A DNA stretch of 64,000 bases from positions 434,001 to 498,000 of the forward strand of contig NZ_MCIB01000001.1 of NCBI RefSeq assembly GCF_003609645.1. The letters run 5' to 3'. Below, in pieces: positions 1-64,000 of this stretch (positions are counted from its first letter, which is position 1; each line of letters begins with the position of its first letter). The notes below the pieces were generated by a model, which was not told where the DNA came from, did no database searches, and was given only the letters and a program-made list of their open reading frames with translations. The DNA is from Thermohalobacter berrensis (GTDB lineage Bacteria; Bacillota; Clostridia; Tissierellales; Thermohalobacteraceae). The position numbers were made by a program, and so were the translations under genes.

Positions 1-1200
1 AGCATAATGTATACTTGTTTGAAAATCCATTTTTTCTTTCAATGGCAAGTATTTGAAGCTAAAATTCATATTTTCTCCCATATCTTGTACAAAACAAGTA
101 TCCTCAGGTACAATATCAACTATTTTTTCCATAAAAATCCTTAATGATAATCCTGTATGATTCTTTGTATAGGGCTTGTTTATATCAGGTTTATAAAATA
201 CATTATTCTTAGGATGAATATTTTTATTTATCTTTTTAATTGCAGCCTCTAAATCATAATATACAGGTATATCAGTTTTAAAAACTTTATTAAATTCATT
301 TTTATCCCAATCTATATGAATAACAGTTTTATTTTCAACTAGTGTTTTTTTGTATGCTCTTGTGGACATTTGTCCTAAAGATGACCCTAATACTAACAAA
401 CAGTCAAAATCTGTATTGTCTATATATTCTGCAGCTCCATCAGTGGTGCACCAACCATAGTTACCTAAGTTATATTCAAATTTACTTGATATTAATCCTT
501 TCGCATTTGGAGTTGTTATAGTTGGCCATTTTAGTGTACTACTTAATTTTTTTATTTCCTCTGTTAAGCCTCTAGCACCTCTGCCAACCATAATTACCCC
601 AGTATTCTTATTATTTATTGTATTTGTAGCTTTCTTTAAACTTTTATCGTCAAATTTAGGTTTTAATTTATCTCTATCTATCCTATCTGGTATTATTCCT
701 TTAAACTTGGTTAATTGGACATCTGTTGGAATAGAAAGATGAACCGGTCCATGTGGCGGCGTTAAAGCTATTTTTAATGCTTTTTCAAATTCTTCCATGA
801 CATTGTCAGGTTCAAATACAGTTTTACTATATTTTGTTATTGGCGTAGTAATATCTGTAGTTATCATTTCTTGTAATGCATTTTTGTTCATGCTCTCTCT
901 TTTTACATAACTACTTACTATAAGTACTGGTAACTTATTTCTATATGCATCTGCTATACCATTAATAGCATTATTTACTCCCACACACCCACCTATTAAA
1001 CAAACACCTAAATCTCTTTTTAGATCTGCATATCTACCAGCAGAATAGGTGGCTGCAGCTTCATTTTTTACAACTATATAATCAATGTCTATATCATTTA
1101 AAGCATCGTTAAAACCTGAAAGCTGTCCAGTTGGAATACCGAATGCATGTCTTACTCCATTTTTATATAAGTATAGAAGAATAGCATCTGCTATTCTCAT
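1..1200 (-). CDS. Acetolactate synthase-like TPP enzyme, 3' part cut by window edge
   Basis: A thiamine pyrophosphate-dependent enzyme of the acetolactate synthase-like superfamily. Four hundred codons are visible and the frame runs off the left edge, so the C-terminal TPP-binding domain is not seen. Residues 1-165 look like the pyrimidine-binding domain; the cofactor-activating glutamate is E47 in KNEAAATYSAGRY. A central Rossmann-like domain begins near residue 200 (VIMVGRGARG). The ATG at 1200 follows AAAGGAGG by nine bases. It lies 22 bases downstream of the GAF-like gene on the same strand, so the two are probably cotranscribed. The family includes acetolactate synthases, decarboxylases and sulfopyruvate-type enzymes; the visible part does not settle the substrate, and no small regulatory subunit is next to it. 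Family assignment is firm, function is open. Confidence 0.85.
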   Translation of the reverse strand, partial: MRIADAILLYLYKNGVRHAFGIPTGQLSGFNDALNDIDIDYIVVKNEAAATYSAGRYADLKRDLGVCLIGGCVGVNNAINGIADAYRNKLPVLIVSSYVKRESMNKNALQEMITTDITTPITKYSKTVFEPDNVMEEFEKALKIALTPPHGPVHLSIPTDVQLTKFKGIIPDRIDRDKLKPKFDDKSLKKATNTINNKNTGVIMVGRGARGLTEEIKKLSSTLKWPTITTPNAKGLISSKFEYNLGNYGWCTTDGAAEYIDNTDFDCLLVLGSSLGQMSTRAYKKTLVENKTVIHIDWDKNEFNKVFKTDIPVYYDLEAAIKKINKNIHPKNNVFYKPDINKPYTKNHTGLSLRIFMEKIVDIVPEDTCFVQDMGENMNFSFKYLPLKEKMDFQTSIHYA

Positions 1201-1222
1201 AGTTTAGTGCCTCCTTTACTTC

Positions 1223-1657
1223 CTATATTTCTAGTTCATTGCTATATTTGCTTATAATTTCTTTCAATTTCTCAATTTGTTCATCAGTCATCTTGTAAGG
1301 CTTTTTAATGTATGCTATATCTACAATCGAAACTACTTTATCATCCTTAATTACGGGAAAGAAATATATACTTGCTATACCAAGGACTTTCCATTCTATA
1401 GGAACTTCCTCTAGATTGCTTGTATCTTTAATAACACTTACCTTTTTCTCTTCTAATGTCCTTTTTATAAATTTATCATTTTCAACCTTTGACTCATATT
1501 CTTCATGGAAGTCAAACCATTCATCTGCAGATAAAAATTCTGTATTCTTTTTAATAACTGGGATTATATAACCATCTTGTATTTTTAAAAGAGCAATTTC
1601 ATCTATTTCAATTACTTGACTAATTTCATCACATAATTTATTAAATATCTCTAACAT
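1223..1657 (-). CDS. GAF-domain-like small sensory protein
   Basis: A soluble 144-residue protein with the layout of a single GAF domain: an N-terminal helix (EIFNKLCDEISQVI), beta strands (EIALLKIQDGYIIPVI), a central helical insert, then strands around residues 92-115 (GIASIYFFPVIKDDKVVSIVDIAYIKK) and a closing helix. GAF domains bind small ligands or act as dimerisation sensors. No DNA-binding or catalytic domain is attached, so it may act with a partner. It has a good Shine-Dalgarno (AAGGAGAGAT) and ends 22 bases before the TPP-enzyme gene, suggesting that it belongs to that enzyme's operon. The GAF call rests on pattern and length, not on an invariant motif. Confidence 0.6.
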   Translation of the reverse strand: MLEIFNKLCDEISQVIEIDEIALLKIQDGYIIPVIKKNTEFLSADEWFDFHEEYESKVENDKFIKRTLEEKKVSVIKDTSNLEEVPIEWKVLGIASIYFFPVIKDDKVVSIVDIAYIKKPYKMTDEQIEKLKEIISKYSNELEI

Positions 1658-1707
1658 ATCTATCTCTCCTTTTTAAAATACTAAATATAGATTTAACAAT
1701 TAAAATA

Positions 1708-1753
1708 CCCTCTAAAGTAGAGTACTATTTTCCTACTTAACTACTTTAGAGGG
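1708..1753 (-). terminator. Hairpin terminator after the 1786-2175 gene
   Basis: Perfect 13-bp inverted repeat (CCCTCTAAAGTAG at 1708-1720 against 1741-1753) with a 20-base loop. On the minus strand it is followed by TATTTTAATT. It lies between the 1786 gene and the GAF-like gene, so it probably ends the former. Confidence 0.65.
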
Positions 1754-1785
1754 CTAAGTGGTAACCAAAATTTAAAATATCTATA

Positions 1786-2175
1786 TTAAAAGCCTTGTTC
1801 TTTTAACCAAGCATCTGCTTCCTTTTCATCTGTAAATGCTGTAGGAGCAAGTTTATCTTCTCTTGCTATTCTATTCATTTGCATTTTTACAACTGCACTT
1901 GATACTATAATTGCACCTGGCACCATACCATTTTTCTTACACCATTCTAGGTGTTTTTTACCTGTTTCAGTTATACTTGAAGTTTTATATTCTCTAAGAT
2001 CAGTACATTTAGTCCATTTTTGACCTTTTAATGCTGGAGCAATTTTATTTTTAAATTCCTCATGATAACGTTCCATATCTTCATCCTTGAAAAGTCCTAT
2101 AAGTTTTTCATATACAATATTCCTATTAGTATTAACTTTAACTTCATACTTTCCTTGTGTATCTTTAATTATCAT
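1786..2175 (-). CDS. SpoIIAA-like (STAS-related) family protein
   Basis: A soluble protein of 129 residues. The start chosen is the ATG at 2175, because AAAGGAGG lies nine bases upstream; a longer frame to 2217 exists but its first 14 codons include that Shine-Dalgarno. The C-terminal PTAFTDEKEADAWLKEQGF resembles the closing helix of the SpoIIAA-like/STAS family (a segment ending in AxAWL), and the middle IIVSSAVVKMQM fits a STAS strand-helix unit. Function in this family is unknown. It appears monocistronic: its own promoter lies at 2222-2250 and a hairpin follows. It is not the sporulation anti-anti-sigma factor, which is encoded at 38157. Moderate confidence in the family, high in the gene. 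Confidence 0.7.
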   Translation of the reverse strand: MIIKDTQGKYEVKVNTNRNIVYEKLIGLFKDEDMERYHEEFKNKIAPALKGQKWTKCTDLREYKTSSITETGKKHLEWCKKNGMVPGAIIVSSAVVKMQMNRIAREDKLAPTAFTDEKEADAWLKEQGF

Positions 2176-2221
2176 ACTAAATAATTCCTCCTTTGTTAAA
2201 ATAAATATTTCTGACAAAGAA

Positions 2222-2250
2222 AGTATAATAATTTATTTTTATCTTTACAA
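2222..2250 (-). promoter_or_regulatory. Sigma-A-type promoter for the 1786-2175 gene
   Basis: Minus-strand TTGTAA (2245-2250), a 17-base spacer and TATACT (2222-2227), about 47 bases upstream of the ATG at 2175. The spacing is ideal. The rest of 2251-2407 is AT-rich and shows no gene. Confidence 0.6.
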
Positions 2251-2407
2251 GTTATAATTTAACTCATATTACTTTATTTGGTTATTAGATCGTGTCTTTT
2301 CACCATCTCAATGTAAATAATTTTACCAAGGCAAACATTTTCTCATATTTCTCAAAAAATATTTTTTAAATTTTTTTAATATCATTCATTTTATAAATAA
2401 AAAATAA

Positions 2408-2451
2408 AACACCTTATTGTGTTATGTAATACTTTAACACAATAAGGTGTT
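2408..2451 (-). terminator. Intrinsic terminator after yebC
   Basis: A 17-bp perfect stem (AACACCTTATTGTGTTA at 2408-2424 against 2435-2451) with a 10-base loop. It is followed on the minus strand by a T-rich run, 26 bases past the yebC stop. Confidence 0.85.
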
Positions 2452-2476
2452 ATAACTCTCATTTTAATATTATTTT

Positions 2477-3220
2477 TTAAGCATCCAAATCCTCTGGCAT
2501 ATCCCAGTTGTGATATACGTTTTGTACATCATCGTTATCCTCAAGGGCATCTATAAGTTTTGACATGTTTTTAATATCACCTTCATCTGACAATTCTTGG
2601 GTATTCTGAGGTATATATGTCAGTTCGGCTGTTGAGAATGTATATCCTGCTTCTTTTAAGTTATCTCTTACTTCTGAAAAGTCCTCTGGTGTTGTTATTA
2701 TTTCATAATATTCATCCTCAGTATTAAAATCCTCAGCTCCAGCTTCAATTGCCTCCATCATTAGTTCTTCTTCATCAATTTCATCTTTTTTATCAATTAA
2801 AAGAATACCTTTCCTATCAAACATCCAGCTAACACAACCATTTGCTCCTAAGTTACCACCAAATTTACTGAAATAGTGTCTTACATCTGCTGCTGTACGA
2901 TTTTTATTATCAGTTAGGCCTTCAACTAATACAGCTATTCCTCCTGGACCATACCCTTCATATGTTATCTCTTCGTAATTTACTCCCTCTAATTCACCAG
3001 AGCCTTTTTTTATTGCTCTTTCTATGTTATCATTAGGCATATTTTGTGCCTTTGCCTTTTCAATGGCATTTTTTAAAGCTGTATTATATTCTGGGTCAGC
3101 TCCACCTTCCCTTGCAGCTACAGTTATAGCTCTAGCCAATTTTGTAAATATCTTAGCTCTTTTAGCATCTTGTCTTCCTTTTCTATGTTTAATATTGGCC
3201 CATTTTGAATGCCCAGCCAT
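2477..3220 (-). CDS. yebC: YebC/PmpR family protein
   Basis: A cytoplasmic protein of the YebC/PmpR/TACO1 family, 247 residues, the usual length. It opens with the signature [21 protein letters not shown] and carries [15 protein letters not shown] and [14 protein letters not shown], all typical. Members have been described both as DNA-binding transcription regulators and, for TACO1-like members, as helpers of translation through difficult stretches; which role applies here cannot be told from sequence. The gene stands alone, with a promoter at 3254-3282 and a strong terminator behind it. In many bacteria yebC sits by ruvC; that is not the case here. Confidence 0.95.
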
Positions 3221-3253
3221 ATCTAGTCCTCCTTCTTTTGAAATGTCTTAAAT

Positions 3254-3282
3254 ATTTTAACATAAAGTAATAAATTCTTCAA
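3254..3282 (-). promoter_or_regulatory. Sigma-A-type promoter for yebC
   Basis: Minus-strand TTGAAG (3277-3282), 17-base spacer, TAAAAT (3254-3259), 34 bases upstream of the yebC start, which has AAGGAGG as its ribosome site. Confidence 0.6.
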
Positions 3283-3332
3283 TTATACATGTCCTGTATT
3301 TAGATGAATTCTATTTGACTATTTAAATAAAA

Positions 3333-3358
3333 AAAGTAAGGGGAAATACCCTTACTTT
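3333..3358 (-). terminator. Intrinsic terminator after the sigI-rsgI-SLH genes
   Basis: A 10-bp perfect stem (AAAGTAAGGG at 3333-3342 against 3349-3358) with a six-base loop and a run of T on the minus strand, 47 bases past the SLH protein stop. Confidence 0.8.
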
Positions 3359-3404
3359 AAAAAGGATTTTATTATGGTGAGGTCAATGTATTCAAAAATT
3401 GATT

Positions 3405-5021
3405 TTAGTCTTCAATTTCAATCTTTACAATAGTATTATTGACTATTTCAAATTCGCCGTATTGACCAGTTTCTAAATCTTCTATTTCAGCATCCTCTTC
3501 ATCTTCAACCTCTATATCAGCATTATCATCTACATAATAAGTAAATTCCTCGTCATCTACTTCTATTACAAGTTTTACTTCATCTGAAGTTTCAAGTATA
3601 TCTTCTATTTTACCTTCTACATCAAATTCCCTATTTTCGGCATATATAGTTTCTACTATATCATCAGATAATTTTGCTTCTACTTCCATACCTTTCTCTA
3701 GATCTTCTAAATCTCTTTCTCTATCTTCAACTTCAACATCAGCATTCTTAGATAGTTTATACCTTTCTTCATCTATAGTAATATGATATACACCTCTAAG
3801 GTCTAGATCATTTATTATCCCTTCTACTTCTTTAATTTCATTCCTTTCTAACTCTTCATGTACAAATATCTCTCTAGCTCTATTATCTCTATCTACTGTA
3901 ATTGTTACTATATCACCTGCTTCAATATCATGAACCCTACCTTCTCCATTTTCAAATTCAACTTCAACATCATCTATGATTTTAAATACTGCTACCATTT
4001 CTTTTATCTCTATAGCAATTCCATCTAAATCATCATCAGAAAGTTTTATAACTTTTCCAGTATATTCTCTTATTATTTTGTCTTCATCATAATCTTCATC
4101 AATAATTTCTATATATATAGCCTCACTATTTTCTAATTCTATTCTAACCTTTGATCCTTTTTCGATATCATCATAGTCTATTTCTCTATTATCCTTGTAT
4201 ACTATTACATCATCATCGACTTCATATTTCTTTAGATTATCATCTATTTCTAATATAACCTCATCATCTCTTACTCTATATACTGTACCAATTATTGTAC
4301 TTTCATCAATTTCATTATCAACTTTACTATCTAATCTTGAAAATAGAACTGCCATTTCTGCTCTTGTTAATGTACCCATAGGATTAAATCTATCTTTGTC
4401 ATCACCTTCCATAATCTCTAGTTCATTTACTAAGTATACATAACCAACTGATCCCTGAGGTACTAATGCAGCATCAACAAAGGGTAAATCTTCATCCATA
4501 TGATCTTCTGCATCTTCTTCATATCCAAGGGCTCTGATTACATATTTGGCTACTTCATGTCTTTTAGCAGACTCATAAGGATTAAAATACATTAAATCTA
4601 CATCATCTAAAATCCCTTTTTCATAAGCAACAGTTATGTAACCTTTTGCCCAATCCTGGATTTTATCACCTTTATATTTTTCAGGAAGTTCATCTATTCT
4701 TTTACTTTCATCTTCCCATCCCATAACTCTAAGTGCCATAATAATAGTTTCAAGCTTGTTTACTGGTTTGTGAGGTGCAAAAACACCTTCACCATATCCC
4801 CTAATTAAACCCTTTAATTTCATTCTTATAATATCTTTTACAGCCCAAGGATACTTTTCAATATCCTTAAATATTTTTTTAGCTATTCCTGGAGGTAGAC
4901 CACCTTTTTTAGCTAATCCAGGAGGCATCCAACCTTTCCATTCAGGATCTGCATATGCAGTTGAAAAACTTAACGAAACAAGTACAGTAAACACTAAGAC
5001 ACTTGCTATAATCCTTCTCAC
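3405..5021 (-). CDS. Secreted S-layer-homology protein with acidic beta repeats
   Basis: A 538-residue exported surface protein. Residues 1-24 are a Sec signal peptide ending STAYA. Residues 55-230 hold three SLH repeats (for example NKLETIIMALRVMGW and LTRAEMAVLFSRL), which anchor proteins to pyruvylated secondary wall polymers. From about residue 240 to the end come four diverged beta-rich units of some 65-75 residues, each with a GxV start and a DIEKGSKV / DIEAGDIV / DLEKGMEV / DLETGQYG turn, similar to DUF5666-type folds. The second half is extremely rich in Asp and Glu. It follows rsgI by 42 bases on the same strand, so it is probably the last gene of the sigI operon. The ligand is unknown. 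Confidence 0.85.
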   Translation of the reverse strand: MRRIIASVLVFTVLVSLSFSTAYADPEWKGWMPPGLAKKGGLPPGIAKKIFKDIEKYPWAVKDIIRMKLKGLIRGYGEGVFAPHKPVNKLETIIMALRVMGWEDESKRIDELPEKYKGDKIQDWAKGYITVAYEKGILDDVDLMYFNPYESAKRHEVAKYVIRALGYEEDAEDHMDEDLPFVDAALVPQGSVGYVYLVNELEIMEGDDKDRFNPMGTLTRAEMAVLFSRLDSKVDNEIDESTIIGTVYRVRDDEVILEIDDNLKKYEVDDDVIVYKDNREIDYDDIEKGSKVRIELENSEAIYIEIIDEDYDEDKIIREYTGKVIKLSDDDLDGIAIEIKEMVAVFKIIDDVEVEFENGEGRVHDIEAGDIVTITVDRDNRAREIFVHEELERNEIKEVEGIINDLDLRGVYHITIDEERYKLSKNADVEVEDRERDLEDLEKGMEVEAKLSDDIVETIYAENREFDVEGKIEDILETSDEVKLVIEVDDEEFTYYVDDNADIEVEDEEDAEIEDLETGQYGEFEIVNNTIVKIEIED

Positions 5022-5063
5022 TTTTATACCCCTCCTATTAGTTTTTGTTATATACTTTCGGAG

Positions 5064-6212
5064 TTATCTTTTCTGTTTTGAGGTATTTTTTGAATTATTT
5101 TTCTTTTTTGTATTTTCTTTGTCAGAGTTTTTAAATTTATTCCCTAAATTATCTTTATCCATTTTATCATTTACTTTTTCTTTATTTGGTTTTTCAATTT
5201 TTCCATTTCCTCTGTTTTTATTTTCTCTAACATCATTTTTATCTGTTGGTTTCCTATCTTTATCCTTTTGTTTTTCTTTATTAATTTTTTTATTTGTTTT
5301 TTCTTTTATATCTTCTTTAGTTTCTTTGTTAATAGCTTTCTTGTCTTTATTTAAAGGTTTATTTTTAATTTCATTATTTGTTTTGTTCTTATTGTTTGGT
5401 TTATTCTTTTTCTCATCTTTTATATTGTTTTCTCCATTTTTATTATTTTTCTTAGTTTTCTTATTAGGTTTACTTTTATCTTTTTTATTTTTATTTCCTT
5501 TATCCTTTTCTTTTTTATTTACTATTTTCATTAACTCTTTTACAGACTTTTTTGATAGGTCTTTAAGCTGAATATTCTTATTATTAGAAGCTGCTTTGTT
5601 TAATAAGACTAACTTTCCAGGAGAAATTTTATTTTCCTTTGCTAACCTGTGAGTCTCTTTATCAATTTCTAAAACTACAACTTCTGCTTTTATTTTTGAC
5701 TCTTTAATATGCTTATCAAGAGAACTATATAATCTATCATTTTCAATCTTTTTGCCTTTTTCAGTTATTGATATAAGTATGGCATTTTCATCTTCTTTAC
5801 TTAAATATTCTTTTTTAGCTGCTATATCAACTACTTTATTAACTACTTCACTTACTGATTTATTTTTATAGTCATGAATTTCATCTACAACAACCTGTCC
5901 ATCTTGATTTAAAGATTTAACTGATATTACATTTCCATAAAGATTATAAGCTATTTCTACACTAGGGTTTATATCAACATTAACATATCCATATGGATTA
6001 TAATAGCCATAAACAGCATAACTTCCTATAATTAAAAATAAGAACATCGCAGCTATAGCAACAAATCTTCTATAGTTAAAACTATTTTTATTAACATCTA
6101 TTTCCTCTCCAATATTTACTTTAGTTCTTGGTTTTTCCAATTTTAAAAACTCTCCATCTTTAGTCATAACTATTACTTTATCTTCCTTTAAATCCATTAC
6201 AATTCCTTTCAT
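5064..6212 (-). CDS. rsgI: RsgI-type membrane anti-sigma factor with basic tail
   Basis: A 382-residue single-pass anti-sigma-I factor. Residues 1-50 form the cytoplasmic RsgI N-terminal domain (MKGIVMDLKEDKVIVMTKDG), which binds SigI. One membrane helix follows (about 52-70, FVAIAAMFLFLIIGSYAVYG), then the family's extracytoplasmic SEAL-type domain with NPYGYVNVDINPSVEI; autoproteolysis at the Asn-Pro bond is known for RsgI relatives. From about residue 225 the protein is a low-complexity Lys/Asn-rich tail of some 155 residues with no recognisable carbohydrate-binding module. The ATG at 6212 was chosen because GGGAGGTGATGAT precedes it; the longer frame starts inside sigI. Start lies four bases after the sigI stop: translational coupling is likely. 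Confidence 0.9.
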   Translation of the reverse strand: MKGIVMDLKEDKVIVMTKDGEFLKLEKPRTKVNIGEEIDVNKNSFNYRRFVAIAAMFLFLIIGSYAVYGYYNPYGYVNVDINPSVEIAYNLYGNVISVKSLNQDGQVVVDEIHDYKNKSVSEVVNKVVDIAAKKEYLSKEDENAILISITEKGKKIENDRLYSSLDKHIKESKIKAEVVVLEIDKETHRLAKENKISPGKLVLLNKAASNNKNIQLKDLSKKSVKELMKIVNKKEKDKGNKNKKDKSKPNKKTKKNNKNGENNIKDEKKNKPNNKNKTNNEIKNKPLNKDKKAINKETKEDIKEKTNKKINKEKQKDKDRKPTDKNDVRENKNRGNGKIEKPNKEKVNDKMDKDNLGNKFKNSDKENTKKKNNSKNTSKQKR

Positions 6213-6216
6213 ATCA

Positions 6217-6930
6217 TCACCTCCCATCAATATAACTTTTAATATATTCGTATTCACCAATGAAAATTAACACCAAAGCTATTATATATATTCGACCTCG
6301 TTCTATCTTTTTTCGATGTACTTTTTTAAATTTTTGTATTTTCTTTATAGGTAATCTTTTAGTCCTTATTAAATCATCTAATAATTCTTTATTTCCAACT
6401 ATTATTTTAGATATTTCTTTATAAAGTTCTCTAAGTCTTTTACTTTTGGGAGACACTTTAACTAAATCATTAAAATCTATTCCCCACTTTTTTAGTTCTT
6501 TACCATACTCTATTATTTCAAATTTTCTAATTTCATTTTCTTCTTTTAGTCTATGTATTTCGATTGCCTTATTAGTTCCAATCTCATATATTTTATTATC
6601 ATTATCTTCTTCCGATGTATCTAAATATACTTCTCTTTCTTTATTTTTCTCTTTCCTGTAATAGTCAATTAATCTTAAATTTATAACTTGCTTGGCAAAA
6701 CTTAAAAACTTACCTTTATTACTATCAAATGAATCTATAGCTTCTTTAAAGGCTATCATTCCTATACTAATTTCATCATCTTGGCTACTTTTAACATACC
6801 TTCCAACCTTTTTTTGAACTGTACTGATAATGAAAGGCCTATACTCTTTAATAAGTTTATTTAATTCATCACTGTCTTTTTTAGCCCTTTCTACTCTTTC
6901 TTCCAGGTTCTCTTTTCTTTTAAAAAACAT
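6217..6930 (-). CDS. sigI: RNA polymerase sigma-I factor
   Basis: A 237-residue alternative sigma factor of the SigI family, the usual size. Region 2 is seen around residues 25-100 (IKEYRPFIISTVQKK, DEISIGMIAFKEAIDSFD, GKFLSFAKQVINLRLIDYYR) and the C-terminal SigI-specific domain around 130-215. In Bacillus SigI answers heat and wall stress; in cellulolytic clostridia it answers extracellular polysaccharide through RsgI sensors. It heads an operon sigI-rsgI-SLH protein, which suggests control of a cell-surface function. The start follows GGGGTGAAGAT. No convincing sigma-I-type autoregulatory promoter was identified upstream. Confidence 0.92.
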   Translation of the reverse strand: MFFKRKENLEERVERAKKDSDELNKLIKEYRPFIISTVQKKVGRYVKSSQDDEISIGMIAFKEAIDSFDSNKGKFLSFAKQVINLRLIDYYRKEKNKEREVYLDTSEEDNDNKIYEIGTNKAIEIHRLKEENEIRKFEIIEYGKELKKWGIDFNDLVKVSPKSKRLRELYKEISKIIVGNKELLDDLIRTKRLPIKKIQKFKKVHRKKIERGRIYIIALVLIFIGEYEYIKSYIDGR

Positions 6931-7053
6931 ATCTTCACCCCACTTTCCGCAGCCTAAACTATTTACATTGTATATTATGTAATATTATCAAAACACAGTA
7001 CTTTCTATAATATATTTTCGTAAACTTAAACTTATTTTTTGAGGTATTAAAAA

Positions 7054-7080
7054 ATCTCCTAAGTTTTTAACTTAGGAGAT
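7054..7080 (-). terminator. Intrinsic terminator after nadE
   Basis: A 12-bp perfect stem (ATCTCCTAAGTT at 7054-7065 against 7069-7080) with a three-base loop and TTTTTAAT on the minus strand, ten bases past the nadE stop. Confidence 0.85.
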
Positions 7081-7089
7081 AATACATTT

Positions 7090-7815
7090 CTATTTATCAT
7101 ATTCAAAAATTAAAGGCATTCTTCTTTTGTGTCCACTTAATTTATACATTCTATCAACTTTTTCTTTAACCTTTTTATCTGCCTTGCCTGTTTTAATATA
7201 ATTATCTAATTCCTTATAGCTAATTCCCATTTCTTCTTCATCAGTTTGATTTTCCCATAACCCAGCAGATGGCGGTTTATTTATTATAATTTCAGGTATA
7301 CCTAAATACTTAGCTAATTCCCTAACTTCTTGTTTAACAAAACTAGCTATTGGTAACAGATCAACACCACTGTCTCCATGTTTAGTAAAGTATCCTACAG
7401 TAAGTTCACTTTTATTGCCTGTTCCGGCAACTAGATATTTATGTTTTTGGGCGAAATAGTAAAGAGTAGTCATTCTAAGTCTTGGTTTAATATTAGCAGT
7501 AGCAAGATCATTGCTTCCATCATCATCTACTGCAATTAATAACTTATCAAAAACATCACTTAGGTTTACTTTTACTGTTTTTAAATCTAAGGCTTTAGCA
7601 ACTAATCTTGCGTGTTCTTCATCCTTTTTAATACTATGACATGGCATTATAACACCTAATGAATTATTTGGAAATGCTTTTTTAGATAAAGCAGCAACTA
7701 CTGCAGAATCAATACCTCCACTTAGTCCAAAAACTAAACCATTACAACCTGCATCTTCTGCTTTTTCTCTTAACCATTTAACAAGACTATTACATATCTC
7801 TTGCACATTTTCCAT
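7090..7815 (-). CDS. nadE: NAD synthetase
   Basis: Makes NAD from nicotinate adenine dinucleotide with ATP and an amide donor, the last step of NAD synthesis; cytoplasmic. The 241 residues match the short, ammonia-dependent form: there is no N-terminal glutaminase (nitrilase) domain. The PP-loop SGGIDSA is at residues 33-39, and the NaAD-binding stretch GTGNKSELTVGYFTKHGDSGVD is intact, as is the C-terminal KPPSAGLWENQTDEEEMG. Good ribosome site (GGAGG) seven bases before the ATG. Single gene with its own terminator. Confidence 0.95.
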   Translation of the reverse strand: MENVQEICNSLVKWLREKAEDAGCNGLVFGLSGGIDSAVVAALSKKAFPNNSLGVIMPCHSIKKDEEHARLVAKALDLKTVKVNLSDVFDKLLIAVDDDGSNDLATANIKPRLRMTTLYYFAQKHKYLVAGTGNKSELTVGYFTKHGDSGVDLLPIASFVKQEVRELAKYLGIPEIIINKPPSAGLWENQTDEEEMGISYKELDNYIKTGKADKKVKEKVDRMYKLSGHKRRMPLIFEYDK

Positions 7816-7881
7816 TTAAACTACCTCCATATTTATTTTGCATATTATTATACCATATAGGAGGTTTTTGAGTAAATATGT

Positions 7882-8799
7882 TTATCCAAACATGCCTGTA
7901 CTTAAATACCTTTCTCCATTATCTGGGGCTATTACGACTACTTTTTTACCTTTTCCTAATTCTTTCGCTTTTTTAAGGGCAGCATAAATAGCCGCTCCAG
8001 ATGAAATTCCCACTAATATACCTTCCTCTTTTGCCAATCTTTTAGCAGTGTTTATGGCATCCTTTGCTTTAACTTTTTCTATAGAATCAATTAATGATCT
8101 ATCCAATACATTAGGTATAAAACCTGCACCTATACCTTGAATTTTATGTGGTCCTGGATCTTCTCCTGATAATACAGCAGAATTATAAGGTTCAACTGCA
8201 ACTATTTTAACTTCTTCTAGTTCATTTTTTATAACTTGTGCAACACCAGTTAAAGTTCCACCTGTACCTACTCCAGCCACAAAGGCATCAAAGTCCCCAT
8301 CCATCTGTTTTAATATTTCTCTTGCAGTAGTTTTTCTATGCATTTCTGGATTATTTGGATTGTCAAACTGCTGTGGCATAAAATAGTTATCATTTTTCTC
8401 TAAAAGCTCATATGCTTTGTCAATTGCACCTTTCATTCCCTTTTCACCAGGTGTTAAAACAAGTTCTGCTCCATAAGCTTTTAATAAATTTCTTCTTTCT
8501 ATACTCATAGTGTCTGGCATTACTAAAATAACTTTATATCCTTTAGCTGCTCCAATCATTGCAAGTCCTATACCAGTGTTTCCACTTGTTGGTTCTATTA
8601 TTACTGAACCTTCTTTTAATTTCCCTTCCTTTTCTGCTTTTTCTATCATGTTAAGAGCAATTCTATCTTTCACACTGCTTCCTGGATTAAAAGATTCTAG
8701 CTTTACAAAAACTTCAGCACTATCTTCTTCAATTAAATTATTTAATTTAATAATAGGTGTTTCACCAACTAATTCTGAAATATTATTTACAACTTTCAT
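7882..8799 (-). CDS. cysK: Cysteine synthase (O-acetylserine sulfhydrylase)
   Basis: A PLP enzyme that makes cysteine from O-acetylserine and sulfide; 305 residues, the normal CysK length. The PLP lysine lies in [10 protein letters not shown] (about residue 43), the substrate loop is PTSGNTGIG, the phosphate-binding loop is GTGGTLTG, and the C-terminal VGISSGAA is present. The CysM-type signatures are absent, but CysK and CysM cannot be fully separated by eye. It has its own promoter and is divergent from a pair of TSUP-type transporter genes, so sulfur use may be the shared theme. No serine acetyltransferase gene lies nearby. Confidence 0.93.
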
Positions 8800-8844
8800 A
8801 ATTTACCTCCTTAATTCCTAGTATTCCTATAGGTTTATAAGTAT

Positions 8845-8873
8845 ATTCTATAATTACATTCTTTTTATGTCAA
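8845..8873 (-). promoter_or_regulatory. Sigma-A promoter for cysK, with GGAAT repeats in the leader
   Basis: Minus-strand TTGACA (8868-8873), 17-base spacer, TAGAAT (8845-8850): a near-consensus promoter. The short leader carries two AGGAAT copies (about 8814-8830), reminiscent of the AGGAAT core in cysteine-regulator (CymR) sites of Bacillus. The promoter is well supported; the CymR link is inference. Confidence 0.7.
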
Positions 8874-8949
8874 GTGAATAGTTAGTATTTATTGAGGAAA
8901 AAGTAATTTTATAAATAGATTATTTTTAAATTAATTTTTAGGTGATTAT

Positions 8950-9315
8950 ATGTATTTGATAAAAAAATATTCAAAGTTTATAATTATTGGACTAATTACA
9001 GGTATGGTAAATGGATTATTCGGTTCAGGTGGAGGAACGATAATAGTTCCTGCTTTAGTTTTTTTAATAGGTATAGAAGATCATAAGGCCCATGCTACTG
9101 CAATATCAATAATCTTTCCTCTTACTATTGTAAGTACATTTATTTATTTTACACATGATATGTTAAGACTTAATATTGCAATTGTTGTTGGTTTAGGCGG
9201 AAGTATAGGAGCTTATATAGGGGCTCGACTTTTAAATAAAGTCCCTAGCAAAATACTACGTAAAGCATTTGGAATATTTATGATTATAGCAGCAATAAGG
9301 ATGATGATAAAATGA
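8950..9315 (+). CDS. TSUP (TauE/SafE) half-transporter, first half
   Basis: A 121-residue membrane protein with about four helices, equal to one half of a TauE/SafE (TSUP) anion exporter. It has the family's repeat signature GMVNGLFGSGGGTIIVPAL at residues 18-36 and a second Gly-rich segment GLGGSIGAYIGARLLNKVPS. Full TSUP proteins are about 250 residues and contain this motif twice; here each repeat is its own gene. It overlaps the next gene by four bases (ATGA), so the two are translationally coupled and probably form a heterodimer. TSUP members move sulfite, sulfonates, thiosulfate or other anions; divergence from cysK hints at a sulfur compound, but the substrate is not shown. Confidence 0.85.
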   Translation: MYLIKKYSKFIIIGLITGMVNGLFGSGGGTIIVPALVFLIGIEDHKAHATAISIIFPLTIVSTFIYFTHDMLRLNIAIVVGLGGSIGAYIGARLLNKVPSKILRKAFGIFMIIAAIRMMIK

Positions 9316-9674
9316 TTCTTTTTTTAGTTGGTTTCTTATCAGGTATTATTAGTGGAATGGGAATTGGTGGAGGGACTATATTAATTCCTGCATTAATTTT
9401 TTTTACATCTTTAAGTCAGCATCAAGCCCAAGGTATAAACTTAATAGTTTTTATCCCAATAGCTATAATATCATTAATAACACATTTTATAAATAAGAAC
9501 ATATGTATTAAATTAGCTATTCCTATAATAATATCTGGACTTATAGGTTCTATTTTGGGTTCATTGCTTGCTGTTAACCTTTCTTCAAAAGCATTAAGAA
9601 AAATGTTTGGGCTATTTTTATTATTTATGGGTTTATATCAAATTTTTAGTAAAATAAAAAATTCTTCTACTTAA
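9312..9674 (+). CDS. TSUP (TauE/SafE) half-transporter, second half
   Basis: A 120-residue partner of the preceding gene, beginning inside its stop codon (ATGA). It carries the same motif at residues 10-28 (SGIISGMGIGGGTILIPAL) and about four membrane helices. The two halves resemble each other, as expected from the internal duplication in TSUP carriers, and together equal one full-length transporter. The last codons and stop lie inside the left hairpin of a dispersed repeat element (9661-9773), so this gene's 3' end is fused to that element. Confidence 0.85.
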   Translation: MILFLVGFLSGIISGMGIGGGTILIPALIFFTSLSQHQAQGINLIVFIPIAIISLITHFINKNICIKLAIPIIISGLIGSILGSLLAVNLSSKALRKMFGLFLLFMGLYQIFSKIKNSST

Positions 9675-9773
9675 AGTAGAAGAATCTCAAGGTTGACTTT
9701 TTTTAAACAAATAACAGAAATTATATTTTATCCACAATTTTTATTTGTTTATAATTTCTTATGTGTTATAAAA
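9661..9773 (+). repeat. Structured dispersed repeat, copy A
   Basis: Starts with a perfect hairpin (ATTCTTCTACTT at 9661-9672 against 9674-9685), followed by an 89-base block (9685-9773) that matches 43669-43757 with three differences. The block contains CTCAAGGTTGAC, a T run and a second long imperfect hairpin whose inner arms are GAAATTATA and TATAATTTC. The first hairpin plus T run may also act as the terminator of the TSUP genes. No coding frame is seen in it. Confidence 0.8.
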
Positions 9774-9808
9774 AATAAAGAGACCACTTGAGAGGCCTCT
9801 TTATTTTT
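9770..9808. terminator. Terminator between repeat element and CoA-binding gene
   Basis: A long A/T-tailed hairpin (AAAAATAAAGAG against CTCTTTATTTTT, with GG/CC extending it) that overlaps the stop of the minus-strand gene at 9801. The symmetric tails allow it to work on both strands. Confidence 0.75.
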
Positions 9809-10199
9809 CTGTCAATTCAGCTAATACACAGTCATAATATACTATTTTTTTATTTAATTTTTCTGCTTTTTCAATAATTTCTTCATCAAAAGTTCCTGGT
9901 TGAAACCAAAGATATTCAATACCAACTTTATCTGCTTGTTCTATTATTTTTTTAGTAACTTTAGGTGGTACTACAAAATCTATCACATCTACTTTTTCTG
10001 GTAATTCTTCTACTGAAGGATAGCATTTTTCTCCTTCTATTTCTTCATATTTAGGATTAACAGGATAAGCTATATATCCATGTTCCTTAAGAACATTCCA
10101 TATTTTATAACCGTATTTATCCTTATTTGGAGTGGCACCAACTACTGCCCATACTTTCTTATCTAGCATTTCCTTTTTATTTTTTTCAATATTATCCAT
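9801..10199 (-). CDS. CoA-binding domain protein (YccU-like)
   Basis: A 132-residue single-domain protein of the CoA_binding_2 family, a Rossmann-like fold related to the N-terminal domain of succinyl-CoA synthetase. VWAVVGATPNKDKYG (residues 16-30) is the nucleotide loop, NPKYEEIEGEKCYPSVEELP and DVIDFVVPP are typical of the family, and YLWFQPGTFDEE near residue 95 is the usual signature. The physiological role is not established for this family. It is monocistronic with a promoter at 10244-10273. Confidence 0.9.
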   Translation of the reverse strand: MDNIEKNKKEMLDKKVWAVVGATPNKDKYGYKIWNVLKEHGYIAYPVNPKYEEIEGEKCYPSVEELPEKVDVIDFVVPPKVTKKIIEQADKVGIEYLWFQPGTFDEEIIEKAEKLNKKIVYYDCVLAELTEK

Positions 10200-10243
10200 A
10201 AACTATACCTCCTGTTTTTATTGTTTATACCCCCCTATAGTAT

Positions 10244-10273
10244 ATTTTAACACAATACTTTATTTATCTTCAA
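10244..10273 (-). promoter_or_regulatory. Putative promoter for the CoA-binding gene
   Basis: Minus-strand TTGAAG (10268-10273), 18-base spacer, TAAAAT (10244-10249), about 45 bases upstream of the gene start. Plausible but AT-rich background makes chance matches common. Confidence 0.45.
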
Positions 10274-10282
10274 TTTAATCCC

Positions 10283-10930
10283 TTATTTAACGATCTTCCC
10301 ATCTAACACAGAAAAATATTCCTCACCTATCTCCTCAATTTCCACCTTTGCATTTGTTGCCTCTACCAATAGATTTTCTAATGCTTTTTTTCTTTCTGTT
10401 TCAGTTAATATAATAAGATTTACAGCAGTATCATAGATAACATTATCTATAATATATCCATTTTTCATCAACACATTTTCTATCTTTCCATATAGTGTAT
10501 AGTCTATTCTAGCCTTTATTCTTTTATATAATACCTTTTCTACTATTTTCGCTGCCTCTAAACCTATTTTAGCACCTTTTGTATAGGCCCTAACAAGTCC
10601 ACCTGCACCTAATTTAATTCCACCAAAATATCTAGTAACCACCACAACTACATTTCTTAAATCTTCCTTTTTTATTACTTCCAAAACAGGAATTCCTGCT
10701 GTTCCACTAGGTTCTCCGTCATCACTATATCTTTGTATGTTACTATTTTCGCCAAATACATAAGCATAAACATTATGTGTTGCATCTCTATGTTTTGTGT
10801 TTATCTCTTCTATAAAATCAATAGCTTCTTGTTCAGTGGATATAGGCTTACAATATCCTATAAACCTTGATTTATTTATTATTATCTCATCACAACCAAA
10901 GTTATGTACAGTTTTGTATCTATCTTTCAT
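10283..10930 (-). CDS. YigZ/IMPACT family protein
   Basis: A 215-residue member of the UPF0029/IMPACT family (YigZ of E. coli, YvyE of Bacillus). The N-terminal IMPACT domain shows KSRFIGYCKPI, THNVYAYVFG, SDDGEPSGTAGIPVLEVI and VVVVTRYFGGIKLGAGGLVRAY, the standard signatures, in residues 18-130. A C-terminal ferredoxin-like domain (about 140-205) completes the usual bacterial architecture. Eukaryotic IMPACT modulates Gcn2 signalling; the bacterial role is unsettled. It appears to be a stand-alone gene. Confidence 0.93.
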   Translation of the reverse strand: MKDRYKTVHNFGCDEIIINKSRFIGYCKPISTEQEAIDFIEEINTKHRDATHNVYAYVFGENSNIQRYSDDGEPSGTAGIPVLEVIKKEDLRNVVVVVTRYFGGIKLGAGGLVRAYTKGAKIGLEAAKIVEKVLYKRIKARIDYTLYGKIENVLMKNGYIIDNVIYDTAVNLIILTETERKKALENLLVEATNAKVEIEEIGEEYFSVLDGKIVK

Positions 10931-11009
10931 CTTACCCTCTCCCTTTTACAGACTAATAATATTATAACATCTATTCCATAAATTTAAAGAGATTTAAGTG
11001 CTCTACGTA

Positions 11010-11038
11010 TTGAATATCTATGCTGTATATAATATAAT
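11010..11038 (+). promoter_or_regulatory. Sigma-A promoter for the 11064 gene
   Basis: TTGAAT (11010-11015), a 17-base spacer and a consensus TATAAT (11033-11038), placing the start of transcription only about 20 bases before the ATG at 11064, which has GGGGTGAAG as ribosome site. Confidence 0.65.
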
Positions 11039-11063
11039 AATGTAAACAAAATGGGGTGAAGAT

Positions 11064-11306
11064 ATGAAAAGATCAAAAAAAATTCTTAATAAATTACAAG
11101 AAGAACTAACAGAGGCTTATCATACAAAAGATTTGCTTTTAGATAAGTATAATAGTGTTAATAGTGCAGATAAACATACTTTAAGAAAAGCTTTAGATAA
11201 ACAGAATAAATTAATAAAGCAAATAAAAAATGATATAGAAAAGGTAAAAAAATCATTTAATATAAATTGTTCCTGTGATAAGTGCAATTGTAAAAATAAA
11301 CACTAA
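11064..11306 (+). CDS. Small helical protein with Cys-rich C-terminus
   Basis: An 80-residue protein I do not recognise. Residues 1-65 are strongly helical and charged (KKILNKLQEELTEAYHTK, LDKQNKLIKQIKNDIEKVKK), probably a coiled coil. The last 12 residues are CSCDKCNCKNKH, four cysteines and a histidine that could bind a metal ion. It has a clear promoter, a good ribosome site and a terminator, so it is very likely expressed as a single gene. Function unknown. Confidence 0.8.
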   Translation: MKRSKKILNKLQEELTEAYHTKDLLLDKYNSVNSADKHTLRKALDKQNKLIKQIKNDIEKVKKSFNINCSCDKCNCKNKH

Positions 11307-11308
11307 GA

Positions 11309-11336
11309 AAGGCTGTTGAAGTATTCCAACAGCCTT
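11309..11336. terminator. Bidirectional terminator between convergent genes
   Basis: A 10-bp perfect stem (AAGGCTGTTG at 11309-11318 against 11327-11336) with an eight-base loop, right behind the 11064 gene and ten bases past the minus-strand Nudix gene stop. The minus-strand side has a T-rich tail. Confidence 0.75.
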
Positions 11337-11345
11337 AACTTTATA

Positions 11346-11780
11346 CTAAGCTAAAGCTATATTTTTATTTTTAAGTTTTAGATATTTTTTATATGAAAGA
11401 TTTACTAATGATTTATCTTGACTATATGTTATCTTTTCAAGTGCCTCTTCTATTGTAAAAAATCCCCCGTCAATAAAATCCTCTTCTTCATTTATTCTAT
11501 AATCTTCATTATCCGTTTCCATTATAAACCATACTATTTCATTGCAAACCGGTTTTTGTCTCGTTAAAGAATAAAATTCGTAACTTGTTTCCCCAGCAGT
11601 TGAAATAATTTTTGCATCAAGACCTGCTTCTTCTTTAACTCTTTTCACAGCAGTCTCAGTAGCGAGGAAACCGTTACGAATTTTTCCTTTAGGTAAAACC
11701 CATTCTCCCTTTTCATTTTTTAACAGAAAAACCTTTTCATTATGAAAAACAACACCACCAGCACAATTTCTAAACAGCAT
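11346..11780 (-). CDS. Nudix-fold protein with degenerate Nudix box
   Basis: A 144-residue protein with the length and fold signals of Nudix hydrolases (N-terminal CAGGVVFHNEKVFLLKN, GEWVLPKGKI). The Nudix box GX5EX7REUXEEXGU reads GKIRNGFLATETAVKRVKEEAGL at residues 32-54. The first Glu is replaced by Phe and the RE pair by KR, while the final EE, which holds metal, is retained. Catalysis may be weakened or altered; the domain could instead bind a nucleotide as a sensor. Close Nudix relatives in Firmicutes with intact boxes hydrolyse ADP-ribose or diadenosine polyphosphates. Fold call is firm, activity is open. Confidence 0.85.
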   Translation of the reverse strand: MLFRNCAGGVVFHNEKVFLLKNEKGEWVLPKGKIRNGFLATETAVKRVKEEAGLDAKIISTAGETSYEFYSLTRQKPVCNEIVWFIMETDNEDYRINEEEDFIDGGFFTIEEALEKITYSQDKSLVNLSYKKYLKLKNKNIALA

Positions 11781-11960
11781 TTTAAATGCCTCCTCCCATT
11801 TTTTACTATTATATTATAAATTTTTTAGAATTGCAACACTATTCAGACTATTTTGTCAGCTATTATCTTTTAGTTTATACATAAAGCTCTCTAATTATAA
11901 ATAATATTAACTTTTTGTGGGAAAATTAAATTTGTATACTAAAATTACTGAGGTGATTGG

Positions 11961-12425
11961 ATGAATATAATATATCATTGTGTTGGAGGTTCTCATTCTT
12001 CTGTAATTGCCTCTGCAATACATCTTGGAATTTTACCAATAGATAAAAAACCTTCATTAGAAGAAATATTATCAGTTCCCTATTTTGATAGATTAAATAA
12101 ACAAGATAGAGGTAAAATTATTTTTAGAGGTATAGATAAAGATAACAATAAAATTTTTACGTTAAGTAGACAGTTTGCACCAAACATAGTCATACCTGCT
12201 ATTAAAGATTCATGGGAATTAGCAGGTGGATCTAAAAATGAATTACTTGCTATTAATACTATGAGTGCAGTAAACCTTTTAATGAAAATTGGTGGTTTTA
12301 GCTCACGAAGATTGAAGCTAGTATCACTAGGGAGACCAATAGTAGCTAGAGGCACTCTACTAGCATACAATGATTTAGTAAACATAGTACAAAATACAAA
12401 AGATATAATTAAACAATTAACTTAA
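11961..12425 (+). CDS. DUF3189 family protein
   Basis: A 154-residue protein of the DUF3189 family, found mainly in spore-forming Firmicutes. It begins with the family signature MNIIYHCVGGSHSSVIASAIHLG; residues 30-60 (PSLEEILSVPYFDRL) and the C-terminal GGFSSRRLKLVSLGRPIVARGT also fit. The HCxGGxHSS start resembles a phosphate- or nucleotide-binding loop, but no activity is known to me. Ribosome site AGGTGATTGG precedes the ATG. Its last nine bases overlap the 3' end of the convergent HEAT-repeat gene. Confidence 0.85.
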   Translation: MNIIYHCVGGSHSSVIASAIHLGILPIDKKPSLEEILSVPYFDRLNKQDRGKIIFRGIDKDNNKIFTLSRQFAPNIVIPAIKDSWELAGGSKNELLAINTMSAVNLLMKIGGFSSRRLKLVSLGRPIVARGTLLAYNDLVNIVQNTKDIIKQLT

Positions 12426-13067
12426 AATTTCTGTAATGGCAATCATTGCGGCCCTTTTTACATATTCTTTTTCCTTTGGATTAATAGTTAGCTTTTTAAG
12501 TTTATTTACTGTTTCTAAATCCCCTATATGAGATAGGGCCTTAGCAGCATATTGTCTTACTTGTGGATTTTCATCGGTTAAGACCCTTTCTAACCATTTT
12601 TTTGTATCTTTATCTTTTATTTTTCCTAAAGCTGAACAGGCAAGTCTTCTATAATTAACATTTTTACTCTTTAATTCCATTCTAAGAAAAGGCAATAACC
12701 TTTTATTTTTAAGCTCTCCTATTAACCATATAAGAATCATTCTATCATCAGGATTTTTAAATTTGATATAACGTTTATATATATCTTGAGAAATTTTTTC
12801 TCTTTCTTCTTTGTTTAATTTATTTAGATACTCTAGTCTACTTTCTTTATCCATACTAATTATTTTTATTAATAAATCTTCCTTTTGCTCTCTTTTTTTA
12901 TTAATTTCTATTTTACTTCTAATTATATGCTGTTCTACCTCTTTTTTATTCATCCTTCTAATTTTGGCAATAGTTTTTGGACTTTTTCCTTCTTTATATA
13001 ATAAATAGGTTATAAAATGGTCCTCTAGCTTATCTATATTCTCCCAACTTATCTTTTTCTGTTCCAT
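12417..13067 (-). CDS. HEAT-repeat protein downstream of hflX
   Basis: A 216-residue protein. Residues 1-75 are basic and helical, with a possible helix-turn-helix (GKSPKTIAKIRRMNKKEVEQHII). Residues 100-210 contain HEAT-like repeats (LLPFLRMELKSKNVNYRRLACSALGKI, KKWLERVLTDENPQVRQYAAKALSHIG, ETVNKLKKLT), probably a protein-binding solenoid. The ATG at 13067 is preferred to the GTG at 13076 because AAGGGTGA lies just upstream. It starts one base after the hflX stop, so the two are coupled. Function unknown. Confidence 0.8.
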   Translation of the reverse strand: MEQKKISWENIDKLEDHFITYLLYKEGKSPKTIAKIRRMNKKEVEQHIIRSKIEINKKREQKEDLLIKIISMDKESRLEYLNKLNKEEREKISQDIYKRYIKFKNPDDRMILIWLIGELKNKRLLPFLRMELKSKNVNYRRLACSALGKIKDKDTKKWLERVLTDENPQVRQYAAKALSHIGDLETVNKLKKLTINPKEKEYVKRAAMIAITEILS

Positions 13068-13068
13068 T

Positions 13069-14358
13069 TTATTCACCCTTGTGTTCTTTTACAAATTTTC
13101 TATATTTGTTAAATTCTATTTCATTTAATTTTGCTTTTATATTAACTCCTGAGCTAGTATATTCTTTTTCTAAAACTTCAGCATTATCAAAAATATATGA
13201 TATTAAATTCCCCTCATTATAAGGAATGGAAAGCAGAACATTATAAAATTTCTGAGGTAAACAATCTTGAATTTTATTTAATAATTCATCTAGATTTTGG
13301 CCAGTTTTTGCAGATATATATACTTTAGGTCCATCAATTTGATATGGTAAAATTTCCTTTAAAGAAGACTTATCAATTTTATTAAAAACAGTAATAATAG
13401 GCTTATCTAATACATCTAAGTCTTTTAATACATTAAGTGTTGTTTCTATCTGAATTTCTAAATCCCTATTTGTTATATCAACTACATGAAGAAGCAAATC
13501 AGCATATTCTACTTCCTCTAAAGTTCCTTTAAAAGCTTCTACTAAGTGAGTTGGTAATTTACTTACAAAACCTATAGTGTCAGTAATAAGATAATCTCTA
13601 CCATTAGGCAATTTTCCCTTTCTTAAAGTTGTTTCCAAAGTTGCAAAAAGCATATCTTTAGTAAACACTTCTTTTAATAAATTATTTTCTGAGTTTATAC
13701 TGGCTAATGTATTTAAAAGTGTAGATTTACCTGCGTTTGTATATCCTACTAGAGCAACTATTGGTAAATTTGATTCTTGTCTTTTTTTTCTTTTTACCTT
13801 TCTAACCCTCTTTAATTTTTTTAATTGCCTTTCTATTTCAGAAATTCTCTTTAATATATGCCTTCTATCAATTTCTAATTTCTTTTCCCCAGGACCCCTT
13901 GTACCTATACCAGCCCCTGTTCTTGATAGGACTTCTCCAAGACCAATCAATCTTGGTAATCTGTATTTTAATTGAGCTAACTCTACCTGTAGTTTCCCCT
14001 CTTTAGTAGTTGCTCTATTTGCAAAAATATCTAGTATAAGAGTTGTTCTATCAATTATTTTTCTTTTAATCAATTCTTCTAAATTTCTTAATTGTGCACC
14101 TGATAATTCATCATTGAAAATTACAGTATCTATATCTAGTCCCTTACAATAGTTTGCAATTTCCTCTGCTTTTCCTTTTCCAATAAAATATGCTGGATCA
14201 ATCTTTTTTCTTTTCTGTATTATTTGAGAAACTACAATTCCTCCCGCTGCTTTAACTAATTCACTCAACTCATTCATAGAACTGTCTATATTGCTATTAT
14301 TACTTTGTAAATCTACACCCACAATTAATACATTTTCTTTATCTTTAGATAAATTCAT
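13069..14358 (-). CDS. hflX: GTPase HflX
   Basis: A ribosome-associated GTPase that splits stalled 70S ribosomes after heat or antibiotic stress. The 429 residues are the usual length. The N-terminal HflX domain contains GGIVVSQIIQKRKKIDPAYFIGKGK and NDELSGAQLRNLE; the linker GAGIGTRGPGEKKLEIDRR is diagnostic. The GTPase domain has G1 GYTNAGKST (about 205), G3 DTIGF and G4 NKID. It is followed immediately by the HEAT-repeat gene and preceded by yunB. Confidence 0.95.
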   Translation of the reverse strand: MNLSKDKENVLIVGVDLQSNNSNIDSSMNELSELVKAAGGIVVSQIIQKRKKIDPAYFIGKGKAEEIANYCKGLDIDTVIFNDELSGAQLRNLEELIKRKIIDRTTLILDIFANRATTKEGKLQVELAQLKYRLPRLIGLGEVLSRTGAGIGTRGPGEKKLEIDRRHILKRISEIERQLKKLKRVRKVKRKKRQESNLPIVALVGYTNAGKSTLLNTLASINSENNLLKEVFTKDMLFATLETTLRKGKLPNGRDYLITDTIGFVSKLPTHLVEAFKGTLEEVEYADLLLHVVDITNRDLEIQIETTLNVLKDLDVLDKPIITVFNKIDKSSLKEILPYQIDGPKVYISAKTGQNLDELLNKIQDCLPQKFYNVLLSIPYNEGNLISYIFDNAEVLEKEYTSSGVNIKAKLNEIEFNKYRKFVKEHKGE

Positions 14359-14382
14359 TAAACCACCTCATATCTTATTATA

Positions 14383-15042
14383 CTAATCTGTTGGTACTAC
14401 GTTTAGAAAGTCCTCTTCTGGAACATTAATATAGCTTTCTGGAACATCTCCAACAATTACTGTTTCTGCTACTGGAACATTAGTAGCTATTCTTATTGTA
14501 TCTGATGCTAAAGGGACTATTATTCTAACATCAGTAATGATTGTTAGATATACCTTGTGCCTAGTCTGATTAATACCTGATTCTTCAAATTCGGTTGTAA
14601 AATCAACTGTTACAGTACCTTTAGGAACTATTTTTATGCTTATTTTGGGACCTACCTGAGCTAAAAGTTGACTATTAAATGCATTTCCCAACGGAACTTT
14701 TATGCTACTAGTTGCAATTTGCCTCATATTCTCTTGTACCCCTAAGGCAACTTCTGAAGCAATACTATTCATCATAACAGTATTAGCTTGCATCATTGTA
14801 ACTTTACCTTCATTATCATATTTAACAAATATTAGATCTTTGTATTTTATATCTTCATTTATTTTTACCTTCACAGCATCATTTATAGCTTGGGTTGCAA
14901 TCATTCTTGCTTTAACCTCTGAAATTGCAAGTATGGTTGGTTTAAGATTTCTATCTACTATAATGAACCCATATATAACAATTGTACATAATATCACTAT
15001 AATAAAAAACCTTTTTTTCCTTTTTTTATTTCTGTATTTCAA
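14383..15042 (-). CDS. yunB: Sporulation protein YunB
   Basis: A membrane-anchored sporulation protein; in Bacillus subtilis yunB is under sigma-E and is needed for proper spore formation. The start is taken as TTG at 15042 because AAGGGGG lies six bases upstream; this gives 219 residues, near the family length. A basic N-terminus (KYRNKKRKKR) precedes one membrane helix (about 11-28, FFIIVILCTIVIYGFIIV). The extracytoplasmic part shows KARMIATQAINDAV and LGNAFNSQLLAQVGPKISIKI, both typical of YunB. A longer frame to 15117 lacks a ribosome site. Confidence 0.9.
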   Translation of the reverse strand: MKYRNKKRKKRFFIIVILCTIVIYGFIIVDRNLKPTILAISEVKARMIATQAINDAVKVKINEDIKYKDLIFVKYDNEGKVTMMQANTVMMNSIASEVALGVQENMRQIATSSIKVPLGNAFNSQLLAQVGPKISIKIVPKGTVTVDFTTEFEESGINQTRHKVYLTIITDVRIIVPLASDTIRIATNVPVAETVIVGDVPESYINVPEEDFLNVVPTD

Positions 15043-15273
15043 AATAAGCCCCCTTTTACAGTTTATGCAGTATAAAGGGGAATGTTTAATAAAAATGTTT
15101 TCAATTCTGTAAAGCAAAGGGATAGGGTTTTATAGTTTCTGACAAATAAAATATACCTTTGTCATAGTTACTGACAATTCATCAATTTGACAACTTTTCC
15201 TTCTTTCTTTATGTAAAAAGCCCTATTCATAATTGAATAGAGACTATGAATTTACATAACGAACTGGGTATTT

Positions 15274-15321
15274 ACTAAGTTTTTGAATTTTAAGGTGATT
15301 ACCCTTAATCAAAAACTTAGT
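15274..15321. repeat. Long isolated inverted repeat in the yunB upstream gap
   Basis: Arms of 13 bp pair perfectly (ACTAAGTTTTTGA at 15274-15286 against 15309-15321), and an inner six-base pairing (TTAAGG with CCTTAA) continues the stem. It stands in a 400-base stretch (15043-15446) without a convincing gene and has no T run on either side, so it is not an obvious terminator. The rest of that gap is AT-rich and shows nothing clear. Confidence 0.55.
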
Positions 15322-15446
15322 GTGTCAAATTATGTTTTCCTACGCTTATATATAATCTGATATGTAATATATGTAGGTTAACCCAAAGAAAACTCCGATA
15401 ATTGTTTATTCGGACTAAAACTATTTATGATTATCTTTAATTTTCG

Positions 15447-15641
15447 TTAATCAATTATACTAGTATGGAAAATAACCTTTTCTTCATCAGTGTTAAAATA
15501 GACAACTCTATGAAATACATATAAAGTTAATGTTGTTAATAATACATATAATAACAAAAAATAATATTGTGTGAAAACCTCAAATTGTTTAGCATAATAA
15601 ACTTGAGTTTCTCTATTTGTAACTTTTATTAGTATAACTAG
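15447..15641 (-). pseudogene. Start-less reading frame of a small membrane protein
   Basis: Sixty-four sense codons stay open and read like real protein: a polar start (KVTNRETQVYYAKQFEVF), a hydrophobic helix (YYFLLLYVLLTTLTLYVF) and a polar tail (HRVVYFNTDEEKVIF). No ATG, GTG or well-placed TTG start or ribosome site is present, so it is probably a gene remnant. A frame this long without a stop is unlikely by chance at this GC, but function cannot be assigned. Confidence 0.35.
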
Positions 15642-15666
15642 TTAAGTTTAAAAAAAGTTTTTTATT

Positions 15667-16131
15667 CTATTTATTTATATCTACAACTTGACCATCATTA
15701 GCCTTCAAAAGTTCTTGAGGTGATATTCTTACCAATGCATTCTGGGATCCTCCACCTGAATAAACGATGTCTTTATCCATAACTTTTGAATCAACTAAGT
15801 ATATAGCCTCATATCCGAAAGAAGGTACACCACCACAGATATACCCTGTCTTTTGAAGAATTTCGTCAGGTTTTGCAGGCCTAACCTTTTTAATATTTAA
15901 AAGTTTTCTAATTTTAGAAGTATCTACTTTGTCTTCACCTTTAACAATAGCTACAATTAGATTATTTTGTTCATCTATAAAGCAAATATTTTTCACAAGG
16001 TCTTCAGGACTAGCTTTAACTGCTCTAGCTGCCTCTTCTACGGAATGGCAGGATTCCTGAAATGTCAAATGTTGTGCCTCTATACAGTTATCGGTAATGT
16101 AATTGATCAATTTTTCTTCAAAATTTGTCAT
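15667..16131 (-). CDS. YbaK/EbsC family Cys-tRNA(Pro) deacylase-like protein
   Basis: A 154-residue protein of the YbaK/prolyl-tRNA editing domain family, which hydrolyses mischarged aminoacyl-tRNAs in trans. Typical features are CHSVEEAARAVKASPEDLVKNICF, the catalytic-region lysine in VKGEDKVDTSKIRKLL, and the substrate loop GYICGGVPSFGY, followed by VYSGGGSQNALVRISPQEL. The ATG at 16131 is used because AAAGGAGG precedes it by seven bases; the longer frame adds 11 residues without a ribosome site. Exact tRNA specificity (Cys-tRNA-Pro, or another) cannot be read from sequence. Confidence 0.9.
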   Translation of the reverse strand: MTNFEEKLINYITDNCIEAQHLTFQESCHSVEEAARAVKASPEDLVKNICFIDEQNNLIVAIVKGEDKVDTSKIRKLLNIKKVRPAKPDEILQKTGYICGGVPSFGYEAIYLVDSKVMDKDIVYSGGGSQNALVRISPQELLKANDGQVVDINK

Positions 16132-16330
16132 CGTTTTTCCTCCTTTTATAAAAAGCATTTTCATAGTATTATTTATTTCTATAAATTGTTAATAAATTCC
16201 TTCTGATTTCATATTGTTCTTTTTTACTATAAACACCTATCTTATTGTTATACTTTTTAATTATCGTACTAATCCATATTAATATTGTTCCTATTCTAAA
16301 CGATATAAATGATGTTAATAATAGAAATAC

Positions 16331-16444
16331 TTAACCATAAAAATATTCATGTCTGCTCTTCTCTACTTTGTTTTTGGGTTTATACCATATTAAACCAAAA
16401 GATATTAATAAAAAGATATTAGAATTTTTAATATGTTCAAACAT
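16331..16444 (-). pseudogene. Possible fragment of a membrane protein gene
   Basis: A short frame reading MFEHIKNSNIFLLISFGLIW then a basic tail ending FYG. It continues upstream, open but without a start, to about 16482. There is no ribosome site at the ATG. It looks like the 3' end of a decayed gene; alternatively it is a chance frame. The rest of 16132-16547 shows nothing else. Confidence 0.25.
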
Positions 16445-16547
16445 GTTGCTATAAAATCTAGTGACATCTTTTCTAACTGTAATTATTTAACAATAATAAG
16501 GTTTAACATAACTTTGTTGTAAATGATCAAAATGATATCTATTATCA

Positions 16548-17078
16548 TTATTGCTTTAGACGTTTTCCTTGTATATCATAATAATAAATGCTTCCTTGCA
16601 TTTCTGATTCTGGAATATCAATTTCTAGTAACACCATTCCTACACCATTAGCTTCTTTTTCATAAATATATTTATCATTTATTACATGTTTTACTTTTGC
16701 AAAATCTGGATTATTACTTACTATAATATCTACACCCCGTATACCACTCTGTGTACCTCTATTAAAAAATGGCATAAAAAACTTAGAAATAGAAATATTA
16801 GATGATTTTTTTTCAATTGATTGACACTTATAATTCCCATTATTATCTTTTTTAAAAACTGCAATTCCTAAATTATACCCACCTTCTACAAATCCAGCAA
16901 ATCTATATTCTTCAAAATCAATCACATCAATGATAGAAATTGGTTGGGTTATAATATCACTGTTTGATATGATTTTATTAATAGAAACCTTATCACTCCC
17001 ATAAGTAGGTCTATACAAATAAAATATTGACATAACTGTTAGAATGATTCCTAATATAACAATCACTTTTCGTTTCAT
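16548..17078 (-). CDS. Hypothetical exported or membrane-anchored protein
   Basis: A 176-residue protein that I do not recognise. One N-terminal helix (residues 4-22, KVIVILGIILTVMSIFYLY) is a signal anchor or signal peptide with no lipobox. The remainder appears to be an extracellular beta-rich domain (FAGFVEGGYNLGIAVFKKDNNGNYKC, GVDIIVSNNPDFAKVKHVI). The GGYNLGIAVFKKDNNGNY stretch resembles the FLGFFKKDNKGEYYLE stretch of the protein at 17312, which suggests that these neighbours belong to related families. Good ribosome site (AGGAGG). Function unknown. Confidence 0.7.
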   Translation of the reverse strand: MKRKVIVILGIILTVMSIFYLYRPTYGSDKVSINKIISNSDIITQPISIIDVIDFEEYRFAGFVEGGYNLGIAVFKKDNNGNYKCQSIEKKSSNISISKFFMPFFNRGTQSGIRGVDIIVSNNPDFAKVKHVINDKYIYEKEANGVGMVLLEIDIPESEMQGSIYYYDIQGKRLKQ

Positions 17079-17311
17079 ATTAACCTCCTGATCTTTATAT
17101 CACAATTTATTATAATTATATAACTTCATATATTTTATGAATTTAACCTTATAAAATAACCCCTTAATCTCTATTTTTTATAATGCAGTATTTGCACGTA
17201 ATTTAGTACCAATAAGTAATATTCAACTCCATTATGCTGTTAAGATTACTTTTTGTAATAAACAATATATAAAAATTATACTCATCAAAGTATATGATAT
17301 TGTATACCGTC

Positions 17312-17614
17312 TTAAAATTTATCAAATAAGGATTTAGGTCTTTGCCCTTTTTTTAATTTGCCCTCAATTACTACTTCTAAATAATATTCTCCTTTATTAT
17401 CTTTTTTAAAAAAACCTAAATATTCCTCCCCTGTTTGATTAAATCTTATATATACTTGAGATTGATTGGGCCCATTATGAACACTCCAGTATATATCTAA
17501 TTCTGTATAACTATGTCTCCAAATCCATTCATAATTTTTTATAGGTATCTTCTTATAATCATATACCCATGTACTAAACATGATTTGACAACTGTCAGTT
17601 CCAAATCTTCTCAT
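17312..17614 (-). CDS. C-terminal soluble part of a probably frameshifted membrane protein
   Basis: One hundred residues from the first ATG, but the frame stays open upstream for 29 more codons (VDKFKEIKSIHYYSQE...) up to the end of the 17686 gene, with no start codon or ribosome site in front of the ATG. Read in this frame the sequence continues the upstream membrane protein after a -1 shift at 17692-17698. It is therefore probably the extracytoplasmic domain of one protein of about 230 residues. Contents include a Trp/Tyr-rich beta domain (YEWIWRHSYTELDIYWSV, YLGFFKKDNKGEYYLE). Function unknown. Confidence 0.6.
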   Translation of the reverse strand: MRRFGTDSCQIMFSTWVYDYKKIPIKNYEWIWRHSYTELDIYWSVHNGPNQSQVYIRFNQTGEEYLGFFKKDNKGEYYLEVVIEGKLKKGQRPKSLFDKF

Positions 17615-17685
17615 CTTATCTTGAATCGATGATTCTTGTGAATAGTAATGAATCGATTTTATTTCCTTAAACTTATCAACTTCTC

Positions 17686-18000
17686 TTATTTGTTTTTTAA
17701 TTCAAATCTTTCATTGATTGGTAAAGGTATCATTATGTATTGAACAATTATGAACATTAATAAAGAAAACACAAGAGCTTGCAACTTAATTTCCTTATTT
17801 ACACGTGATTTAGTAATGACTACAAAACATACTATTATAATTAATAGGGGTATTTTAATAAATCCTATATTTAAAGAAAAATAAAAACTAAAGAAAATTA
17901 GTACAATCTTAATCCATAGTCCTTTTTCTTTTTCCTTCTTTAGTAAAGATATTGATATAATTAGTAAACAAAAAATTAATGTCAGATAAAGATAAAACAC
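17686..18000 (-). CDS. N-terminal membrane part of a probably frameshifted protein
   Basis: 104 residues, starting at GTG with AAGGGGG six bases upstream. Three or four membrane helices fill residues 1-93 (MFYLYLTLIFCLLIISISLL, IVLIFFSFYFSLNIGFI, IPLLIIIVCFVVI, LVFSLLMFIIVQYIMI), then NERFELKNK and stop. The stop comes right after A AAA AAC; a -1 shift there joins the frame to the 17312 frame and gives a sensible fusion (FELKKQIREVDKFKE). Whether this is a mutation, a sequencing slip or programmed recoding is open. Confidence 0.6.
   Translation of the reverse strand: MFYLYLTLIFCLLIISISLLKKEKEKGLWIKIVLIFFSFYFSLNIGFIKIPLLIIIVCFVVITKSRVNKEIKLQALVFSLLMFIIVQYIMIPLPINERFELKNK
17692..17698 (-). other. 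A AAA AAC heptamer at the frame junction
   Basis: On the minus strand the zero frame reads TTA AAA AAC AAA TAA. The heptamer A AAA AAC fits the X XXY YYZ pattern for -1 slippage, and slipping there enters exactly the open frame of the downstream domain. The run of six A could equally be the site of an indel. Confidence 0.5.
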
Positions 18001-18050
18001 ACCAATCCCCCTTGTAGCAAATATCCATTTATCTATAAAAAATTGCTTTA

Positions 18051-18212
18051 TTAGAAATTTGCAAATACTTTTTGCCTTAAAAAATATAAAGTAACTATTC
18101 CAAATACAATAAATAATATTCTTTTTAGAATGTTTTCATTCAAAGTTGTAATCTTCCAAGACAAATCTATCAATGCTAACCTAATTCTTAAAAATAAAAT
18201 AGTCACATACAT
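18051..18212 (-). CDS. Possible 53-residue single-helix membrane protein
   Basis: A small frame beginning MYVTILFLRIRLALIDLSW with AAAGGT five bases before the ATG, ending with one membrane helix (ILKRILFIVFGIVTLYFL) and RQKVFANF. It ends 50 bases before the start of the 17686 gene. Just upstream (near 18285) a perfect GGAGGTG ribosome site leads into only 11 codons before a stop. An alternative frame across the same DNA (ALLIEFLIAILKVIDV) is also open, so the region may be a damaged gene and this call is tentative. Confidence 0.35.
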   Translation of the reverse strand: MYVTILFLRIRLALIDLSWKITTLNENILKRILFIVFGIVTLYFLRQKVFANF

Positions 18213-18341
18213 CTATTACCTTTAATATTGCAATAAGAAATTCAATTAATAAAGCTTGTATTTATTTACATTTCTATACATGTAACCCACCTCCTCTTTT
18301 ATATTCTAAATGCTAAGTAATTTTCTTTATATCAAAAAGAA

Positions 18342-18370
18342 AAAAACCTACAAAATTAATGTAGGTTTTT
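18342..18370 (-). terminator. Strong terminator after the 18426 lipoprotein gene
   Basis: An 11-bp perfect stem (AAAAACCTACA at 18342-18352 against 18360-18370), seven-base loop, and TTTTTTC on the minus strand. It is about 55 bases past the lipoprotein stop. Confidence 0.85.
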
Positions 18371-18397
18371 ATTAACAATATTTTTTATTTCCTTAAT

Positions 18398-18424
18398 ATG
18401 ACAGACGAAACGTCCCTTTGTCAT
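18398..18424. repeat. Small palindromic repeat-like element
   Basis: ATGACA at 18398-18403 pairs with TGTCAT at 18419-18424 around a GACGAAACGTCCC core. This style of element (TGACA...GGGACG...TGTCA) recurs in many clostridial genomes between genes, as I recall; only this copy is visible here. It touches the stop of the lipoprotein gene. Confidence 0.4.
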
Positions 18425-18425
18425 G

Positions 18426-19109
18426 TTAAATATCACCTAAGTATTTATCTATCAATTTATTTATCTGTTCATTATTAAGCTCAATTTTAGAATGAAGCTT
18501 TTCTACTTTAACAAGACTTTCTACTAGCGTTAAATCTCCGTATTCATAATTTCTTACCCTCTTTACTAATCCAATTTCCTTAACATAATAATTTTTTATT
18601 TGGTAATTATCTCTTATTGTTGTAATTTCTAATGTTATATAATCTCCAGACGGCGTAGTAACCTTTTTATTCACTCCCGTAATTTCATATTTTGTACCAT
18701 CTTTGCTTTTCCAACTTGTACCTATTGCAATAGGAGTTTTTAGTACTATAATATTTTTGTTTGCTGTTTCGTCTGAATAATTTTTATCAAAAACTCCAGA
18801 ACCGCTTTCATTATAAACTAATTTAATATATTGATTAGTTACTTTATATACTCTAACGACAGTATTTCCATAATTAATTATATTTGTTTGATATTTATCT
18901 GAGTCAATTTTATTAATTATATGTATTGTACCTGAATTCTCAAATCCTCCGTTAAACGCTTTCAGCAAATTATTTTTAGGTAAATATTCTTCTATTTTTA
19001 TATTAGTTAAGCTTGTATTGCTATCTACTATATCTTCTAAGCAAGCTGATAATGACATAGCTAAAGTTAAAATTAATAAAATAGCTATAAATTTAATATG
19101 TTTAAACAA
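18426..19109 (-). CDS. Putative lipoprotein
   Basis: A 227-residue exported lipoprotein. Residues 1-23 form a type II signal peptide with the lipobox LSAC (cysteine 23). The mature part is beta-rich with a KTPIAIGTSWKSKDGTKYEITGVNKKVTTPSGDY stretch and FYVKEIGLVKRV-like motif (NYYVKEIGLVKRV), a pattern seen in secreted clostridial and Bacillus lipoproteins that report 'constant part then GLVK' but with no known function. It is a single gene with a strong terminator. Confidence 0.75.
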   Translation of the reverse strand: MFKHIKFIAILLILTLAMSLSACLEDIVDSNTSLTNIKIEEYLPKNNLLKAFNGGFENSGTIHIINKIDSDKYQTNIINYGNTVVRVYKVTNQYIKLVYNESGSGVFDKNYSDETANKNIIVLKTPIAIGTSWKSKDGTKYEITGVNKKVTTPSGDYITLEITTIRDNYQIKNYYVKEIGLVKRVRNYEYGDLTLVESLVKVEKLHSKIELNNEQINKLIDKYLGDI

Positions 19110-19318
19110 TTTAATTTTCCCCCATTCTTACCAATGCATTTATTTTTCTTATACAATACTATAATAATTTAATTAGGTTTATATGAATAAAAATATTAAT
19201 GATTGATTAAATTCACAAATTATATTACAAATATATATAGTAAAAATACAAAAGTTCCCTCTTTAGTAAAGGAAAATGGATAAGACTTGGCTATATTTAA
19301 TTAATAGGTTTTATATTA

Positions 19319-19936
19319 TTAAAAAATCAATCCAGTATCAAAAATTAAAGATTTTATTATTGCAAAATATTCTCTGATAAAATAAGTTACAATTAAAAAT
19401 CTAGGTGTTTTAGCTGAGAGTACATAAGGATTAAAACCATTTAAATAAGCAAGATATTTGGCTCTGAATAAATGATAATCACTTGTAACTATCATAATAT
19501 CATGTTTTTTCTTGCCTTCTTCTTTATCTAATATTTTTTTAGTAAAAATAATATTTTCATAAGTACTAGTAGATTTTTCTTCTTTTATAATCCTATTTTC
19601 TTCTATTCCATTTTTTATTAGAAACCGTTTCATTGCTTCAGCTTCTGTTATTAGCTCATCAGGACCCTGTCCACCTGAAACTATTACTTTCGTTTTAGGA
19701 TTTCTCTCTAAGTATTCTAACCCTCTATTTAAACGAGTCATAAGTGTCAAAGATGGTTCTTCTCCCCTTAATCCTGCACCTAGAATTAATAGATATTTTA
19801 CTTTAAAGTTCTCATCCGATTTAATTGATGTTATGATTAGTCCTTCAATTAGCATAAATGAAACAAACCACATTATAAAAAAATATAAAGGTAATTTATA
19901 TAAAAGTTTCGTATAATTTATTTTTTTCAAAAACAT
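19319..19936 (-). CDS. YdcF/SanA-type DUF218 membrane protein
   Basis: A 205-residue DUF218 protein (ElyC/SanA/YdcF family) with an N-terminal membrane helix (residues 15-34) and a Rossmann-like domain outside. Signature pieces are YLLILGAGLRGEEPSLTLMTRLNRGLEYL, KVIVSGGQGPDE, TEAEAMKRFLIKNGI, EEKSTSTYENI and IMIVTSDYHLFRAKYLA. E. coli relatives affect wall or envelope-polymer assembly and vancomycin tolerance; no biochemical activity is established. It is a stand-alone gene next to a broken acetyltransferase. Confidence 0.88.
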   Translation of the reverse strand: MFLKKINYTKLLYKLPLYFFIMWFVSFMLIEGLIITSIKSDENFKVKYLLILGAGLRGEEPSLTLMTRLNRGLEYLERNPKTKVIVSGGQGPDELITEAEAMKRFLIKNGIEENRIIKEEKSTSTYENIIFTKKILDKEEGKKKHDIMIVTSDYHLFRAKYLAYLNGFNPYVLSAKTPRFLIVTYFIREYFAIIKSLIFDTGLIF

Positions 19937-19975
19937 AAGCCTCCTACTTTTTAGATTTAAAATTAAACATATTAA

Positions 19976-20451
19976 TTATAAATCTAAATACATAGTTTTC
20001 TTTAAATCTTTGAAATTCTTACTATTGTAAAATTGTATAGCTTTATCGTTAAAGGTGTATACATTTAACTCTATTCTTTTAATGTCTTTATTTCTAGACC
20101 ATTCAATTACCTTTTCTAATAACATAGATCCAATTCTTTTATTTTGATAATCACTTTTTACAGCAATGTTATCTAATTGTACCCATTTTCTTTTTCTAAT
20201 TATTGAAAATGGAGACGACTCCTTTATATAACATTCTGAAATCCCACTATTTTTGAATCAACCTCTGCTACAAATAGTCCATTGTTTTTATTGTTGATTA
20301 GTTTTGAAATATATTCTTTAGTTCTTGGTTTCCCCTTAATTTTATTAAAAAGTTCAGGATGATTATCTCGATGATATTCATCAAGTTCATTATAGATTTC
20401 ACATGAGTCATCATAATCCTTTATATTGGCTTCCCTTATTAGGATATTCAT
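19976..20451 (-). pseudogene. GNAT acetyltransferase split by a one-base frameshift
   Basis: The N-terminal half begins at ATG 20451 after GGAGGG (MNILIREANIKDYDDSCEIY...) and reads to VDSKIVGFQNVI then stop. The C-terminal half continues in another frame: ECYIKESSPF, WVQLDNIAVKSDYQNKRIGSMLLEKVIEW (the acetyl-CoA motif A, with QNKRIG for the Q/RxxGxG/A loop), VYTFNDKAIQFYNSKNF and MYLDL before TAA at 19976. Adding one T to the TTT at 20239-20241 restores a single protein of about 158 residues (...VGFSECYIKE...). Substrate unknown. It may be a real pseudogene or a sequence error. Confidence 0.75.
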
Positions 20452-20684
20452 CTCAATTTTCCCTCCCACTTAATACTGATATTTATTTTATATTCACTAG
20501 CAAGCCATATAGTGAATTAATTATATTACGTTATATTTCTCCTTTATGAATATCTTAAGTTCAATTGTCATATTTATTTTTTTTACTTCATAGTTTATTA
20601 TTGGTAAATTTTTCTATGCAAATACAACTGTTTTAAAAATTAAATAAAAAACAATTTGCCAATTTTACTAAAAAAGGTGATTTT

Positions 20685-22361
20685 ATGAAATATAGGAGAA
20701 ACTTAATTTATATGCTACTTTTATCAGCCATCGTTCTTATTATTTGTAATACAAGTTGTATAGTAAATTTTAGCAGTAATTATATTCCTCCTGTTAAGTC
20801 AGAATGTTTAAACGAAAAACTCTTAGCAGACTTAAAAAGGCAAAAATACAAAAATTCCCATAATAATCAAATTAATAGTAAGAGTAAAAATAACCCTTTA
20901 GTCTTAAAAGGGTTTTACACTAAAAATATCAGTTATACTTTATTTAACAATGATAACACAAAAGTTATTTTTAATAAAGATAATAAGCAGGTATTCCCTA
21001 AAAGATATACTAAATTAAAAGGTGTTATTACTTTTAGGGGAAATAATCTAAGAAACGCCCCCAGCTTTGGGGTGGTTGATATAAAGGAAAAAAAATTAAT
21101 CAAAAGTTGGGAGTTTACAACCTCTTCTCTATCCTGGGGAGGGGGAGCAGGTTGGACTGGACAACCTGTTATAGTTAAATGGCCTGATAAAGTAAAAAAA
21201 ATTATGAATATAAAAGAAAAGTTTAAAAATAAGAAAGATTTTGTTGAAGTAATTTATGGTTCATTGGATGGCAAAATATATTTTTTTGATTTAGAATCTG
21301 GGGAGTTATCAAGAAAACCAATTAGTATTAAAAATCCCATAAAGGGCAGTGTATCTATTGATCCTAGGGGTTATCCCCTATTATATGTTGGTCAAGGTAT
21401 ACCCGAAACTGGTAAGATTGGTTATAGAATATTTAACCTTATTAATGGAAAATTACTCTATTTTATTAATGGTATAGATAGTATTGCTTTTAGAAAATGG
21501 GGAGCATTCGATGGTTCTGCTTTAATAAATCGTAATACTGATACTTTTATTTTAGGTGGGGAAAATGGGCTTTTCTATTTTGTTAAGCTAAATACTAATT
21601 TTGATATTAATAAAGGTACTATAAAAATTAATCCAAAATTAATTAAATATAGATATAAAATAAAAAACAATAATTTTCAGGGAATTGAAAACTCGGTTGC
21701 AGCTTACAGAAATGTTGCATATTTTGCTGATAATGGGGGAAGTATTCAAGCTATTGATCTAACAACTTTAAGTCCTATTTGGGCATTAGAAAAATCTGAT
21801 GATATAGATGCTACAATTACCCTTGAAATAGACAATGGAATACCATATCTATATTCAGGAACTGAAGTGGACAAACAAGGTAAAAATGGAATGTCTATTA
21901 TAAGGAAATTAAATGGTTTAAATGGGAAAATTGTATGGAAAAAAGAATATCGTTGCTTATCTGTCAAGGGAAAACATCCTATAAATGGTGGAATGTTTGC
22001 TACTAATGTTATAGGAAAGAAAGAGATAAAAAATATTGTTATATTTACTCTTGCTAGGTATAAAAACTTTAATTCTAGTCTTATGGTAGCATTAGATAAA
22101 AAAACTGGTAAAGAAATATGGAGATGGGAAATGAAAAACTATAGTTGGTCCTCACCTGTTGATATATATTCTAAAAATGGTAAGGCATATATAATTCAAT
22201 GTGATTCAAAGGGGTATATGTACTTAATAAAAGGAAAAACAGGAAAGATTGTAGATAAAATAGACCTTAAATTTAATATAGAAAGTTCACCGGCAGTTTA
22301 TACTAACTACGCTGTTATAGCTACAAGGGGCGATAAAATATATTGTGTAAAAATAACATAG
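20685..22361 (+). CDS. Exported PQQ-type beta-propeller protein
   Basis: A 558-residue exported protein. Residues 6-25 are a hydrophobic export signal; a cysteine at 25 could serve as an atypical lipoprotein site, but the lipobox (NTSC) is poor. From about residue 105 the sequence is a PQQ/WD-like propeller with repeated blades (VIYGSLDGKIYFFDLESGEL, AYFADNGGSIQAIDLTTL, MVALDKKTGKEIWRWEMK, AYIIQCDSKGYMYLIKGKTGKI, YAVIATRGDKIYCVKI). There is no evidence for a quinone-linked dehydrogenase active site, so a binding or scaffold role is more likely. It is convergent with the racemase gene, three bases away, with no terminator between. Confidence 0.85.
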   Translation: MKYRRNLIYMLLLSAIVLIICNTSCIVNFSSNYIPPVKSECLNEKLLADLKRQKYKNSHNNQINSKSKNNPLVLKGFYTKNISYTLFNNDNTKVIFNKDNKQVFPKRYTKLKGVITFRGNNLRNAPSFGVVDIKEKKLIKSWEFTTSSLSWGGGAGWTGQPVIVKWPDKVKKIMNIKEKFKNKKDFVEVIYGSLDGKIYFFDLESGELSRKPISIKNPIKGSVSIDPRGYPLLYVGQGIPETGKIGYRIFNLINGKLLYFINGIDSIAFRKWGAFDGSALINRNTDTFILGGENGLFYFVKLNTNFDINKGTIKINPKLIKYRYKIKNNNFQGIENSVAAYRNVAYFADNGGSIQAIDLTTLSPIWALEKSDDIDATITLEIDNGIPYLYSGTEVDKQGKNGMSIIRKLNGLNGKIVWKKEYRCLSVKGKHPINGGMFATNVIGKKEIKNIVIFTLARYKNFNSSLMVALDKKTGKEIWRWEMKNYSWSSPVDIYSKNGKAYIIQCDSKGYMYLIKGKTGKIVDKIDLKFNIESSPAVYTNYAVIATRGDKIYCVKIT

Positions 22362-22364
22362 AGT

Positions 22365-23057
22365 TTACTTTTTAAGAGCGTATTCAACAGCCTCAGTAGC
22401 GTGTAAATAGGTTGTGTCAAATAGGGATATTTTAATTTCTTCACCTTTAATTATAAGTGGCAACTCAGTACATCCTAATATAACTCCTTCAGCACCCCTT
22501 AGTGTTAAATTATTTATTATATCTTTTATTGTTTTTTTAGAATTTTCTTTGATTTTACCTAAACATAATTCCTCAAAAATAATTTTATTTATTGTTTCTC
22601 TTTCGCTATTTTTTGGGATAATTACTTTTATATTTAATTTTTCTAAGTAATCTTTATAAAAATTACTTTCCATAGTATATTTTGTTCCTAATAAGCCAAC
22701 TGTATTTATTTTTTTACCTTTAATAGCTTTTCCAGTAGCATGTGCTATATGTAAAATTGGAATGTTTACTTTTGATTGAATTACATCAGCATATTTATGT
22801 ATAGTATTTGTGCATATAACAATAAAATCTGCTCCAGCTTTTTCAAGGCTACGTATAGAATTTATAATTATATTTTTAACAACATTCCAATTACCTACTC
22901 TTTGGTTATATTCAATCTCAGCAAAATCTACACTATATATAAGACATTTAGCAGAGCGATAACCCCCTAATCTTTTGTTTACTTCTTTATTAATAATTTG
23001 GTAATAGCTTAATGTAGATTCCCAACTCATTCCACCAACTAAACCAATTGTCTTCAT
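22365..23057 (-). CDS. Aspartate/glutamate racemase family protein
   Basis: A 230-residue cofactor-independent amino acid racemase of the Asp/Glu (hydantoin) family. The two catalytic cysteines are in VICTNTIHK (about residue 84) and VILGCTELPLII (about 195), and the start IGLVGGMSWESTLSYYQIINKEV is typical of aspartate racemases. The start is the ATG at 23057 with AGGAG eight bases upstream; the GTG used by the longer frame overlaps that ribosome site. Aspartate racemase is the best guess. A small membrane-protein gene (23108-23300) lies just upstream on the same strand. Confidence 0.88.
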   Translation of the reverse strand: MKTIGLVGGMSWESTLSYYQIINKEVNKRLGGYRSAKCLIYSVDFAEIEYNQRVGNWNVVKNIIINSIRSLEKAGADFIVICTNTIHKYADVIQSKVNIPILHIAHATGKAIKGKKINTVGLLGTKYTMESNFYKDYLEKLNIKVIIPKNSERETINKIIFEELCLGKIKENSKKTIKDIINNLTLRGAEGVILGCTELPLIIKGEEIKISLFDTTYLHATEAVEYALKK

Positions 23058-23107
23058 TAATTTCACTCCTACATTCTATTTTCTTCTTTAACTATTTTAA
23101 ATAGTTT

Positions 23108-23300
23108 TTATCCAAAAAATAAGTTAAAAAATCCTATTAAAAATATAACAATCCCCCCCTAGCCTGCCTAAAATAAGTGAAGCATCACTTGGCTCTGCAT
23201 CTTTATAATGCATACCATGACTTAAATACCAGCCTATCTTAGGAGCAATTATATTAGTTATTCCTAAAACAATAAGTATAAAAGATATAAAACCATTCAT
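23108..23300 (-). pseudogene. DUF6199-like small membrane protein, frame broken at a G7 run
   Basis: Starts at ATG 23300 with AAGGAGG eight bases upstream: MNGFISFILIVLGITNIIA, then PKIGWYLSHGMHYKDAEPSD and LILGRLGG. After a run of seven G (C run at 23153-23159) the zero frame gives DCYIFNRIF and stops at 23124. With one G fewer it gives GIVIFLIGFFNLFFG and stops at 23108, a natural second membrane helix. The two-helix shape with a GWYL...EPSD loop matches small DUF6199-type proteins. The G7 run may be a mutation, an error or a phase-variable site. Confidence 0.6.
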
Positions 23301-23566
23301 ATTAAAGCCTCCTTAGAAAATATCTATATATTTTTATAGTCCTCTACATTAATAGGTGATAAATAGCATTTTGAATCAACAATTTTTTAAAATACACTAG
23401 TCTCTCGCCCTTTTGATTTTTTAATTATATTTTAAGTTATTTATATGGTAAAAAACAGCATACTATCTTTATATTAAAACCTAATGTTTTTATTCCATTG
23501 ATTATTAATAATTGAAATAATATAATATTATATGTAAATTACAAATTTTAGTGAAAAGATGGTATT

Positions 23567-23767
23567 ATGAGTGCTGATTTAAAATGTAATATTGATAATT
23601 GTACATGTACTTACACTGCATGTCTAAGACGTGGAAAATGTTGTGAATGTATAAGCTACCATAGGGGTAAAAATGAAATACCTGGTTGTTTTTTCACAGA
23701 AGCTGGGGAAAAAACTTATGATAGGTCAATAGAGAACTTTATTGCAGATTACAAAAACAATAAGTAA
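23567..23767 (+). CDS. DUF6485 family cysteine-rich small protein
   Basis: A 66-residue soluble protein with eight cysteines arranged CNIDNCTCTYTAC, RRGKCCECI and PGCFF, matching the DUF6485 family of anaerobic Firmicutes and archaea. The clustered cysteines suggest bound zinc or an iron-sulfur cluster, though this has not been shown to my knowledge. Its last 19 bases overlap the 3' end of the convergent membrane-protein gene at 23749. The ribosome site is weak (GAAAAGATGG region). Confidence 0.8.
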   Translation: MSADLKCNIDNCTCTYTACLRRGKCCECISYHRGKNEIPGCFFTEAGEKTYDRSIENFIADYKNNK

Positions 23768-24318
23768 TCGATTAACTTCCCTATTCCATATTGCCCAGTT
23801 CGATTATCTTTAAAAATTGGAAGTTTAGGAGGATAAAAGGTAAAGATAGCCAAAGCAAACGCATGTGTAATAATAAAACAGATACTAATGATTGTAGCAA
23901 TATAACCTAATTTACGATACATGAGTATTTTATAGCTTATAATTTGACATGATATAGAACCTATTATATATGACAGTATATCTAATACTAAAATATTTTT
24001 TCCTAATATGCTAGTATAAGAATAATAAAAAACAATAATAAATAATTGTAAAGTAAATATTCCTAAAGCCTTTGCTACAATAAAATTATTAACTTTATCT
24101 TTGATATATCTATATTCTAATATTGAAAATAGAAAAAGTGACCAGTAACCTAATTTAAGATGTTCCCATACACTTTCATTTACTGGACTAAATATCCCAA
24201 TTATTGGATAACTAAACCATTCATAGATAAAATGTAAAATAGAACCAAATATTATTAAAAAAAATATGCCTCCAACTTCCCAATAGAATACATATTTGTT
24301 ATTTTTAATTTTACCCAT
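23749..24318 (-). CDS. DUF6512 family membrane protein
   Basis: A 189-residue membrane protein with about six helices. The segment GSILHFIYEWFSYPIIGIFSPVNESVWEHLKLGYWS (residues 25-60) is characteristic of DUF6512 proteins. The ATG at 24318 is chosen because AAAGGAG lies eight bases upstream; a GTG three codons earlier overlaps that site. Function unknown; conserved polar residues in the first loop (NESVWEH) could form an active site or ion-binding site. Overlaps the DUF6485 gene tail to tail. Confidence 0.8.
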   Translation of the reverse strand: MGKIKNNKYVFYWEVGGIFFLIIFGSILHFIYEWFSYPIIGIFSPVNESVWEHLKLGYWSLFLFSILEYRYIKDKVNNFIVAKALGIFTLQLFIIVFYYSYTSILGKNILVLDILSYIIGSISCQIISYKILMYRKLGYIATIISICFIITHAFALAIFTFYPPKLPIFKDNRTGQYGIGKLIDYLLFL

Positions 24319-24398
24319 ACATTTCACTCCTTTTAATATATCTATATATATGGAGTGTATGTCTTATATTTTGTATTTATACTTTTTTTTTACTATAT

Positions 24399-24590
24399 CT
24401 AATATTTATCTATATCTTCTTCATCCTCCTTTTCTCTATCCTTTATTCGTTCTATTATTAAGATAATAATTAGCCCTACTACACTAATAATACCTAAAGT
24501 TAATCCTATTATCACAAATACATGAGATATCCCAGCTAAAAAAAGTAATATAAATGAAAGAACAACAGCCCAACTAAGAATATTTTTCAT
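24399..24590 (-). CDS. Small two-helix membrane protein
   Basis: Sixty-three residues: two membrane helices (about 5-23 and 27-48) and an acidic-basic tail (ERIKDREKEDEEDIDKY). Ribosome site AAAGGATGATAAT. The helices are close together, a shape common in small clostridial envelope proteins. Function unknown. It lies 80 bases downstream of the 3' side of the hairpin at 24689 and upstream of the DUF6512 gene on a different transcript or the same one; no terminator separates it from the latter's promoter region. Confidence 0.65.
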   Translation of the reverse strand: MKNILSWAVVLSFILLFLAGISHVFVIIGLTLGIISVVGLIIILIIERIKDREKEDEEDIDKY

Positions 24591-24688
24591 ATTATCATCC
24601 TTTTTAATAATTAATTTATATATTCTATTTTATCAATTACAATACCTTCCAGTCCATTAATTTTTTATATCTTAATAAACCTTAAATA

Positions 24689-24716
24689 AAAAAGTCAAGG
24701 ATAACCTTGACTTTTT
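24689..24716 (-). terminator. Strong terminator after the 24728 small gene
   Basis: A 12-bp perfect stem (AAAAAGTCAAGG at 24689-24700 against 24705-24716) with a four-base loop and T runs on either strand, just 12 bases beyond the small gene's stop. Confidence 0.85.
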
Positions 24717-24727
24717 GTTTTAATTAA

Positions 24728-24904
24728 TTATTTAATTTTATCATCTTTTTTATCTTGTATGCCTATAAGATTAGCATCTAATACATCTTTAAATACATCT
24801 TTTTGAAGCATATCCTCTTTTTTATCATCATATTGATTTAAGACATCATCTATTTTTAAATCCTTATTATCCATAAGTTTTTTATCTTTTTTATTTTTAT
24901 TCAT
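24728..24904 (-). CDS. Small highly charged protein (58 residues)
   Basis: A 58-residue frame with AAAGAGGGAG upstream of its ATG and a strong terminator behind it. The protein is composed largely of Lys and Asp (MNKNKKDKKLMDNKDLKIDD...LNQYDDKKEDMLQKDVFKDV...) and is probably helical or disordered; no membrane helix or cysteine. I do not recognise a family. The ribosome site, position and terminator make a real gene likely. Confidence 0.65.
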   Translation of the reverse strand: MNKNKKDKKLMDNKDLKIDDVLNQYDDKKEDMLQKDVFKDVLDANLIGIQDKKDDKIK

Positions 24905-25014
24905 ATTATCACTCCCTCTTTTATATTTTGGGAAGTGATAACACTATTTATACTCTTTAAAAATGGTATTATTCTAAATTTATGACTTTCTGATTAATTT
25001 TAGGCATTTTTATA

Positions 25015-26370
25015 CTATAAAACTTTTCTTTTTTTCTTTATATAATTATAAAAAGGCAAACCTGCAAATGTTAGAGCTAGACCAATAAGAGCATTTCCTG
25101 TACTTGTTATTAATGTACTAAATATAATATACAGCCCACCACAAATACCAATTAAAGGTATTATTGGATATAAAGGAACCTTATATGGTCTTTTGCTTTC
25201 GTCATATTTTTTTCTCAAAATAAAAATTCCAGCTACTGTCATAGTAAAGAAAATCCATAAAACAAAAATTACTAAATTAGTTAAAGCTTCAAATGACCCA
25301 GTAAAAATATATATACAAATTAAGATACCCTCAAATACAAAAGAATTGAGAGGTGTATTAAATCTTTCATCAATTTTACCTATATGCTTAGAAAATGGAA
25401 GAAGTCCATTTTTAGCCATAGCAAAAGGTATTCGTACACCAGTTAGTAAATATCCATTTAGTGCACCAAATATTGATATTAATATACCTGCTGAGATTAA
25501 GTTACCACCTGCTGAACCAAAAATTTTATTGGCAGCATCTGATGCAGGTGCTACAGACTTAACAACATTTTCTACTGGTATTACTTTAATAATTGCTAAA
25601 TTAATCAAAACATAAACTATAATAATAGTTAGTATACCAAAAATTATTGCTTTAGGTATATCTTTTTTCGGATTCTTCAATTCTCCAGCTATATTGCCAA
25701 CACTAATCCATCCATCATATGCCCAGAGTGTTCCTAAAATTGCTGTTCCAAAACCAGTAACTGTTACAGTACCAGTTGAGGAAGTCAAAAGATTATTATT
25801 AGTTCCATTTAAAATTCCAAATATTATTATTATAAAAATTGGTACAAGCTTACCTATTGTTGAAATAAATTGTATCCTACTTCCTAATTTAGTTGATAAG
25901 ATATTTCCAACTATTATAGTTAGTAATACTGTAATTGCTAAAAGTTTTTGCTGTATTTCTGTCATTGGTATAAAATATGTTGCTTGTGTGGCTAAAATAA
26001 TAGCTAAAGCTGCTCCTGCGCCAGGTATATATATAAACGTCTGAACCCATCCAAATAAAAATGCCCACTTTTCACCATATAATTCTTTTAAATATGCAAA
26101 AACTCCTCCAGTTTTAGGTATTGCAGTTGCAATTTCTGCAATTGTTAGAGCAGAAGCCATTGTAATTAATCCACCTATAACCCATGCCAATAAACCTAAC
26201 ATTGGTGTACCAGCACTTTTAAAAACCATTGAAGCTTTAAAAAATATTCCTGAACCTATTACAATTCCAATTACAACAGATATTGCATCGATTAATCCTA
26301 TTTCTTTTTTCAAGTTATCTGAATTATTTGTTTTAATACTAGAGTTTAAAACTTGACTTTTTGCTTCCAT
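25015..26370 (-). CDS. APC-family amino acid permease (SteT/LAT-like)
   Basis: A 451-residue secondary transporter with about 12 membrane helices. The first helix motif GIVIGSGIFFKASMVF (residues 33-48) is the unwound substrate-binding segment of APC transporters, and LAEIATAIPKTGGVFAYLKELYG-like sequence (IAEIATAIPKTGGVFAYLKE, about 78-97) is typical of the serine/threonine exchanger and LAT subgroup. The central LWAYDGWISVGNIAGELKNPKKDIP fits the same group. Amino acid uptake or exchange is the likely role; the exact substrate is not readable. Single gene with AAAGGGAG ribosome site. Confidence 0.9.
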   Translation of the reverse strand: MEAKSQVLNSSIKTNNSDNLKKEIGLIDAISVVIGIVIGSGIFFKASMVFKSAGTPMLGLLAWVIGGLITMASALTIAEIATAIPKTGGVFAYLKELYGEKWAFLFGWVQTFIYIPGAGAALAIILATQATYFIPMTEIQQKLLAITVLLTIIVGNILSTKLGSRIQFISTIGKLVPIFIIIIFGILNGTNNNLLTSSTGTVTVTGFGTAILGTLWAYDGWISVGNIAGELKNPKKDIPKAIIFGILTIIIVYVLINLAIIKVIPVENVVKSVAPASDAANKIFGSAGGNLISAGILISIFGALNGYLLTGVRIPFAMAKNGLLPFSKHIGKIDERFNTPLNSFVFEGILICIYIFTGSFEALTNLVIFVLWIFFTMTVAGIFILRKKYDESKRPYKVPLYPIIPLIGICGGLYIIFSTLITSTGNALIGLALTFAGLPFYNYIKKKRKVL

Positions 26371-26550
26371 TGTTATTACACTCCCTTTCTTATATATTTC
26401 AAAAAATATTACAGTTTAATTGTAAGTTTGAATAGAACATGCACTATTATTTTGTAAATAATTCAACATAATTTGACAATCACTATTCCATTTTAATCTT
26501 GTTAAACATGATAGTCAATGATTTATTCAAAGAAATCATATAAATAAAAA

Positions 26551-26575
26551 AAAGTATCCAGTGTATGGATACTTT
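26551..26575 (-). terminator. Intrinsic terminator after the glutamate-cysteine ligase gene
   Basis: A 10-bp perfect stem (AAAGTATCCA at 26551-26560 against 26566-26575), five-base loop, and eight T on the minus strand, just past the stop at 26586. Confidence 0.88.
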
Positions 26576-26585
26576 CAATAAAATT

Positions 26586-27893
26586 TTATATTTTACATTT
26601 GATTACATTATTTAAATTACACCAGTCTAATGCATCATATTTTCCCCTTGCTATCATTTGTTTTGTTTTTAAAGTTGGCGTTATTTTGTTAATTAGTATT
26701 TCCTCTAATGGATTTAAATAATCTCTTTCTTCTTTACAAAGTCCTTTCTTAGATATTTGAAGTATTTTTTTACCTAATTCATAAATAGGTATACCTTTAA
26801 ATAAAGTATTTATACCATAATTAATGATGTCTTTTTTAGCTTTTAAAACTGCACTAATATCTATATCATTTAAGTACTCATCTAAGATATTTAAATTATC
26901 TTCATTATATAAAAGGCCTTTCCAAAATGCTATAATAGAAAAATTCAATGGATATGGAATAGAATCTGCCATTCGTATCTCAATAAACTTTTTGGTTCTA
27001 ACATCAGGGAAAAACATTGTAAGTACATGAGATAGCTCATTTTCTTTATTATTACTAATATTAAATATATACTTAAATCTTTTACCTTTAGTATATAAAA
27101 AATCATTATCTTTTTTAATTATTATAGGTGGTCGATTCAATATATATTGTGCATATTTTTTATATCCAAAGTCATTATCTAAAGCTCCTTCAACTATTCC
27201 ACACCTATCATCATCACAATTGTTCCATATTAAAGTTCTAATATTATACTTTTTAGATACTTCACCCTCAAAAAAAGGTGTGTTATCAAAAATTGCAGAG
27301 ATAACCGGTGACAAAGAATTGGCAATCCTAAATTTTTTTATATAATCCTTCTCTGATTTATAGTCAATAGTTACTTGTGTTGAGGCTGTTCCCTTCATCA
27401 TGTTAAGGGCATATTTCCCTCTCTTTTGTAGATATTTAGACATGTATTTGTATCTTTCTTTAGGAATAAAAGGGATATTTGCAATCTTTGTTTTAGGTTG
27501 ATAGCCTAAAGACAGCAAAATTTGATTTTTACTATCTAATATTGGAATTAAATCTTCTAAAAAATTTAAATATACCCTTTCAATTTCTTCTATATTTTTG
27601 TATGGTTTAATACTTATTTCAAGTTGAGCTCCAGGTTCTAATGTTATTGAAGCGTTGTCTTTTTCTAATCCTAATAAATACTCTCCTTCATATATACCAT
27701 TCCAGCCTTTTTTAATTAATTGCCTTAATGTATGTTTTACTCCCTTATCTTCATAATATGTAACTGTCCTTAAAGACTGCTTATCTACAATAAAATGTTC
27801 AAACTCAACACCTAGTTTAAAATCCTTTTTATCTTTTTCTCCTCTTTCTATATATCTTACAATTTCATCGATTTGCTTTTCCAATTCAATCAA
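26586..27893 (-). CDS. gshA: Glutamate-cysteine ligase, GCS2 (plant/proteobacterial) type
   Basis: Joins glutamate and cysteine to gamma-glutamylcysteine with ATP. The 435 residues show LGVEFEHFIVD (residues 27-37), NASITLEPGAQLEISI (about 79-94), YMSKYLQKRGKYALNMMKGTASTQVTIDY and the FIEIRMADSIPYPL region, all of the GCS2/EgtA-like group. There is no glutathione synthetase domain fused, and no gshB in the window, so the product may stay as gamma-glutamylcysteine or feed another pathway. It ends at a strong terminator and follows AGGGAAAT as ribosome site. Substrate specificity within this ligase family is not fully certain. Confidence 0.85.
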   Translation of the reverse strand: MIELEKQIDEIVRYIERGEKDKKDFKLGVEFEHFIVDKQSLRTVTYYEDKGVKHTLRQLIKKGWNGIYEGEYLLGLEKDNASITLEPGAQLEISIKPYKNIEEIERVYLNFLEDLIPILDSKNQILLSLGYQPKTKIANIPFIPKERYKYMSKYLQKRGKYALNMMKGTASTQVTIDYKSEKDYIKKFRIANSLSPVISAIFDNTPFFEGEVSKKYNIRTLIWNNCDDDRCGIVEGALDNDFGYKKYAQYILNRPPIIIKKDNDFLYTKGKRFKYIFNISNNKENELSHVLTMFFPDVRTKKFIEIRMADSIPYPLNFSIIAFWKGLLYNEDNLNILDEYLNDIDISAVLKAKKDIINYGINTLFKGIPIYELGKKILQISKKGLCKEERDYLNPLEEILINKITPTLKTKQMIARGKYDALDWCNLNNVIKCKI

Positions 27894-28052
27894 TTAATTT
27901 CCCTCCTAAATTTTCAAGCTCCTTTAATTATATACCCAAATTTATTTAGTAAATAAACATCTTCTAACATATATTATATTATATTATCTACTTTATAAAA
28001 ACTACTCTAGCAAAAGGCTCCTTTTGTCATTAGTTACAAATGAAGTCTTTTA

Positions 28053-28373
28053 TTATTTACTCATCACGTTCAGTTTTTTATTAAATATCTTGTAAAAATC
28101 ATTCTCAAATTTCATTACAATTGTTATTTCTAGATCAGGATTACAAATAGTCTTAATTTTTATACCTACACTTTTCCTATTTATACTACAAATTAAATTT
28201 ACAACCTTTTCATTTTCAATAAGCTCTGTAAATTTTTCTCTTAAATTTAAAAGTGCAACATATAATTTGTGTAATTGCGGTAACTCTGAATAACTAGATA
28301 ACATATTAAGTGCAACGGATACATCTGCCCTAAAATACTCATTGAATGCAAGCAATCCCATACATGTAAACAT
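28053..28373 (-). CDS. Hypothetical small protein
   Basis: A frame of 106 codons reading LAFNEYFRADVSVALNMLSSY, LHKLYVALLNLREKFTELI and a beta-rich C-terminus. No good Shine-Dalgarno precedes any of its first three methionines (MFTC, MGLL), so the start is uncertain. Composition is protein-like and stop-free, but I do not recognise a family. It sits alone between the gshA and PBP genes. Confidence 0.45.
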   Translation of the reverse strand: MFTCMGLLAFNEYFRADVSVALNMLSSYSELPQLHKLYVALLNLREKFTELIENEKVVNLICSINRKSVGIKIKTICNPDLEITIVMKFENDFYKIFNKKLNVMSK

Positions 28374-28556
28374 TACAATGAATTTAATTTAAAATTTAGT
28401 AATTTAATAAATCTTCTAAATGTATGAATTAAGCTTTTCTAGTTATAATCATAAATGATGGTATAATTTATATGCTTATCAAACATATGTTTATGTGATA
28501 TAATTATGTATGGTATTTTTAATAGGGTTACCTCATTTCACTAAGGAGGTTCGTTT

Positions 28557-31535
28557 ATGACTGAAAAAAATAAAAGAAAATCAAGAAAGAAAAAGAAGAA
28601 ATTTAGTATATTAAGACTTTTTGTAGTAATTATTTTACTTGTTTCATTTATTACAGCGGGTTCAGTAGGAGGATTTGTTATTGCTACCATAAAAACTGCC
28701 CCAAGGATTAACCCAACCCAAATGGCTAATATGTTGAATGAAACCTCAATGATATATGATAAAAATGGAAATTTAATTGAAAAAGTACAAGCTAAAGAGT
28801 ATAGATCAGTTGTAGAACTTAATAAAATACCCAAAAACCTACAAAATGCATTTATTGCAATTGAAGATGCAAGATTTAGGTCTCATTTTGGCATTGATAT
28901 TAAAAGAATAATAGGTGCACTAATTGCTGACATAAAAGCTGGAGCACCTGTTCAAGGTGCAAGTACTATTACTCAGCAGTTAATTAGAAATTTATATCTA
29001 TCCTTTGATAAGAAGCTTTCCAGAAAAATTAAGGAAGCATATCTAGCAGTAAAATTAGAAAGAGAATTATCTAAAGATCAAATTCTAGAACTTTATCTTA
29101 ATACTATATATTTAGGTCAAGGAGCTTATGGGGTTAAAGCAGCAGCAGAAACATATTTTTCAAAAGACGTTTCTGAATTAACTATAGCAGAAAGCGCCAT
29201 GATAGCAGGTATTACAAAAAATCCTTCAAAATATTCGCCATATATCCTTTTAAAACCAGAAGATCTTAATTCTAAAAAACATTATATTGTGGGATATGTT
29301 GATATATTAGGTGAAAGATATACTGCAGTTTTTAATGAAAACTCAGTAGAAAGACAAAGAATAGTTTTAAGTCAGATGAAGGAATATGGTTTCATAACAG
29401 AGGAGCAATATAAAAAAGCTTTAAAAGTTGATATGAAAAAGGTTATAAAACCTGGTAAAAGAAAAGTAGAAGGCATTTCCTCTTATTTTACAGATTTAGT
29501 AAAGCAAGATGTAATTAATTCTTTAGTTGAGAAATTAGGCTATTCTAAAGAAGAAGCCGAAATGGAGTTATATGCGGGTGGATTAAAAATTTATTCTACA
29601 ATGGACTTGAACCTTCAGCACAAAGTTGAAAATATATATGATAATTTTGGTAAAATTTTAGTAGGCAATTTAGATAAAAGAAAGGATCCTATTTTAGTTA
29701 AAATTTATAAAGATAGATATGGTAATATTATAGATAATGGAAAAATTCTTTATTATAAAAAAGAAAACTTACTGGATAGTAATTATAATCTAGTAATTGA
29801 AAAAGGAACATATAGTTTAACGCAAAATGGTAATTTAATAATAGATAATAGAAAAATTAATATTTATCCTAAAACAATAGATATTGATGATTATTATACA
29901 ATTGATAGCAAGAAAAATTTGGTAACCCATACTGTTGGTTCAATAGACATTCCTAAAAATGCATATAATATAGACAGTAACAGATTAATAATTAAGAAAG
30001 ACTTCTTAAATAAACATAAGGATTTTTATACTATTGACAAAAATAATAATTTACTACTAAATTCTAGGTATTTTTATATTAATAGAGAAGGTGTAGTTCA
30101 ACCTCAATCTGCTGTAGTTATTATGGACTATAGAACTGGAGAAATTAAAGCTCTAGTAGGAGGAAGAGATATAAAAGGTAATAGAATATTAAATAGAGCT
30201 ACCCAGTCACCAAGGCAACCAGGATCTGCCATAAAGCCACTTGCAGTCTATCTTCCTGCATTAGACAATGGTTATACAGCTTCAACGATTATTGATGATA
30301 TACCACGATATGATAAAGATGGTAATAGATGGCCTAGAAACTGGTATGATCATAGACAATTTAAATATCTAGGATTAACAACTCTTAGGCAAGCAGTTGA
30401 ACAATCAGTTAATGTTATTGCAGTTAAAGTTTTAGAATCAATAGGAATAGATACATCAATGGAATATTTATCAAGGCTTGGCCTAATAGATCCTAATAAT
30501 CCTCAAAATGATAATTTTGTAACTAGAAAAGAAAATAGAAGATATAATGACGAGAACTTAGCTTCTTTGGCACTAGGAGGCTTAACGGAAGGTTTGACTC
30601 CCCTTGAAATGACAGCTGCCTATGGAGTTATAGCTAATGAAGGTGTTTATACTAAACCAATTACATTTACAAAAATAGTTGATAAAGATGGAAATGTAAT
30701 ACTTGAAAATAAAACAATAAAAAGTAGAGCAGTTGACCCAAAGGTAGCTTATCTTATGACAGATATATTAAAAAGCACAGTAACAAGTGGATTAGGTCAT
30801 AGAGCTAAGTTATACCCTGGAAATACAACAATTCCTGCTGCAGGTAAAACAGGTACTACACAGAATAAAGCTGATGCTTGGTTCGTTGGATATACACCTT
30901 ATTATGTAGCTGGTGTGTGGATAGGAAATGACACTCCTCAACTAAAATTAACAACTGGTAGTTCAAAAGCAGCTCAGTTATGGCAAAGTATAATGAAGAC
31001 AGTTCATGAAAACTATAAACCTAGGGAATTTAATGTTCCTAAAGGATTTGTATCAAAATATATATGTACTGAATCTGGTAAGTTAGCTACAGAGTTATGT
31101 AAAAAAGACCCAAGAGGTAGTACAGTTAGAAGAGAGATATTTATTAAAGGTACTGAACCTACTGAATACTGTGATATACATGTAGAAGTTGAAGTTGATA
31201 CTAGCAACAATAAGCTGGCAAATGAATATTGTCCACCTGAACAAGTTGAAAAGAAAGTATTTATTAAAAGAGAACCACCTTATAATCCTGAAGAACACAA
31301 TAATTTAGTACCTGCTGACTATCAGTATACTGTTCCTACTGAAGTTTGTGATGAACATGTTGAGGAGAAAAACTTTACTGATTGGCTAGATCAATGGCTA
31401 TTTGATGAAGAAGATAGAGAAGATGAAGAAAAAGATAATCTGTTCGATCTAATTAAACCTGAAAAAGATAATAAAGAGAAAGAAGAAAATAATCAAGAAC
31501 AGCCAGAAGAAAATTTAAACATTATTCAAGACTAA
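28557..31535 (+). CDS. Class A penicillin-binding protein (PBP1A-type)
   Basis: A 992-residue peptidoglycan glycosyltransferase/transpeptidase. A basic N-tail precedes one membrane helix (about 18-44). The GT51 domain has the catalytic Glu103 in IEDARFRSHFG, then QGASTITQQL and KIKEAYLAVKLERELSK. The transpeptidase has SxxK at S557-K560 (GSAIKP), SVN (EQSVNVIA) and KTG (AGKTGTTQNKADAWFVGYTP). Between them, residues 360-515 hold a long Asn/Tyr-rich beta insert. The C-terminus has two cysteine-bearing repeats (CTESGKLATELC, EYCDIH...NEYCPPE) and an acidic tail. AAGGAGG ribosome site. It probably takes part in general wall synthesis. Confidence 0.95.
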   Translation: MTEKNKRKSRKKKKKFSILRLFVVIILLVSFITAGSVGGFVIATIKTAPRINPTQMANMLNETSMIYDKNGNLIEKVQAKEYRSVVELNKIPKNLQNAFIAIEDARFRSHFGIDIKRIIGALIADIKAGAPVQGASTITQQLIRNLYLSFDKKLSRKIKEAYLAVKLERELSKDQILELYLNTIYLGQGAYGVKAAAETYFSKDVSELTIAESAMIAGITKNPSKYSPYILLKPEDLNSKKHYIVGYVDILGERYTAVFNENSVERQRIVLSQMKEYGFITEEQYKKALKVDMKKVIKPGKRKVEGISSYFTDLVKQDVINSLVEKLGYSKEEAEMELYAGGLKIYSTMDLNLQHKVENIYDNFGKILVGNLDKRKDPILVKIYKDRYGNIIDNGKILYYKKENLLDSNYNLVIEKGTYSLTQNGNLIIDNRKINIYPKTIDIDDYYTIDSKKNLVTHTVGSIDIPKNAYNIDSNRLIIKKDFLNKHKDFYTIDKNNNLLLNSRYFYINREGVVQPQSAVVIMDYRTGEIKALVGGRDIKGNRILNRATQSPRQPGSAIKPLAVYLPALDNGYTASTIIDDIPRYDKDGNRWPRNWYDHRQFKYLGLTTLRQAVEQSVNVIAVKVLESIGIDTSMEYLSRLGLIDPNNPQNDNFVTRKENRRYNDENLASLALGGLTEGLTPLEMTAAYGVIANEGVYTKPITFTKIVDKDGNVILENKTIKSRAVDPKVAYLMTDILKSTVTSGLGHRAKLYPGNTTIPAAGKTGTTQNKADAWFVGYTPYYVAGVWIGNDTPQLKLTTGSSKAAQLWQSIMKTVHENYKPREFNVPKGFVSKYICTESGKLATELCKKDPRGSTVRREIFIKGTEPTEYCDIHVEVEVDTSNNKLANEYCPPEQVEKKVFIKREPPYNPEEHNNLVPADYQYTVPTEVCDEHVEEKNFTDWLDQWLFDEEDREDEEKDNLFDLIKPEKDNKEKEENNQEQPEENLNIIQD

Positions 31536-31536
31536 A

Positions 31537-31563
31537 AAAGAGAGGCTTATGTAGCCTCTCTTT
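31537..31563. terminator. Bidirectional terminator between the PBP gene and spoVAF
   Basis: An 11-bp stem (AAAGAGAGGCT at 31537-31547 against 31553-31563), five-base loop, with A/T tails on both sides. It closes the plus-strand PBP gene and overlaps the last base of spoVAF. Confidence 0.85.
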
Positions 31564-33026
31564 TAATTGTTTTTGTCTTTAGGAGGAGATGAATCTTTAT
31601 CTTTAACCTTTAAAATTTCAGGTCTTAATCTAACTTCAGGAATTGGCTTTCTCATTAGTATAGTAGTTAGAGCCTTCTTATTAAATGGAATTAATGGCCA
31701 AAGATAGTTTATACCACCAAAGGATTTTGTTCTTAATATTGTTACTATAAAAATCAGTAAACCGGCAATAAATCCGTAAATATCTAATAATCCTGTAAAT
31801 ACTACTAAAATTAATCTAAATATTCTTATAGCCATTGCAAATTCAATACTAGGGGTTGCAAACATACCTATACCAGCTATTGCCCCATATAATACTGTTT
31901 CTGGTATGAACCAACCTACTTTTACTGCAAACTCACTTAATAATAAAGCACCAATTATACCTAAAGATGTTGTTAAAGCATTTGGTGTATGAATTGATGC
32001 AATTCTTAACAAATCTAGACCAATTTCTAAAATAATAAATTGAATTAATAAAGGAATAGTCCCAGTTTTCTTAGGCCCAATAAACGATAATGCTTCAGGT
32101 AATATAGTCTTATTATTAACTAATAATAGCCACAAAGCTGGTAACATATATGAAAGTATCATAGCTAAAAATCGAATCCATCTTATATAGGTTCCTATAG
32201 CCGGATTTTGATAATAATCCTCTGCATGTTGTGTAAAATGGAACATGGTTACTGGTAAAATCATTACACTTGGAGTAGTATCTACAATAATTATTACATG
32301 ACCCTCTAAAAGATGTGCTGCTGCAACATCCGGTCTCTCAGTAAACTTTGCTTGTGGTAATGGATTCCAATTTCTACCTAGAATGTATTCCTCTAAACTT
32401 TTTTCAGCCATTACTAATGAATCTGTTTCTATCTTTTTTAACTTGTCTTTTAAACTTTTTATTAAGTCTTCATTAGTTATATCTTCCATATATCCAATTG
32501 CAATATCAGTTTGAGACCTTTTACCAACGTTCAACAATTCAAATCTTAAATTTGGATCCCTTACTCGTCTCCTAATTAATGCTGTATTAAAAACTATAGT
32601 CTCAACAAATCCATCCCTTGAACCCCTAGTCACCTTTTCTAAATCTGGTTCTTCTGGACCTCTTGCTGGATATGTTCTTGTATCTACTATTATAGCTTCT
32701 TCTACACCATCGATAAATAAAGCAGCGGCCCCCGATAAAATAAAATATTCTATCTTTTGTAAGTCTTTTTCTGAATCACACTCAACATAAGGAATCTTAG
32801 TTGTTATTAATTTAGTTATAGTATTTGGAACTATTTCTTCCCTTTTGGATTTTTGCAAAAAAGATAGAATCCAAAACATCATGTCATCTTTTACAAATCC
32901 ATCAATAAAAAACGCAACTAATTTTTTCCCATCTATATTTATTTCCCTTTTAATTATATCAAAACTTTTATTAACACCTAATTTTTCTTCTAAATCTTTT
33001 ACTCTTTCCCCAAAGCTAGTTTTCAT
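31563..33026 (-). CDS. spoVAF: Stage V sporulation protein AF (GerA-type subunit)
   Basis: A 487-residue membrane protein related to the GerA germinant-receptor A subunits; in Bacillus SpoVAF, with FigP, forms an ion channel that speeds germination. The N-terminal soluble domain (about 1-240) shows FPARGPEEPDLEKVTRGSRDGF-like sequence (YPARGPEEPDLEKV), and the C-terminal half has five or so membrane helices with PLLIQFIILEIGLDLLRIASIHTPNAL. ATG 33026 with AAAGGTGG upstream is preferred over an upstream GTG. It overlaps spoVAEA by 11 bases and is the last gene of the spoVA operon. Confidence 0.93.
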   Translation of the reverse strand: MKTSFGERVKDLEEKLGVNKSFDIIKREINIDGKKLVAFFIDGFVKDDMMFWILSFLQKSKREEIVPNTITKLITTKIPYVECDSEKDLQKIEYFILSGAAALFIDGVEEAIIVDTRTYPARGPEEPDLEKVTRGSRDGFVETIVFNTALIRRRVRDPNLRFELLNVGKRSQTDIAIGYMEDITNEDLIKSLKDKLKKIETDSLVMAEKSLEEYILGRNWNPLPQAKFTERPDVAAAHLLEGHVIIIVDTTPSVMILPVTMFHFTQHAEDYYQNPAIGTYIRWIRFLAMILSYMLPALWLLLVNNKTILPEALSFIGPKKTGTIPLLIQFIILEIGLDLLRIASIHTPNALTTSLGIIGALLLSEFAVKVGWFIPETVLYGAIAGIGMFATPSIEFAMAIRIFRLILVVFTGLLDIYGFIAGLLIFIVTILRTKSFGGINYLWPLIPFNKKALTTILMRKPIPEVRLRPEILKVKDKDSSPPKDKNN

Positions 33027-33594
33027 CTCTACCACCTTTATTAGTTCTATTTAAAATTTCTTGTAAAGCCTTTGTAATTATTGGTGCTCCTATAGTACAA
33101 TCATCACAGCCGTCCATTTTACCTATATCACCTATTCCAACTATCAAAGGAACTGAATATTTATTTATTATATCAACAGTATCACCATAAAGTTTTTTGC
33201 TATCAGTCTCTATTCCATATTTATCAACTGCATTTGGAACAACCTTGCCTCTATAATCTATTGAAAAGTCTACCTCCACTCCATTAACATTTTCAGTATT
33301 TGAAGCTACTGCTACTATTCCTAAAATTTCCGTATATTCATTATTTAGAATATCTTTTAGTGCCTTTTCACCCTTTCCAAAACCAGGATGCCCTATATCA
33401 TCCACCATAACAACTACAGGGTCATATTTAGCTATTTTTATTAACTGGCTAATTTCATCTCCAGTTAATGGTGTAGGGTTACCTGCAGACCTAGAAATAC
33501 ATCTTCCTCCTATATTTTTAGTAGCAATTTCCACAGCTTTTTGAGCTATAGTATCCCCATCTGTAACTAAAATTATTTTTCTTTTTTTTACCAT
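33016..33594 (-). CDS. spoVAEA: Stage V sporulation protein AE(A)
   Basis: A soluble 192-residue protein of the SpoVAE(a) family, seen in complete spoVA operons. It starts KRKIILVTDGDTIAQKAVEIATKNIGGRCISRSAGNPT and includes VVVMVDDIGHPGFGKGEKAL and a C-terminal Cys pair in DGCDDCTIGAP. Structure and biochemical role are not well known; the operon exports or imports dipicolinic acid. Coupled to the genes on both sides. Confidence 0.92.
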   Translation of the reverse strand: MVKKRKIILVTDGDTIAQKAVEIATKNIGGRCISRSAGNPTPLTGDEISQLIKIAKYDPVVVMVDDIGHPGFGKGEKALKDILNNEYTEILGIVAVASNTENVNGVEVDFSIDYRGKVVPNAVDKYGIETDSKKLYGDTVDIINKYSVPLIVGIGDIGKMDGCDDCTIGAPIITKALQEILNRTNKGGRDEN

Positions 33595-33612
33595 AATACT
33601 ACCTCTTTCATT

Positions 33613-33969
33613 TTAACTTTTTGCTTTAGGAGTAAAGATTACTGCCATTATATATCCAAATAGAACAGCAGCTGCTATTCCGCCGGCTGTAGATTGTATA
33701 CCACCAGTAAAAGCTCCAAGTATTCCATTCTGGTTAACTCCTTTTATTGCACCCTTTGCTAAAGAATAACCAAAACCAGTTAAAGGAACAGTAGCACCTG
33801 CTCCTCCAAAATTAACCAAAGGTTCATATATACCTAAAGCCGTTAAAATTACACCTGCTGTAACAAAAGATACTAATACATGGGCAGGTGTAAGTTTAGT
33901 TCCGTCCATAAGAATTTGACCTATTACACATATTAGGCCCCCAACTAAAAAAGCTCTTAAATACTCCAT
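33613..33969 (-). CDS. spoVAEB: Stage V sporulation protein AE(B)
   Basis: A 118-residue membrane protein of the SpoVAC/SpoVAEB family with about four helices and Gly-rich loops (FVTAGVILTALGIYEPLVNFGGAGATVPLTGFGYSLAKG). Together with SpoVAC it forms the membrane channel for dipicolinic acid in the inner spore membrane. Length and motifs are normal; it follows spoVAD by 21 bases. It shares GAGATVPLTGF with SpoVAC's GAGSIVPITGF, showing their common origin. Confidence 0.93.
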   Translation of the reverse strand: MEYLRAFLVGGLICVIGQILMDGTKLTPAHVLVSFVTAGVILTALGIYEPLVNFGGAGATVPLTGFGYSLAKGAIKGVNQNGILGAFTGGIQSTAGGIAAAVLFGYIMAVIFTPKAKS

Positions 33970-33990
33970 CTAAAACCTCCTATTGAACTT

Positions 33991-35010
33991 TTAACTGATT
34001 ACATTACTTATAGTAACAGCATGAGCTATCCCTGGTATTGATTCCCCTTGGTTAGCACTTACCGGAGAGTGGAGTGCTCCCGTTGAAACTAATAATATCC
34101 GATTGTATTTACCTTTTTTTAGTTCCTTATAAAGATATCCTGCAAAAACTGATGCAGAACAGCCACATCCGCTTCCACCAGCATGAGTATCTTGTCTTTT
34201 ACCATCAAATATTTCTATTCCACAATCTTTGTATATAGTTGATATATCAATTCCTTTAGTTAATATTAATTCTTCTGCAATGGGTTTTCCTATGCCAGAT
34301 AAATCCCCTGTAATTATTAAATCATAGTCATCTACATTAAAACCTGTATCTTCAAAATGTTGTATAATTGTATCTGCTGCAGCTGGTGCCATGGCAGCTC
34401 CCATATTGTTTACATCCTTAATTCCAGGATCAACTATTTTTCCAGTGGTAACGTGTGTTATATATGGGCCACTACCATTTGCAGATATTACAGCTGCACC
34501 AGCTCCTGTAACTGTCCACTGAGATGTAAATGGTCGTTGATTCCCAAGTTCTAATGGAAATCTATATTGCCTTTCTGCAGTACAAAAATGGCTTGATGTT
34601 GCACATAATACATTATCTGCAAATCCCCCATCAACTATCATGGAGCCTAAACTTAAAGACTCTGTCATAGTAGAACAAGCTCCATATAGTCCAAAATATG
34701 GCCTTTGTAGCTGTCTTACTGCAAAAGATGAAGATATAATTTGGTTTAATAAATCACCTGCTAAAATATATTCTATCTGCTCTTCTAACAGTTTAGCGTT
34801 TTTAATTGCCATTTTCATTGCATCTTCTAGCATTTTAGATTCAGCTTTTTCCCAGGAATCCTGGTCATATAAATCATCTTCTAAAATTATATCGAAATAT
34901 TCTTTTAATGGTCCTTCTCCTTCTTTAGGACCTACTATAGATGCTGTAGAAATTATAGAAGGAGGATTTTGAAATTTCACTGTCTGTTTACCTATTTTTT
35001 TTTGAGCCAA
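33991..35010 (-). CDS. spoVAD: Stage V sporulation protein AD
   Basis: A 339-residue protein with a thiolase-like fold; SpoVAD binds dipicolinic acid at the inner spore membrane and is needed for its uptake. The family sequence is intact: KFQNPPSIISTASIVGPKEGEGPL near the start, GLYGACSTMTESLSLGSMIVDGG, and DTHAGGSGCGCSASVF near residue 275. It lies between spoVAC and spoVAEB in the canonical order. Ribosome site AAGGAGGG. Confidence 0.96.
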   Translation of the reverse strand: MAQKKIGKQTVKFQNPPSIISTASIVGPKEGEGPLKEYFDIILEDDLYDQDSWEKAESKMLEDAMKMAIKNAKLLEEQIEYILAGDLLNQIISSSFAVRQLQRPYFGLYGACSTMTESLSLGSMIVDGGFADNVLCATSSHFCTAERQYRFPLELGNQRPFTSQWTVTGAGAAVISANGSGPYITHVTTGKIVDPGIKDVNNMGAAMAPAAADTIIQHFEDTGFNVDDYDLIITGDLSGIGKPIAEELILTKGIDISTIYKDCGIEIFDGKRQDTHAGGSGCGCSASVFAGYLYKELKKGKYNRILLVSTGALHSPVSANQGESIPGIAHAVTISNVIS

Positions 35011-35022
35011 AATACACCCTCC

Positions 35023-35466
35023 TTATTTTGTTATAAAATAATATATAATTCCTATAATTATTGAACTACCAAATCCGTACACTAATACTGGACCTGCAAT
35101 TGAAAACATTTTAGCAGCAACTCCAAAAATATATCCTTCTCTTTTAAATTCCATTGCTGGTGATACTATAGAATTTGCAAATCCTGTTATAGGGACAATA
35201 GACCCTGCTCCTGCTCTTTTTCCGATTTTGTCATATATTCCTATTCCTGTTAATAATGCTCCTATAAATATTAAGGTTATTGCAGTTGCAGCTGCTCCAT
35301 CTTCCTTATCTAAACCAACATTATTGTAAAAATTTGTTATAATTTGACCAATAGTACATATAATTCCACCAACTATAAAGGCCCAAATACAATTTTTAAA
35401 ATAACTTGGTTTTGGTATTTTTGAATTAACATATTTTCTATAATCTTTAGAATTAATATTATTCAT
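35023..35466 (-). CDS. spoVAC: Stage V sporulation protein AC
   Basis: A 147-residue membrane protein; SpoVAC acts as a mechanosensitive channel that releases dipicolinic acid during germination. The N-terminal PKPSYFKNCIWAFIVGGIICTIGQ, central KRAGAGSIVPITGFANSIVSPAMEFKREGYIFG and C-terminal helix are typical. It is followed 12 bases later by spoVAD and preceded by an unnamed 48-codon gene. AAGGAGG ribosome site lies in the end of that small gene. Confidence 0.95.
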   Translation of the reverse strand: MNNINSKDYRKYVNSKIPKPSYFKNCIWAFIVGGIICTIGQIITNFYNNVGLDKEDGAAATAITLIFIGALLTGIGIYDKIGKRAGAGSIVPITGFANSIVSPAMEFKREGYIFGVAAKMFSIAGPVLVYGFGSSIIIGIIYYFITK

Positions 35467-35477
35467 TAAAAGCCTCC

Positions 35478-35624
35478 TTATCTTAATTGGCTTAGCTTGG
35501 AGTTAACTTTTATATTTGTAATTTTATCTTCAAAGGAATACTTTACTTCATCATACCTAATATTTTTGTCTTCAATATTTTTCCCTAAAAAAGGGTTTTG
35601 AATCTCCTTCATATAGTCTTTCAT
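35478..35624 (-). CDS. Unnamed 48-residue protein between spoVAB and spoVAC
   Basis: A small frame reading MKDYMKEIQNPFLGKNIEDK, then KNIRYDEVKYSFEDKIT and ending SKLSQLR. AGAAGG lies nine bases upstream of ATG 35624 (a second ATG two codons earlier sits too near the site). It fits neatly between spoVAB (stop at 35638) and spoVAC (start 35466), with the spoVAC ribosome site overlapping its end. The protein is soluble and charged. I know of no spoVA gene at this place in Bacillus, so it may be a lineage-specific accessory factor for the DPA channel. Confidence 0.7.
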   Translation of the reverse strand: MKDYMKEIQNPFLGKNIEDKNIRYDEVKYSFEDKITNIKVNSKLSQLR

Positions 35625-35637
35625 ATACATTCACCTT

Positions 35638-36060
35638 CTAATCGTAATTTATAAGTACTAACCACTGTACTAATGATCCTATTATTTTTCCAAAGGCCAT
35701 TGACATAAGAACATAGTATAGATGATTTATAATACTAAATCTTCTTACTAGAACTGGAATAACATTTAAAACCTCTGCTAATGCTGCTGCTAATAGACCT
35801 ATAAATATTCCCATAACAAGTCCTATAGCTAATAAAATTATTTTGTTTATATTTAGAGTTATATTAAGAAAATAAAGTAATGAGACAGTAACTACTGAGA
35901 CAGTTATTACTTTTTCATATAGGGAGATTTTATGGGTAGAATTTGCAAGTTGTGATAGCCTAGGTACAATATCTAATAAAGTTACAATTGCTGCAAAGGA
36001 AGACCCAACCACTACTCCTCCTGATAATCCAAAAAAAGCTAGAAATAATTTTTGTATCAA
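35638..36060 (-). CDS. spoVAB: Stage V sporulation protein AB
   Basis: A 140-residue membrane protein with about five helices, matching SpoVAB in length and in sequences such as FFGLSGGVVVGSSFAAIVTLLDIVPRLSQLANST and LNVIPVLVRRFSIINHLYYV. Its part in DPA movement is not resolved. Starts six bases after spoVAA stops. Presence of spoVAA and spoVAB marks this as the full operon form; many Clostridium species keep only AC, AD and AE. Confidence 0.93.
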   Translation of the reverse strand: MIQKLFLAFFGLSGGVVVGSSFAAIVTLLDIVPRLSQLANSTHKISLYEKVITVSVVTVSLLYFLNITLNINKIILLAIGLVMGIFIGLLAAALAEVLNVIPVLVRRFSIINHLYYVLMSMAFGKIIGSLVQWLVLINYD

Positions 36061-36066
36061 AATGGC

Positions 36067-36690
36067 TCACCGCCTATTATTTTTGTTACCCTTTTCATTA
36101 TCTAAAATATAATTGTCAAGATTTTTATTATATAAATACATTTCTACTTCTAAAGGGCTAGGTTCTTTTTTCCACCTTTTTCTAAAAATATGATTAAAAA
36201 AAGTTGCCATTCCTAGTCCTATTCCTATTGAATACGGGATTTGAATTATATATGGTTTTTCGTTTTTTTCTCCAGTAACTAAATAGTATATATTCTTGTG
36301 AGCAGATTCCATATCTACATCTTCATGAAAATTTATAATAGTTAATCCGGCACCTATAAAAAGTACTATACATACAGCTAAAATCCTTAAATAGTATGTT
36401 ATATTACCTTTTATATCACTATATCCTATATCAACTAAAATTTCAGGATTACCAAAAACAACTATATCAACTCCACTATTATTTTTTTTTATTTTTTCTA
36501 TTATATCTAGCACTGAAACTACAACTGTTTTAGACTTTTTAGGAGTTCTATATATTTTGATATCCTGCAATTTTTTTTGAAGTGACGTATCAAGACAATA
36601 TACTGTAGCTAAATCTTTTAGTGTTAGAAATTGTCCAGGTTTGGCTTTTATTTTCGGCTCTAACTGTAAAAAAACTTTACTATCTTTTAT
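36067..36690 (-). CDS. spoVAA: Stage V sporulation protein AA, apparently starting at AUA
   Basis: SpoVAA, a membrane protein with a soluble N-terminal domain. The only ATG-type start in the longest standard frame is a TTG at 36570 that would delete the N-terminal 40 residues and has no ribosome site. The homologous N-terminus is present upstream (KVFLQLEPKIKAKPGQFLTL, then KDLATVYCLDTSLQKKLQDI) back to a stop at 36697. The best start is ATA at 36690, seven bases after GAGGTG. That gives 207 residues, against 206 for B. subtilis SpoVAA. Two or three membrane helices lie at about 120-195. Either AUA is used or the start codon is mutated. Confidence 0.85.
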   Translation of the reverse strand: MKDSKVFLQLEPKIKAKPGQFLTLKDLATVYCLDTSLQKKLQDIKIYRTPKKSKTVVVSVLDIIEKIKKNNSGVDIVVFGNPEILVDIGYSDIKGNITYYLRILAVCIVLFIGAGLTIINFHEDVDMESAHKNIYYLVTGEKNEKPYIIQIPYSIGIGLGMATFFNHIFRKRWKKEPSPLEVEMYLYNKNLDNYILDNEKGNKNNRR

Positions 36691-36696
36691 GAGATA

Positions 36697-36855
36697 TCAC
36701 CTCACTAATCTGTAGTTATTATAGTTAATTACTAGCTTAGCTCTTTTAGGAATTTTATTTATTGAATTGTTACTTAGGTATATTCCCCATCCTATTGAAA
36801 TAATTAAAATTATAATAAAAAATATAAAAAGAATTTTTTTAGTAGAAATAACCAT
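36697..36855 (-). CDS. Unnamed 52-residue membrane protein heading the spoVA operon
   Basis: A small single-helix membrane protein (helix about residues 6-25, KILFIFFIIILIISIGWGIY) with a basic C-terminus (NKIPKRAKLVINYNNYRLVR). ATG 36855 has GGAG eight bases upstream; an ATG at 36879 has none. Its stop is inside the ribosome site used by spoVAA, so the two are coupled. It is the first gene after the sigma-F/G-type promoter. I do not know a named homologue at this position in Bacillus. Confidence 0.7.
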   Translation of the reverse strand: MVISTKKILFIFFIIILIISIGWGIYLSNNSINKIPKRAKLVINYNNYRLVR

Positions 36856-36884
36856 ATTATCAACTCCATTTTCTTTCATATTTT

Positions 36885-36914
36885 TATTATGTACTTATCC
36901 TATTTTTTTAATGC
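36885..36914 (-). promoter_or_regulatory. Sigma-F/G-type promoter of the spoVA operon
   Basis: Minus-strand GCATT (36910-36914), exactly 18 bases, then CATAATA (36885-36891), a very close match to forespore promoters (GHATR, about 18, CATWMTA). Bacillus spoVA is transcribed by sigma-G, so this fits biology and position just upstream of the first gene. Confidence 0.85.
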
Positions 36915-36922
36915 AAAAAAAT

Positions 36923-36944
36923 AAAGGCATAAAATCATGCCTTT
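36923..36944 (-). terminator. Intrinsic terminator after sigF
   Basis: Eight-bp stem (AAAGGCAT at 36923-36930 against 36937-36944), six-base loop, followed on the minus strand by TTATTTTTTT. It overlaps the sigF stop and separates spoIIA from spoVA transcription. Confidence 0.8.
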
Positions 36945-37702
36945 GAAATCATTTTTTTCATATTTTTTAATACTCTTTTTTCTATTCTAGATACTTGGAC
37001 TTGAGAAATTCCTAACATTTTAGCAATTTCTGTTTGAGTTTTATCTTTAAAGTATCTCATAATTATAATTTGTCTTTCCCTAGGTTTCAATTTACTTATG
37101 GCTTGTTTAAGAGTAATTTTATCTAAAACTTCAGAATCCTCTCTTTCATTGCTTCCTATTCTATCTATTAAATGGATGGGAGAACCGTCATTTTGTAATA
37201 CTACATCATATAAGTACTCTGGCTGATGATTAGAGTCTAATGCCATTACTAGTTCTTCTTTATCTACTTTTATTTCATCAGCTATTTCTTGTATAGTTGG
37301 TTCTCTTCCTAGCTTCTTTGTTAACCTCTCCTTAGCACTTTTTGCTTTACCTGCAGTTTGTTTTAAAGATCTACTTACTTTTACAATTCCATCATCTCTT
37401 AAAAATCTTTTTATTTCCCCTACTATCATTGGTATGGCATATGTAGAAAATCTTACTTTATATGAAGAATCAAACTTTTGAATCGCTTTAATTAATCCTA
37501 TACATCCCAATTGAAATAAATCTTCAATATCATACCCTCTGTTAGAAAATCTTTTTAAAACACTTCTTACAAGTCCTAAATTATGATTTACAAGAATTGA
37601 CTGTGCCTCTTTATCTCCCTCTTGAGCCCTTTCTATTAGCTTAATTGTCTCTTCATGACTTAACAGTTCATGAGACTTCTTTTTTGCAGAGCTTGTACCC
37701 AT
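36935..37702 (-). CDS. sigF: Sporulation sigma factor sigma-F
   Basis: The first forespore-specific sigma factor, 255 residues. Region 2 shows DIEDLFQLGCIGLIKAIQKFD and FSTYAIPMIVGEIKRFLRDD; region 3 KVSRSLKQTAGKAKSAKERL; region 4 helix-turn-helix KTQTEIAKMLGISQVQVSRIEKRV. It is last in the spoIIAA-spoIIAB-sigF operon and is held inactive by SpoIIAB until SpoIIAA is dephosphorylated. Sigma-G is close in sequence, but the operon context identifies this as sigma-F. Confidence 0.97.
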   Translation of the reverse strand: MGTSSAKKKSHELLSHEETIKLIERAQEGDKEAQSILVNHNLGLVRSVLKRFSNRGYDIEDLFQLGCIGLIKAIQKFDSSYKVRFSTYAIPMIVGEIKRFLRDDGIVKVSRSLKQTAGKAKSAKERLTKKLGREPTIQEIADEIKVDKEELVMALDSNHQPEYLYDVVLQNDGSPIHLIDRIGSNEREDSEVLDKITLKQAISKLKPRERQIIIMRYFKDKTQTEIAKMLGISQVQVSRIEKRVLKNMKKMISKA

Positions 37703-37707
37703 AATAT

Positions 37708-38142
37708 CTACTCCTTAGAAGAAGTACTTTTTAGTTCTTTCACCATCTTTACTATTGTACCTTTCTCAGGTGTAGATTCTATTTCTAATTCATCCATAAA
37801 AGTCTCCATAACTGTAAATCCCATACCAGATCTCTCTAATTCTGGTTTAGAGGTATAAAAGGGCTCTTTTGCTTTTTCTATATCTTTAATACCTTTACCT
37901 TTATCTTCAACTATTACTTCTAATTTATTATTTTCTATCTTGCACTTTATTATAACAGTACCCTGCGTATTTTCATATCCATGTATTATTGCATTTGTAA
38001 CTGCTTCTGAAACTGCTGTCTTTATGTCTGCTAACTCTTCAATTGTAGGATCTAATTGAGACGCAAAGGATGCAACAACAAATCTGGCAAAGGATTCGTT
38101 TTGTGATTTGCTTGGAATTTCTAACTTCATACTATTTTCCAT
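37708..38142 (-). CDS. spoIIAB: Anti-sigma-F factor and kinase
   Basis: A GHKL-fold serine kinase and anti-sigma factor of 144 residues. The N box is [15 protein letters not shown] (about residues 45-58), the G1 box is [11 protein letters not shown] and the G2 region is [15 protein letters not shown]. It binds sigma-F and phosphorylates SpoIIAA. Five bases separate it from sigF. Confidence 0.97.
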
Positions 38143-38156
38143 AATATATCACTCCC

Positions 38157-38492
38157 TTAAATATTCTCTTTAGCCTTGGTTATGCTGTCAAATATTTTAA
38201 CAATTTTCAATACACCAGACATTTTAAGTATTTTTTCAACCCTAGGTGATACATTTACTAAACATAACTTTCCACCATTTTGCGATACATTCTTATACCT
38301 TCCTAAGATTAATCCAATTCCTGAGCTATCCATAAAATTAAGCTTTTCCAAATCTAAAATAATGTTTTTTAACATATTACCAGAGTAAAATTTATCAATT
38401 TCTTTTCTTATGTTTTCTGCAGTATGATGATCTAGTTCACCATTAAATTTTACAATAAGTGTTTTGTCTATTGTTTTAAATTCCAATTGCAA
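38157..38492 (-). CDS. spoIIAA: Anti-sigma-F factor antagonist
   Basis: A 111-residue STAS protein that frees sigma-F by binding SpoIIAB. The phosphorylated serine is in the canonical FMDSSGIGLILGRYK motif, Ser57 by alignment with Ser58 of B. subtilis. The start is TTG at 38492 with GGAGGG seven bases upstream. First gene of the spoIIA operon, behind a sigma-H-type promoter. Confidence 0.96.
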   Translation of the reverse strand: MQLEFKTIDKTLIVKFNGELDHHTAENIRKEIDKFYSGNMLKNIILDLEKLNFMDSSGIGLILGRYKNVSQNGGKLCLVNVSPRVEKILKMSGVLKIVKIFDSITKAKENI

Positions 38493-38529
38493 GGTTTATC
38501 CCTCCTATTTCCTTGATACTAATACTTTC

Positions 38530-38559
38530 ATATTCTCTAAATCACTGCATTTTCCCTTC
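38530..38559 (-). promoter_or_regulatory. Sigma-H-type promoter of the spoIIA operon
   Basis: Minus strand GAAGGGAAA (38551-38559), 12-base spacer, AGAGAATAT (38530-38538). The second box fits RnnGAATww exactly and the first fits RnAGGAwww with one change. B. subtilis spoIIA is also read by sigma-H. It is 38 bases upstream of spoIIAA. Confidence 0.8.
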
Positions 38560-38712
38560 AATGAAAAATGTCTTGTTTTGTAATAATTTAAATAATTTTA
38601 AATAAAAAAGTAACTATTTGAATATTAAAATTATCTAATTTGTTTGAAAATATTTAATTATTATTAAATTGTTTGTTATAATATGAGTAAACAAAATAAA
38701 TGGGGTGTTTAT

Positions 38713-39657
38713 ATGGTAAAAGCATTATTTACATACAATTACGGAGAAGAAAAAATGAAAAAAATTAAGGATTTAGGTTATGATATAACCTATATACATG
38801 AAAGTGAGTTGGTATATAACGAATCAATTGAAGATATAGAAGTTTTGGTTTGTTACAACCCATTTAATACTTTAGATATAACTAAAATGAAAAAATTAAA
38901 ATGGATTCAGTTATCTAGTATAGGAATTGACCAAGTTCCTCTTGATTATGTTAAAGAAAAAGAAATAATAGTTACAAACAATAAGGGTGGCTATAGTATT
39001 CCTATGGGTGAATGGGTTGTCTTGAAAATTTTAGAACTAATAAAAAGGAGTAAATCCTTCTATAACAAGCAAAACTCTAAAACCTGGAAATTAGATACTT
39101 CTGTTCTTGAGCTATTTGGGAAGACAGTTGGCTTTATAGGAACCGGAAGCATTGCAAAGGAATCAGCTAAAAGACTGCAAGGGTTTGAAGTAAATATATT
39201 AGGTATTAATACTAGTGGAAGGGATGTTGAATACTTTAATAAATGCTATAGTATAAATGAAATTAACAAAATACTTCCACTTTGTGATATTGTTGTCCTT
39301 ACTATTCCTTATACCGAGAAAACCCATCACCTATTTAATAAATCAACCTTTAAAATGATGAAAAATAATTCTTACTTTATAAATGTTTCCAGAGGCAATA
39401 TAGTTAATGAAAAAGATTTAATTGAAAGTATCAAGAACCGAAAAGTAAAAGGGGCTGCTTTAGATGTTTTTGAAAAAGAACCCTTAGATAAAAATAGTCC
39501 TTTATGGGATATGGAAGAAGTGATAATTACACCACATAATTCTTGGGTTTCTGAAATGAGAAATGAAAGAAGATACAATCTTATTTACAAAAACATGAAA
39601 AGGTATATTAATAAACAACAGCTTTTTAATGTTGTAAACTTGAATAAAGGCTATTAA
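38713..39657 (+). CDS. D-2-hydroxyacid dehydrogenase family protein
   Basis: An NAD(P)-dependent D-2-hydroxyacid dehydrogenase of about 314 residues. ATG 38713 follows GGGGTG by six bases; an ATG at 38683 overlaps the -10 box TATAAT (38677-38682) and is not used. The Rossmann loop is FGKTVGFIGTGSIAKESAKRL, and the catalytic residues are visible as the NVSRGNIVNEKDLI Arg, the FEKEPL Glu and the ITPHNSW His. Likely reduces a 2-oxoacid such as phosphoglycerate-, glyoxylate- or lactate-like substrates; the exact one is unclear. Single gene, closed by a strong terminator. Confidence 0.92.
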   Translation: MVKALFTYNYGEEKMKKIKDLGYDITYIHESELVYNESIEDIEVLVCYNPFNTLDITKMKKLKWIQLSSIGIDQVPLDYVKEKEIIVTNNKGGYSIPMGEWVVLKILELIKRSKSFYNKQNSKTWKLDTSVLELFGKTVGFIGTGSIAKESAKRLQGFEVNILGINTSGRDVEYFNKCYSINEINKILPLCDIVVLTIPYTEKTHHLFNKSTFKMMKNNSYFINVSRGNIVNEKDLIESIKNRKVKGAALDVFEKEPLDKNSPLWDMEEVIITPHNSWVSEMRNERRYNLIYKNMKRYINKQQLFNVVNLNKGY

Positions 39658-39688
39658 AAAGAAGACCATATTAAATGGTCTTCTTTTT
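39656..39688. terminator. Bidirectional terminator
   Basis: Perfect 14-bp stem (AAAAAGAAGACCAT at 39656-39669 against 39675-39688) with a five-base loop and A/T tails, shared by the convergent dehydrogenase and transporter genes. Confidence 0.9.
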
Positions 39689-39690
39689 AA

Positions 39691-41100
39691 CTATATAAGA
39701 AAAATAGCCACTATTGTTGTTACAATAAGTCCTATTATAACAGGTATTAGATTGCGTCTTGCTAAATCAAACGGGTCTACTCCACATATGGCAGCAGCAG
39801 GAATTAAAGCCCAAGGTACTAATGTGCCTCCACCTACCCATATAGCAGCAATCTGACCTAACGCTGTAAGGGTAGCTGTACCTGAACCTATTGCAGTTGA
39901 AAATAAACGTGCCACAGAACCAGCAAGAGATATTCCTGAAAATCCTGAACCATCTAAACCAGTTATTGCTCCTACTATAGTTAAAGTAATTGAACCTATA
40001 GCTTCATTTAAAGGTACAACTTGTGCTAAAGCTATTCCTAAATCATTAACTAATCCTTGTGAGCTTGAAGGTAATACTTCTCCGAAAACAGAAACAAATC
40101 CCATATCTCCCATGTAGAAAAAAGCTGCAATTGGTATAACTGGTCCGAAAATTCTTACACCAAATTGTAATCCTTTTATAAAGTATTTTGTTATCTCTTC
40201 TAATCCTTTGTTTTTATGTGCCATCAAAGTAATTAACATAAGTATAAATACTGCTGTCCCACCTACTAAAGCAGTAGCTTCTCCCCCTTGTAAGTTTGCT
40301 ACATACATAGTTACAACATCTAGTAAGAATAATATAGGGATTAAAAGTGCAAGAATTTTCTTAGTCTTATATTTTAATACATTTTTTAAATCCTTTTTAT
40401 TACTTGTAGATGTTGTTTTTTCATCTATGTCATTATTTGATTCTATCTTAATGTTTCCTTTTTTTAAGTCTCTTTTTAATAACCAAAATGCAGTTACTGT
40501 AGTTATTATTCCCATTGTAAATACTAAAGGAACACTAGCACTAGTTACTTCACTTACTGATAATCCAGCAGCATCTGCAGTTAGTTTTGGTGCACCTTGT
40601 ATAACAAAATCCCCTGAAAGGGCAATTCCATGTCCAAACAAGTTCATTGCCATAGCAACACCTATAGCAGGGAGTCCAACATTAATGGCAACTGGTAATA
40701 AAACTGCTCCTACTAACGCTACAGCAGGTGAAGGCCAGAAAAACCACGATATTATCATCATGAGTATACCTATTATCCAATAAGCCAAAGTAGGTGTTTT
40801 GATTAATTTAGCAACTGGTTCAATCATAACTTCATTTATACCGGTTTTTGTCAGTATTCTACTCATACCTACAATAATAGATATTATTAAAATAGTTCCC
40901 ATCAGTTCCTTTATTGCATAAACAAGACTACCAAAGACCCCTATTACTGACTGTGTTAATGAATTAGTAGATAAGATACCTAAGGCAAAAATCCCTAATA
41001 TGCAAGCTAGAGTAGTGTCCCTTCTCATAATCATTAGTACCATTATAATAAGTATGAAAATCAAATACACCCAATGTAAAATATTTAATTCAATACCCAC
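39691..41100 (-). CDS. Ion-transporter-superfamily membrane protein
   Basis: A 469-residue permease with about 12 membrane helices and a hydrophilic central loop (KKGNIKIESNNDIDEKT, about 215-250). The two halves carry similar re-entrant-like segments (SWFFWPSPAVALVGAVLLPV and GLDGSGFSGISLAGSVARLF), an arrangement found in the DcuC/CitMHS/GntP ion-transporter superfamily. The substrate is not known; organic anions are the usual cargo. The start is GTG after GGGGTT. A 12-bp inverted repeat lies immediately upstream. No catabolic partner is nearby. Confidence 0.75.
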   Translation of the reverse strand: MGIELNILHWVYLIFILIIMVLMIMRRDTTLACILGIFALGILSTNSLTQSVIGVFGSLVYAIKELMGTILIISIIVGMSRILTKTGINEVMIEPVAKLIKTPTLAYWIIGILMMIISWFFWPSPAVALVGAVLLPVAINVGLPAIGVAMAMNLFGHGIALSGDFVIQGAPKLTADAAGLSVSEVTSASVPLVFTMGIITTVTAFWLLKRDLKKGNIKIESNNDIDEKTTSTSNKKDLKNVLKYKTKKILALLIPILFLLDVVTMYVANLQGGEATALVGGTAVFILMLITLMAHKNKGLEEITKYFIKGLQFGVRIFGPVIPIAAFFYMGDMGFVSVFGEVLPSSSQGLVNDLGIALAQVVPLNEAIGSITLTIVGAITGLDGSGFSGISLAGSVARLFSTAIGSGTATLTALGQIAAIWVGGGTLVPWALIPAAAICGVDPFDLARRNLIPVIIGLIVTTIVAIFLI

Positions 41101-41112
41101 TTAAACAACCCC

Positions 41113-41153
41113 TTCCAGCATAATTTGTACTATATTAACAGATTATGCTGGAA
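41113..41153 (-). promoter_or_regulatory. Dyad upstream of the transporter gene
   Basis: Perfect 12-bp inverted repeat (TTCCAGCATAAT at 41113-41124 against 41142-41153) with a 17-base loop, ending two bases before the transporter's ribosome site. It has no T tail in the minus direction, so an RNA switch hairpin or an operator fits better than a simple terminator of the upstream gene. Confidence 0.5.
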
Positions 41154-41172
41154 GAAAAATTATGTTCTTAAT

Positions 41173-42093
41173 CTATTTTATATTAACTAAAATCAAAGCA
41201 ATTATTATCATAACGATAGAAATCTTTTCTTTTTTAGTAAGTTCTTCTTTAAAAAACATTTGGCTACAGATACTGATTACTAAAATAGAACCAGCACTAA
41301 AAACAGGAAGTGCTACTGAAGTCTTTACATAATTAAATGCCATAATAAGGAAAAATGAAGTAAATAGGTTGGGTACTCCAACTAAAAATCCAACAATTAA
41401 GTCTTTATTAGTAATTTTTTTATTCTTTATTATTGTAAAAATCAAACTAATAATAAAAGCTGTAAAAAACACAAAAAATAAAAACAAACTTTTATACTCT
41501 ATTAAAGCGTATTTTTGAAATATTTTATTGGAAAATTCTGATATACCACCAAATATAAATAAAAGCAAAAGAGAAACTCGTAAATCTTTGATAACTTCTT
41601 TACTAAACGAAACATTAACTATAATTATTGCAACTATAGATAATAAAATTCCAAACCACTGAATTAAAGTAGGAATTTCATTCCAAAATATAATAGACAA
41701 AGCCATTGGAACTAATACACCTAACTTGGAAAATGTACCTGCAAGACCTACTCCATTTTCCCTTACACTCTTTTGGTAATATATGAATGATAAAAAGAAA
41801 AATACTCCTGCAATAATCCCAACGATTATTGCCCAAATTATACTTGATTGCACTGAAAATATACCTTTATTATGTAGTACTACCTTCTTTGTATCATTTA
41901 AAAAGGTGGTAATTGAATATACCTCCTTGAATGTAATCAATCTATCCTTAATTGACATCAATAAACTAACAGAAAATGCTGTAAGATAATTAACGGTTGT
42001 AACAGCATATCTATTCACTCTATTTGATTCACTATATTTGAATATCAAAGCTATTGATGCACTACATATAATAGATAAAAAAAGATATACCAT
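41173..42093 (-). CDS. EamA/DMT-family transporter
   Basis: A 306-residue membrane protein with about 10 helices in two EamA-like halves. The second half has the conserved VALPVFSAGSILVISICSQMFFKEELTKKEKISIVMII. DMT proteins usually export amino acids or other metabolites. The ATG at 42093 has GAAGGAGAG nine bases upstream; the longer frame begins before that site. A DMT substrate cannot be read from sequence. It precedes the 39691 transporter on the same strand with only the dyad between. Confidence 0.85.
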   Translation of the reverse strand: MVYLFLSIICSASIALIFKYSESNRVNRYAVTTVNYLTAFSVSLLMSIKDRLITFKEVYSITTFLNDTKKVVLHNKGIFSVQSSIIWAIIVGIIAGVFFFLSFIYYQKSVRENGVGLAGTFSKLGVLVPMALSIIFWNEIPTLIQWFGILLSIVAIIIVNVSFSKEVIKDLRVSLLLLFIFGGISEFSNKIFQKYALIEYKSLFLFFVFFTAFIISLIFTIIKNKKITNKDLIVGFLVGVPNLFTSFFLIMAFNYVKTSVALPVFSAGSILVISICSQMFFKEELTKKEKISIVMIIIALILVNIK

Positions 42094-42229
42094 TAAAATC
42101 TCTCCTTCATTAAAAAAAATTACCAAAATAATTATAACATTAAAAGATAAAAATAAATATATAAATTTGTTTTTATAAATATAAAATTAAATTGTTTAGA
42201 AAGTGCACTATTAATAAAGTCTTTGTGGT

Positions 42230-42265
42230 TTTGACTTTGACTTTCTTTGACCTTCATGTTATAAT
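42230..42265 (+). promoter_or_regulatory. CtsR operator overlapping a sigma-A promoter (hsp20)
   Basis: TTGACT (42237-42242), 17 bases, TATAAT (42260-42265). The 17-mer at 42236-42252, read on the minus strand, is GGTCAAAGAAAGTCAAA, a perfect CtsR box (RGTCAAA NAN RGTCAAA); a third TTTGAC copy lies at 42230-42235. CtsR binding would cover the -35 box and repress hsp20. Confidence 0.88.
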
Positions 42266-42299
42266 AAAATTAAATGAAATCTTTTTAGGAGGTGTTAAA

Positions 42300-42716
42300 A
42301 TGTTTGATTTAGTACCTTTTAATAGAAGAATGAGAGAGATTGAAAAAATGTTTGACAAAATGGTATCAGATAATTTCTTAAACATTACCTCATTAAATGA
42401 TATAAGGGTAGATATTAAAGAAAATGATAATGAGTATTTATTAGAAGCAGAAATTCCAGGAGTAGAAAAGGAGCAAATAGAAATTAAATATAATAATAAC
42501 TATTTGACAATTTCAGTAGAAAGAAAAGATGAGATTAAAGAGGAAAAAGAAAATTATATACGAAGAGAAAGAAGAATGGGAAAAACAAGTCGTTCATTCT
42601 ACGTCGATGGTGTAGATGAAGATAAAATTAAAGCTAAATATAACAATGGTATTTTAAAAATTACACTTCCTAAATCTAAAAATAATAGAAAAGGCAGAAG
42701 TATCGATATACAGTAA
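42300..42716 (+). CDS. hsp20: Hsp20/alpha-crystallin small heat shock protein
   Basis: A 138-residue ATP-independent holdase. The ATG at 42300 follows AGGAGGTG. The alpha-crystallin domain spans about residues 35-125: DIRVDIKENDNEYLLEAEIPGVEKEQIEIKYNNNYLTI, RRERRMGKTSRSFYVDGVDEDKIKAKYNNGILKITLPK. The C-terminal IxI-like tail (RSIDIQ) permits oligomer contacts. Expression is probably under CtsR control through the upstream site, which is unusual for hsp20 outside clostridia and some bacilli but known for clostridial hsp18-like genes. Confidence 0.95.
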   Translation: MFDLVPFNRRMREIEKMFDKMVSDNFLNITSLNDIRVDIKENDNEYLLEAEIPGVEKEQIEIKYNNNYLTISVERKDEIKEEKENYIRRERRMGKTSRSFYVDGVDEDKIKAKYNNGILKITLPKSKNNRKGRSIDIQ

Positions 42717-42737
42717 AAAATTATATAGTATTTAGTA

Positions 42738-42769
42738 ACTAGCTGAGGGATTAAAATTTCTCAGCTAGT
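42738..42769. terminator. Terminator between hsp20 and folD
   Basis: A 10-bp perfect stem (ACTAGCTGAG at 42738-42747 against 42760-42769), 12-base loop, and seven T on the plus strand. It overlaps the folD stop codon on the other strand. Confidence 0.85.
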
Positions 42770-43611
42770 ATTTTTTTACAGGCATAAATAACATTATCTA
42801 ATAATACACTGGTAGTTACACTACCAACTCCACCAGGAACCGGTGTTATTGCTTTAACTTTATCTTTTACTAAGTCGTAATTTACATCTCCACAAATTTT
42901 CCCATCATTATCAGTATTAATTCCAACATCAATAACATTATTCTTTTGGCTAAAGTATTCATCACCAAAATATTTAGCCTTCCCTATAGCTGTTATTACA
43001 ATATCTCCATTTTTCGTTTTTGCAGTAAGATTTTTCGTTTTTGAATTACAGATTGTTACAGTGGCTTTTTTAGCTAATAACATCATGCTCAATGGTTTCC
43101 CAACAACTACACTACTATTTACTATAACTGCATTTGCCCCTATTAAAGGTATTTCATAATATTTAAGTATTTCCATTACAGCCTTTGGAGTACAAGGAAC
43201 AAATCCCTCTAACTCTCCCTCAAAGACCTTTGCTAAATTATAGGGATGCATACAATCAATATCCTTATTAGGGTTTATGATATGTTTAATTACGTTATAA
43301 TCTAAATGTTTAGGTAATGGCCTAAAAATTAATATTCCATGTACTTTAGGGTTATTATTAATTTCCTTTATTTTTTCTATAAACCCACTCATAGATATAT
43401 CTTTCTCTACTTGATATAGATAACTTTCTACACCAACTTTTTCACATCTATTTATAATAGCTTTCCTATATGATACATCATCAGCTCTATTTCCTACCTG
43501 TACAATTCCAATAGTCGGATTAATACCTTTTAATTTTAAACTTTCAGCTTCTTTTTTAATTTTTTTATTTAGCTTATCAGCAACGGGTTTCCCTTTTAAT
43601 ATGGTAGTCAT
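42751..43611 (-). CDS. folD: Methylenetetrahydrofolate dehydrogenase/cyclohydrolase
   Basis: A 286-residue bifunctional enzyme that interconverts 5,10-methylene-, 5,10-methenyl- and 10-formyl-tetrahydrofolate. The lysine/tyrosine active-site region (VSYRKAIINRCEKVGVESYLY), ILIFRPLPKHLDYN, KDIDCMHPYNL, FVPCTPKAVMEILKYYEI, SSVVVGKPLSMMLL and the closing TPVPGGVGSVTTSVLL are all present. A repeat element lies behind its start. Ribosome site GGAGG before the ATG. Single gene. Confidence 0.96.
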   Translation of the reverse strand: MTTILKGKPVADKLNKKIKKEAESLKLKGINPTIGIVQVGNRADDVSYRKAIINRCEKVGVESYLYQVEKDISMSGFIEKIKEINNNPKVHGILIFRPLPKHLDYNVIKHIINPNKDIDCMHPYNLAKVFEGELEGFVPCTPKAVMEILKYYEIPLIGANAVIVNSSVVVGKPLSMMLLAKKATVTICNSKTKNLTAKTKNGDIVITAIGKAKYFGDEYFSQKNNVIDVGINTDNDGKICGDVNYDLVKDKVKAITPVPGGVGSVTTSVLLDNVIYACKKILAEKF

Positions 43612-43646
43612 TAGTTCCCTCCTTGTTAATATACTTTATAAAAAAG

Positions 43647-43757
43647 TCTTCTATTAAAAATAGAAGATTCTCAAGGTTGACTTTTTTCAAACACATAACA
43701 GAAATTATATTTTATCCACAATTTTTATTTGTTTATAATTTCCTATGTGTTATAAAA
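43647..43757 (+). repeat. Structured dispersed repeat, copy B
   Basis: A hairpin (TCTTCTATT at 43647-43655 against 43659-43667) followed by an 89-base block (43669-43757) that equals copy A at 9685-9773 except for three bases. In the block, GAAATTATA pairs with TATAATTTC and, in this copy, ACACATA pairs with TATGTGT, making a long imperfect hairpin. It sits between folD and the chemoreceptor gene; the rest of 43758-43840 is AT-rich without a gene. Confidence 0.8.
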
Positions 43758-43840
43758 CACAATTTAAAACCTTTTCCTATTTTATATGTACAATTAGATT
43801 ATAACATACAAAAATATCAATACAAAGCCTTCATTAATAG

Positions 43841-43881
43841 TTTAAAAGGACACTCTGTTTTTATGCAGAATGTCCTTTTAA
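43841..43881 (-). terminator. Hairpin after the chemoreceptor gene
   Basis: TTTAAAAGGACA-CTCTG pairs with CAGA-TGTCCTTTTAAA on the other side with one mismatch; the stem is about 16 bp and the tail on the minus strand is only weakly T-rich. It is three bases past the stop at 43884. Confidence 0.6.
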
Positions 43882-43883
43882 AA

Positions 43884-45968
43884 TTAACTTATATTAAATT
43901 CATTTAATGACTCTTTTAACTCTTGTACAAGATTTTTAAGTTCTTTACTATATTGATTTATTTCTTCAGCAGCTGCAATTTGTTCCTCAACTGAAGCTGA
44001 TACTTCCTCTGTCGAAGCTGAGGTTTCTTCTGATACAGAAGAAATACTCTCCATTGCTTCAATTATTTCATTTTTCTCTTCATTTACATCTCCTATCAAT
44101 TCATTTATCTTTTGTATATTCTCTGAAATTTCCTGTACTGCTTTTCTAGCCTTTTCAAATACTGACTTTGTTTCTGATATAGCATTATTCGAAGTATTTA
44201 CAGTTGCTTTAGTATTATTCATGCTTTTAACTACATTATTAATTTCACTCTGTATATCTTTTATCATATCCTCAATTTCACTAGCTGAATTACCTGACTC
44301 TTCAGCTAATTTTCTAATTTCTTCTGCTACTACAGCAAATCCTCTTCCGGTTTCACCAGCTCTTGCGGCTTCTATTGCAGCATTTAAAGCCAATAAATTT
44401 GTTTGCTCTGATATAGAGGTTATTGTATCATTTATTCTCCCTATCTTCTCTGCCTTATTCCCAAGATTATTTACTATTTGTGAAACTTTATTAATTTCAT
44501 CTATACTTCCTTTAATTTTTTCCTCTAAAGCCATCATTGATTTCATTCCATTATATGCTAATTCTTGTGTTTTAATTGCATTGCTTTTCATAATATTTGA
44601 ACCTTCTTTAATATTTCCTATTTTTTGAGATAGAAGATTAATTCTCTCAGCACCCCTTTGTGTATCATTAGCTTGTTCTGTAGCACCTATAGCAACGTTT
44701 TCCATGGCTTGACCAACTTGCTGAATAGATGTAACAGTCTCTGATGTAATGTTAACTAAGTTATCACTACTTTTTGAAACTTTATTCATTACATTATTTA
44801 CATTATTTATTAGCCTTCTAAACCCTTTCATCATGTTATTAAAACTATTGGCAAGTAACGCTATCTCGTCATTACCTTTAACAGCTATTCTTGCAGTTAA
44901 ATCTCCTTTTTCTGCATTAATAAATGAATTTACTATTTCTCTTATCGGTTTTGCAAATCTATTTGAAATTAATATTGAAATAATTACCGAAACTATCACA
45001 ACAACTATTCCTAATAATTTTATTGTGTTTTTTATACTACTAATACTTTGAAGCAATTCTGACTTTTCAATAAAAGCTATGAATTTCCAACCAGTATTAG
45101 ATGAAGTATAAATATTAGCTATGTATTCTTTATTATCCATTACAATTTCAAAATTATCATTTTCTATTTTATCAATATTTTTTAGCTTATCTACACCCAA
45201 CTTTTCTATATTTTTAAAATTTAACTCTGGTTTCTTAGGATGGGCTAATATTGTTCCATTCTCTGTTGTCATTATTATATAACCTGAATTTCCTATGGAA
45301 ATATCATTTATTATATCAGTAAGTCCTTTTAAACTAACATCTAATCCCTGTACTCCTATTACTTCACCTTCATCATTTTCGATTTTTGTTACAGTACTTA
45401 TGATAATTGCATCATCAGCTTCAAAATAATATGGAGCTGTTCTAACTATTTCTCCTAGGTTGTTCATAGCTGCCTTATAAAAGGGCCTTTTTCTTGGGTC
45501 ATATTTTTCCATAGTCTTCCCTTCTGGCCATTGAACATATCCTCCATACTTAGTAGCCATATATACATAAGCTGAATTAGGATGTGTCTTAGCAAAGTTT
45601 TCGTAAACTTCATATATTTCAGATGTAAGCCCACCATCTTTAGAAGGTGTCATATTTACTAAACCTTCTTCATCACCAATACTATTAATATAATTAGTAA
45701 TAGTTTTATCTGCTTTTTGTACAATTGGATTATTAGCAAGATAATTACAGTTTTCTTCAATTCCATCAAAAAACATATTTATTGACTTATCTACTTGATA
45801 AAGTTCTCTAGCGGTTGAATTAATGAAATCTTCCTTAAGCCTAGTTTCAATTTTTTGACTAACATATGTGCTAATAGATAAAATCGGAATAATTGTAATT
45901 AGTACAAAAACTAAAATAAGTTTATTTCTAAAATTAAACAACTTACTAATATTTTCTTTCATTGGCAT
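43884..45968 (-). CDS. Methyl-accepting chemotaxis protein, dCache type
   Basis: A 694-residue chemoreceptor. One membrane helix at about 14-32, an extracellular double-Cache sensor at about 40-305 ([73 protein letters not shown]), a second helix at about 312-335, a HAMP domain ([24 protein letters not shown]) and a cytoplasmic signalling hairpin with the canonical [40 protein letters not shown]. Such dCache sensors often bind amino acids. No che genes are nearby. The ligand is not known. Confidence 0.95.
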
Positions 45969-46064
45969 CCTCCTTCTAAAATTGAATTTTCATTATAAAT
46001 TTTAACACAGGGAAATTATAAAGTAAACGAATCTTGTTGAATTTTGTCGAATTTTACAAACAAT

Positions 46065-46095
46065 AAAAGCAGATACCATTTTTGATATCTGCTTT
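46065..46095 (-). terminator. Intrinsic terminator after the hydE-like gene
   Basis: AAAAGCAGATA at 46065-46075 pairs with TATCTGCTTT at 46086-46095 around a CCATTTTTGA loop region, followed by TTTTATTG on the minus strand. Confidence 0.75.
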
Positions 46096-46125
46096 ACAAG
46101 TTATTCGTTATAATGTTTTAAAAGT

Positions 46126-47481
46126 TTAATTTATCAAACTTTCATCTATTTCATATCCTAATTTTTTTAAATAATCATAGTTCAAATATTTAGGTAGTTT
46201 CCTTTTTGCATCTTTTACAGATTTTATAGCAAAGTCTAAATTAACCATATTTTTATTTGAATAAATTTCATAATTTTCTCTTAAATGTGGTGGTGTGCTA
46301 ATAAGCATTATAGTATTTGCTCCAGCTTGTAATGCCATAGCTTGAGCATCTGGATTTAATGAGGCAATAGCCGTAGTTGCTGGTAAAAAAACATGTTGAC
46401 ATACTATTCTTGAAATGGCTACAACTTTAAGTGTTAGATTTAAATCACCTGGTTTGTAATTTTCGTAAGGAGTACCTTTAGCGGGTAAAAATGGTCCAAA
46501 ACCTATCATATGAATTCCATAGTCTCTCTGGAATAATATATCTTCTGCAATATCCTCTAAAGTTTGATTTGGTAATCCTATCATTCCTCCTGACCCTGCT
46601 CTGATACCAGCTTCTTTAATTAATTTAGTATGTTTTACTCTTTTATTAAAATCATCGTCAGGATGTATCTGCTCAAATAATTTTCTACTTGCTGTTTCAA
46701 TTTTTAATAAATAATTATTAACTCCTGCTTCACTAAATAGTTTATATTCATTTTCATCTCTTATACCAATACTTAAAGTTATCCCTAATCTATATCTTTC
46801 TTTTATCTTCTTTACTATTGAAAGGATTTTTTCTGTATCATAATATGGATCTTCACCTGATTGTAAAATTACTGTTTTTATTCCTATTTTATAAAGTTTA
46901 TCAACTTCTTTTAAAATTTCTTCTTCACTCATTCTATATCTATGAGTTTTATTTTTCCTCCTTATTCCACAATAGTTGCAATTTTTCTTACAGTAATTTG
47001 AAAATTCAACAGCTGCTCTTATTTCAATTCTATCACCAACACACTCTTTTCTTATTATATCTGCCATTTTAATTAAAGCCTTATACTCTTCTTTCTCAGT
47101 TTTTAATAAGTATAATATATCTTTCTTTTCTAAATCTATATTGGCTTCAACTTTTTTAATAATCTCTTTAAAATTATCTGTTATATTTAAATTATAAATT
47201 TGGCTTAAATCATATTTGTATTTGTCTTTTAAAGAAAAAATTCCTTCATACTCAATATTATTAGATTCAACAATTTCTTCTACTTTGGAAATATCTTTTT
47301 TATCAAATTTAATTGCTGTAGTACAAACCCCTCCAAAACCTTTTGGAGTTGGGATTAAATCATTTTCAATTTGTAATTTGTCCATTAGATCTTTGCTATA
47401 TAACATCTGAGACTTAGATTCACAGACTAATATATAAGGTTCTGTAATGTTATTTTTAATAAATTTATCTATAAGAGACAT
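46126..47481 (-). CDS. hydE: DUF3343-HydE fusion: hydrogenase maturase radical SAM enzyme
   Basis: A 451-residue protein in two parts. Residues 15-82 match the DUF3343 (putative Se/S carrier) domain: YILVCESKSQMLYSKDLMDK, a PTPKGFGGVCTTAIKFDKK stretch with the conserved cysteine C53, and NIEYEGIF. Residues 120-450 are a HydE-type radical SAM enzyme: EIRAAVEFSNYCKKNCNYCGIRRKN with CX3CX2C at 164/168/171, VILQSGEDPYYDTEKI, AGIRAGSGGMIGLPNQT and LPATTAIASLNPDAQA. HydE helps to build the [2Fe] part of the [FeFe]-hydrogenase H-cluster from a cysteine-Fe complex. Normal HydE is about 350 residues, so the extra N-terminal domain is a real addition. No hydF, hydG or hydrogenase gene is in the window. 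Confidence 0.9.
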   Translation of the reverse strand: MSLIDKFIKNNITEPYILVCESKSQMLYSKDLMDKLQIENDLIPTPKGFGGVCTTAIKFDKKDISKVEEIVESNNIEYEGIFSLKDKYKYDLSQIYNLNITDNFKEIIKKVEANIDLEKKDILYLLKTEKEEYKALIKMADIIRKECVGDRIEIRAAVEFSNYCKKNCNYCGIRRKNKTHRYRMSEEEILKEVDKLYKIGIKTVILQSGEDPYYDTEKILSIVKKIKERYRLGITLSIGIRDENEYKLFSEAGVNNYLLKIETASRKLFEQIHPDDDFNKRVKHTKLIKEAGIRAGSGGMIGLPNQTLEDIAEDILFQRDYGIHMIGFGPFLPAKGTPYENYKPGDLNLTLKVVAISRIVCQHVFLPATTAIASLNPDAQAMALQAGANTIMLISTPPHLRENYEIYSNKNMVNLDFAIKSVKDAKRKLPKYLNYDYLKKLGYEIDESLIN

Positions 47482-47521
47482 ATAATCACATCCCTATCTA
47501 TTATATGTATTACATACTGTT

Positions 47522-47537
47522 TGATAAAATTTTATCA
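47522..47537. promoter_or_regulatory. Palindromic operator-like site in front of hydE
   Basis: A perfect 16-base palindrome TGATAAAATTTTATCA. On the minus strand its last six bases (TTATCA) are 16 bases upstream of TATAAT (47500-47505), so it would overlap the -35 box of the hydE promoter. The pattern resembles Rex sites (TTGTTAANNNNTTAACAA) but with changes. Confidence 0.5.
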
Positions 47538-47629
47538 TAATTGAATCAAAATAACAATATTTTATCATTTTTTGTCGATTCAATTTTAAACTAAAAATAA
47601 TTTCGGTGGCAAATGGGTGGCAAAATAAA

Positions 47630-47655
47630 AAATCGCCCTTCCAAAATGGCGATTT
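47630..47655 (-). terminator. Intrinsic terminator of rnpB
   Basis: Eight-bp stem (AAATCGCC at 47630-47637 against GGCGATTT at 47648-47655), ten-base loop and TTTATTTTG on the minus strand. It lies nine bases past the end of the RNA. Confidence 0.85.
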
Positions 47656-47663
47656 CACCGAAC

Positions 47664-48005
47664 ACGAGCAAGTCTATAAGCCGAGTTCTGTATTAGACAG
47701 TCATCTATCTAGGCCTATTGTTACCAATAGGCTCCAGCGACCTACCATATGGGACAGTAGCGGGCCACTACTTTTTATGTCCCTAACTTGGTCTTGCTCC
47801 GGATGGGGTTTACAGAGCCAACTAGTCGCCTAGCTGCTGGTGAGCTCTTACCTCACCTTTCCACCCTTACCACATGAGACATGTGGCGGTATATTTCTGT
47901 TGCACTTTCCTTAGGGTCGCCCCCACTGGGTATTACCCAGCATCCTGCCCTATGGAGCTCGGACTTTCCTCATGCATAATGCATGCGACTGTCTGACTTA
48001 CTCGT
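47664..48005 (-). ncRNA. rnpB: RNase P RNA (bacterial type A-like)
   Basis: The catalytic RNA of ribonuclease P, which matures tRNA 5' ends. The ends pair as P1: ACGAGTAAGTC at the 5' end (48005-47995) with GACTTGCTCGT (47674-47664). Conserved pieces, read on the minus strand, are GAGGAAAGTCCG near the 5' side, GGGGGCGACCCTAAGGAAAGTGC in the middle and AGAACTCGGCTTATAG at the 3' side. The TGGGTAATACCCAG hairpin fits the ancestral A-type fold used by most Clostridia. About 342 bases. A promoter lies at 48032-48060 and a terminator directly behind it; the true 5' end may be up to 20 bases further upstream. Confidence 0.97.
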
Positions 48006-48031
48006 ATATTCTTTTTTTAACGACAAGTAAT

Positions 48032-48060
48032 AATATATCATAATAATAGATTTAAGTCAA
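48032..48060 (-). promoter_or_regulatory. Sigma-A promoter for rnpB
   Basis: Minus-strand TTGACT (48055-48060), 17 bases, TATATT (48032-48037); transcription would begin near 48025. It is well placed and strong, as expected for a stable RNA. Confidence 0.8.
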
Positions 48061-48084
48061 ATTGTAAATTATAGCAACTTTGCA

Positions 48085-48801
48085 TTAATCTTCTTTTTCA
48101 TAATATAATATTCTTCCACAATTATCACAAGTAACAATAACCTTTTTGCTCTTTAATTTTGAAATAATTGATAAAGGAACACTCATATGACAACCTGTAC
48201 ATCTATCTCCTGATATTTTAACAATAGCTTTTCCCTTTTTTTCCTTTAATTTTAGATATTTATTTAATAAATCCTTTTCTATTTTTCCAGATAATATCTT
48301 TATCTCTTTTTCCTTTTCCTTAATTTTTTGTTCTAATTCTTCTTTTAAAATGTCATATTTCTTTATAGTCTCATCTAATTCTTTTTTTAGTGATTTGTAT
48401 TTATTTTCATTTTCCTCTATTTCTTTTTTAAGATTATCTGTATCCTCCATAAGTTCAAGAATTTCATTTTCTACATTTTGAATTTCTTCTTTTGTTCTTT
48501 CACTTTCTTTCTGCATATGTGATAGTTGATCTATATTTGACACTTTCCCACTATACAATTTTTTCTCATTTTCCTTCAATTGAAAATTTAGTTGCTCAAC
48601 TTTATGTGTATTTCTCTTTATTTTAATATCATTTACTTCAAGTAATGTCTTTTTATTAGTTAAATCATATTCAGTTTGTTTTAATTTAACCCTTAAATCT
48701 TCAGTTTCTTTTTCATTTAAAATATTATCTAGCTGCTCTTTTAATTTTTTTATATTATTATATTGTTCCTCCAAATTCCACAGTAGTACTAGCTGGCTCA
48801 T
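48085..48801 (-). CDS. Coiled-coil protein with C4 zinc ribbon
   Basis: A 238-residue protein: residues 10-180 are a long coiled coil (LEEQYNNIKKLKEQLDNILN, ELDETIKKYDILKEELEQKI) and residues 199-235 a C4 zinc ribbon (GDRCTGCHMSVPLSII, VTCDNCGRILYY), giving CX2C...CX2C. This is the C4-type zinc-ribbon family (zf-RING_7) that often neighbours nif3 in bacteria, as here (39 bases away). The role is unknown; a nucleic-acid or protein-binding function is suggested. Ribosome site AAGGAGG. Confidence 0.9.
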   Translation of the reverse strand: MSQLVLLWNLEEQYNNIKKLKEQLDNILNEKETEDLRVKLKQTEYDLTNKKTLLEVNDIKIKRNTHKVEQLNFQLKENEKKLYSGKVSNIDQLSHMQKESERTKEEIQNVENEILELMEDTDNLKKEIEENENKYKSLKKELDETIKKYDILKEELEQKIKEKEKEIKILSGKIEKDLLNKYLKLKEKKGKAIVKISGDRCTGCHMSVPLSIISKLKSKKVIVTCDNCGRILYYEKED

Positions 48802-48840
48802 TTTTTTACCTCCTTAACAATTAACCCACATAAAATAAGC

Positions 48841-49962
48841 CTAAACAATTATAAATGGGGCGTTATCGTCTAGTCTGTTTTCAGATATTAAAACATTAAT
48901 CTTATTAGTTCCAATTTCTTCTTCTAAATACTTTTTTATTACTGGTAATATTACTTTTTCTGTATCATAATGGTTAGCATCAATTACAGCCATTCCTAAT
49001 TCTAAAGCCATTTGAGCTTCATAGGATTTTACATCTCCAGTAATATAAACATCTGCATCCATCACATATGCTTTTTTAATAAAATCAGCTCCACTACCAC
49101 TACATAATGCTACTCTTTTAACTTTTACATTTTCTTTACTAAAAACTTTAATATTCTTACATTTTAACTTTTCTTTAACTTGTTCTGCAAATTTCAATAA
49201 ATCGGTTTCTTTTTCTATTTCTCCAATTTTACCAAATCCATATACTTTTCCCTTATTATTTAAAGGGTATATATCGTAAGCTACTTCTTCGTAAGGATGT
49301 GCTAATATCATTTTCTCTTTAACTTTATTTAAATCACTTTCTCTAACTATAGTTTCTATTCTTACTTCTTCAACCTTCTCTAACTCATTGGTTTTACCAA
49401 TAAATGGATTAGTTCCTTCTCTAGGCATAAAAGTACCAATACCTTCAATGTTATAGGTACAATGACTGTAATTGCCTATCCAGCCAGCTCCATTGTCACA
49501 AATAGCTTCTCTAACTGTGCTACTATGTGATTTAGGAACAAAAACAACTAACTTAAACAATCTTTCTTCCTGTACTTTTTCTAAAACTTTTGTATTTTTA
49601 AGTCCAATTATATCTGCTAGTACATCATTTACTCCATTTTCACATATATCTAAATTGGTATGAGCACTAATAACTGCAATATCATTTTTTATTAATTCAT
49701 ATATAAACTTTTCCTTAGGATTTTCAGTAGAAATTCTTTTTAATGGTTTAAAAATTAAAGGATGATGTGTAATAATTAAATCGATATCCTTTTTCTTTGC
49801 TTCCTCTAAAACATCCTGCGTAACATCAAGGGCCAATAGTACTTTATCAACTTGTTTATCTAAACGTCCCACTTGTAGACCAGGATTATCCCAATTAGCT
49901 GCTAAATGTGGTGGCGCATATGTATTTATAAGTTTTACTATATTACGTACAGTTACAGCCAC
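48841..49962 (-). CDS. Nif3-like dinuclear metal centre protein
   Basis: A 373-residue Nif3/YqfO-type protein with the inserted PII-like domain (about 125-235, LFKLVVFVPKSHSSTVREAI). The metal ligands are visible in ITHHPLIF (residues 60-67), SAHTNLD (about 98) and DANHYDTE (about 332). The start is GTG after GGAGGTGATTAA, nested in the end of trmK (10-base overlap). Function is debated (GTP cyclohydrolase-like or metal-trafficking); no clear pathway is established. Gene order trmK-nif3-zinc ribbon is common in Firmicutes. Confidence 0.93.
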   Translation of the reverse strand: MAVTVRNIVKLINTYAPPHLAANWDNPGLQVGRLDKQVDKVLLALDVTQDVLEEAKKKDIDLIITHHPLIFKPLKRISTENPKEKFIYELIKNDIAVISAHTNLDICENGVNDVLADIIGLKNTKVLEKVQEERLFKLVVFVPKSHSSTVREAICDNGAGWIGNYSHCTYNIEGIGTFMPREGTNPFIGKTNELEKVEEVRIETIVRESDLNKVKEKMILAHPYEEVAYDIYPLNNKGKVYGFGKIGEIEKETDLLKFAEQVKEKLKCKNIKVFSKENVKVKRVALCSGSGADFIKKAYVMDADVYITGDVKSYEAQMALELGMAVIDANHYDTEKVILPVIKKYLEEEIGTNKINVLISENRLDDNAPFIIV

Positions 49963-50642
49963 TTAATCACCTCCATTAAGCTGTCCCGCTCACGCTTTAA
50001 TTTTTCATATTTCTTTTTTGATTCTACAGTTTTACTTTTCTCTACTTTCTTCATAATTCCTTCATACTTTTGGATTTTATTTTGTATAAATTCCTTAGCA
50101 TATGGATCTTTATTCTCAATTAGTTTTTTTCCAACTAATAAATAAATTTCATTTTCCAAGTAATCTTTTCCATGTTCCACATATATAATTTCATATATCC
50201 TTTCTCCTTCTTTAACTAACTTTTCATCAATAATTTTATAATTATTTTCATATAAATATTTTCTTAAATTATATGAATCAACCATAGGCTGAAATATAAA
50301 GTTATTTATAGTTTCAGTAATTCTTTTAGACTTATCTAAAATATTTTTAATTAAAGTACCACCCATTCCTGCTATAATCACAGTATCTACTTCATCAGGT
50401 TGTAAAACTTTTAATCCATTTCCTAATCTCGTTTCAATTTTTTCTTCAAATCCTTTTTTAGTTATAAATGCCTTAGCATTATTTAATGGACCTTCATTAA
50501 CATCAGAAGCAATTACCTTTTTACTTATATTATTTTCTATTAAATATACAGGAATGTAACCATGGTCTGTACCTATATCAGCTACTATGGAATTATATTT
50601 TATAAATTTAGTAATGGCTTTTAATCTAGGTGATAACTTCAT
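49953..50642 (-). CDS. trmK: tRNA (adenine(22)-N1)-methyltransferase
   Basis: A 229-residue SAM methyltransferase that makes m1A22 in tRNA. The SAM motif is IVADIGTDHGYIPVYL (residues 17-32), then ASDVNEGPLNNAKAFI and the catalytic-region DTVIIAGMGGTLI, followed by a C-terminal coiled coil. Typical of TrmK (YqfN). It lies next to rpoD-dnaG in many Firmicutes as well. It overlaps the nif3 start by ten bases. Confidence 0.95.
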   Translation of the reverse strand: MKLSPRLKAITKFIKYNSIVADIGTDHGYIPVYLIENNISKKVIASDVNEGPLNNAKAFITKKGFEEKIETRLGNGLKVLQPDEVDTVIIAGMGGTLIKNILDKSKRITETINNFIFQPMVDSYNLRKYLYENNYKIIDEKLVKEGERIYEIIYVEHGKDYLENEIYLLVGKKLIENKDPYAKEFIQNKIQKYEGIMKKVEKSKTVESKKKYEKLKRERDSLMEVIKWL

Positions 50643-50657
50643 AGCATTTCTCCTTTT

Positions 50658-51389
50658 CTATAAATTTTGTAGGTCCTTTACAAATTTATAGAATTCTTCT
50701 AAGCTTCCTCTATAATCCGGTTCAATGTTCTTATCTGACCTATCTATCATATAGTCTTCTATTAAATAAGTTTTTATACCTAACTTTGAAGCAATCATAT
50801 CTTCAAGTAAATCATTTCCTATCATCATTACATCTTCTGGTTCTTTGTTAAGTATATTAAGTATTTCTTGATAATACTCTATATTCGGTTTGCAAAAGTG
50901 CATTTTTTCAAATGTTGTTATTAAATCAAAATCATTTATATTAAGTCCTGCCCATTCTATCCTATGATATATGGCTTCTTTAGGAAAGATTGGATTTGTC
51001 GCTATTACTAAGGTATATCCTTTAGATTTTAGAAGCTTTATAATCTTTTTAACAATTGGATTAGGACAAACTATTTCTTTTAAGTTTTTAAATTCATTTT
51101 TATAAAATTCCTCAAATTGTACTTTTATACTATTAATATCTATATTAATATTTTTTTGAAAGTCTTCAAAAAATGCTTCCTTATTTGTTTTATTTTCTTC
51201 TAAGTTACTTACCATATAATTAGTTGATTTTAATATTAACTTTTGTAATTCTTTAGGATTTATTTTACCAGCAAGTTTCTTAGTAAGCTCTTTAAAATAA
51301 GCTTGTGTAAATTCCTTTAAATCTAACGGTAAAAGTGTTCCATCTAAATCAAATAAGAATGTATTCAATCCAACCACTCTCTTTCTCAT
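50658..51389 (-). CDS. HAD-family hydrolase
   Basis: A haloacid dehalogenase-type phosphatase of about 243 residues. Motif I is FLFDLDGTLLPLD, motif II VIATNP, the lysine is in MHFCKPNIEYY and motif IV is MMIGNDLLEDMIASKLG. The first ATG candidate compatible with a complete motif I is 51389; a TTG slightly downstream (LNTF) is possible too. A further 20 residues in the longest frame overlap the plus-strand small gene and lack a ribosome site. Substrate unknown. It ends 15 bases before trmK starts. Confidence 0.85.
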   Translation of the reverse strand: MRKRVVGLNTFLFDLDGTLLPLDLKEFTQAYFKELTKKLAGKINPKELQKLILKSTNYMVSNLEENKTNKEAFFEDFQKNINIDINSIKVQFEEFYKNEFKNLKEIVCPNPIVKKIIKLLKSKGYTLVIATNPIFPKEAIYHRIEWAGLNINDFDLITTFEKMHFCKPNIEYYQEILNILNKEPEDVMMIGNDLLEDMIASKLGIKTYLIEDYMIDRSDKNIEPDYRGSLEEFYKFVKDLQNL

Positions 51390-51435
51390 TATTATATATT
51401 TTAAATTTGGGAAAAATAAAATAAGGGGTATTAAT

Positions 51436-51585
51436 ATGAAAAAATACAATCAAAATTATTTAATAAATAAAAAGATTCCCCATTTCAGTTGGGGTGGAAC
51501 TACGCCAAAATGGTCTAAAGAAGCGTCAAGAATTAAACAATTTATTGAATTTATTGAAGAAAAAAGTATAAAAGGTCAAAATTAA
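51436..51585 (+). CDS. Small 49-residue plus-strand protein next to rpoD
   Basis: ATG 51436 follows AAGGGG by seven bases. The product reads MKKYNQNYLINKKIPHFSWG, then GTTPKWSKEASRIKQFIEFI and EEKSIKGQN. It has a mixed charge, no membrane helix, and ends inside a strong hairpin. It is the only plus-strand gene in the block 44-64 kb, placed between the HAD gene and rpoD on the opposite strand. I do not recognise a family; the sequence, ribosome site and terminator speak for a real gene. Confidence 0.65.
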   Translation: MKKYNQNYLINKKIPHFSWGGTTPKWSKEASRIKQFIEFIEEKSIKGQN

Positions 51586-51610
51586 AGATTCGCCTTAGGC
51601 GAATCTTTAA
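51582..51610. terminator. Bidirectional terminator between the small gene and rpoD
   Basis: A 13-bp perfect stem (TTAAAGATTCGCC at 51582-51594 against 51598-51610) with a three-base loop and T-rich tails. It stops both the plus-strand small gene and rpoD. Confidence 0.88.
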
Positions 51611-51612
51611 TT

Positions 51613-52716
51613 TTATTCTAAAAAGTCTTTTAATTTTTTACTTCTACTTGGATGTCTAAGCTTTCTTAAGGCCTTTGCTTCTATTTGTCTTATTCTTTCT
51701 CTTGTTACATTAAATTCTTTTCCTACTTCTTCTAAAGTTCTAGCTCTACCATCTTCAAGACCAAATCTTAACATTAAAACTTTTTGTTCTCTTGGTGTTA
51801 ATGTATCTAAAACATCAACTAATTGTTCTTTTAAAAGTGCAAATGTTGCGGCTTCAGCAGGTGCTTGAACATCATCATCAGGTATAAAATCACCTAAATG
51901 ACTATCTTCTTCTTCACCAATAGGTGTTTCTAAAGAAACAGGCTCTTGTGCTATTTTTAATATTTCTCTTACTTTTTCTTCATCCATATTCATCTCTTTA
52001 GCTATTTCATCAGGATTAGGTTCTCTACCAAGTTTCTGTAAAAGTTGTCTTGAAACTCTTATTAATTTGTTAATAGTTTCTACCATATGAACAGGTATTC
52101 TAATTGTTCTCGCTTGATCTGCTATAGCTCTAGTTATAGCCTGACGAATCCACCAAGTTGCATAAGTACTAAACTTATATCCTTTTCTATAATCGAACTT
52201 TTCTACTGCTTTTATAAGGCCTAAATTTCCTTCTTGTATTAAATCTAGAAAAAGCATTCCTCTACCTACATATCTTTTTGCAATACTTACAACAAGTCTT
52301 AAGTTAGCCTCTGTAAGCTTTCGTTTTGCCTCTTCGTCACCTTGTTCCATTCTTTTTGCTAATTCTATCTCTTCTTCTGCTGTTAATAGTGGAACTTTAC
52401 CTATTTCTTTTAAATACATTTTTACTGGGTCATCTACATTAATCCCTTTTGGTAGTGCTAGTTCCTTATTTATGTCGTCATCTACATCATCTTCTTTATC
52501 TAAGAGTATATCATCATCTTTATCTCCAACAACCTCTATCCCCATTTCCTCTAAACTCTGATATATCTCATCTATTTGATCAGAATCTAATTCTATATCT
52601 TCTAAAGCCTCAGAAATTTCTTTATAAGTCAACATCCCTTTCTTTTTGCCTTTATCTATTAATTTTTTTACTGCCTCTATCCTTTTCTGTTTTTTTTCTT
52701 TCACTTTTTTACTCAT
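51613..52716 (-). CDS. rpoD: RNA polymerase primary sigma factor
   Basis: The housekeeping sigma factor (sigma-A), 367 residues, typical for Firmicutes. A basic N-tail and region 1.1 with acidic stretch ([18 protein letters not shown]) lead into regions 1.2-2.4 ([54 protein letters not shown]), region 3 ([18 protein letters not shown]) and region 4 ([36 protein letters not shown]). It follows dnaG by 28 bases in the macromolecular synthesis operon. Confidence 0.97.
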
Positions 52717-52744
52717 TTCAGTTCCCTCCCTTCGGCAAAAACTA

Positions 52745-54568
52745 TTAGTGTAGTTTTAGTTCTTTGTCTATTTTTATTAGTTCTAAGCATAATTGTTTGA
52801 ATTTCTCAACCTCTCCTTTACTTTTTTCTTTTTTAGATTCTAGTAAGCTTATTTGTTTTTTTATTTCATCTCTTTTTAATTTCAATTTATAATATTGTAT
52901 TCTATTAATAAAATCTTTAATTGCCTTTTCATTTTGTTTAAAATCATTCTCTAAATCAAATACTTCTTTTACTTTTGACTTTTCTTTTTCTGTAAATAAA
53001 TTCAAAATCTCACTTGCATCGATATTTTCAATATTAGATTTATATTTGTTATATATTATATTAGCTAATTTTTTATGAACTTCGTCAGAAAAATCGTCAG
53101 GAGTAAAATATGAATTTATCTTCTTAAATATAGTTTTATCATTTATTATTAAATTTAATAAATTCTTTTCAGCATTTAGATGTCCTGGTTCTAACATATA
53201 TTTTACGGGATTTATTCTATCTTTATTATTATTTCTGTAATTATATTTTCTATACTTGTCCGCTTTTTTTGTTTTAAAATTTGCTTGATTTTTATATATT
53301 TCTTTTTTTATAGCATCAATTGATATTCCTGTTTCCCTAGAAACCTTATTAATATATACATCTGCTTCAATAGGACTGTTTGCTTCTTTAATAATAGAAG
53401 CTATTTCTTTGGTAAAATCAATTTTACCCTCTACAGTATCTAAATTAAATTTCTTTTTATTTAAATAAATTTTATAGTCAATATAGCTTAAAGCTTCATC
53501 TATAAGCTTCTCAAAAGCTTCTTTGCCTTTTTCTTTAATAAATTCATCAGGATCTTTTCCTTTAGGCAAAATTATTACTTTAGCTTCAACACCTGCATTT
53601 TTAAGTATATCTAATGCCTTATCAGCTGCATTAAGACCTGCAGTATCCGAATCATAACAAATAAAAAAATCATTGCCATATCTTTTTATTAGCTTTGCTT
53701 GTTCTGGGGTAAAAGCAGTTCCAAGTGAAGCAACACAACATTTAATGCCATGATTGTAAAGAGAAATTACATCCATGTAACCTTCAACTAAAATAATTTT
53801 TTTACCTCTAGAATGCTTTTTAGCTATATTTAAGCCATATAAATTATATCCTTTAGAAAAAATTAAGCTGTCAGGTGAATTTAAATATTTAGGCTGGGAA
53901 TCATCTAGTACTCTGCCACCAAAACCTATTACATTTCCTTTAGTATTAACTATAGGGAACATTACCCTATCTCTAAATCTGTCATAATAGCCAGTTTTGC
54001 TTTTTCTTTCTATAACTAATCCTATTTCTTCAATATCTTTTACAGAAAATCCTTTATTCTTTAAATAATTTAATAAATCATCCCAGTTAGGATTAGAGTA
54101 TCCGAGGCCAAATTTTTTAATGGTATCAGTCGATAGTCCTCTTTTTCTAAGATATGTGTAAGCTTTCTTGTTCTTCATTAAATTATAGTAAAAATATCTG
54201 GCTGTTATTCTATTTATTTCAAAAAGCTTTCTTCTTCGTTCTTCTTTCTTGCTGTCTTTTTTATATGCTTTATTTTCTATCTCAATTCCTACTCTATCTG
54301 CTAATAATTTTAAGGCTTCAATAAAATTTAAGTTTTCGTATTTCATTACAAAATTTATTACATCTCCACCTTCTCCACATCCAAAACAATGGAAAATCTG
54401 CTTTGAAGGAGAGACAACAAATGATGGTGTCTTTTCACTATGAAAAGGACAAAGTGCTTTATAATTTGACCCTGTTCTTTTTAATGATAAGTATTCAGAA
54501 ATAACCTCAACTATGTCGTTACTCTCTCGTATTTCTTCAATTAATTCATCACTAAAGTGATATGTCAT
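52745..54568 (-). CDS. dnaG: DNA primase
   Basis: Makes RNA primers at the replication fork. 607 residues. The CHC2 zinc motif is [21 protein letters not shown]...[11 protein letters not shown] (residues 37-65). The Toprim catalytic glutamate is in [12 protein letters not shown] (about 263) and the aspartates in [18 protein letters not shown]. The C-terminal helicase-binding domain is present ([18 protein letters not shown]). ATG 54568 follows AAAGGTGG; the upstream GTG is not preferred. A palindrome at 54614-54631 lies in the promoter region. Confidence 0.97.
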
Positions 54569-54613
54569 AAATACCACCTTTTTATTTACTATTCGTCAAA
54601 AATTGACTTATTC

Positions 54614-54631
54614 CTTCTTAACATGTTAAAA
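54614..54631. promoter_or_regulatory. Rex-like palindrome upstream of dnaG
   Basis: A perfect TTAACATGTTAA core (54617-54628) with TT/AA-rich flanks, matching 12 of the 14 defined positions of the Rex consensus TTGTTAANNNNTTAACAA. Palindromes of this sort arise easily in AT-rich DNA, so it is only a candidate. The rest of 54569-54799 shows no gene. Confidence 0.3.
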
Positions 54632-54799
54632 ATTTCTTTACATCAATTGACTAAACAATTTTCCTATTTTAAAACAGCCCTATTTAAGGTGACAGTTAAA
54701 TCATATTCGACATAAATCTCCATTTTCCTTCTTTATTTATAATTTTTTTATATGCAATAAGAATTTACATTTTAAAAATTTTTCACTTTGTAAAATACT

Positions 54800-55819
54800 T
54801 TAATTATCCCACGGTTTTGGTACAAATAAATCTTTAAAAGTTTTTATGGCAAATCTATCTGTCATTCCTGCAACATAATCACATACAATATCTTCCTTAG
54901 AAGCTTCATAGTTTTTATATATTCTTCTATGTTCAACAGGTAATTTATGAAAATTATTAATATAATAATTATATAACTCCTCAATAATATATCTTGCTTT
55001 ATCTTCTTGACTTTTTGCTTTTTTACTAAAATACACCCTATTAAACATAAATTTTCTTAATTTATTTGTATAATACATCATTTCTTCACTCATGCAAATC
55101 TTATCTTTACCTAAACTATTCTTTATAATATCCACAATCATATTATTTATTCTTTGACTATGTGTTTTTCCTAAGACATCCATACAATCCTTTGGTAATT
55201 CTTTTTTAGTAATAACTCTAGCCCTTATAGAATCATCTATATCATGGTTTATATAGGCTATTCTATCTGCAATTTTTACTATTTGTCCCTCTAGTGTTAC
55301 TGGATCTTTTTCTCCAGTATGATTCAGTATTCCATCCCTTACTTCATAGGTTAAATTTAAACCATTTTTTCCTTTGCTATTCTCAATAATATCTACTACT
55401 CTTAGACTCTGTTTATTATGTTTAAATCCAGATTTATGAATTTCATCTAACACAAATTCTCCTGTGTGTCCAAATGGTGTGTGACCTAAATCATGTCCTA
55501 GAGCTATTGCTTCTGCTAAGTCTTCATTTAAATTCAAAGCTCTAGCCAATGTTCTGGATATTTGGGCAACTTCAAGGGTGTGAGTAAGTCTAGTTCTATA
55601 ATGATCACCTTCAGGAGCTATAAAAACTTGGGTTTTATGTTTGAGTCTTCTAAATGCTTTTGAATGAATTATTCTATCTCGGTCTCTTTGAAATTCAGTC
55701 CTTATATCACATTTCTCCTCTTTAATCCTTCTGCCTTTAGAATTCTTACTTAACATAGCAAAAGGAGATAACATCTTTTCTTCTAATTCTTCTCTTTTTA
55801 ATCTTATATACATACTCAC
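54800..55819 (-). CDS. dgt: dGTPase-like HD-domain phosphohydrolase
   Basis: A deoxyguanosinetriphosphate triphosphohydrolase-like protein of 339 residues (short form). The HD-domain metal ligands are in RTRLTHTLEVAQISRTLAR, ALGHDLGHTPFGHTGE and IAYINHDIDDSIRA. The start MSMYIRLKREELEEKMLSPFAM is GTG after GAGGGG. Members hydrolyse dNTPs to nucleoside plus triphosphate; the specific dNTP is not evident here. It is upstream of dnaG in the same orientation, as in several Clostridia, but with a 230-base gap. Confidence 0.92.
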   Translation of the reverse strand: MSMYIRLKREELEEKMLSPFAMLSKNSKGRRIKEEKCDIRTEFQRDRDRIIHSKAFRRLKHKTQVFIAPEGDHYRTRLTHTLEVAQISRTLARALNLNEDLAEAIALGHDLGHTPFGHTGEFVLDEIHKSGFKHNKQSLRVVDIIENSKGKNGLNLTYEVRDGILNHTGEKDPVTLEGQIVKIADRIAYINHDIDDSIRARVITKKELPKDCMDVLGKTHSQRINNMIVDIIKNSLGKDKICMSEEMMYYTNKLRKFMFNRVYFSKKAKSQEDKARYIIEELYNYYINNFHKLPVEHRRIYKNYEASKEDIVCDYVAGMTDRFAIKTFKDLFVPKPWDN

Positions 55820-55948
55820 AAATAATACCCCTCTTAATTAAATTTGTCAATTACTATATACCCAAAACTAACCACATTTAATATATATACAACAAACTCT
55901 ATTAGATTCCTGCAAAATATTAATTTTTTGTTAAATAATCGTTTTTAT

Positions 55949-55994
55949 ATAAATAAAAAGGATGTTGAGAATAAACAACATCCTTTTTATTTAT
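55949..55994. terminator. Strong terminator after ppsR
   Basis: A 19-bp perfect stem (ATAAATAAAAAGGATGTTG at 55949-55967 against 55976-55994) with an eight-base loop and A/T tails, five bases from the ppsR stop. Confidence 0.9.
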
Positions 55995-55998
55995 ATAA

Positions 55999-56811
55999 TT
56001 ATTTTTCTCTAATTTTTTCTAAAATAATACCGGCACTTTCTTCAACTGCTTTGTTTGATACATCAATAACTGTACATCCTAACTTTTTCATAATTTTTTC
56101 AGCATATTCAATTTCATTTAATATCCTATCCATACTTGCATAGTTAGCATTATTGTCTAACCCTAAAGCCTTAAGCCTTTCTTGTCTGATTTCATTTAAT
56201 TTTATAGGATTAGCTGTTAATCCTATTATCTTTGAAGGGTCTACCTCAAATAACTCTTGTGGTGGCGGAACTTCTGGCACCAATGGTACATTGGCTACTT
56301 TAATATTTTTATGAGCTAAGTACATACTTAGAGGTGTTTTCGATGTTCTTGATACTCCAATTAAAACTATATCGGCTAATTTAATACCTCTAGTATCTTT
56401 CCCATCATCATATTTTACAGCAAATTCAATTGCTTCAACTTTTCTAAAATATTTTTCGTCTAACTTTCTAATTAATCCTGGTTCACCTTTTGGCTTAGTT
56501 CCAACAACATTTTCTATAGAATTTAAAACAGGAGTCATTATATCTATAGCGGGTATATTATATTCCTTTGCCTTATTTACTAAGAACTGTCTTAATTTAT
56601 CAATAACTATTGTAAATACAATAATGCAATTTTCTCTTTTAGCCTCTTGAAACACTTCTATAATTTGTTCTTCATCTGTAATATAAGGAAATCTTCTTAT
56701 TTCATACTTGCCTGAGTTAAACTGACTAATAGCTGCTTTAGCAACTTGTTCTCCAGTTTCACCTACAGAATCTGATAAAATATATATAACAGTTTCTTTT
56801 CTTTTTCCCAT
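55999..56811 (-). CDS. Pyruvate, phosphate dikinase regulatory protein (PDRP)
   Basis: A bifunctional serine/threonine kinase and Pi-dependent phosphorylase (DUF299/PEP synthetase regulatory family), 270 residues. It begins [22 protein letters not shown]; the P-loop is [18 protein letters not shown] (about residues 150-167), and [17 protein letters not shown] follows. It regulates pyruvate, phosphate dikinase by ADP-dependent phosphorylation. Right downstream of ccpN (12 bases), which controls gluconeogenic genes, the pairing is well known in Firmicutes; no ppdK gene is in this window. Confidence 0.94.
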
Positions 56812-56823
56812 TGAGTTCCCCCC

Positions 56824-57468
56824 CTATTCGGTATTTGCTATGTCTACAAAAAGTCTTGTTATATTTGTTTTTGATATCCTTCCAATTACTTTATATCCTT
56901 CTTCACCATTCTCATTTTTTATCTTCTCTACAATTGGTAAACTATCAACTTGATGTTCTATTATTTTAATAGCCGCATCTAACACACTTTCATCAGGCTC
57001 TGTAACAACTATATTAGGCATTCTAGTCATTATTACACCAACTGGAATTTTGTTAATATCAGTACCTCCTATGGCACTTTTTAAAAAATCTTTTCTAGAA
57101 ACAACTCCTGAAAGTAAACCCTCTGTAGTCACAAAAATTGTTCCTACATCTTCAAGGAATAAAGTAACAATCGCATCATATACAGATGTCCCTTCGCTAA
57201 CAACAACAGGAAGTGATTTAACCTCTGAAACTTTTATATTACTAATCCGTTCCGCAAAGTAGTTAATAGTAGACTTACCAGAATAAAAATATCCAACCTT
57301 AGGTCTAGCATCTAAAACCCCAGCCATAGTCAAAATAGCTAAATCTGTTCTCAAAGTTGCCCTTGTAAGTTTTAATTTTTTTGCAATTGCCTCACTCGTT
57401 ATCGGTTCATTTTTCTTGACAATATTAATTATTCTCTTTTGTCTTTCAGTAAATTGAATAGTTCTCAC
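56824..57468 (-). CDS. ccpN: CcpN-type HTH-CBS transcription repressor
   Basis: A transcription regulator with an N-terminal helix-turn-helix (residues 5-60, ERQKRIINIVKKNEPITSEAIAKKLKLTRATLRTDLAILTM) and two CBS domains (about 75-135 and 140-205), the CcpN/YqzB layout. In Bacillus CcpN represses gluconeogenic gapB and pckA in the presence of glucose. The start is uncertain: GTG 57468 (MRTIQFTERQ) is chosen; a TTG further upstream has no ribosome site, and an ATT three codons on (TIQFT) would suit AGAGGTG spacing. It is probably cotranscribed with the PDRP gene. Confidence 0.93.
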   Translation of the reverse strand: MRTIQFTERQKRIINIVKKNEPITSEAIAKKLKLTRATLRTDLAILTMAGVLDARPKVGYFYSGKSTINYFAERISNIKVSEVKSLPVVVSEGTSVYDAIVTLFLEDVGTIFVTTEGLLSGVVSRKDFLKSAIGGTDINKIPVGVIMTRMPNIVVTEPDESVLDAAIKIIEHQVDSLPIVEKIKNENGEEGYKVIGRISKTNITRLFVDIANTE

Positions 57469-57539
57469 CTCTTTTCTATAAATGGGCAATATATACTTTA
57501 TTTTAACAAAATCAAAGGATATTTTCTATCATATTTTAA

Positions 57540-57569
57540 ATAAAGTCCACCCTTCTAGGTGGACTTTAT
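57540..57569 (-). terminator. Intrinsic terminator after glyS
   Basis: A 12-bp perfect stem (ATAAAGTCCACC at 57540-57551 against 57558-57569), six-base loop; T-rich tail on the minus strand. Ten bases from the glyS stop. Confidence 0.85.
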
Positions 57570-57578
57570 GCTTTCACA

Positions 57579-59660
57579 TTACTTATTTACTATTTTAGAT
57601 AAATCACATATTTTTAGCATAGTATCTGAAATTTCTTTTATTAGTGATAGTCGATTATTTTTAAGTTTTTCATCATCTACCATTACCATTACATTATCAA
57701 AAAACTCATCTATTGGTCCTCTTAAAGTTATCATGGTATCTAATGCTTTGTTATACTCTTTATTATTTAAGCATATTTCTACTTCATTTTTTACTTCCTT
57801 AAAAGTTTTATATAATGTTTTTTCTTGTTCTTCTATTAACAATTCAGTGTTAATTTCAACTTTATTCTCAGCTTTTTTAGCTAAGTTACTAACTCTGTTA
57901 AATGCTGCCAGTATTTCTGATAATTCATCTTTTTTAATCCATTTATTAAGTTCTGAAGCCCTAATATATAAATCGGCTATATCATAGTTATTTGAATTTA
58001 ATACAGCATCAACAACATCATATCTTATTCCATTATCTATGAACATATTCCTTATTCTAGCTTTAAAGAATTCTAGAATTTCTTTTTTAACCTCATCATA
58101 GTTAAAAGTAAGACCATTTTCTTCATAAATATTTAAAGAATAATCTATTAATTTGTCTAAAGATATATGTATGTTTCTATCTAGCAGTATATTGACTATA
58201 CCTAATGCTTGCCTCCTTAATCCATAAGGGTCTTGTGAACCTGTAGGCTGTATTCCTATTGCAAAACAACCAGCAATAGTATCTATTTTATCTGATATAC
58301 TTAACATAGCTCCAGCAGTTGTAGTTGGCAGTTCATCCTGTGCAAATCTAGGTAGATAATGCTCATATATAGCTAAACTAACTATTTCATTTTCACCTGA
58401 TGTTTTTGCATATTCTCTACCCATAATACCTTGCAATTCTGTAAATTCATATACCATTTTTGTAACTAAATCTGCTTTTGACAGATAAGCTGCCCTTTTA
58501 GTATTTTCTAAGGTTTCATCTCCAACTTCTAGTGTCTCTCCTATTTTTTCTGATAATCTAATAATTCTGTTTGTCTTTTCCCATACAGTACCTAATTGTT
58601 CTTGAAAAACTATGTCCTTAAGACCTTCTACATAATCCTCTAAAGGCTTTTTAACATCTTCATTATAGAAGAATTTCGCATCTTCTAATCTGGCATCAAG
58701 TACTTTTTCATTACCCTTAGTTACAATATCAATATACTCATCATTACCATTACGAACTGCTATAAAGTATGGCAATAAATTTTTATTATCATCAACTATA
58801 GGCAAATATCTTTGATGTTCTTTCATTGGGGTTGTAATAACCTCTTTAGGTAGTTTTAGATAATCATCTTTGATTCTTCCTCTTAATGGTGTAGGATATT
58901 CAACAATATGTGTTAGTTCGTTTAATAATTCTTCGTCATCAAGGATATTTCCACCCTTTTCTTGTGCAAGTTTTCGACATCCTTTTATAATTAACTCTTT
59001 TCTTTCATTTTGGTCAACTATTACATAATTTTCTCTTAACTTTTCAAAATATTCGTCAACACTATTTATTTCTATATTACTACTTCCTAAAAATCTATGT
59101 CCTTTAGTAATATTTGAAACTTTAATACCTTCAAAATCAAAGCTAATAGGTTCATTATTAAATAATGATAAAACCCATCTAATAGGCCTTACAAATCTAA
59201 AGCTCTTTTTTCCCCATTTCATAGATTTAGGAAAAGTTATGGATTTTATTAATTCAGGTATATTTTCCTTTAAAACTTCTTTTGAATCTTTTCCCTTTAA
59301 TACTCTTTGAGCAAAAACATAATCTTCACCTTTATATTCCTTTATTATTATATCATCAACTTCTACTCCCTGGCCCTTTGCAAAACCCATCAAAGCTTTA
59401 GTTGGATTTCCTTCTTCATCATACGCTATTCTCTTTGCAGGTCCTCTAACAAGTTCTTCTAAATCTTCCTGTCTTTCTGCTATATTTTCAATGAGTAATA
59501 CTAATCTTCTAGGTGTTGCATATGTTTTTATATTGTCAAAACATATCCTCTCTTCTTTAAACATATCTTCTGCTTTGTTTTTAAGCTGATTTAATGAATC
59601 ATCAATAAACCTTGCTGGAACTTCTTCTGTTCCAATTTCTAATAAATATTTATTCAGCAT
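57579..59660 (-). CDS. glyS: Glycyl-tRNA synthetase beta subunit
   Basis: 693 residues, tetrameric alpha2beta2-type enzyme subunit. The family start [24 protein letters not shown] and inner segments [40 protein letters not shown] and [39 protein letters not shown] are intact. The ATG at 59660 after AAGGAGGTG is chosen; it overlaps the glyQ stop by 11 bases. Both subunits are present, and the beta subunit holds tRNA-binding parts. Confidence 0.97.
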
Positions 59661-60537
59661 TAGGAGCACCTCCTTTTAGAAGTGGAAAACCTATCTCTTC
59701 TCTTCTTTCTATATATTTAGCAGCAACAAGTTTAGCTAAATTTCTAACCCTTGATATATAGTTTGTTCTTTCAGTTACACTAATAGCTCCTCTAGCATCC
59801 AATACATTAAAAGTATGTGAACACTTTAACACAAAATCATATGCAGGTAAAACTAATCCATCATTAATTAGTCTCGTTGCTTCATTTTCATATGTATCAA
59901 AAAGTCTATTTAAAACATCTATATCTGCCTTTTCAAAACTATATACTGAATGCTCAAATTCAGCCTGTTTGAACACTTCACCATATGTTATTCCATCAAC
60001 CCACTCTATATCAAATACATTATCTACATCTTGTAGATACATTGCAATCCTTTCTAAACCATATGTAATTTCTGCAGACTCAAGTTCACAGTTAATACTA
60101 CCTACTTGTTGGAAGTATGTAAATTGTGTTATCTCCATTCCATCTAACCACACTTCCCATCCTAATCCCCATGCACCTAGTGTTGGGGCTTCCCAGTTAT
60201 CTTCTACAAATCTAATATCGTGTTTTTTAGGATCTATACCTATAGCTTTAAGACTATCTAAATATAGTTCTTGTACATTATCAGGAGATGGCTTTAAAAT
60301 CACTTGTACTTGATGGTGTTGATAAACCCTGTTTGGATTTTCACCATATCTAGCATCGGCTGGTCTTCGAGATGGTTCAACATATACAACCTTCCAAGGT
60401 TCTGGACCTAGAGCTCTCAAAAACGTTTGAGGGTTCATAGTACCAGCACCTTTTTCAACATCATAAGGTTGCATTACTACACAGCCTTTATCTCCCCAAT
60501 ACTTTAGTAGTTTCATTATCAAATCTTGAAATTGCAT
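59650..60537 (-). CDS. glyQ: Glycyl-tRNA synthetase alpha subunit
   Basis: The catalytic subunit, 295 residues. It begins [46 protein letters not shown], which is diagnostic, with [20 protein letters not shown] and the [31 protein letters not shown] core. The start follows AAAGGAGGT. Unlike typical Firmicute glyQS, no T-box sequence is visible upstream, though a terminator hairpin is. Confidence 0.97.
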
Positions 60538-60571
60538 TAACTTTTACCTCCTTTAAAGTTAAGTCAAAAAT

Positions 60572-60608
60572 AAAAAAAACCTTTGTCCCCTATAGGGAAG
60601 AAAGGTTT
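60572..60608 (-). terminator. Terminator hairpin in front of glyQ
   Basis: AAACCTTT (60577-60584) pairs with AAAGGTTT (60601-60608), with an inner TCCC/GGGA pair (60586-60589 and 60595-60598), and the minus strand continues into eight T. It lies 35 bases upstream of glyQ and 135 past the DUF4342 stop. A second small hairpin (GATACC/GGTATC at 60632-60649) and a TATACT box (about 60657-60662) precede it, so it could be either the upstream gene's terminator or a leader attenuator. Confidence 0.75.
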
Positions 60609-60742
60609 CCTTCTCTTATCAACATAAAATTGATACCTATAGAGGTATCCTCTTCTTTAGTATACCATAAAAAACTCCTCTTTAGTTAATTAATAAAATT
60701 ATTTCTAATCAATTTGTTAAAAATAATTTAGCAAATAATTAA

Positions 60743-61219
60743 CTAATTGTCAACTGTATCATCTGGATTTTCTTCATTTTTATTTCTAGTTACTTTACTT
60801 TTTACTTTATCGACTGTCTTTTCAGCCATTTCATTTATATTGACTACTTCACCATTTTCTTTAACAATTTCAACTGAAGTTTTAGATAATAATGCTGTAG
60901 TTAACCCTAATGCTGCAATAGGTGGTGATAATAATGCACCTATGGCACCAGCTGTTACTGGTATGTTCATTATTACCTCCCCATCTTTTTTTAGTATAAT
61001 TTTTGTAACATTTCCTTTTCTAATTGCTTCTTTTAAAGTTTCCATAATTTCTTCGCCTTTTGCAGACATATTTGTACTCCAAGATTTTTCATTTTCTTCT
61101 AAATATATAAGAGCTTCTACAACATCACCATTACTTTTTTCTAAAGCTTCCTTTGCTTCTTTGTAACTAACACCTGTTCTTTCTCTAATAGTATCAATTT
61201 TTTCTAAATTAATATCCAT
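60743..61219 (-). CDS. DUF4342 protein with UBA-like N-terminus
   Basis: A 158-residue protein of the DUF4342 family. Residues 1-40 (LEKIDTIRERTGVSYKEAKEALEKSNGDVVEALIYLEE) match the EF-Ts/UBA-type three-helix domain. Residues 55-125 (VTKIILKKDGEVIMNIPVTAGAIGALLSPPIAALGLTTALL) are the DUF4342 part with a hydrophobic helix. The ATG at 61219 follows AAGGAGG. The function is not known. It lies between recO and the glyQS genes, all on one strand. Confidence 0.85.
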   Translation of the reverse strand: MDINLEKIDTIRERTGVSYKEAKEALEKSNGDVVEALIYLEENEKSWSTNMSAKGEEIMETLKEAIRKGNVTKIILKKDGEVIMNIPVTAGAIGALLSPPIAALGLTTALLSKTSVEIVKENGEVVNINEMAEKTVDKVKSKVTRNKNEENPDDTVDN

Positions 61220-61237
61220 TCCCACACCTCCTTATTT

Positions 61238-61981
61238 TTATTTTATTGACTTAATAAAGTCTAATGATTTAAAATCTCTTTTATCAATATATGTCATTAA
61301 ATAATTTTTTAATATTCTTTCTATTATTATCATGTTTTCAGGTTTTATTTTATAATCATGTAGTTCTTCTAATTTACTGTATAAAAGAAATTCCAGTATT
61401 TCTTGTATTTCTTTAGTTATATTTTCACCAGTTATACCTTTTTCAATACATTCTTTACATAGAATTCCACCATTAGTTATACTAAATTTCATTTTTCCTA
61501 TTAAATCTTTATTACATAATATGCATTTTTTTACTTCTGGTTTATATCCTAAAAAACTTATATATTTTAATTCAAAAGCTCGTACAAATTTTTCATAATC
61601 CCTATCTAATACTTCAAATATTTTTAAAGTCTTTAGTAACAATTGAAATATTTTCTCGTTTGACTCTTCCTCTGTAATACCTGAATCTACCAACTCTATC
61701 AAATAAGTTGCATATGCTAGCTTGTTTAAGTCTTCTCTAAGACTATAAAAAGTATCAATTACCTCACCTTGGTTTATATGGTAAAAATTTCTACCCTTAT
61801 ATAAAATAAAATCACTATAACAAAAAACTTGGGTGCTGGATATTAAAGAACTTTTTGGCTTTCTAGCACCCTTTGCTATAGCTTGTATTTTACCGTTTTT
61901 TCTTGAAAAAATAGTAAGTATTTTATCAGTATCTTGAAATTTAGTTTGTCTAAGTACTATTCCTTCAGTTTTTACAAGCAT
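61238..61981 (-). CDS. recO: DNA repair protein RecO
   Basis: A 247-residue recombination mediator that loads RecA together with RecR. The N-terminal OB fold shows LVKTEGIVLRQTKFQDTDKILTIFSRKNGKIQAIAKGARKPKS; the C4 zinc site is CILCNKDL (about 152) and GGILCKECIEKG. Era and cdd are upstream, as in Firmicutes generally. Ends 18 bases before the DUF4342 start. Confidence 0.96.
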   Translation of the reverse strand: MLVKTEGIVLRQTKFQDTDKILTIFSRKNGKIQAIAKGARKPKSSLISSTQVFCYSDFILYKGRNFYHINQGEVIDTFYSLREDLNKLAYATYLIELVDSGITEEESNEKIFQLLLKTLKIFEVLDRDYEKFVRAFELKYISFLGYKPEVKKCILCNKDLIGKMKFSITNGGILCKECIEKGITGENITKEIQEILEFLLYSKLEELHDYKIKPENMIIIERILKNYLMTYIDKRDFKSLDFIKSIK

Positions 61982-61996
61982 TTCTTCACCTCAAAG

Positions 61997-62134
61997 CTAT
62001 AAACTTTGTGCAATCTTCTCCTTTTTATATTGTTTCTCTTTTTTGTTATTTATCTTAAGACTTTCTTTATAATAAAGATAAGCATTTATATTACCTTTAG
62101 CCTGGAATATTTTCCACATTTCATCCCTTAACAA
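61997..62134 (-). CDS. yqzL: YqzL-like small protein
   Basis: A 45-codon gene between era and recO, the place where Firmicutes carry yqzL. The product is short and basic: LRDEMWKIFQAKGNINAYLYYKE, a stretch that fits the YqzL WKLFxxTGNIDxYLxYKE signature, then a Lys-rich tail (LKINNKKEKQYKKEKIAQSL). The start is TTG 62134, with AGGAGGG seven bases upstream. Function unknown. It is too short for standard frame lists but position, signature and ribosome site agree. Confidence 0.85.
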   Translation of the reverse strand: MLRDEMWKIFQAKGNINAYLYYKESLKINNKKEKQYKKEKIAQSL

Positions 62135-62260
62135 TTTAGTCCCTCCTAATAGACTCTTTTGTTTAATAGTTTGCTACCTAATAAATCTTTTATTCGATGT
62201 AATTTGTTCTATTTTTGTTAATAGAATTTAAATGTGAAAAATATCAGGCATAATCTTTAT

Positions 62261-63145
62261 CTATTTATACCCAAAGAATTTAACAATATTTTCCTTTTCT
62301 CTCCAATTTTTATTTACTTTTACCCATAACTCTAAAAATATTTTACTTCCTAAAAGCTTTTCAATATCATGTCTTGCGTCTTTTCCGATCTTTTTTAGCA
62401 TTCTTCCATTTTTCCCTATTATTATTCCTTTATGTGAATTTCTCTCACATATTATTGTTGCGTTTATATCTACTATATCCTTATCTTCCCTTTTTCTTAT
62501 CCTTTCAATATCAACAGCTATGCCATGTGGCACCTCTTGACTAAGATGTAACAGGGCTTTTTCCCTAATTATTTCTGAAATAATAAACCTTTCAGGCTGA
62601 TCTGTAATCATATCTTCTGGGAAATATTGTGGACCTTCAGGTAGTAAATTCTTAATAACTTTAAGTAATTTATCAATACCAAAATTATTTATTGCAGAAA
62701 TAGGTATAATTTCTTCAAATATATTATATTTTTTGTAATTATCAATTATAATATCTAATTGGTCATCCTTTAATTTATCAATCTTATTAATAACTAATAT
62801 TTTGGGAGTTTTTATATCTTTAATTTCATTTAAAATATATTTATCCCCTGCACCTATTTTCAAGCTATTATCTGTCATCATAACAATCATATCAACTTCA
62901 CTAAGACTTTCCTTAGCTACTTTAACCATATACTCTCCTAATTTATTTTTAGGTTTGTGTACCCCTGGAGTATCCAAAAAAACAACTTGAAAATCATCTT
63001 CAGTATAAACACATTGTATCTTGTTTCTAGTAGTTTGAGGCTTATTTGATATGATAGTTATTTTTTCTCCAATTATTTGATTTAATAGTGTAGATTTACC
63101 TACATTCGGCCTTCCAATAATACTTGCAAATCCTGACTTGTACAT
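62261..63145 (-). CDS. era: GTPase Era
   Basis: A 294-residue GTPase needed for 16S rRNA maturation and 30S assembly. G1 is GRPNVGKST, G2-region QTTRNK, G3 DTPGVH and G4 NKIDKL. The C-terminal KH domain shows GIIIGKNGRMLKKIGKDARHDIEKLLGSKIFLELWVKVNKNWRE. It is in the usual cdd-era-yqzL-recO order. Good ribosome site AGGAGTAG. Confidence 0.97.
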   Translation of the reverse strand: MYKSGFASIIGRPNVGKSTLLNQIIGEKITIISNKPQTTRNKIQCVYTEDDFQVVFLDTPGVHKPKNKLGEYMVKVAKESLSEVDMIVMMTDNSLKIGAGDKYILNEIKDIKTPKILVINKIDKLKDDQLDIIIDNYKKYNIFEEIIPISAINNFGIDKLLKVIKNLLPEGPQYFPEDMITDQPERFIISEIIREKALLHLSQEVPHGIAVDIERIRKREDKDIVDINATIICERNSHKGIIIGKNGRMLKKIGKDARHDIEKLLGSKIFLELWVKVNKNWREKENIVKFFGYK

Positions 63146-63165
63146 TATTTTCTACTCCTTTCTTA

Positions 63166-63558
63166 TTATAAATCATCTGGTCCAAAGCTATTAGGTAGTA
63201 AATCTTCAAGGGTATATTCTTTATAATCATCTTCAGATTTTGCAATAATAACTTTTATATTTTTTCCAAATTCACGGATAACTTGTCTGCAAACCCCACA
63301 TGGATATGTGTAATCTTTTTTTGAATCTCCCACAATAGCTATAGCTTTAAAATCTCTTTCTCCTTCAGAAACTGCTTTAAAAATTGCTGTTCTTTCTGCA
63401 CAGTTTGTTGGTGTAAATGATGCCGATTCAATATTACAACCAGTATAAACATTTCCGGATTTAGTTAAAAGTGCAGCACCTACTTTAAAGTTTGAGTAGG
63501 GTACATATGCATTTTTTTTAGCTTTTATTGCTTGCTTTATTAATGATTTTATGTCCAT
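63166..63558 (-). CDS. cdd: Cytidine deaminase
   Basis: A 130-residue tetrameric-type cytidine deaminase that makes uridine or deoxyuridine. The zinc ligands and the proton shuttle are in CAERTAIFKAVSEG (Cys-Ala-Glu) and PCGVCRQVIREF (Pro-Cys-x-x-Cys). The NxxxESxSFT-like GCNIESASFTPTN segment is standard. 20 bases before era. Confidence 0.96.
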   Translation of the reverse strand: MDIKSLIKQAIKAKKNAYVPYSNFKVGAALLTKSGNVYTGCNIESASFTPTNCAERTAIFKAVSEGERDFKAIAIVGDSKKDYTYPCGVCRQVIREFGKNIKVIIAKSEDDYKEYTLEDLLPNSFGPDDL

Positions 63559-63569
63559 TCAAAATCCTC

Positions 63570-64000
63570 CTATTTTATTGTAATATTAGGATTTGCTTTC
63601 GTTACTTGAATCCAAGTAACTCCTGGGTTTAGTCTTATTTCATTACCATTTTTGTCAATATACTTTGTTTTACTTCTTTTAGTATCTTTTTCCCAGGTAA
63701 TTTCTATTGCCTTTCCATTTGTTATATACATTCCCTTTCCCTTTCCTATTAAATCTATTGAAAGTCTTCCTTTGTTATCAATAACTCTAGTTTTTGCTTC
63801 TTGAATTATAATGTTTTTAGCTATTATTTCTTCATTATTATATTCATCTATGTGTAGTTTGCCATCTTTATACCTTTTATATACTTTCTGTTCTTCATCG
63901 TATACGTATTTAGTCACATTATTAGGAAAATATTTAATTATAACTTCATTGGCTTTAATACCATCTATTTGTATATCTTTTTCATTAAATTTTAAGCCTT
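63570..64000 (-). CDS. DUF3048-domain protein (YerB-like), 5' end beyond window
   Basis: The C-terminal part of a DUF3048 protein, open to the right window edge; the GTG at 63917 is an internal codon, since the frame continues upstream without stop (FNEKDIQIDGIKANEVIIKY...). Typical features are KYVYDEEQKVYKRYKDGKLHIDEYNNEEI, AKNIIIQEAKTRVIDNKGRLSIDLIGKGKGMYITNGKAIEITWEK and the closing LNPGVTWIQVTKANPN. Bacillus YerB is a lipoprotein of this family, so the missing N-terminus probably has a lipobox. Function unknown. Ends 11 bases upstream of cdd. Confidence 0.85.
   Translation of the reverse strand, partial: GLKFNEKDIQIDGIKANEVIIKYFPNNVTKYVYDEEQKVYKRYKDGKLHIDEYNNEEIIAKNIIIQEAKTRVIDNKGRLSIDLIGKGKGMYITNGKAIEITWEKDTKRSKTKYIDKNGNEIRLNPGVTWIQVTKANPNITIK

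Follow-up and report, generated by a model that had tools for sequence, protein, structure and literature searches.

Gene-less two-hairpin repeats beside T-tracts in clostridial genomes: evidence for a family of mobile elements

A real family of gene-less hairpin elements, working like palindrome-associated transposable elements (PATEs) or REP sequences, was identified in the genome of Thermohalobacter berrensis and in other clostridial genomes. The unit comprises two adjacent hairpins, which make up nearly the whole of its ~114 bp, and ends in TTAT; it inserts between genes, next to a T-tract that often belongs to an intrinsic terminator. Both the structural constraint on the element and its mobility are well supported. 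On balance, and by a slight preference, it is read here as a non-autonomous mobile DNA element that would be moved as folded single-stranded DNA by an HUH/Y1-type transposase acting in trans. The repeat is widespread in many clostridial genomes, apparently unannotated, and may be misread as a terminator or a regulatory RNA; the combination of covariation, a terminator-side target and oriented mixed arrays makes it a testable case for the spread of gene-less hairpins without an obvious enzyme.

Two copies in the 64-kb window

The window (the whole 64-kb stretch of DNA that was analysed) holds two copies on the plus strand, A and B, which a first-pass annotation had noticed as an 89-base repeat. 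That match was borne out, positions 9685–9773 and 43669–43757 differing at exactly three of 89 bases, and the likeness extends past the block to 9656–9774 and 43640–43758 (nine differences in 119 bases, 92 % identity). The repeat is thus real, but its limits had to be redrawn to 9656–9769 and 43640–43753, the bases that follow being the target A-tract. The differing 5′ hairpins (TTCTACTT/AAGTAGAA in copy A and TTCTATT/AATAGAA in copy B) and the inner hairpin common to both copies (GAAATTATA/TATAATTTC) were found as described; to these the present analysis adds the outer stem AAAAAAGTC/GACTTTTTT and a greater length of the second stem. The drift in sequence with pairing kept, which had been read from this pair, is real but consists of a single double change that is unique to copy A.

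The core of copy A (AAAAAATTC...GTGTTAT, 9656–9769, with boundaries taken from 39 aligned copies) was matched by covariance model R1 at 9656–9774 (110.8 bits, E 1.9e-15). Its stem 1 has the 5′ arm AAAAAATTC at 9656–9664, read from the letters with the stem counted on alignment A1, and the 3′ arm GACTTTTTT at 9695–9703. Folding, sequence and a terminator scan placed the inner hairpin TTCTTCTACTT..AGTAGAAGAA at 9662–9685; read on the minus strand, this hairpin and the A-tract upstream of it are scored as an intrinsic terminator. Stem 2 is formed by AACAAAT..AGAAATTATA (9706–9725) and TATAATTTCT.ATGTGTT (9750–9767), with the loop sequence TTATCCACA, which fits the DnaA-box consensus, at 9728–9736. 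The target A-tract (a T-tract on the minus strand), recognized from the sequence and from mixed arrays, occupies 9770–9775 and is adjoined by the intrinsic terminator hairpin (9776–9810, minus strand) of a minus-strand CoA-binding gene (9801–10199); the right flank of this copy (L014) folds at −13.4 kcal/mol. On the other side, the stop codon of an upstream TauE-like ORF lies inside copy A. Two overlapping half-length TauE/SafE ORFs occur on the plus strand here in inverted order, the ORF at 8950–9315 corresponding to profile positions 129–237 and that at 9312–9674 to positions 1–112.

Copy B (AAAAAAGTC...GTGTTAT, 43640–43753, plus strand) gave an R1 match at 43640–43758 (129.1 bits, E 2e-18). 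The arms of its stem 1 are AAAAAAGTC (43640–43648) and GACTTTTTT (43679–43687), and those of its stem 2 are AACACAT..AGAAATTATA (43690–43709) and TATAATTTCC.ATGTGTT (43734–43751), with TTATCCACA in the loop at 43712–43720. This copy is not terminator-adjacent; it lies 29 bases upstream of the start of a folD-like gene (42751–43611, minus strand).

Both copies folded better than all of their 200 shuffled versions (z −3.45 and −4.85 for A and B, respectively). A 27-base core pattern with up to three mismatches was found in the window only at copies A and B and in none of 100 shuffles. The covariance model likewise scored convincingly only there; its four other matches in the window, all on the minus strand, had E values of 0.27–0.98. 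Separately, a 30-nt inverted repeat (arms 83 % complementary, 10 bases between them) was seen at 2395–2464.

Copy number and boundaries

The whole-genome search that had been proposed for the repeat located it at 40 places (42 rows in a BLAST-type search) in the 2.76 Mb, 40-contig genome of the window (G000). Full length was retained in 39 of the 40 extracted copies, the short variant L040 being without most of hairpin 2; L040 was excluded from alignments A1 and A2, and L057 from A1. A search with the 3′ end added one further divergent full copy (L096) and several partial copies. Among the 39 copies, mutual identity had a median of 88 % and a maximum of 97 %.

The boundaries of the element are sharp, since the flanks of the copies are unrelated: it runs from AAAAAAGTC on the left to GTGTTAT on the right, where an A-run follows. 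These two ends are not inverted copies of each other, so there are no terminal inverted repeats, and the left and right flanks of the 39 copies do not covary, i.e. there is no copy-matched target duplication. Both observations speak against an origin as a MITE (a DDE transposon derivative). The element is too short to encode a transposase and is gene-less. In G000 both flanks are constrained, to WWWAT on the left and to the A-run on the right, which is unusual for IS200/IS605. Plasmid and phage records gave no match to the element.

Structure, covariation and the nature of the fold

On the plus strand of G000, hairpin 1 is AAAAAAGTC/GACTTTTTT and hairpin 2 is AACACAT..GGAAATTATA/TATAATTTCC.ATGTGTT. 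Stem 1 differs between genomes, with AACAAAATC/GATTTTGTT in G001–G003, AAAAAAGGCTTC/GAAGCCTTTTTT in G017 and G133, and AAGAAAAGCTTC/GAAGCTTTTCTT in G039 and G056. The base of stem 2 reads AACACAT/ATGTGTT in G000 and AATCCAT/ATGGATT or AACCCAT/ATGGGTT elsewhere, in each case followed by GGAAATTATA/TATAATTTCC.

Alignment A1 comprised 59 sequences (39 own and 20 foreign), and 94.4 % of its stem cells were paired. The covariation looked for in the light of the first-pass annotation was present: 11 of the 26 pairs had double changes, in 64 cells, compared with a mean of 17.1 (SD 3.2) in shuffles, none of 500 of which reached 64, and with 10 or fewer in slid versions. It is between subfamilies that the outer stem and stem 2 covary strongly. 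The inner hairpin, on which the earlier comparison had dwelt, occurs in only part of the family and covaries weakly; taken alone it had seven double-change cells, against 2.8 in shuffles, and neither its covariation score nor its number of pair types exceeded those of slid controls.

An RNA fold kept on one strand tolerates G-U more than A-C. In the stems of A1 the mismatches were 33 G-T and 42 A-C cells (21 and 29 in own copies); with the two equally common, the fold looks like a feature of DNA rather than of RNA. Per column, stem 1 had 0.44 private mutations, i.e. mutations of a single copy (a figure based on eight changes), the loops had 0.67 and 0.71, and stem 2 had 0.79. When all differences were taken together, stem 1 was spared (0.94 per column versus 3.3 in loops). 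As stem 2 is not depleted of private mutations, single copies seem to decay nearly freely, with the fold kept by the lineage that spreads. Rfam matched only RNase P in the window and none of the copies at gathering score; for six loci, seven matches were obtained up to E 1, all of them under the gathering score.

Two alternatives had been offered at the outset. That of a small non-autonomous element which has spread is favoured by the ~40 unrelated intergenic sites, the patchy distribution among relatives, the copies of 93–95 % identity in a different family and the mixed arrays. That of an RNA motif is disfavoured by the equality of G-T and A-C mismatches, the undepleted private mutations of stem 2 and the lack of an Rfam match at gathering score.

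Insertion sites and head-to-tail arrays

Most copies, own and foreign alike, have a T-run ahead of their stem-2 end when read on the minus strand, as a short fixed target. Relative to the element, the right-hand neighbouring gene was encoded on the minus strand at 28 of 37 scored own copies (three were unscored). A fold of −8 kcal/mol or lower was found within 50 bases to the right of TTAT in 20 of 39 own copies and in the left flank of only one; at the same cut-off, the extracted loci of other genomes gave 25 of 52 on the right and four of 52 on the left. At element-free non-coding WWWAT↓AAAAA sites (the arrow marks the junction) a hairpin was present in 11 of 45 (P 0.014 versus 20/39), and at AT↓AAAA sites in 25 of 179. 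Judged by the matched-site control, the preference for terminators exceeds the effect of the T-tract only moderately. Other copies were placed before a ribosome-binding site, in 5′ leaders, and the AACAAAATC subfamily of G001–G003 has no conserved AT on its left side.

Copies also occur in arrays. The one-contig genome G017 had 62 matches, with eight tandem groups: four units at 102 bp and three at 103 bp are nearly identical, and other groups consist of differing units. In G019, several different subfamilies abut. Wherever array junctions were read, the units were all in the same orientation, head to tail, with the exact junction TTAT↓AA, and the next unit began (with AAAAAA, AAAAAG, AACAAA or AAGAAA) immediately after TTAT. 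Because the bases after TTAT follow the neighbouring unit in arrays, the A-run found elsewhere belongs to the target. Mixed arrays can be formed by repeated oriented insertion and cannot be formed by slippage. Read on the minus strand, the hairpin of stem 1 runs out into a T-tract and thus resembles the genomic target; the terminator scan scored it as terminator-like in copy A. We infer that an element, once in place, serves as the target for a following insertion. In the G017 arrays L200 and L203, the unit nearest the target A-tract differs from its identical neighbours in its last bases only, which read GTGTTAT or AGGCTAT in place of GGGTTAT.

Distribution among relatives

A BLAST search of 41 relatives matched 10 genomes, including G005 and G009, whose matches were short and chance-like; these were rejected for want of element structure and not counted. 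With R1 at E 1e-6 or better, the element was found in 14 of 150 genomes of the order, in eight families, and in eight of 291 genomes of the class (G000 included); R1 was built mainly on G000 copies and misses divergent subfamilies. A 17-base end motif, whose reversed control pattern found none, identified more places than R1 in G011, G056 and G133. Carriers included Tepidibacter sp., Maledivibacter halophilus, Anaerosolibacter carboniphilus, another Anaerosolibacter sp., Alkalithermobacter thermoalcaliphilus, Candidatus Petromonas tenebris, Tissierella simiarum and a many-copy Clostridiales MAG. Exact cores were absent from viral contigs, and in genome contigs a first pattern found none and a looser one 26 stretches.

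Two copies in G013, a member of another family, were 95 % (L042) and 93 % (L052) identical to the consensus, versus mostly 71–80 % for full-length matches within the window's own family, which suggests that the element may have spread horizontally between families. At a related site, the element was present in G001 and absent from its congeners G002 and G003. The left flank of the G001 site was 98 % identical to G002 (230 bases) and 86 % to G003, and the right flanks were not alignable; this empty-site comparison covered one query and two G001 sites, neither of them clean.

Search for the mobilizing enzyme

The Y1_Tnp domain was matched in 29 of the 41 relatives and in nine of 13 further or repeated carriers; the carriers G001 and G011 had no match. 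G000 encodes three Y1 proteins in open frames of 259–275 codons, two of them with weak, sub-threshold matches to a C-terminal helix-turn-helix. Y1 loci were searched by BLAST and nhmmer (13), by covariance model (21, then 26 more) and by motif (50). Among the 50 loci (151,707 bases), no Y1 gene was flanked by element ends beyond one decayed copy. This lone copy, in G056, is explained by element density, and assignment of a RAYT/IS200 partner by adjacency was rejected. IS200 was also rejected as the source of the ends, since the ends of the G039 IS200 differ on direct comparison. The three identical 737-bp copies of that IS200 (L209–L211) each follow immediately on the T-tract of an intrinsic terminator, a different one for each copy, and this three-out-of-three placement may serve as a precedent for the target within the same order.

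IS608 and ISDra2 target the lagging-strand template, according to the accessible text of PMC6006769. In G017, the one genome examined for replication-strand bias, 27 of 45 loci had the expected orientation (P 0.23), a count from which one opposite-strand echo hit in an array was omitted, as were those close to the terminus or within a part of mixed skew. Given that no Y1 gene carried element ends and no strand bias was seen, transposition as a single strand is a reasoned conjecture. The RVT_1 domain gave no match in five element-bearing genomes (G000, G001, G002, G013 and G019).

Proposed mechanism and alternatives

Under the slightly favoured reading, an HUH/Y1-type transposase would act in trans on the element, as is thought for PATEs and REPs, and the element would move as folded single-stranded DNA. 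On the minus strand, the enzyme would join the stem-2 end (ATAAC...) behind the T-tract of a target such as a terminator (hairpin-TTTTT↓), and the stem-1 end (...GACTTTTTT↓) would supply a new hairpin and T-tract; this would explain further insertion at the element's own end, and hence the arrays.

Several features are shared with what would be expected of a cassette-like element moved by a site-specific recombinase. The junction TTAT↓AAAAAA, either folded or as a double strand, would be the substrate of this enzyme, as in integron attC arrays, and the circular junction would recombine with a chromosomal AT↓AAAA core. The exact junctions, the mixing of subfamilies in one orientation, the conservation of both flanks in G000 and the conservation of structure rather than sequence all fit this scheme; the missing left AT of the AACAAAATC subfamily and the lack of cargo between array units do not, and we regard it as unlikely. 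A conserved regulatory RNA or terminator-like element with a cellular function at each site appears less probable again, despite the conserved stems, the placement in 3′ ends or, within 5′ leaders, ahead of ribosome-binding sites and the scoring of the inner hairpin and T-run as a minus-strand terminator. Such a function is at odds with the unrelated flanks, a related site that is without the element in two congeners of one carrier, a stem 2 not depleted of private mutations, the equality of G-T and A-C, and Rfam matches that stayed sub-threshold at six loci.

A SINE-like retroelement, in which an RNA ending in ...UUAU plus an A-tail would anneal to the T-tract for target-primed reverse transcription, is decidedly improbable. 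In its favour, the A-run adjoins the T-tract, and the A-tract end alone is kept in L073, L224 and L223 (G000) and in L251 and L255 (G011). The polarity of that end-only search is, however, biased, because the A-tract end served as bait, and end-only hits with two mismatches may be due to chance (20 in the control versus 48 in all); furthermore, 3′-truncated copies exist too (L214 and L215), RVT_1 was absent from the five carriers and there is no wobble preference. Simple recent duplication of one intergenic stretch would suit the 92 % identity of the window copies and is scarcely credible in view of 40 genome places with unrelated flanks and relatives in other families. The first-pass annotation had held duplication to be enough if there were only two copies and no covariation in relatives, a situation excluded by ~40 copies with covarying stems.

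A further reading, put forward tentatively and considered somewhat unlikely, is that these are clostridial self-targeting hairpin elements, defined by landing at T-tracts (typically those of terminators) and by an outer end whose hairpin and T-tract mimic the target. Such an end would attract more units, from any subfamily, into oriented arrays resembling those of cassettes, and the recombination enzyme would be neither Y1 nor a reverse transcriptase.

Relation to known systems

Group IIC introns insert behind terminator hairpins; unlike these, the 114 bp of the element contain no intron or reverse transcriptase. The bcr1 repeats, about 155 bp long and flanked by TTTAT direct repeats, resemble the element as dispersed structured intergenic repeats of a low-GC Gram-positive group, but the element has no copy-matched duplication. 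bcr1 is named for the Bacillus cereus group in the accessible part of PMC2267715. In Streptococcus pneumoniae, the SPRITE, BOX and RUP repeats are likewise small hairpin repeats, some of them terminator-like, that insert into one another; an exact head-to-tail junction is not described for them in the portion of PMC10969869 consulted.

The PATEs of Haloquadratum walsbyi, palindrome-associated transposable elements of the IS200/IS605 type, are similar, as far as the consulted sections of PMC3119063 describe them, in their non-coding length, lack of terminal inverted repeats, palindromes near both ends, high copy number, and homogeneous and heterogeneous families. PATEs also lack a target duplication; the element has no copy-matched one in the 39 copies compared. 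In contrast to PATEs, the element has no parent IS200/IS605 bearing the same ends among the 50 Y1 loci examined, is nearly all hairpin, has a T-tract/terminator target and forms mixed head-to-tail arrays. REP/BIME sequences with their RAYT/TnpA-REP enzymes are also high-copy intergenic hairpins, and in known cases the Y1 enzyme recognizes structure (PMC6006769 and PMC3733652, accessible text). They differ in that the GT[AG]G foot is absent from the element consensus, the element arrays are unidirectional and Y1 genes are not flanked by the element. It was filed neither as a PATE nor as a REP, because the tests that define each failed (IS605-related ends for the former, a GTAG foot and a flanking RAYT for the latter). 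No description of the family was found in the literature searched, which lay mostly outside subscription journals and included the accessible text of PMC3119063, PMC6006769, PMC3733652, PMC2267715, PMC10969869 and PMC7290912.

The DnaA-box-like loop and related repeats

Within A1, 22 of the 39 own copies and seven of the 20 foreign ones carry the exact sequence TTATCCACA in the stem 2 loop; it is missing from the copies displayed for G017 and G039. The DnaA-box consensus is printed as TT[AT]TNCACA in the text of PMC6006769 available to us, where Y1 subclass 2.1 is described as having DnaA-like C-terminal domains and no known REP-like repeats. In G013, a Y1 transposase-like protein of 310 codons (L121) has a C-terminal Bac_DnaA_C match with E 1.8e-5, below the curated cut-off. 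A link between the DnaA-box-like loop and Y1 proteins with such domains would be a lead rather than a result.

Copies L257, L259–L262, L264 and L265 (G056 and G133) form a further subfamily, in which ACGGAAAGTTC of stem 2 is replaced by AGGTCA..GTTC and the 3′ half GAACTTTCCTATTCGTTAT is kept. G013 contains, in addition, a chimeric repeat (L216–L219 and L222) with the loop and upper stem 2 in common with the element but a different left part, ACAAAGTCGACTTCGTCGATTTGTC...GTTAGTAGTT; these chimeric repeats are mostly terminator-adjacent.

Follow-up and report, generated by a model that had tools for sequence, protein, structure and literature searches.

A DUF3343 domain fused to the [FeFe]-hydrogenase maturase HydE in Thermohalobacter berrensis and other anaerobic bacteria of one phylum

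An open reading frame of Thermohalobacter berrensis raises the question of what a DUF3343 domain does at the N-terminus of a radical SAM enzyme of hydrogenase maturation. To our knowledge, DUF3343 has no demonstrated function. The frame lies on the minus strand at 46126-47481 of the window, the 64,000-nucleotide stretch of DNA that was analysed, and has a stop-free translation of 451 aa with an ATG start (stop codon included in the coordinates), as expected of a single intact gene. The original prediction described it as a fusion of DUF3343 to HydE, and models for both parts were recovered within this one ORF. PF11823 (Se_S_carrier) matched residues 16-82 (47236..47436, minus strand; E 6.8e-16, 57.9 bits vs a cut-off of 25), and the NCBIfam HydE model TIGR03956 matched residues 108-416 (46234..47160, minus strand; 294.3 bits vs a cut-off of 254.6). 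The two motifs singled out beforehand were also confirmed in the translation, namely C53 within GGVCTTAIKF (codon at 47323..47325, minus strand) and the CX3CX2C radical SAM cluster motif at C164/C168/C171 (46969..46992, minus strand).

On sequence grounds the gene product is a genuine HydE, a radical SAM enzyme in the maturation of [FeFe]-hydrogenase, and it is predicted to carry out complex B conversion. Pfam Radical_SAM matched residues 158-315, and the best solved structural match was Thermotoga maritima HydE (Z 47.4, 1.7 A). Identity to the T. maritima enzyme (PDB 3ciw/3iiz/7o1o) was ~40% over residues 103-433, and the fused protein retained its CX3CX2C, its YxxY lid and its T268/T269 and M224 positions. 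The three cysteines of CX3CX2C were invariant among the fusions. The YxxY lid, a HydE motif described earlier (PMC6212873), corresponds to Y404/Y407 (46261..46272, minus strand; T. maritima Y303/Y306) and was conserved in all 86 HydE that we aligned. The NCBIfam models for PylB, BioB, HydG, and ThiH all scored well below their cut-offs on the window protein. PylB and BioB share the radical SAM barrel with it (Z 37.6 and 36.9, respectively), yet the protein reached only 171 of 348 bits for the curated PylB cut-off and 128 of 225 bits for that of BioB. The fused form also resembles known HydE in its operon partners and its association with hydrogenase, and differs from it by the added DUF3343 domain.

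The fusion recurred with the same full-length architecture in independently assembled genomes. Among 60 related genomes searched, nine others in three families encoded full-length homologues with 66-78% identity end to end. The named genomes with the fusion included those of Caloranaerobacter azorensis, Sporosalibacterium faouarense, Anaeromonas spp., Thermosediminibacter litoriperuensis, and Halonatronum saccharophilum, and the scan of named genomes also returned one Tepidanaerobacteraceae MAG. Sampling ~390 genomes each from the class and from the phylum yielded five and 19 additional fusion genomes, respectively. With duplicates removed, the set comprised 38 distinct fusions from ~16 families of one phylum. 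Four of the other fusions were scored against both domain models, and each exceeded the cut-off for TIGR03956 and that for PF11823 (41-69 bits vs a gathering cut-off of 25). That two neighbouring genes were joined by a frame, assembly or gene-calling error has practically no probability left, since 38 distinct proteins from many assemblies share the architecture and nothing at the window gene speaks for such an error. One fusion ORF elsewhere does carry a false extension: the 589-aa ORF at L163:1468-3237 reads across a run of N, which makes its long C-terminal part an artefact of assembly, and the desulfurase adjacency in that genome (see below) consequently spans a gap. No plasmid-borne fusions were found, as no plasmid record covered 80% of the query. 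Fused HydE is widespread among anaerobic bacteria of one phylum and apparently undescribed; the literature that we searched contained no published link between DUF3343 and HydE.

The fused protein was the sole one above the HydE cut-off in the window genome, which also contained HydG and HydF together on contig 40 and seven matches to Fe_hyd_lg_C, the [FeFe]-hydrogenase large subunit. Immediately upstream of this hydE, at 47661-48004 of the window on the minus strand, is the RNase P RNA gene rnpB (RF00010, 312 bits), so that hydE here adjoins rnpB and stands outside the hyd operon. In relatives from many families the fused hydE was located tightly between hydG and hydF, and all 38 further fusion-bearing genomes tested encoded [FeFe]-hydrogenase. 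Genomes G528, G563, and G668 had an unfused HydE in addition to the fused one, and the two forms thus coexist in at least these three. In the same three genomes and G798, the fused hydE and a desulfurase gene were found near the origin, away from hydG and hydF (L182-L185). A Rosetta-stone search of 47 unfused genomes found no standalone DUF3343 on coordinates neighbouring hydE, hydG or hydF.

A tree of 124 HydE domains placed the fused proteins on one side of a single branch. In a careful tree of 65 rows, the fused clade had UFBoot/SH-aLRT support of 87/96, rising to 100/100 when its two unfused sisters (L104 and L166) were included. Because the fused proteins form one clade, a single fusion event is the simplest account of their origin. 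We compared the HydE residues of 34 fused and 52 unfused proteins and found that ten of ~325 positions discriminated between them, defined as one residue present in at least 90% of fused and at most 15% of unfused sequences. Four of these (A157, N256, A373, and V413) were not shared by the unfused sisters. N256 (46714..46716, minus strand) aligns with R155 of T. maritima HydE and was Asn in 34/34 fused and 0/52 unfused proteins; the unfused position held Arg in 51 cases and Lys in one, the sister L104. A157 (47011..47013, minus strand), at the T. maritima I56 position, was Ala in 32/34 fused proteins and Leu, Ile or Val in unfused HydE. Three further differences from the T. maritima enzyme were common to the fused proteins and both unfused sisters, namely Lys at R159, Ala at H233, and Gln at R279. 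We infer from the alignment that the Arg-to-Asn swap at the R155 position was fixed when the domain was gained, and it may represent an adjustment of HydE to DUF3343. As the fusion arose once, the swap counts as a single evolutionary coincidence followed by strict conservation and not as many independent ones. Clustering of the fusion-specific HydE sites at the bottom of the barrel was not significant (p 0.39).

No fusion-specific residues were detected in HydG or HydF at the thresholds used. HydGs of fusion genomes were scattered among HydGs from unfused genomes, and the tree required no fewer than seven changes. Within Halanaerobiia, the HydGs next to fused HydE (L064 and L176) grouped with HydGs from Orenia and Halanaerobacter, which have unfused HydE. 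Given these mixed partners, fused and unfused HydE appear, from their gene trees, to have replaced each other inside the same kind of operon. A comparison of L064/L176 with L078/L080 in Halanaerobiia showed fused and unfused hydE in the same position, flanked in both cases by closely related hydG and hydF genes.

Within the DUF3343 domain, C53, P44, and P46 were identical in 38/38 distinct fusions and the remainder diverged down to ~30% identity, a level of conservation at these three residues that exceeds chance. The domain resembles the PF11823 family in exceeding the gathering score and in keeping the PxP...C signature with its invariant cysteine. Elsewhere in the searched genomes DUF3343 stood alone, in open frames of 73-138 aa. 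In the alignment, C53 fell in the column of the conserved Cys in 31/31 such proteins, all of which had Cys-Gly, whereas the fused domain had Cys-Thr, Cys-Ser, Cys-Ala or Cys-Asn in 34/34. The fused domains clustered apart from the standalone proteins with 98/99 support and one long-branch exception in a 90-column tree, and the same tree gave no pointer to the Clostridium parAB-locus copies as donor. Previous work tied DUF3343 to Sec lyase and YedF near selenium genes, and sulfur or selenium carriage by the family is putative, having been proposed from gene context (Zhang et al. 2015, PMC5322559). AlphaFold2 returned a confident two-domain model of the whole protein (pLDDT 94.8, pTM 0.92). The pTM suggests that the relative placement of the DUF3343 and HydE domains is confidently predicted, and the two would then pack in a fixed manner. 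The isolated domain had a predicted beta-alpha-beta-beta-alpha-beta fold with weak ferredoxin-like matches (best Z 7.4). Foldseek gave no fold relatives with E below 0.001, and no sequence relatives of the domain were found in the PDB. Matches this weak provide no clue to the function of DUF3343.

Clustering of the genes around fused operons brought out an aminotransferase class V protein. The scored copies belong to the TIGR01977 cysteine desulfurase family (467-531 bits vs a cut-off of 377, NCBIfam), and in 41 aligned copies the PLP lysine was present in 41 and the cysteine of the catalytic column in 39. Of the 16 families with the fusion, ten had a TIGR01977 gene close to the fused operon. 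It was on the same strand and within ~210 bp in nine of these and ~1 kb away in the tenth; the six other families, the window's among them, had no TIGR01977 neighbour within ~8 kb. Around unfused hydE, including both sister proteins, TIGR01977 was absent within 8 kb at 22/22 loci from 17 families (fused 10/16 vs unfused 0/17 families, Fisher p 9e-5). The enzyme itself was encoded in 54/55 genomes, fused or unfused alike, so adjacency and not genome-wide presence is the informative feature. Most fused operons occupied the near-origin mnmG-rsmG-parAB region, the locus in which Clostridium has TIGR01977 and a standalone DUF3343 as neighbours. The adjacency may therefore be inherited in large part, with synteny that is partly ancestral, and the shared near-origin locus partly explains the desulfurase neighbour. 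Adjacency was also kept outside the near-origin region in three families (f70, f176, and f156). Pairs of a desulfurase or Sec lyase with a small carrier have been described (TIGR01977, YedF, DUF3343; PMC5322559), and the fused operons often carry the same type of partner, here with the carrier domain fused to a radical SAM hydrogenase maturase.

What the domain could contribute depends on the chemistry of HydE, whose step is among the least settled in H-cluster assembly. HydE adenosylates and reduces the HydG product [Fe(Cys)(CO)2(CN)]- on the way to a two-iron precursor with bridging sulfides, and in the systems studied the bridging sulfur has been assigned to the cysteine of complex B (PMC12752695, PMC11736057). 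The defined in vitro systems run on ordinary HydE without any DUF3343 (PMC12752695, PMC11736057). An outside source of sulfur is thus not required for the basic reaction, and the fusion by itself is no proof of sulfur delivery.

The original prediction had proposed that the added domain may deliver a sulfur or thiol group, and this claim stood in part. In its favour are the protein's own DUF3343 domain, the unfailing cysteine, and a desulfurase neighbour seen only with fused HydE; sulfur delivery as such is not shown by the fusion. Our preferred reading, held tentatively and at somewhat below even probability, is that the DUF3343 domain acts in cis via C53, most likely as a sulfur or thiol relay that the desulfurase would supply. 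An unvarying C53 and a neighbour confined to fused operons fit with such a carrier. The TIGR01977-type cysteine desulfurase would pass sulfur to the C53 thiol as a persulfide, and C53 would hand it on to the HydE barrel while [Fe(Cys)(CO)2(CN)]- is being converted to the two-iron precursor. In a less specific version, C53 may handle a sulfur-bearing substrate. The assignment of the bridging sulfur to complex B in the systems studied, the partly ancestral synteny, the six fused families without the neighbour, the near-universal desulfurase, and the lack of fusion-specific sites in HydG and HydF count against a relay. A bolder claim, that the bridging sulfur (or selenium) in this HydE clade does not come solely from the cysteine of complex B, with the desulfurase loading C53 and C53 feeding the HydE reaction, strikes us as improbable; if true, sulfur would reach the H-cluster by a second path.

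Two other roles for the domain deserve serious weighing against a relay. DUF3343 could dock or gate the iron complex rather than handle sulfur, a possibility that we consider rather unlikely. The C53 thiolate would then transiently bind complex B arriving from HydG, or hold one Fe(I) half-product in place while the next is being formed and so help dimerisation to [2Fe]E. A holding ligand is chemically sensible because HydE receives complex B directly from HydG and joins two Fe(I) units (PMC12752695, PMC11736057). The conservation of the other known active-site residues, the appearance of R155N and A157 along with the domain, and the confident packing in the AlphaFold2 model also agree with docking. 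However, docking leaves the recurrent cysteine desulfurase neighbour unexplained, unfused HydE performs the same reaction alone, and the HydG partners are polyphyletic without matching changes. We regard it as unlikely that the domain is structural or regulatory, stabilising or capping the barrel or serving as a redox sensor, with C53 needed for folding or oxidation sensing and having no role in sulfur or iron transfer. The HydE of most lineages functions without DUF3343, ferredoxin-like folds such as the one predicted here are common and its structural matches are weak (Z at most 7.4), and the confident AlphaFold2 packing would suit a cap equally. Against a scaffold, C53, P44, and P46 stay invariant in a domain that otherwise diverges to ~30% identity, as expected of a functional loop, and standalone DUF3343 proteins likewise keep this Cys throughout.

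The role of fused HydE is testable by a single-residue change or by domain removal in existing maturation assays. This natural union of HydE with DUF3343, marked by a single cysteine that never varies and by a HydE substitution confined to the fused form, offers a direct handle on the origin of the bridging sulfur and on the role of DUF3343. Should the domain improve HydE turnover, it could aid heterologous [FeFe]-hydrogenase production.

Selenium delivery was not supported. Such a role would have DUF3343 supply selenium for a selenium-containing H-cluster precursor or a selenoprotein. It draws on the association of DUF3343 with selenium genes (PMC5322559), on the selenocysteine lyase model SclA being second best for the neighbouring enzyme (below the SclA cut-off), on the presence of SelD and a YedF-DUF3343 pair in the window genome, and on the fact that selenium-substituted [FeFe]-hydrogenase can be obtained in vitro (PMC13339137). 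However, no natural metal cluster is known to contain selenide (PMC13339137), and among 21 genomes surveyed, the window genome and 14 more had SelD above cut-off and six lacked it. Five of the six carry the fusion (G273, G143, G329, G380, and Halonatronum) and the other is the unfused sister genome G232. Because SelD is missing from five fusion genomes, selenium-specific delivery is unlikely as a general role, and we assign this explanation a very low probability.

Standalone DUF3343 genes occurred twice more in the window genome. At L135:5468-6342 (contig 13), a standalone DUF3343 comes immediately after YedF (TIGR03527), a pair known from selenium genes. The second copy, at L136:7701-10019 (contig 12), has a CCG motif and lies between HGD-D, a 2-hydroxyglutaryl-CoA dehydratase-type protein, and its partner, a BadF-type ATPase. 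The selD of the window genome (G000:C11:51525-52448) contains an in-frame TGA, as does that of most SelD-bearing genomes searched, and SelD is thus probably itself a selenoprotein.
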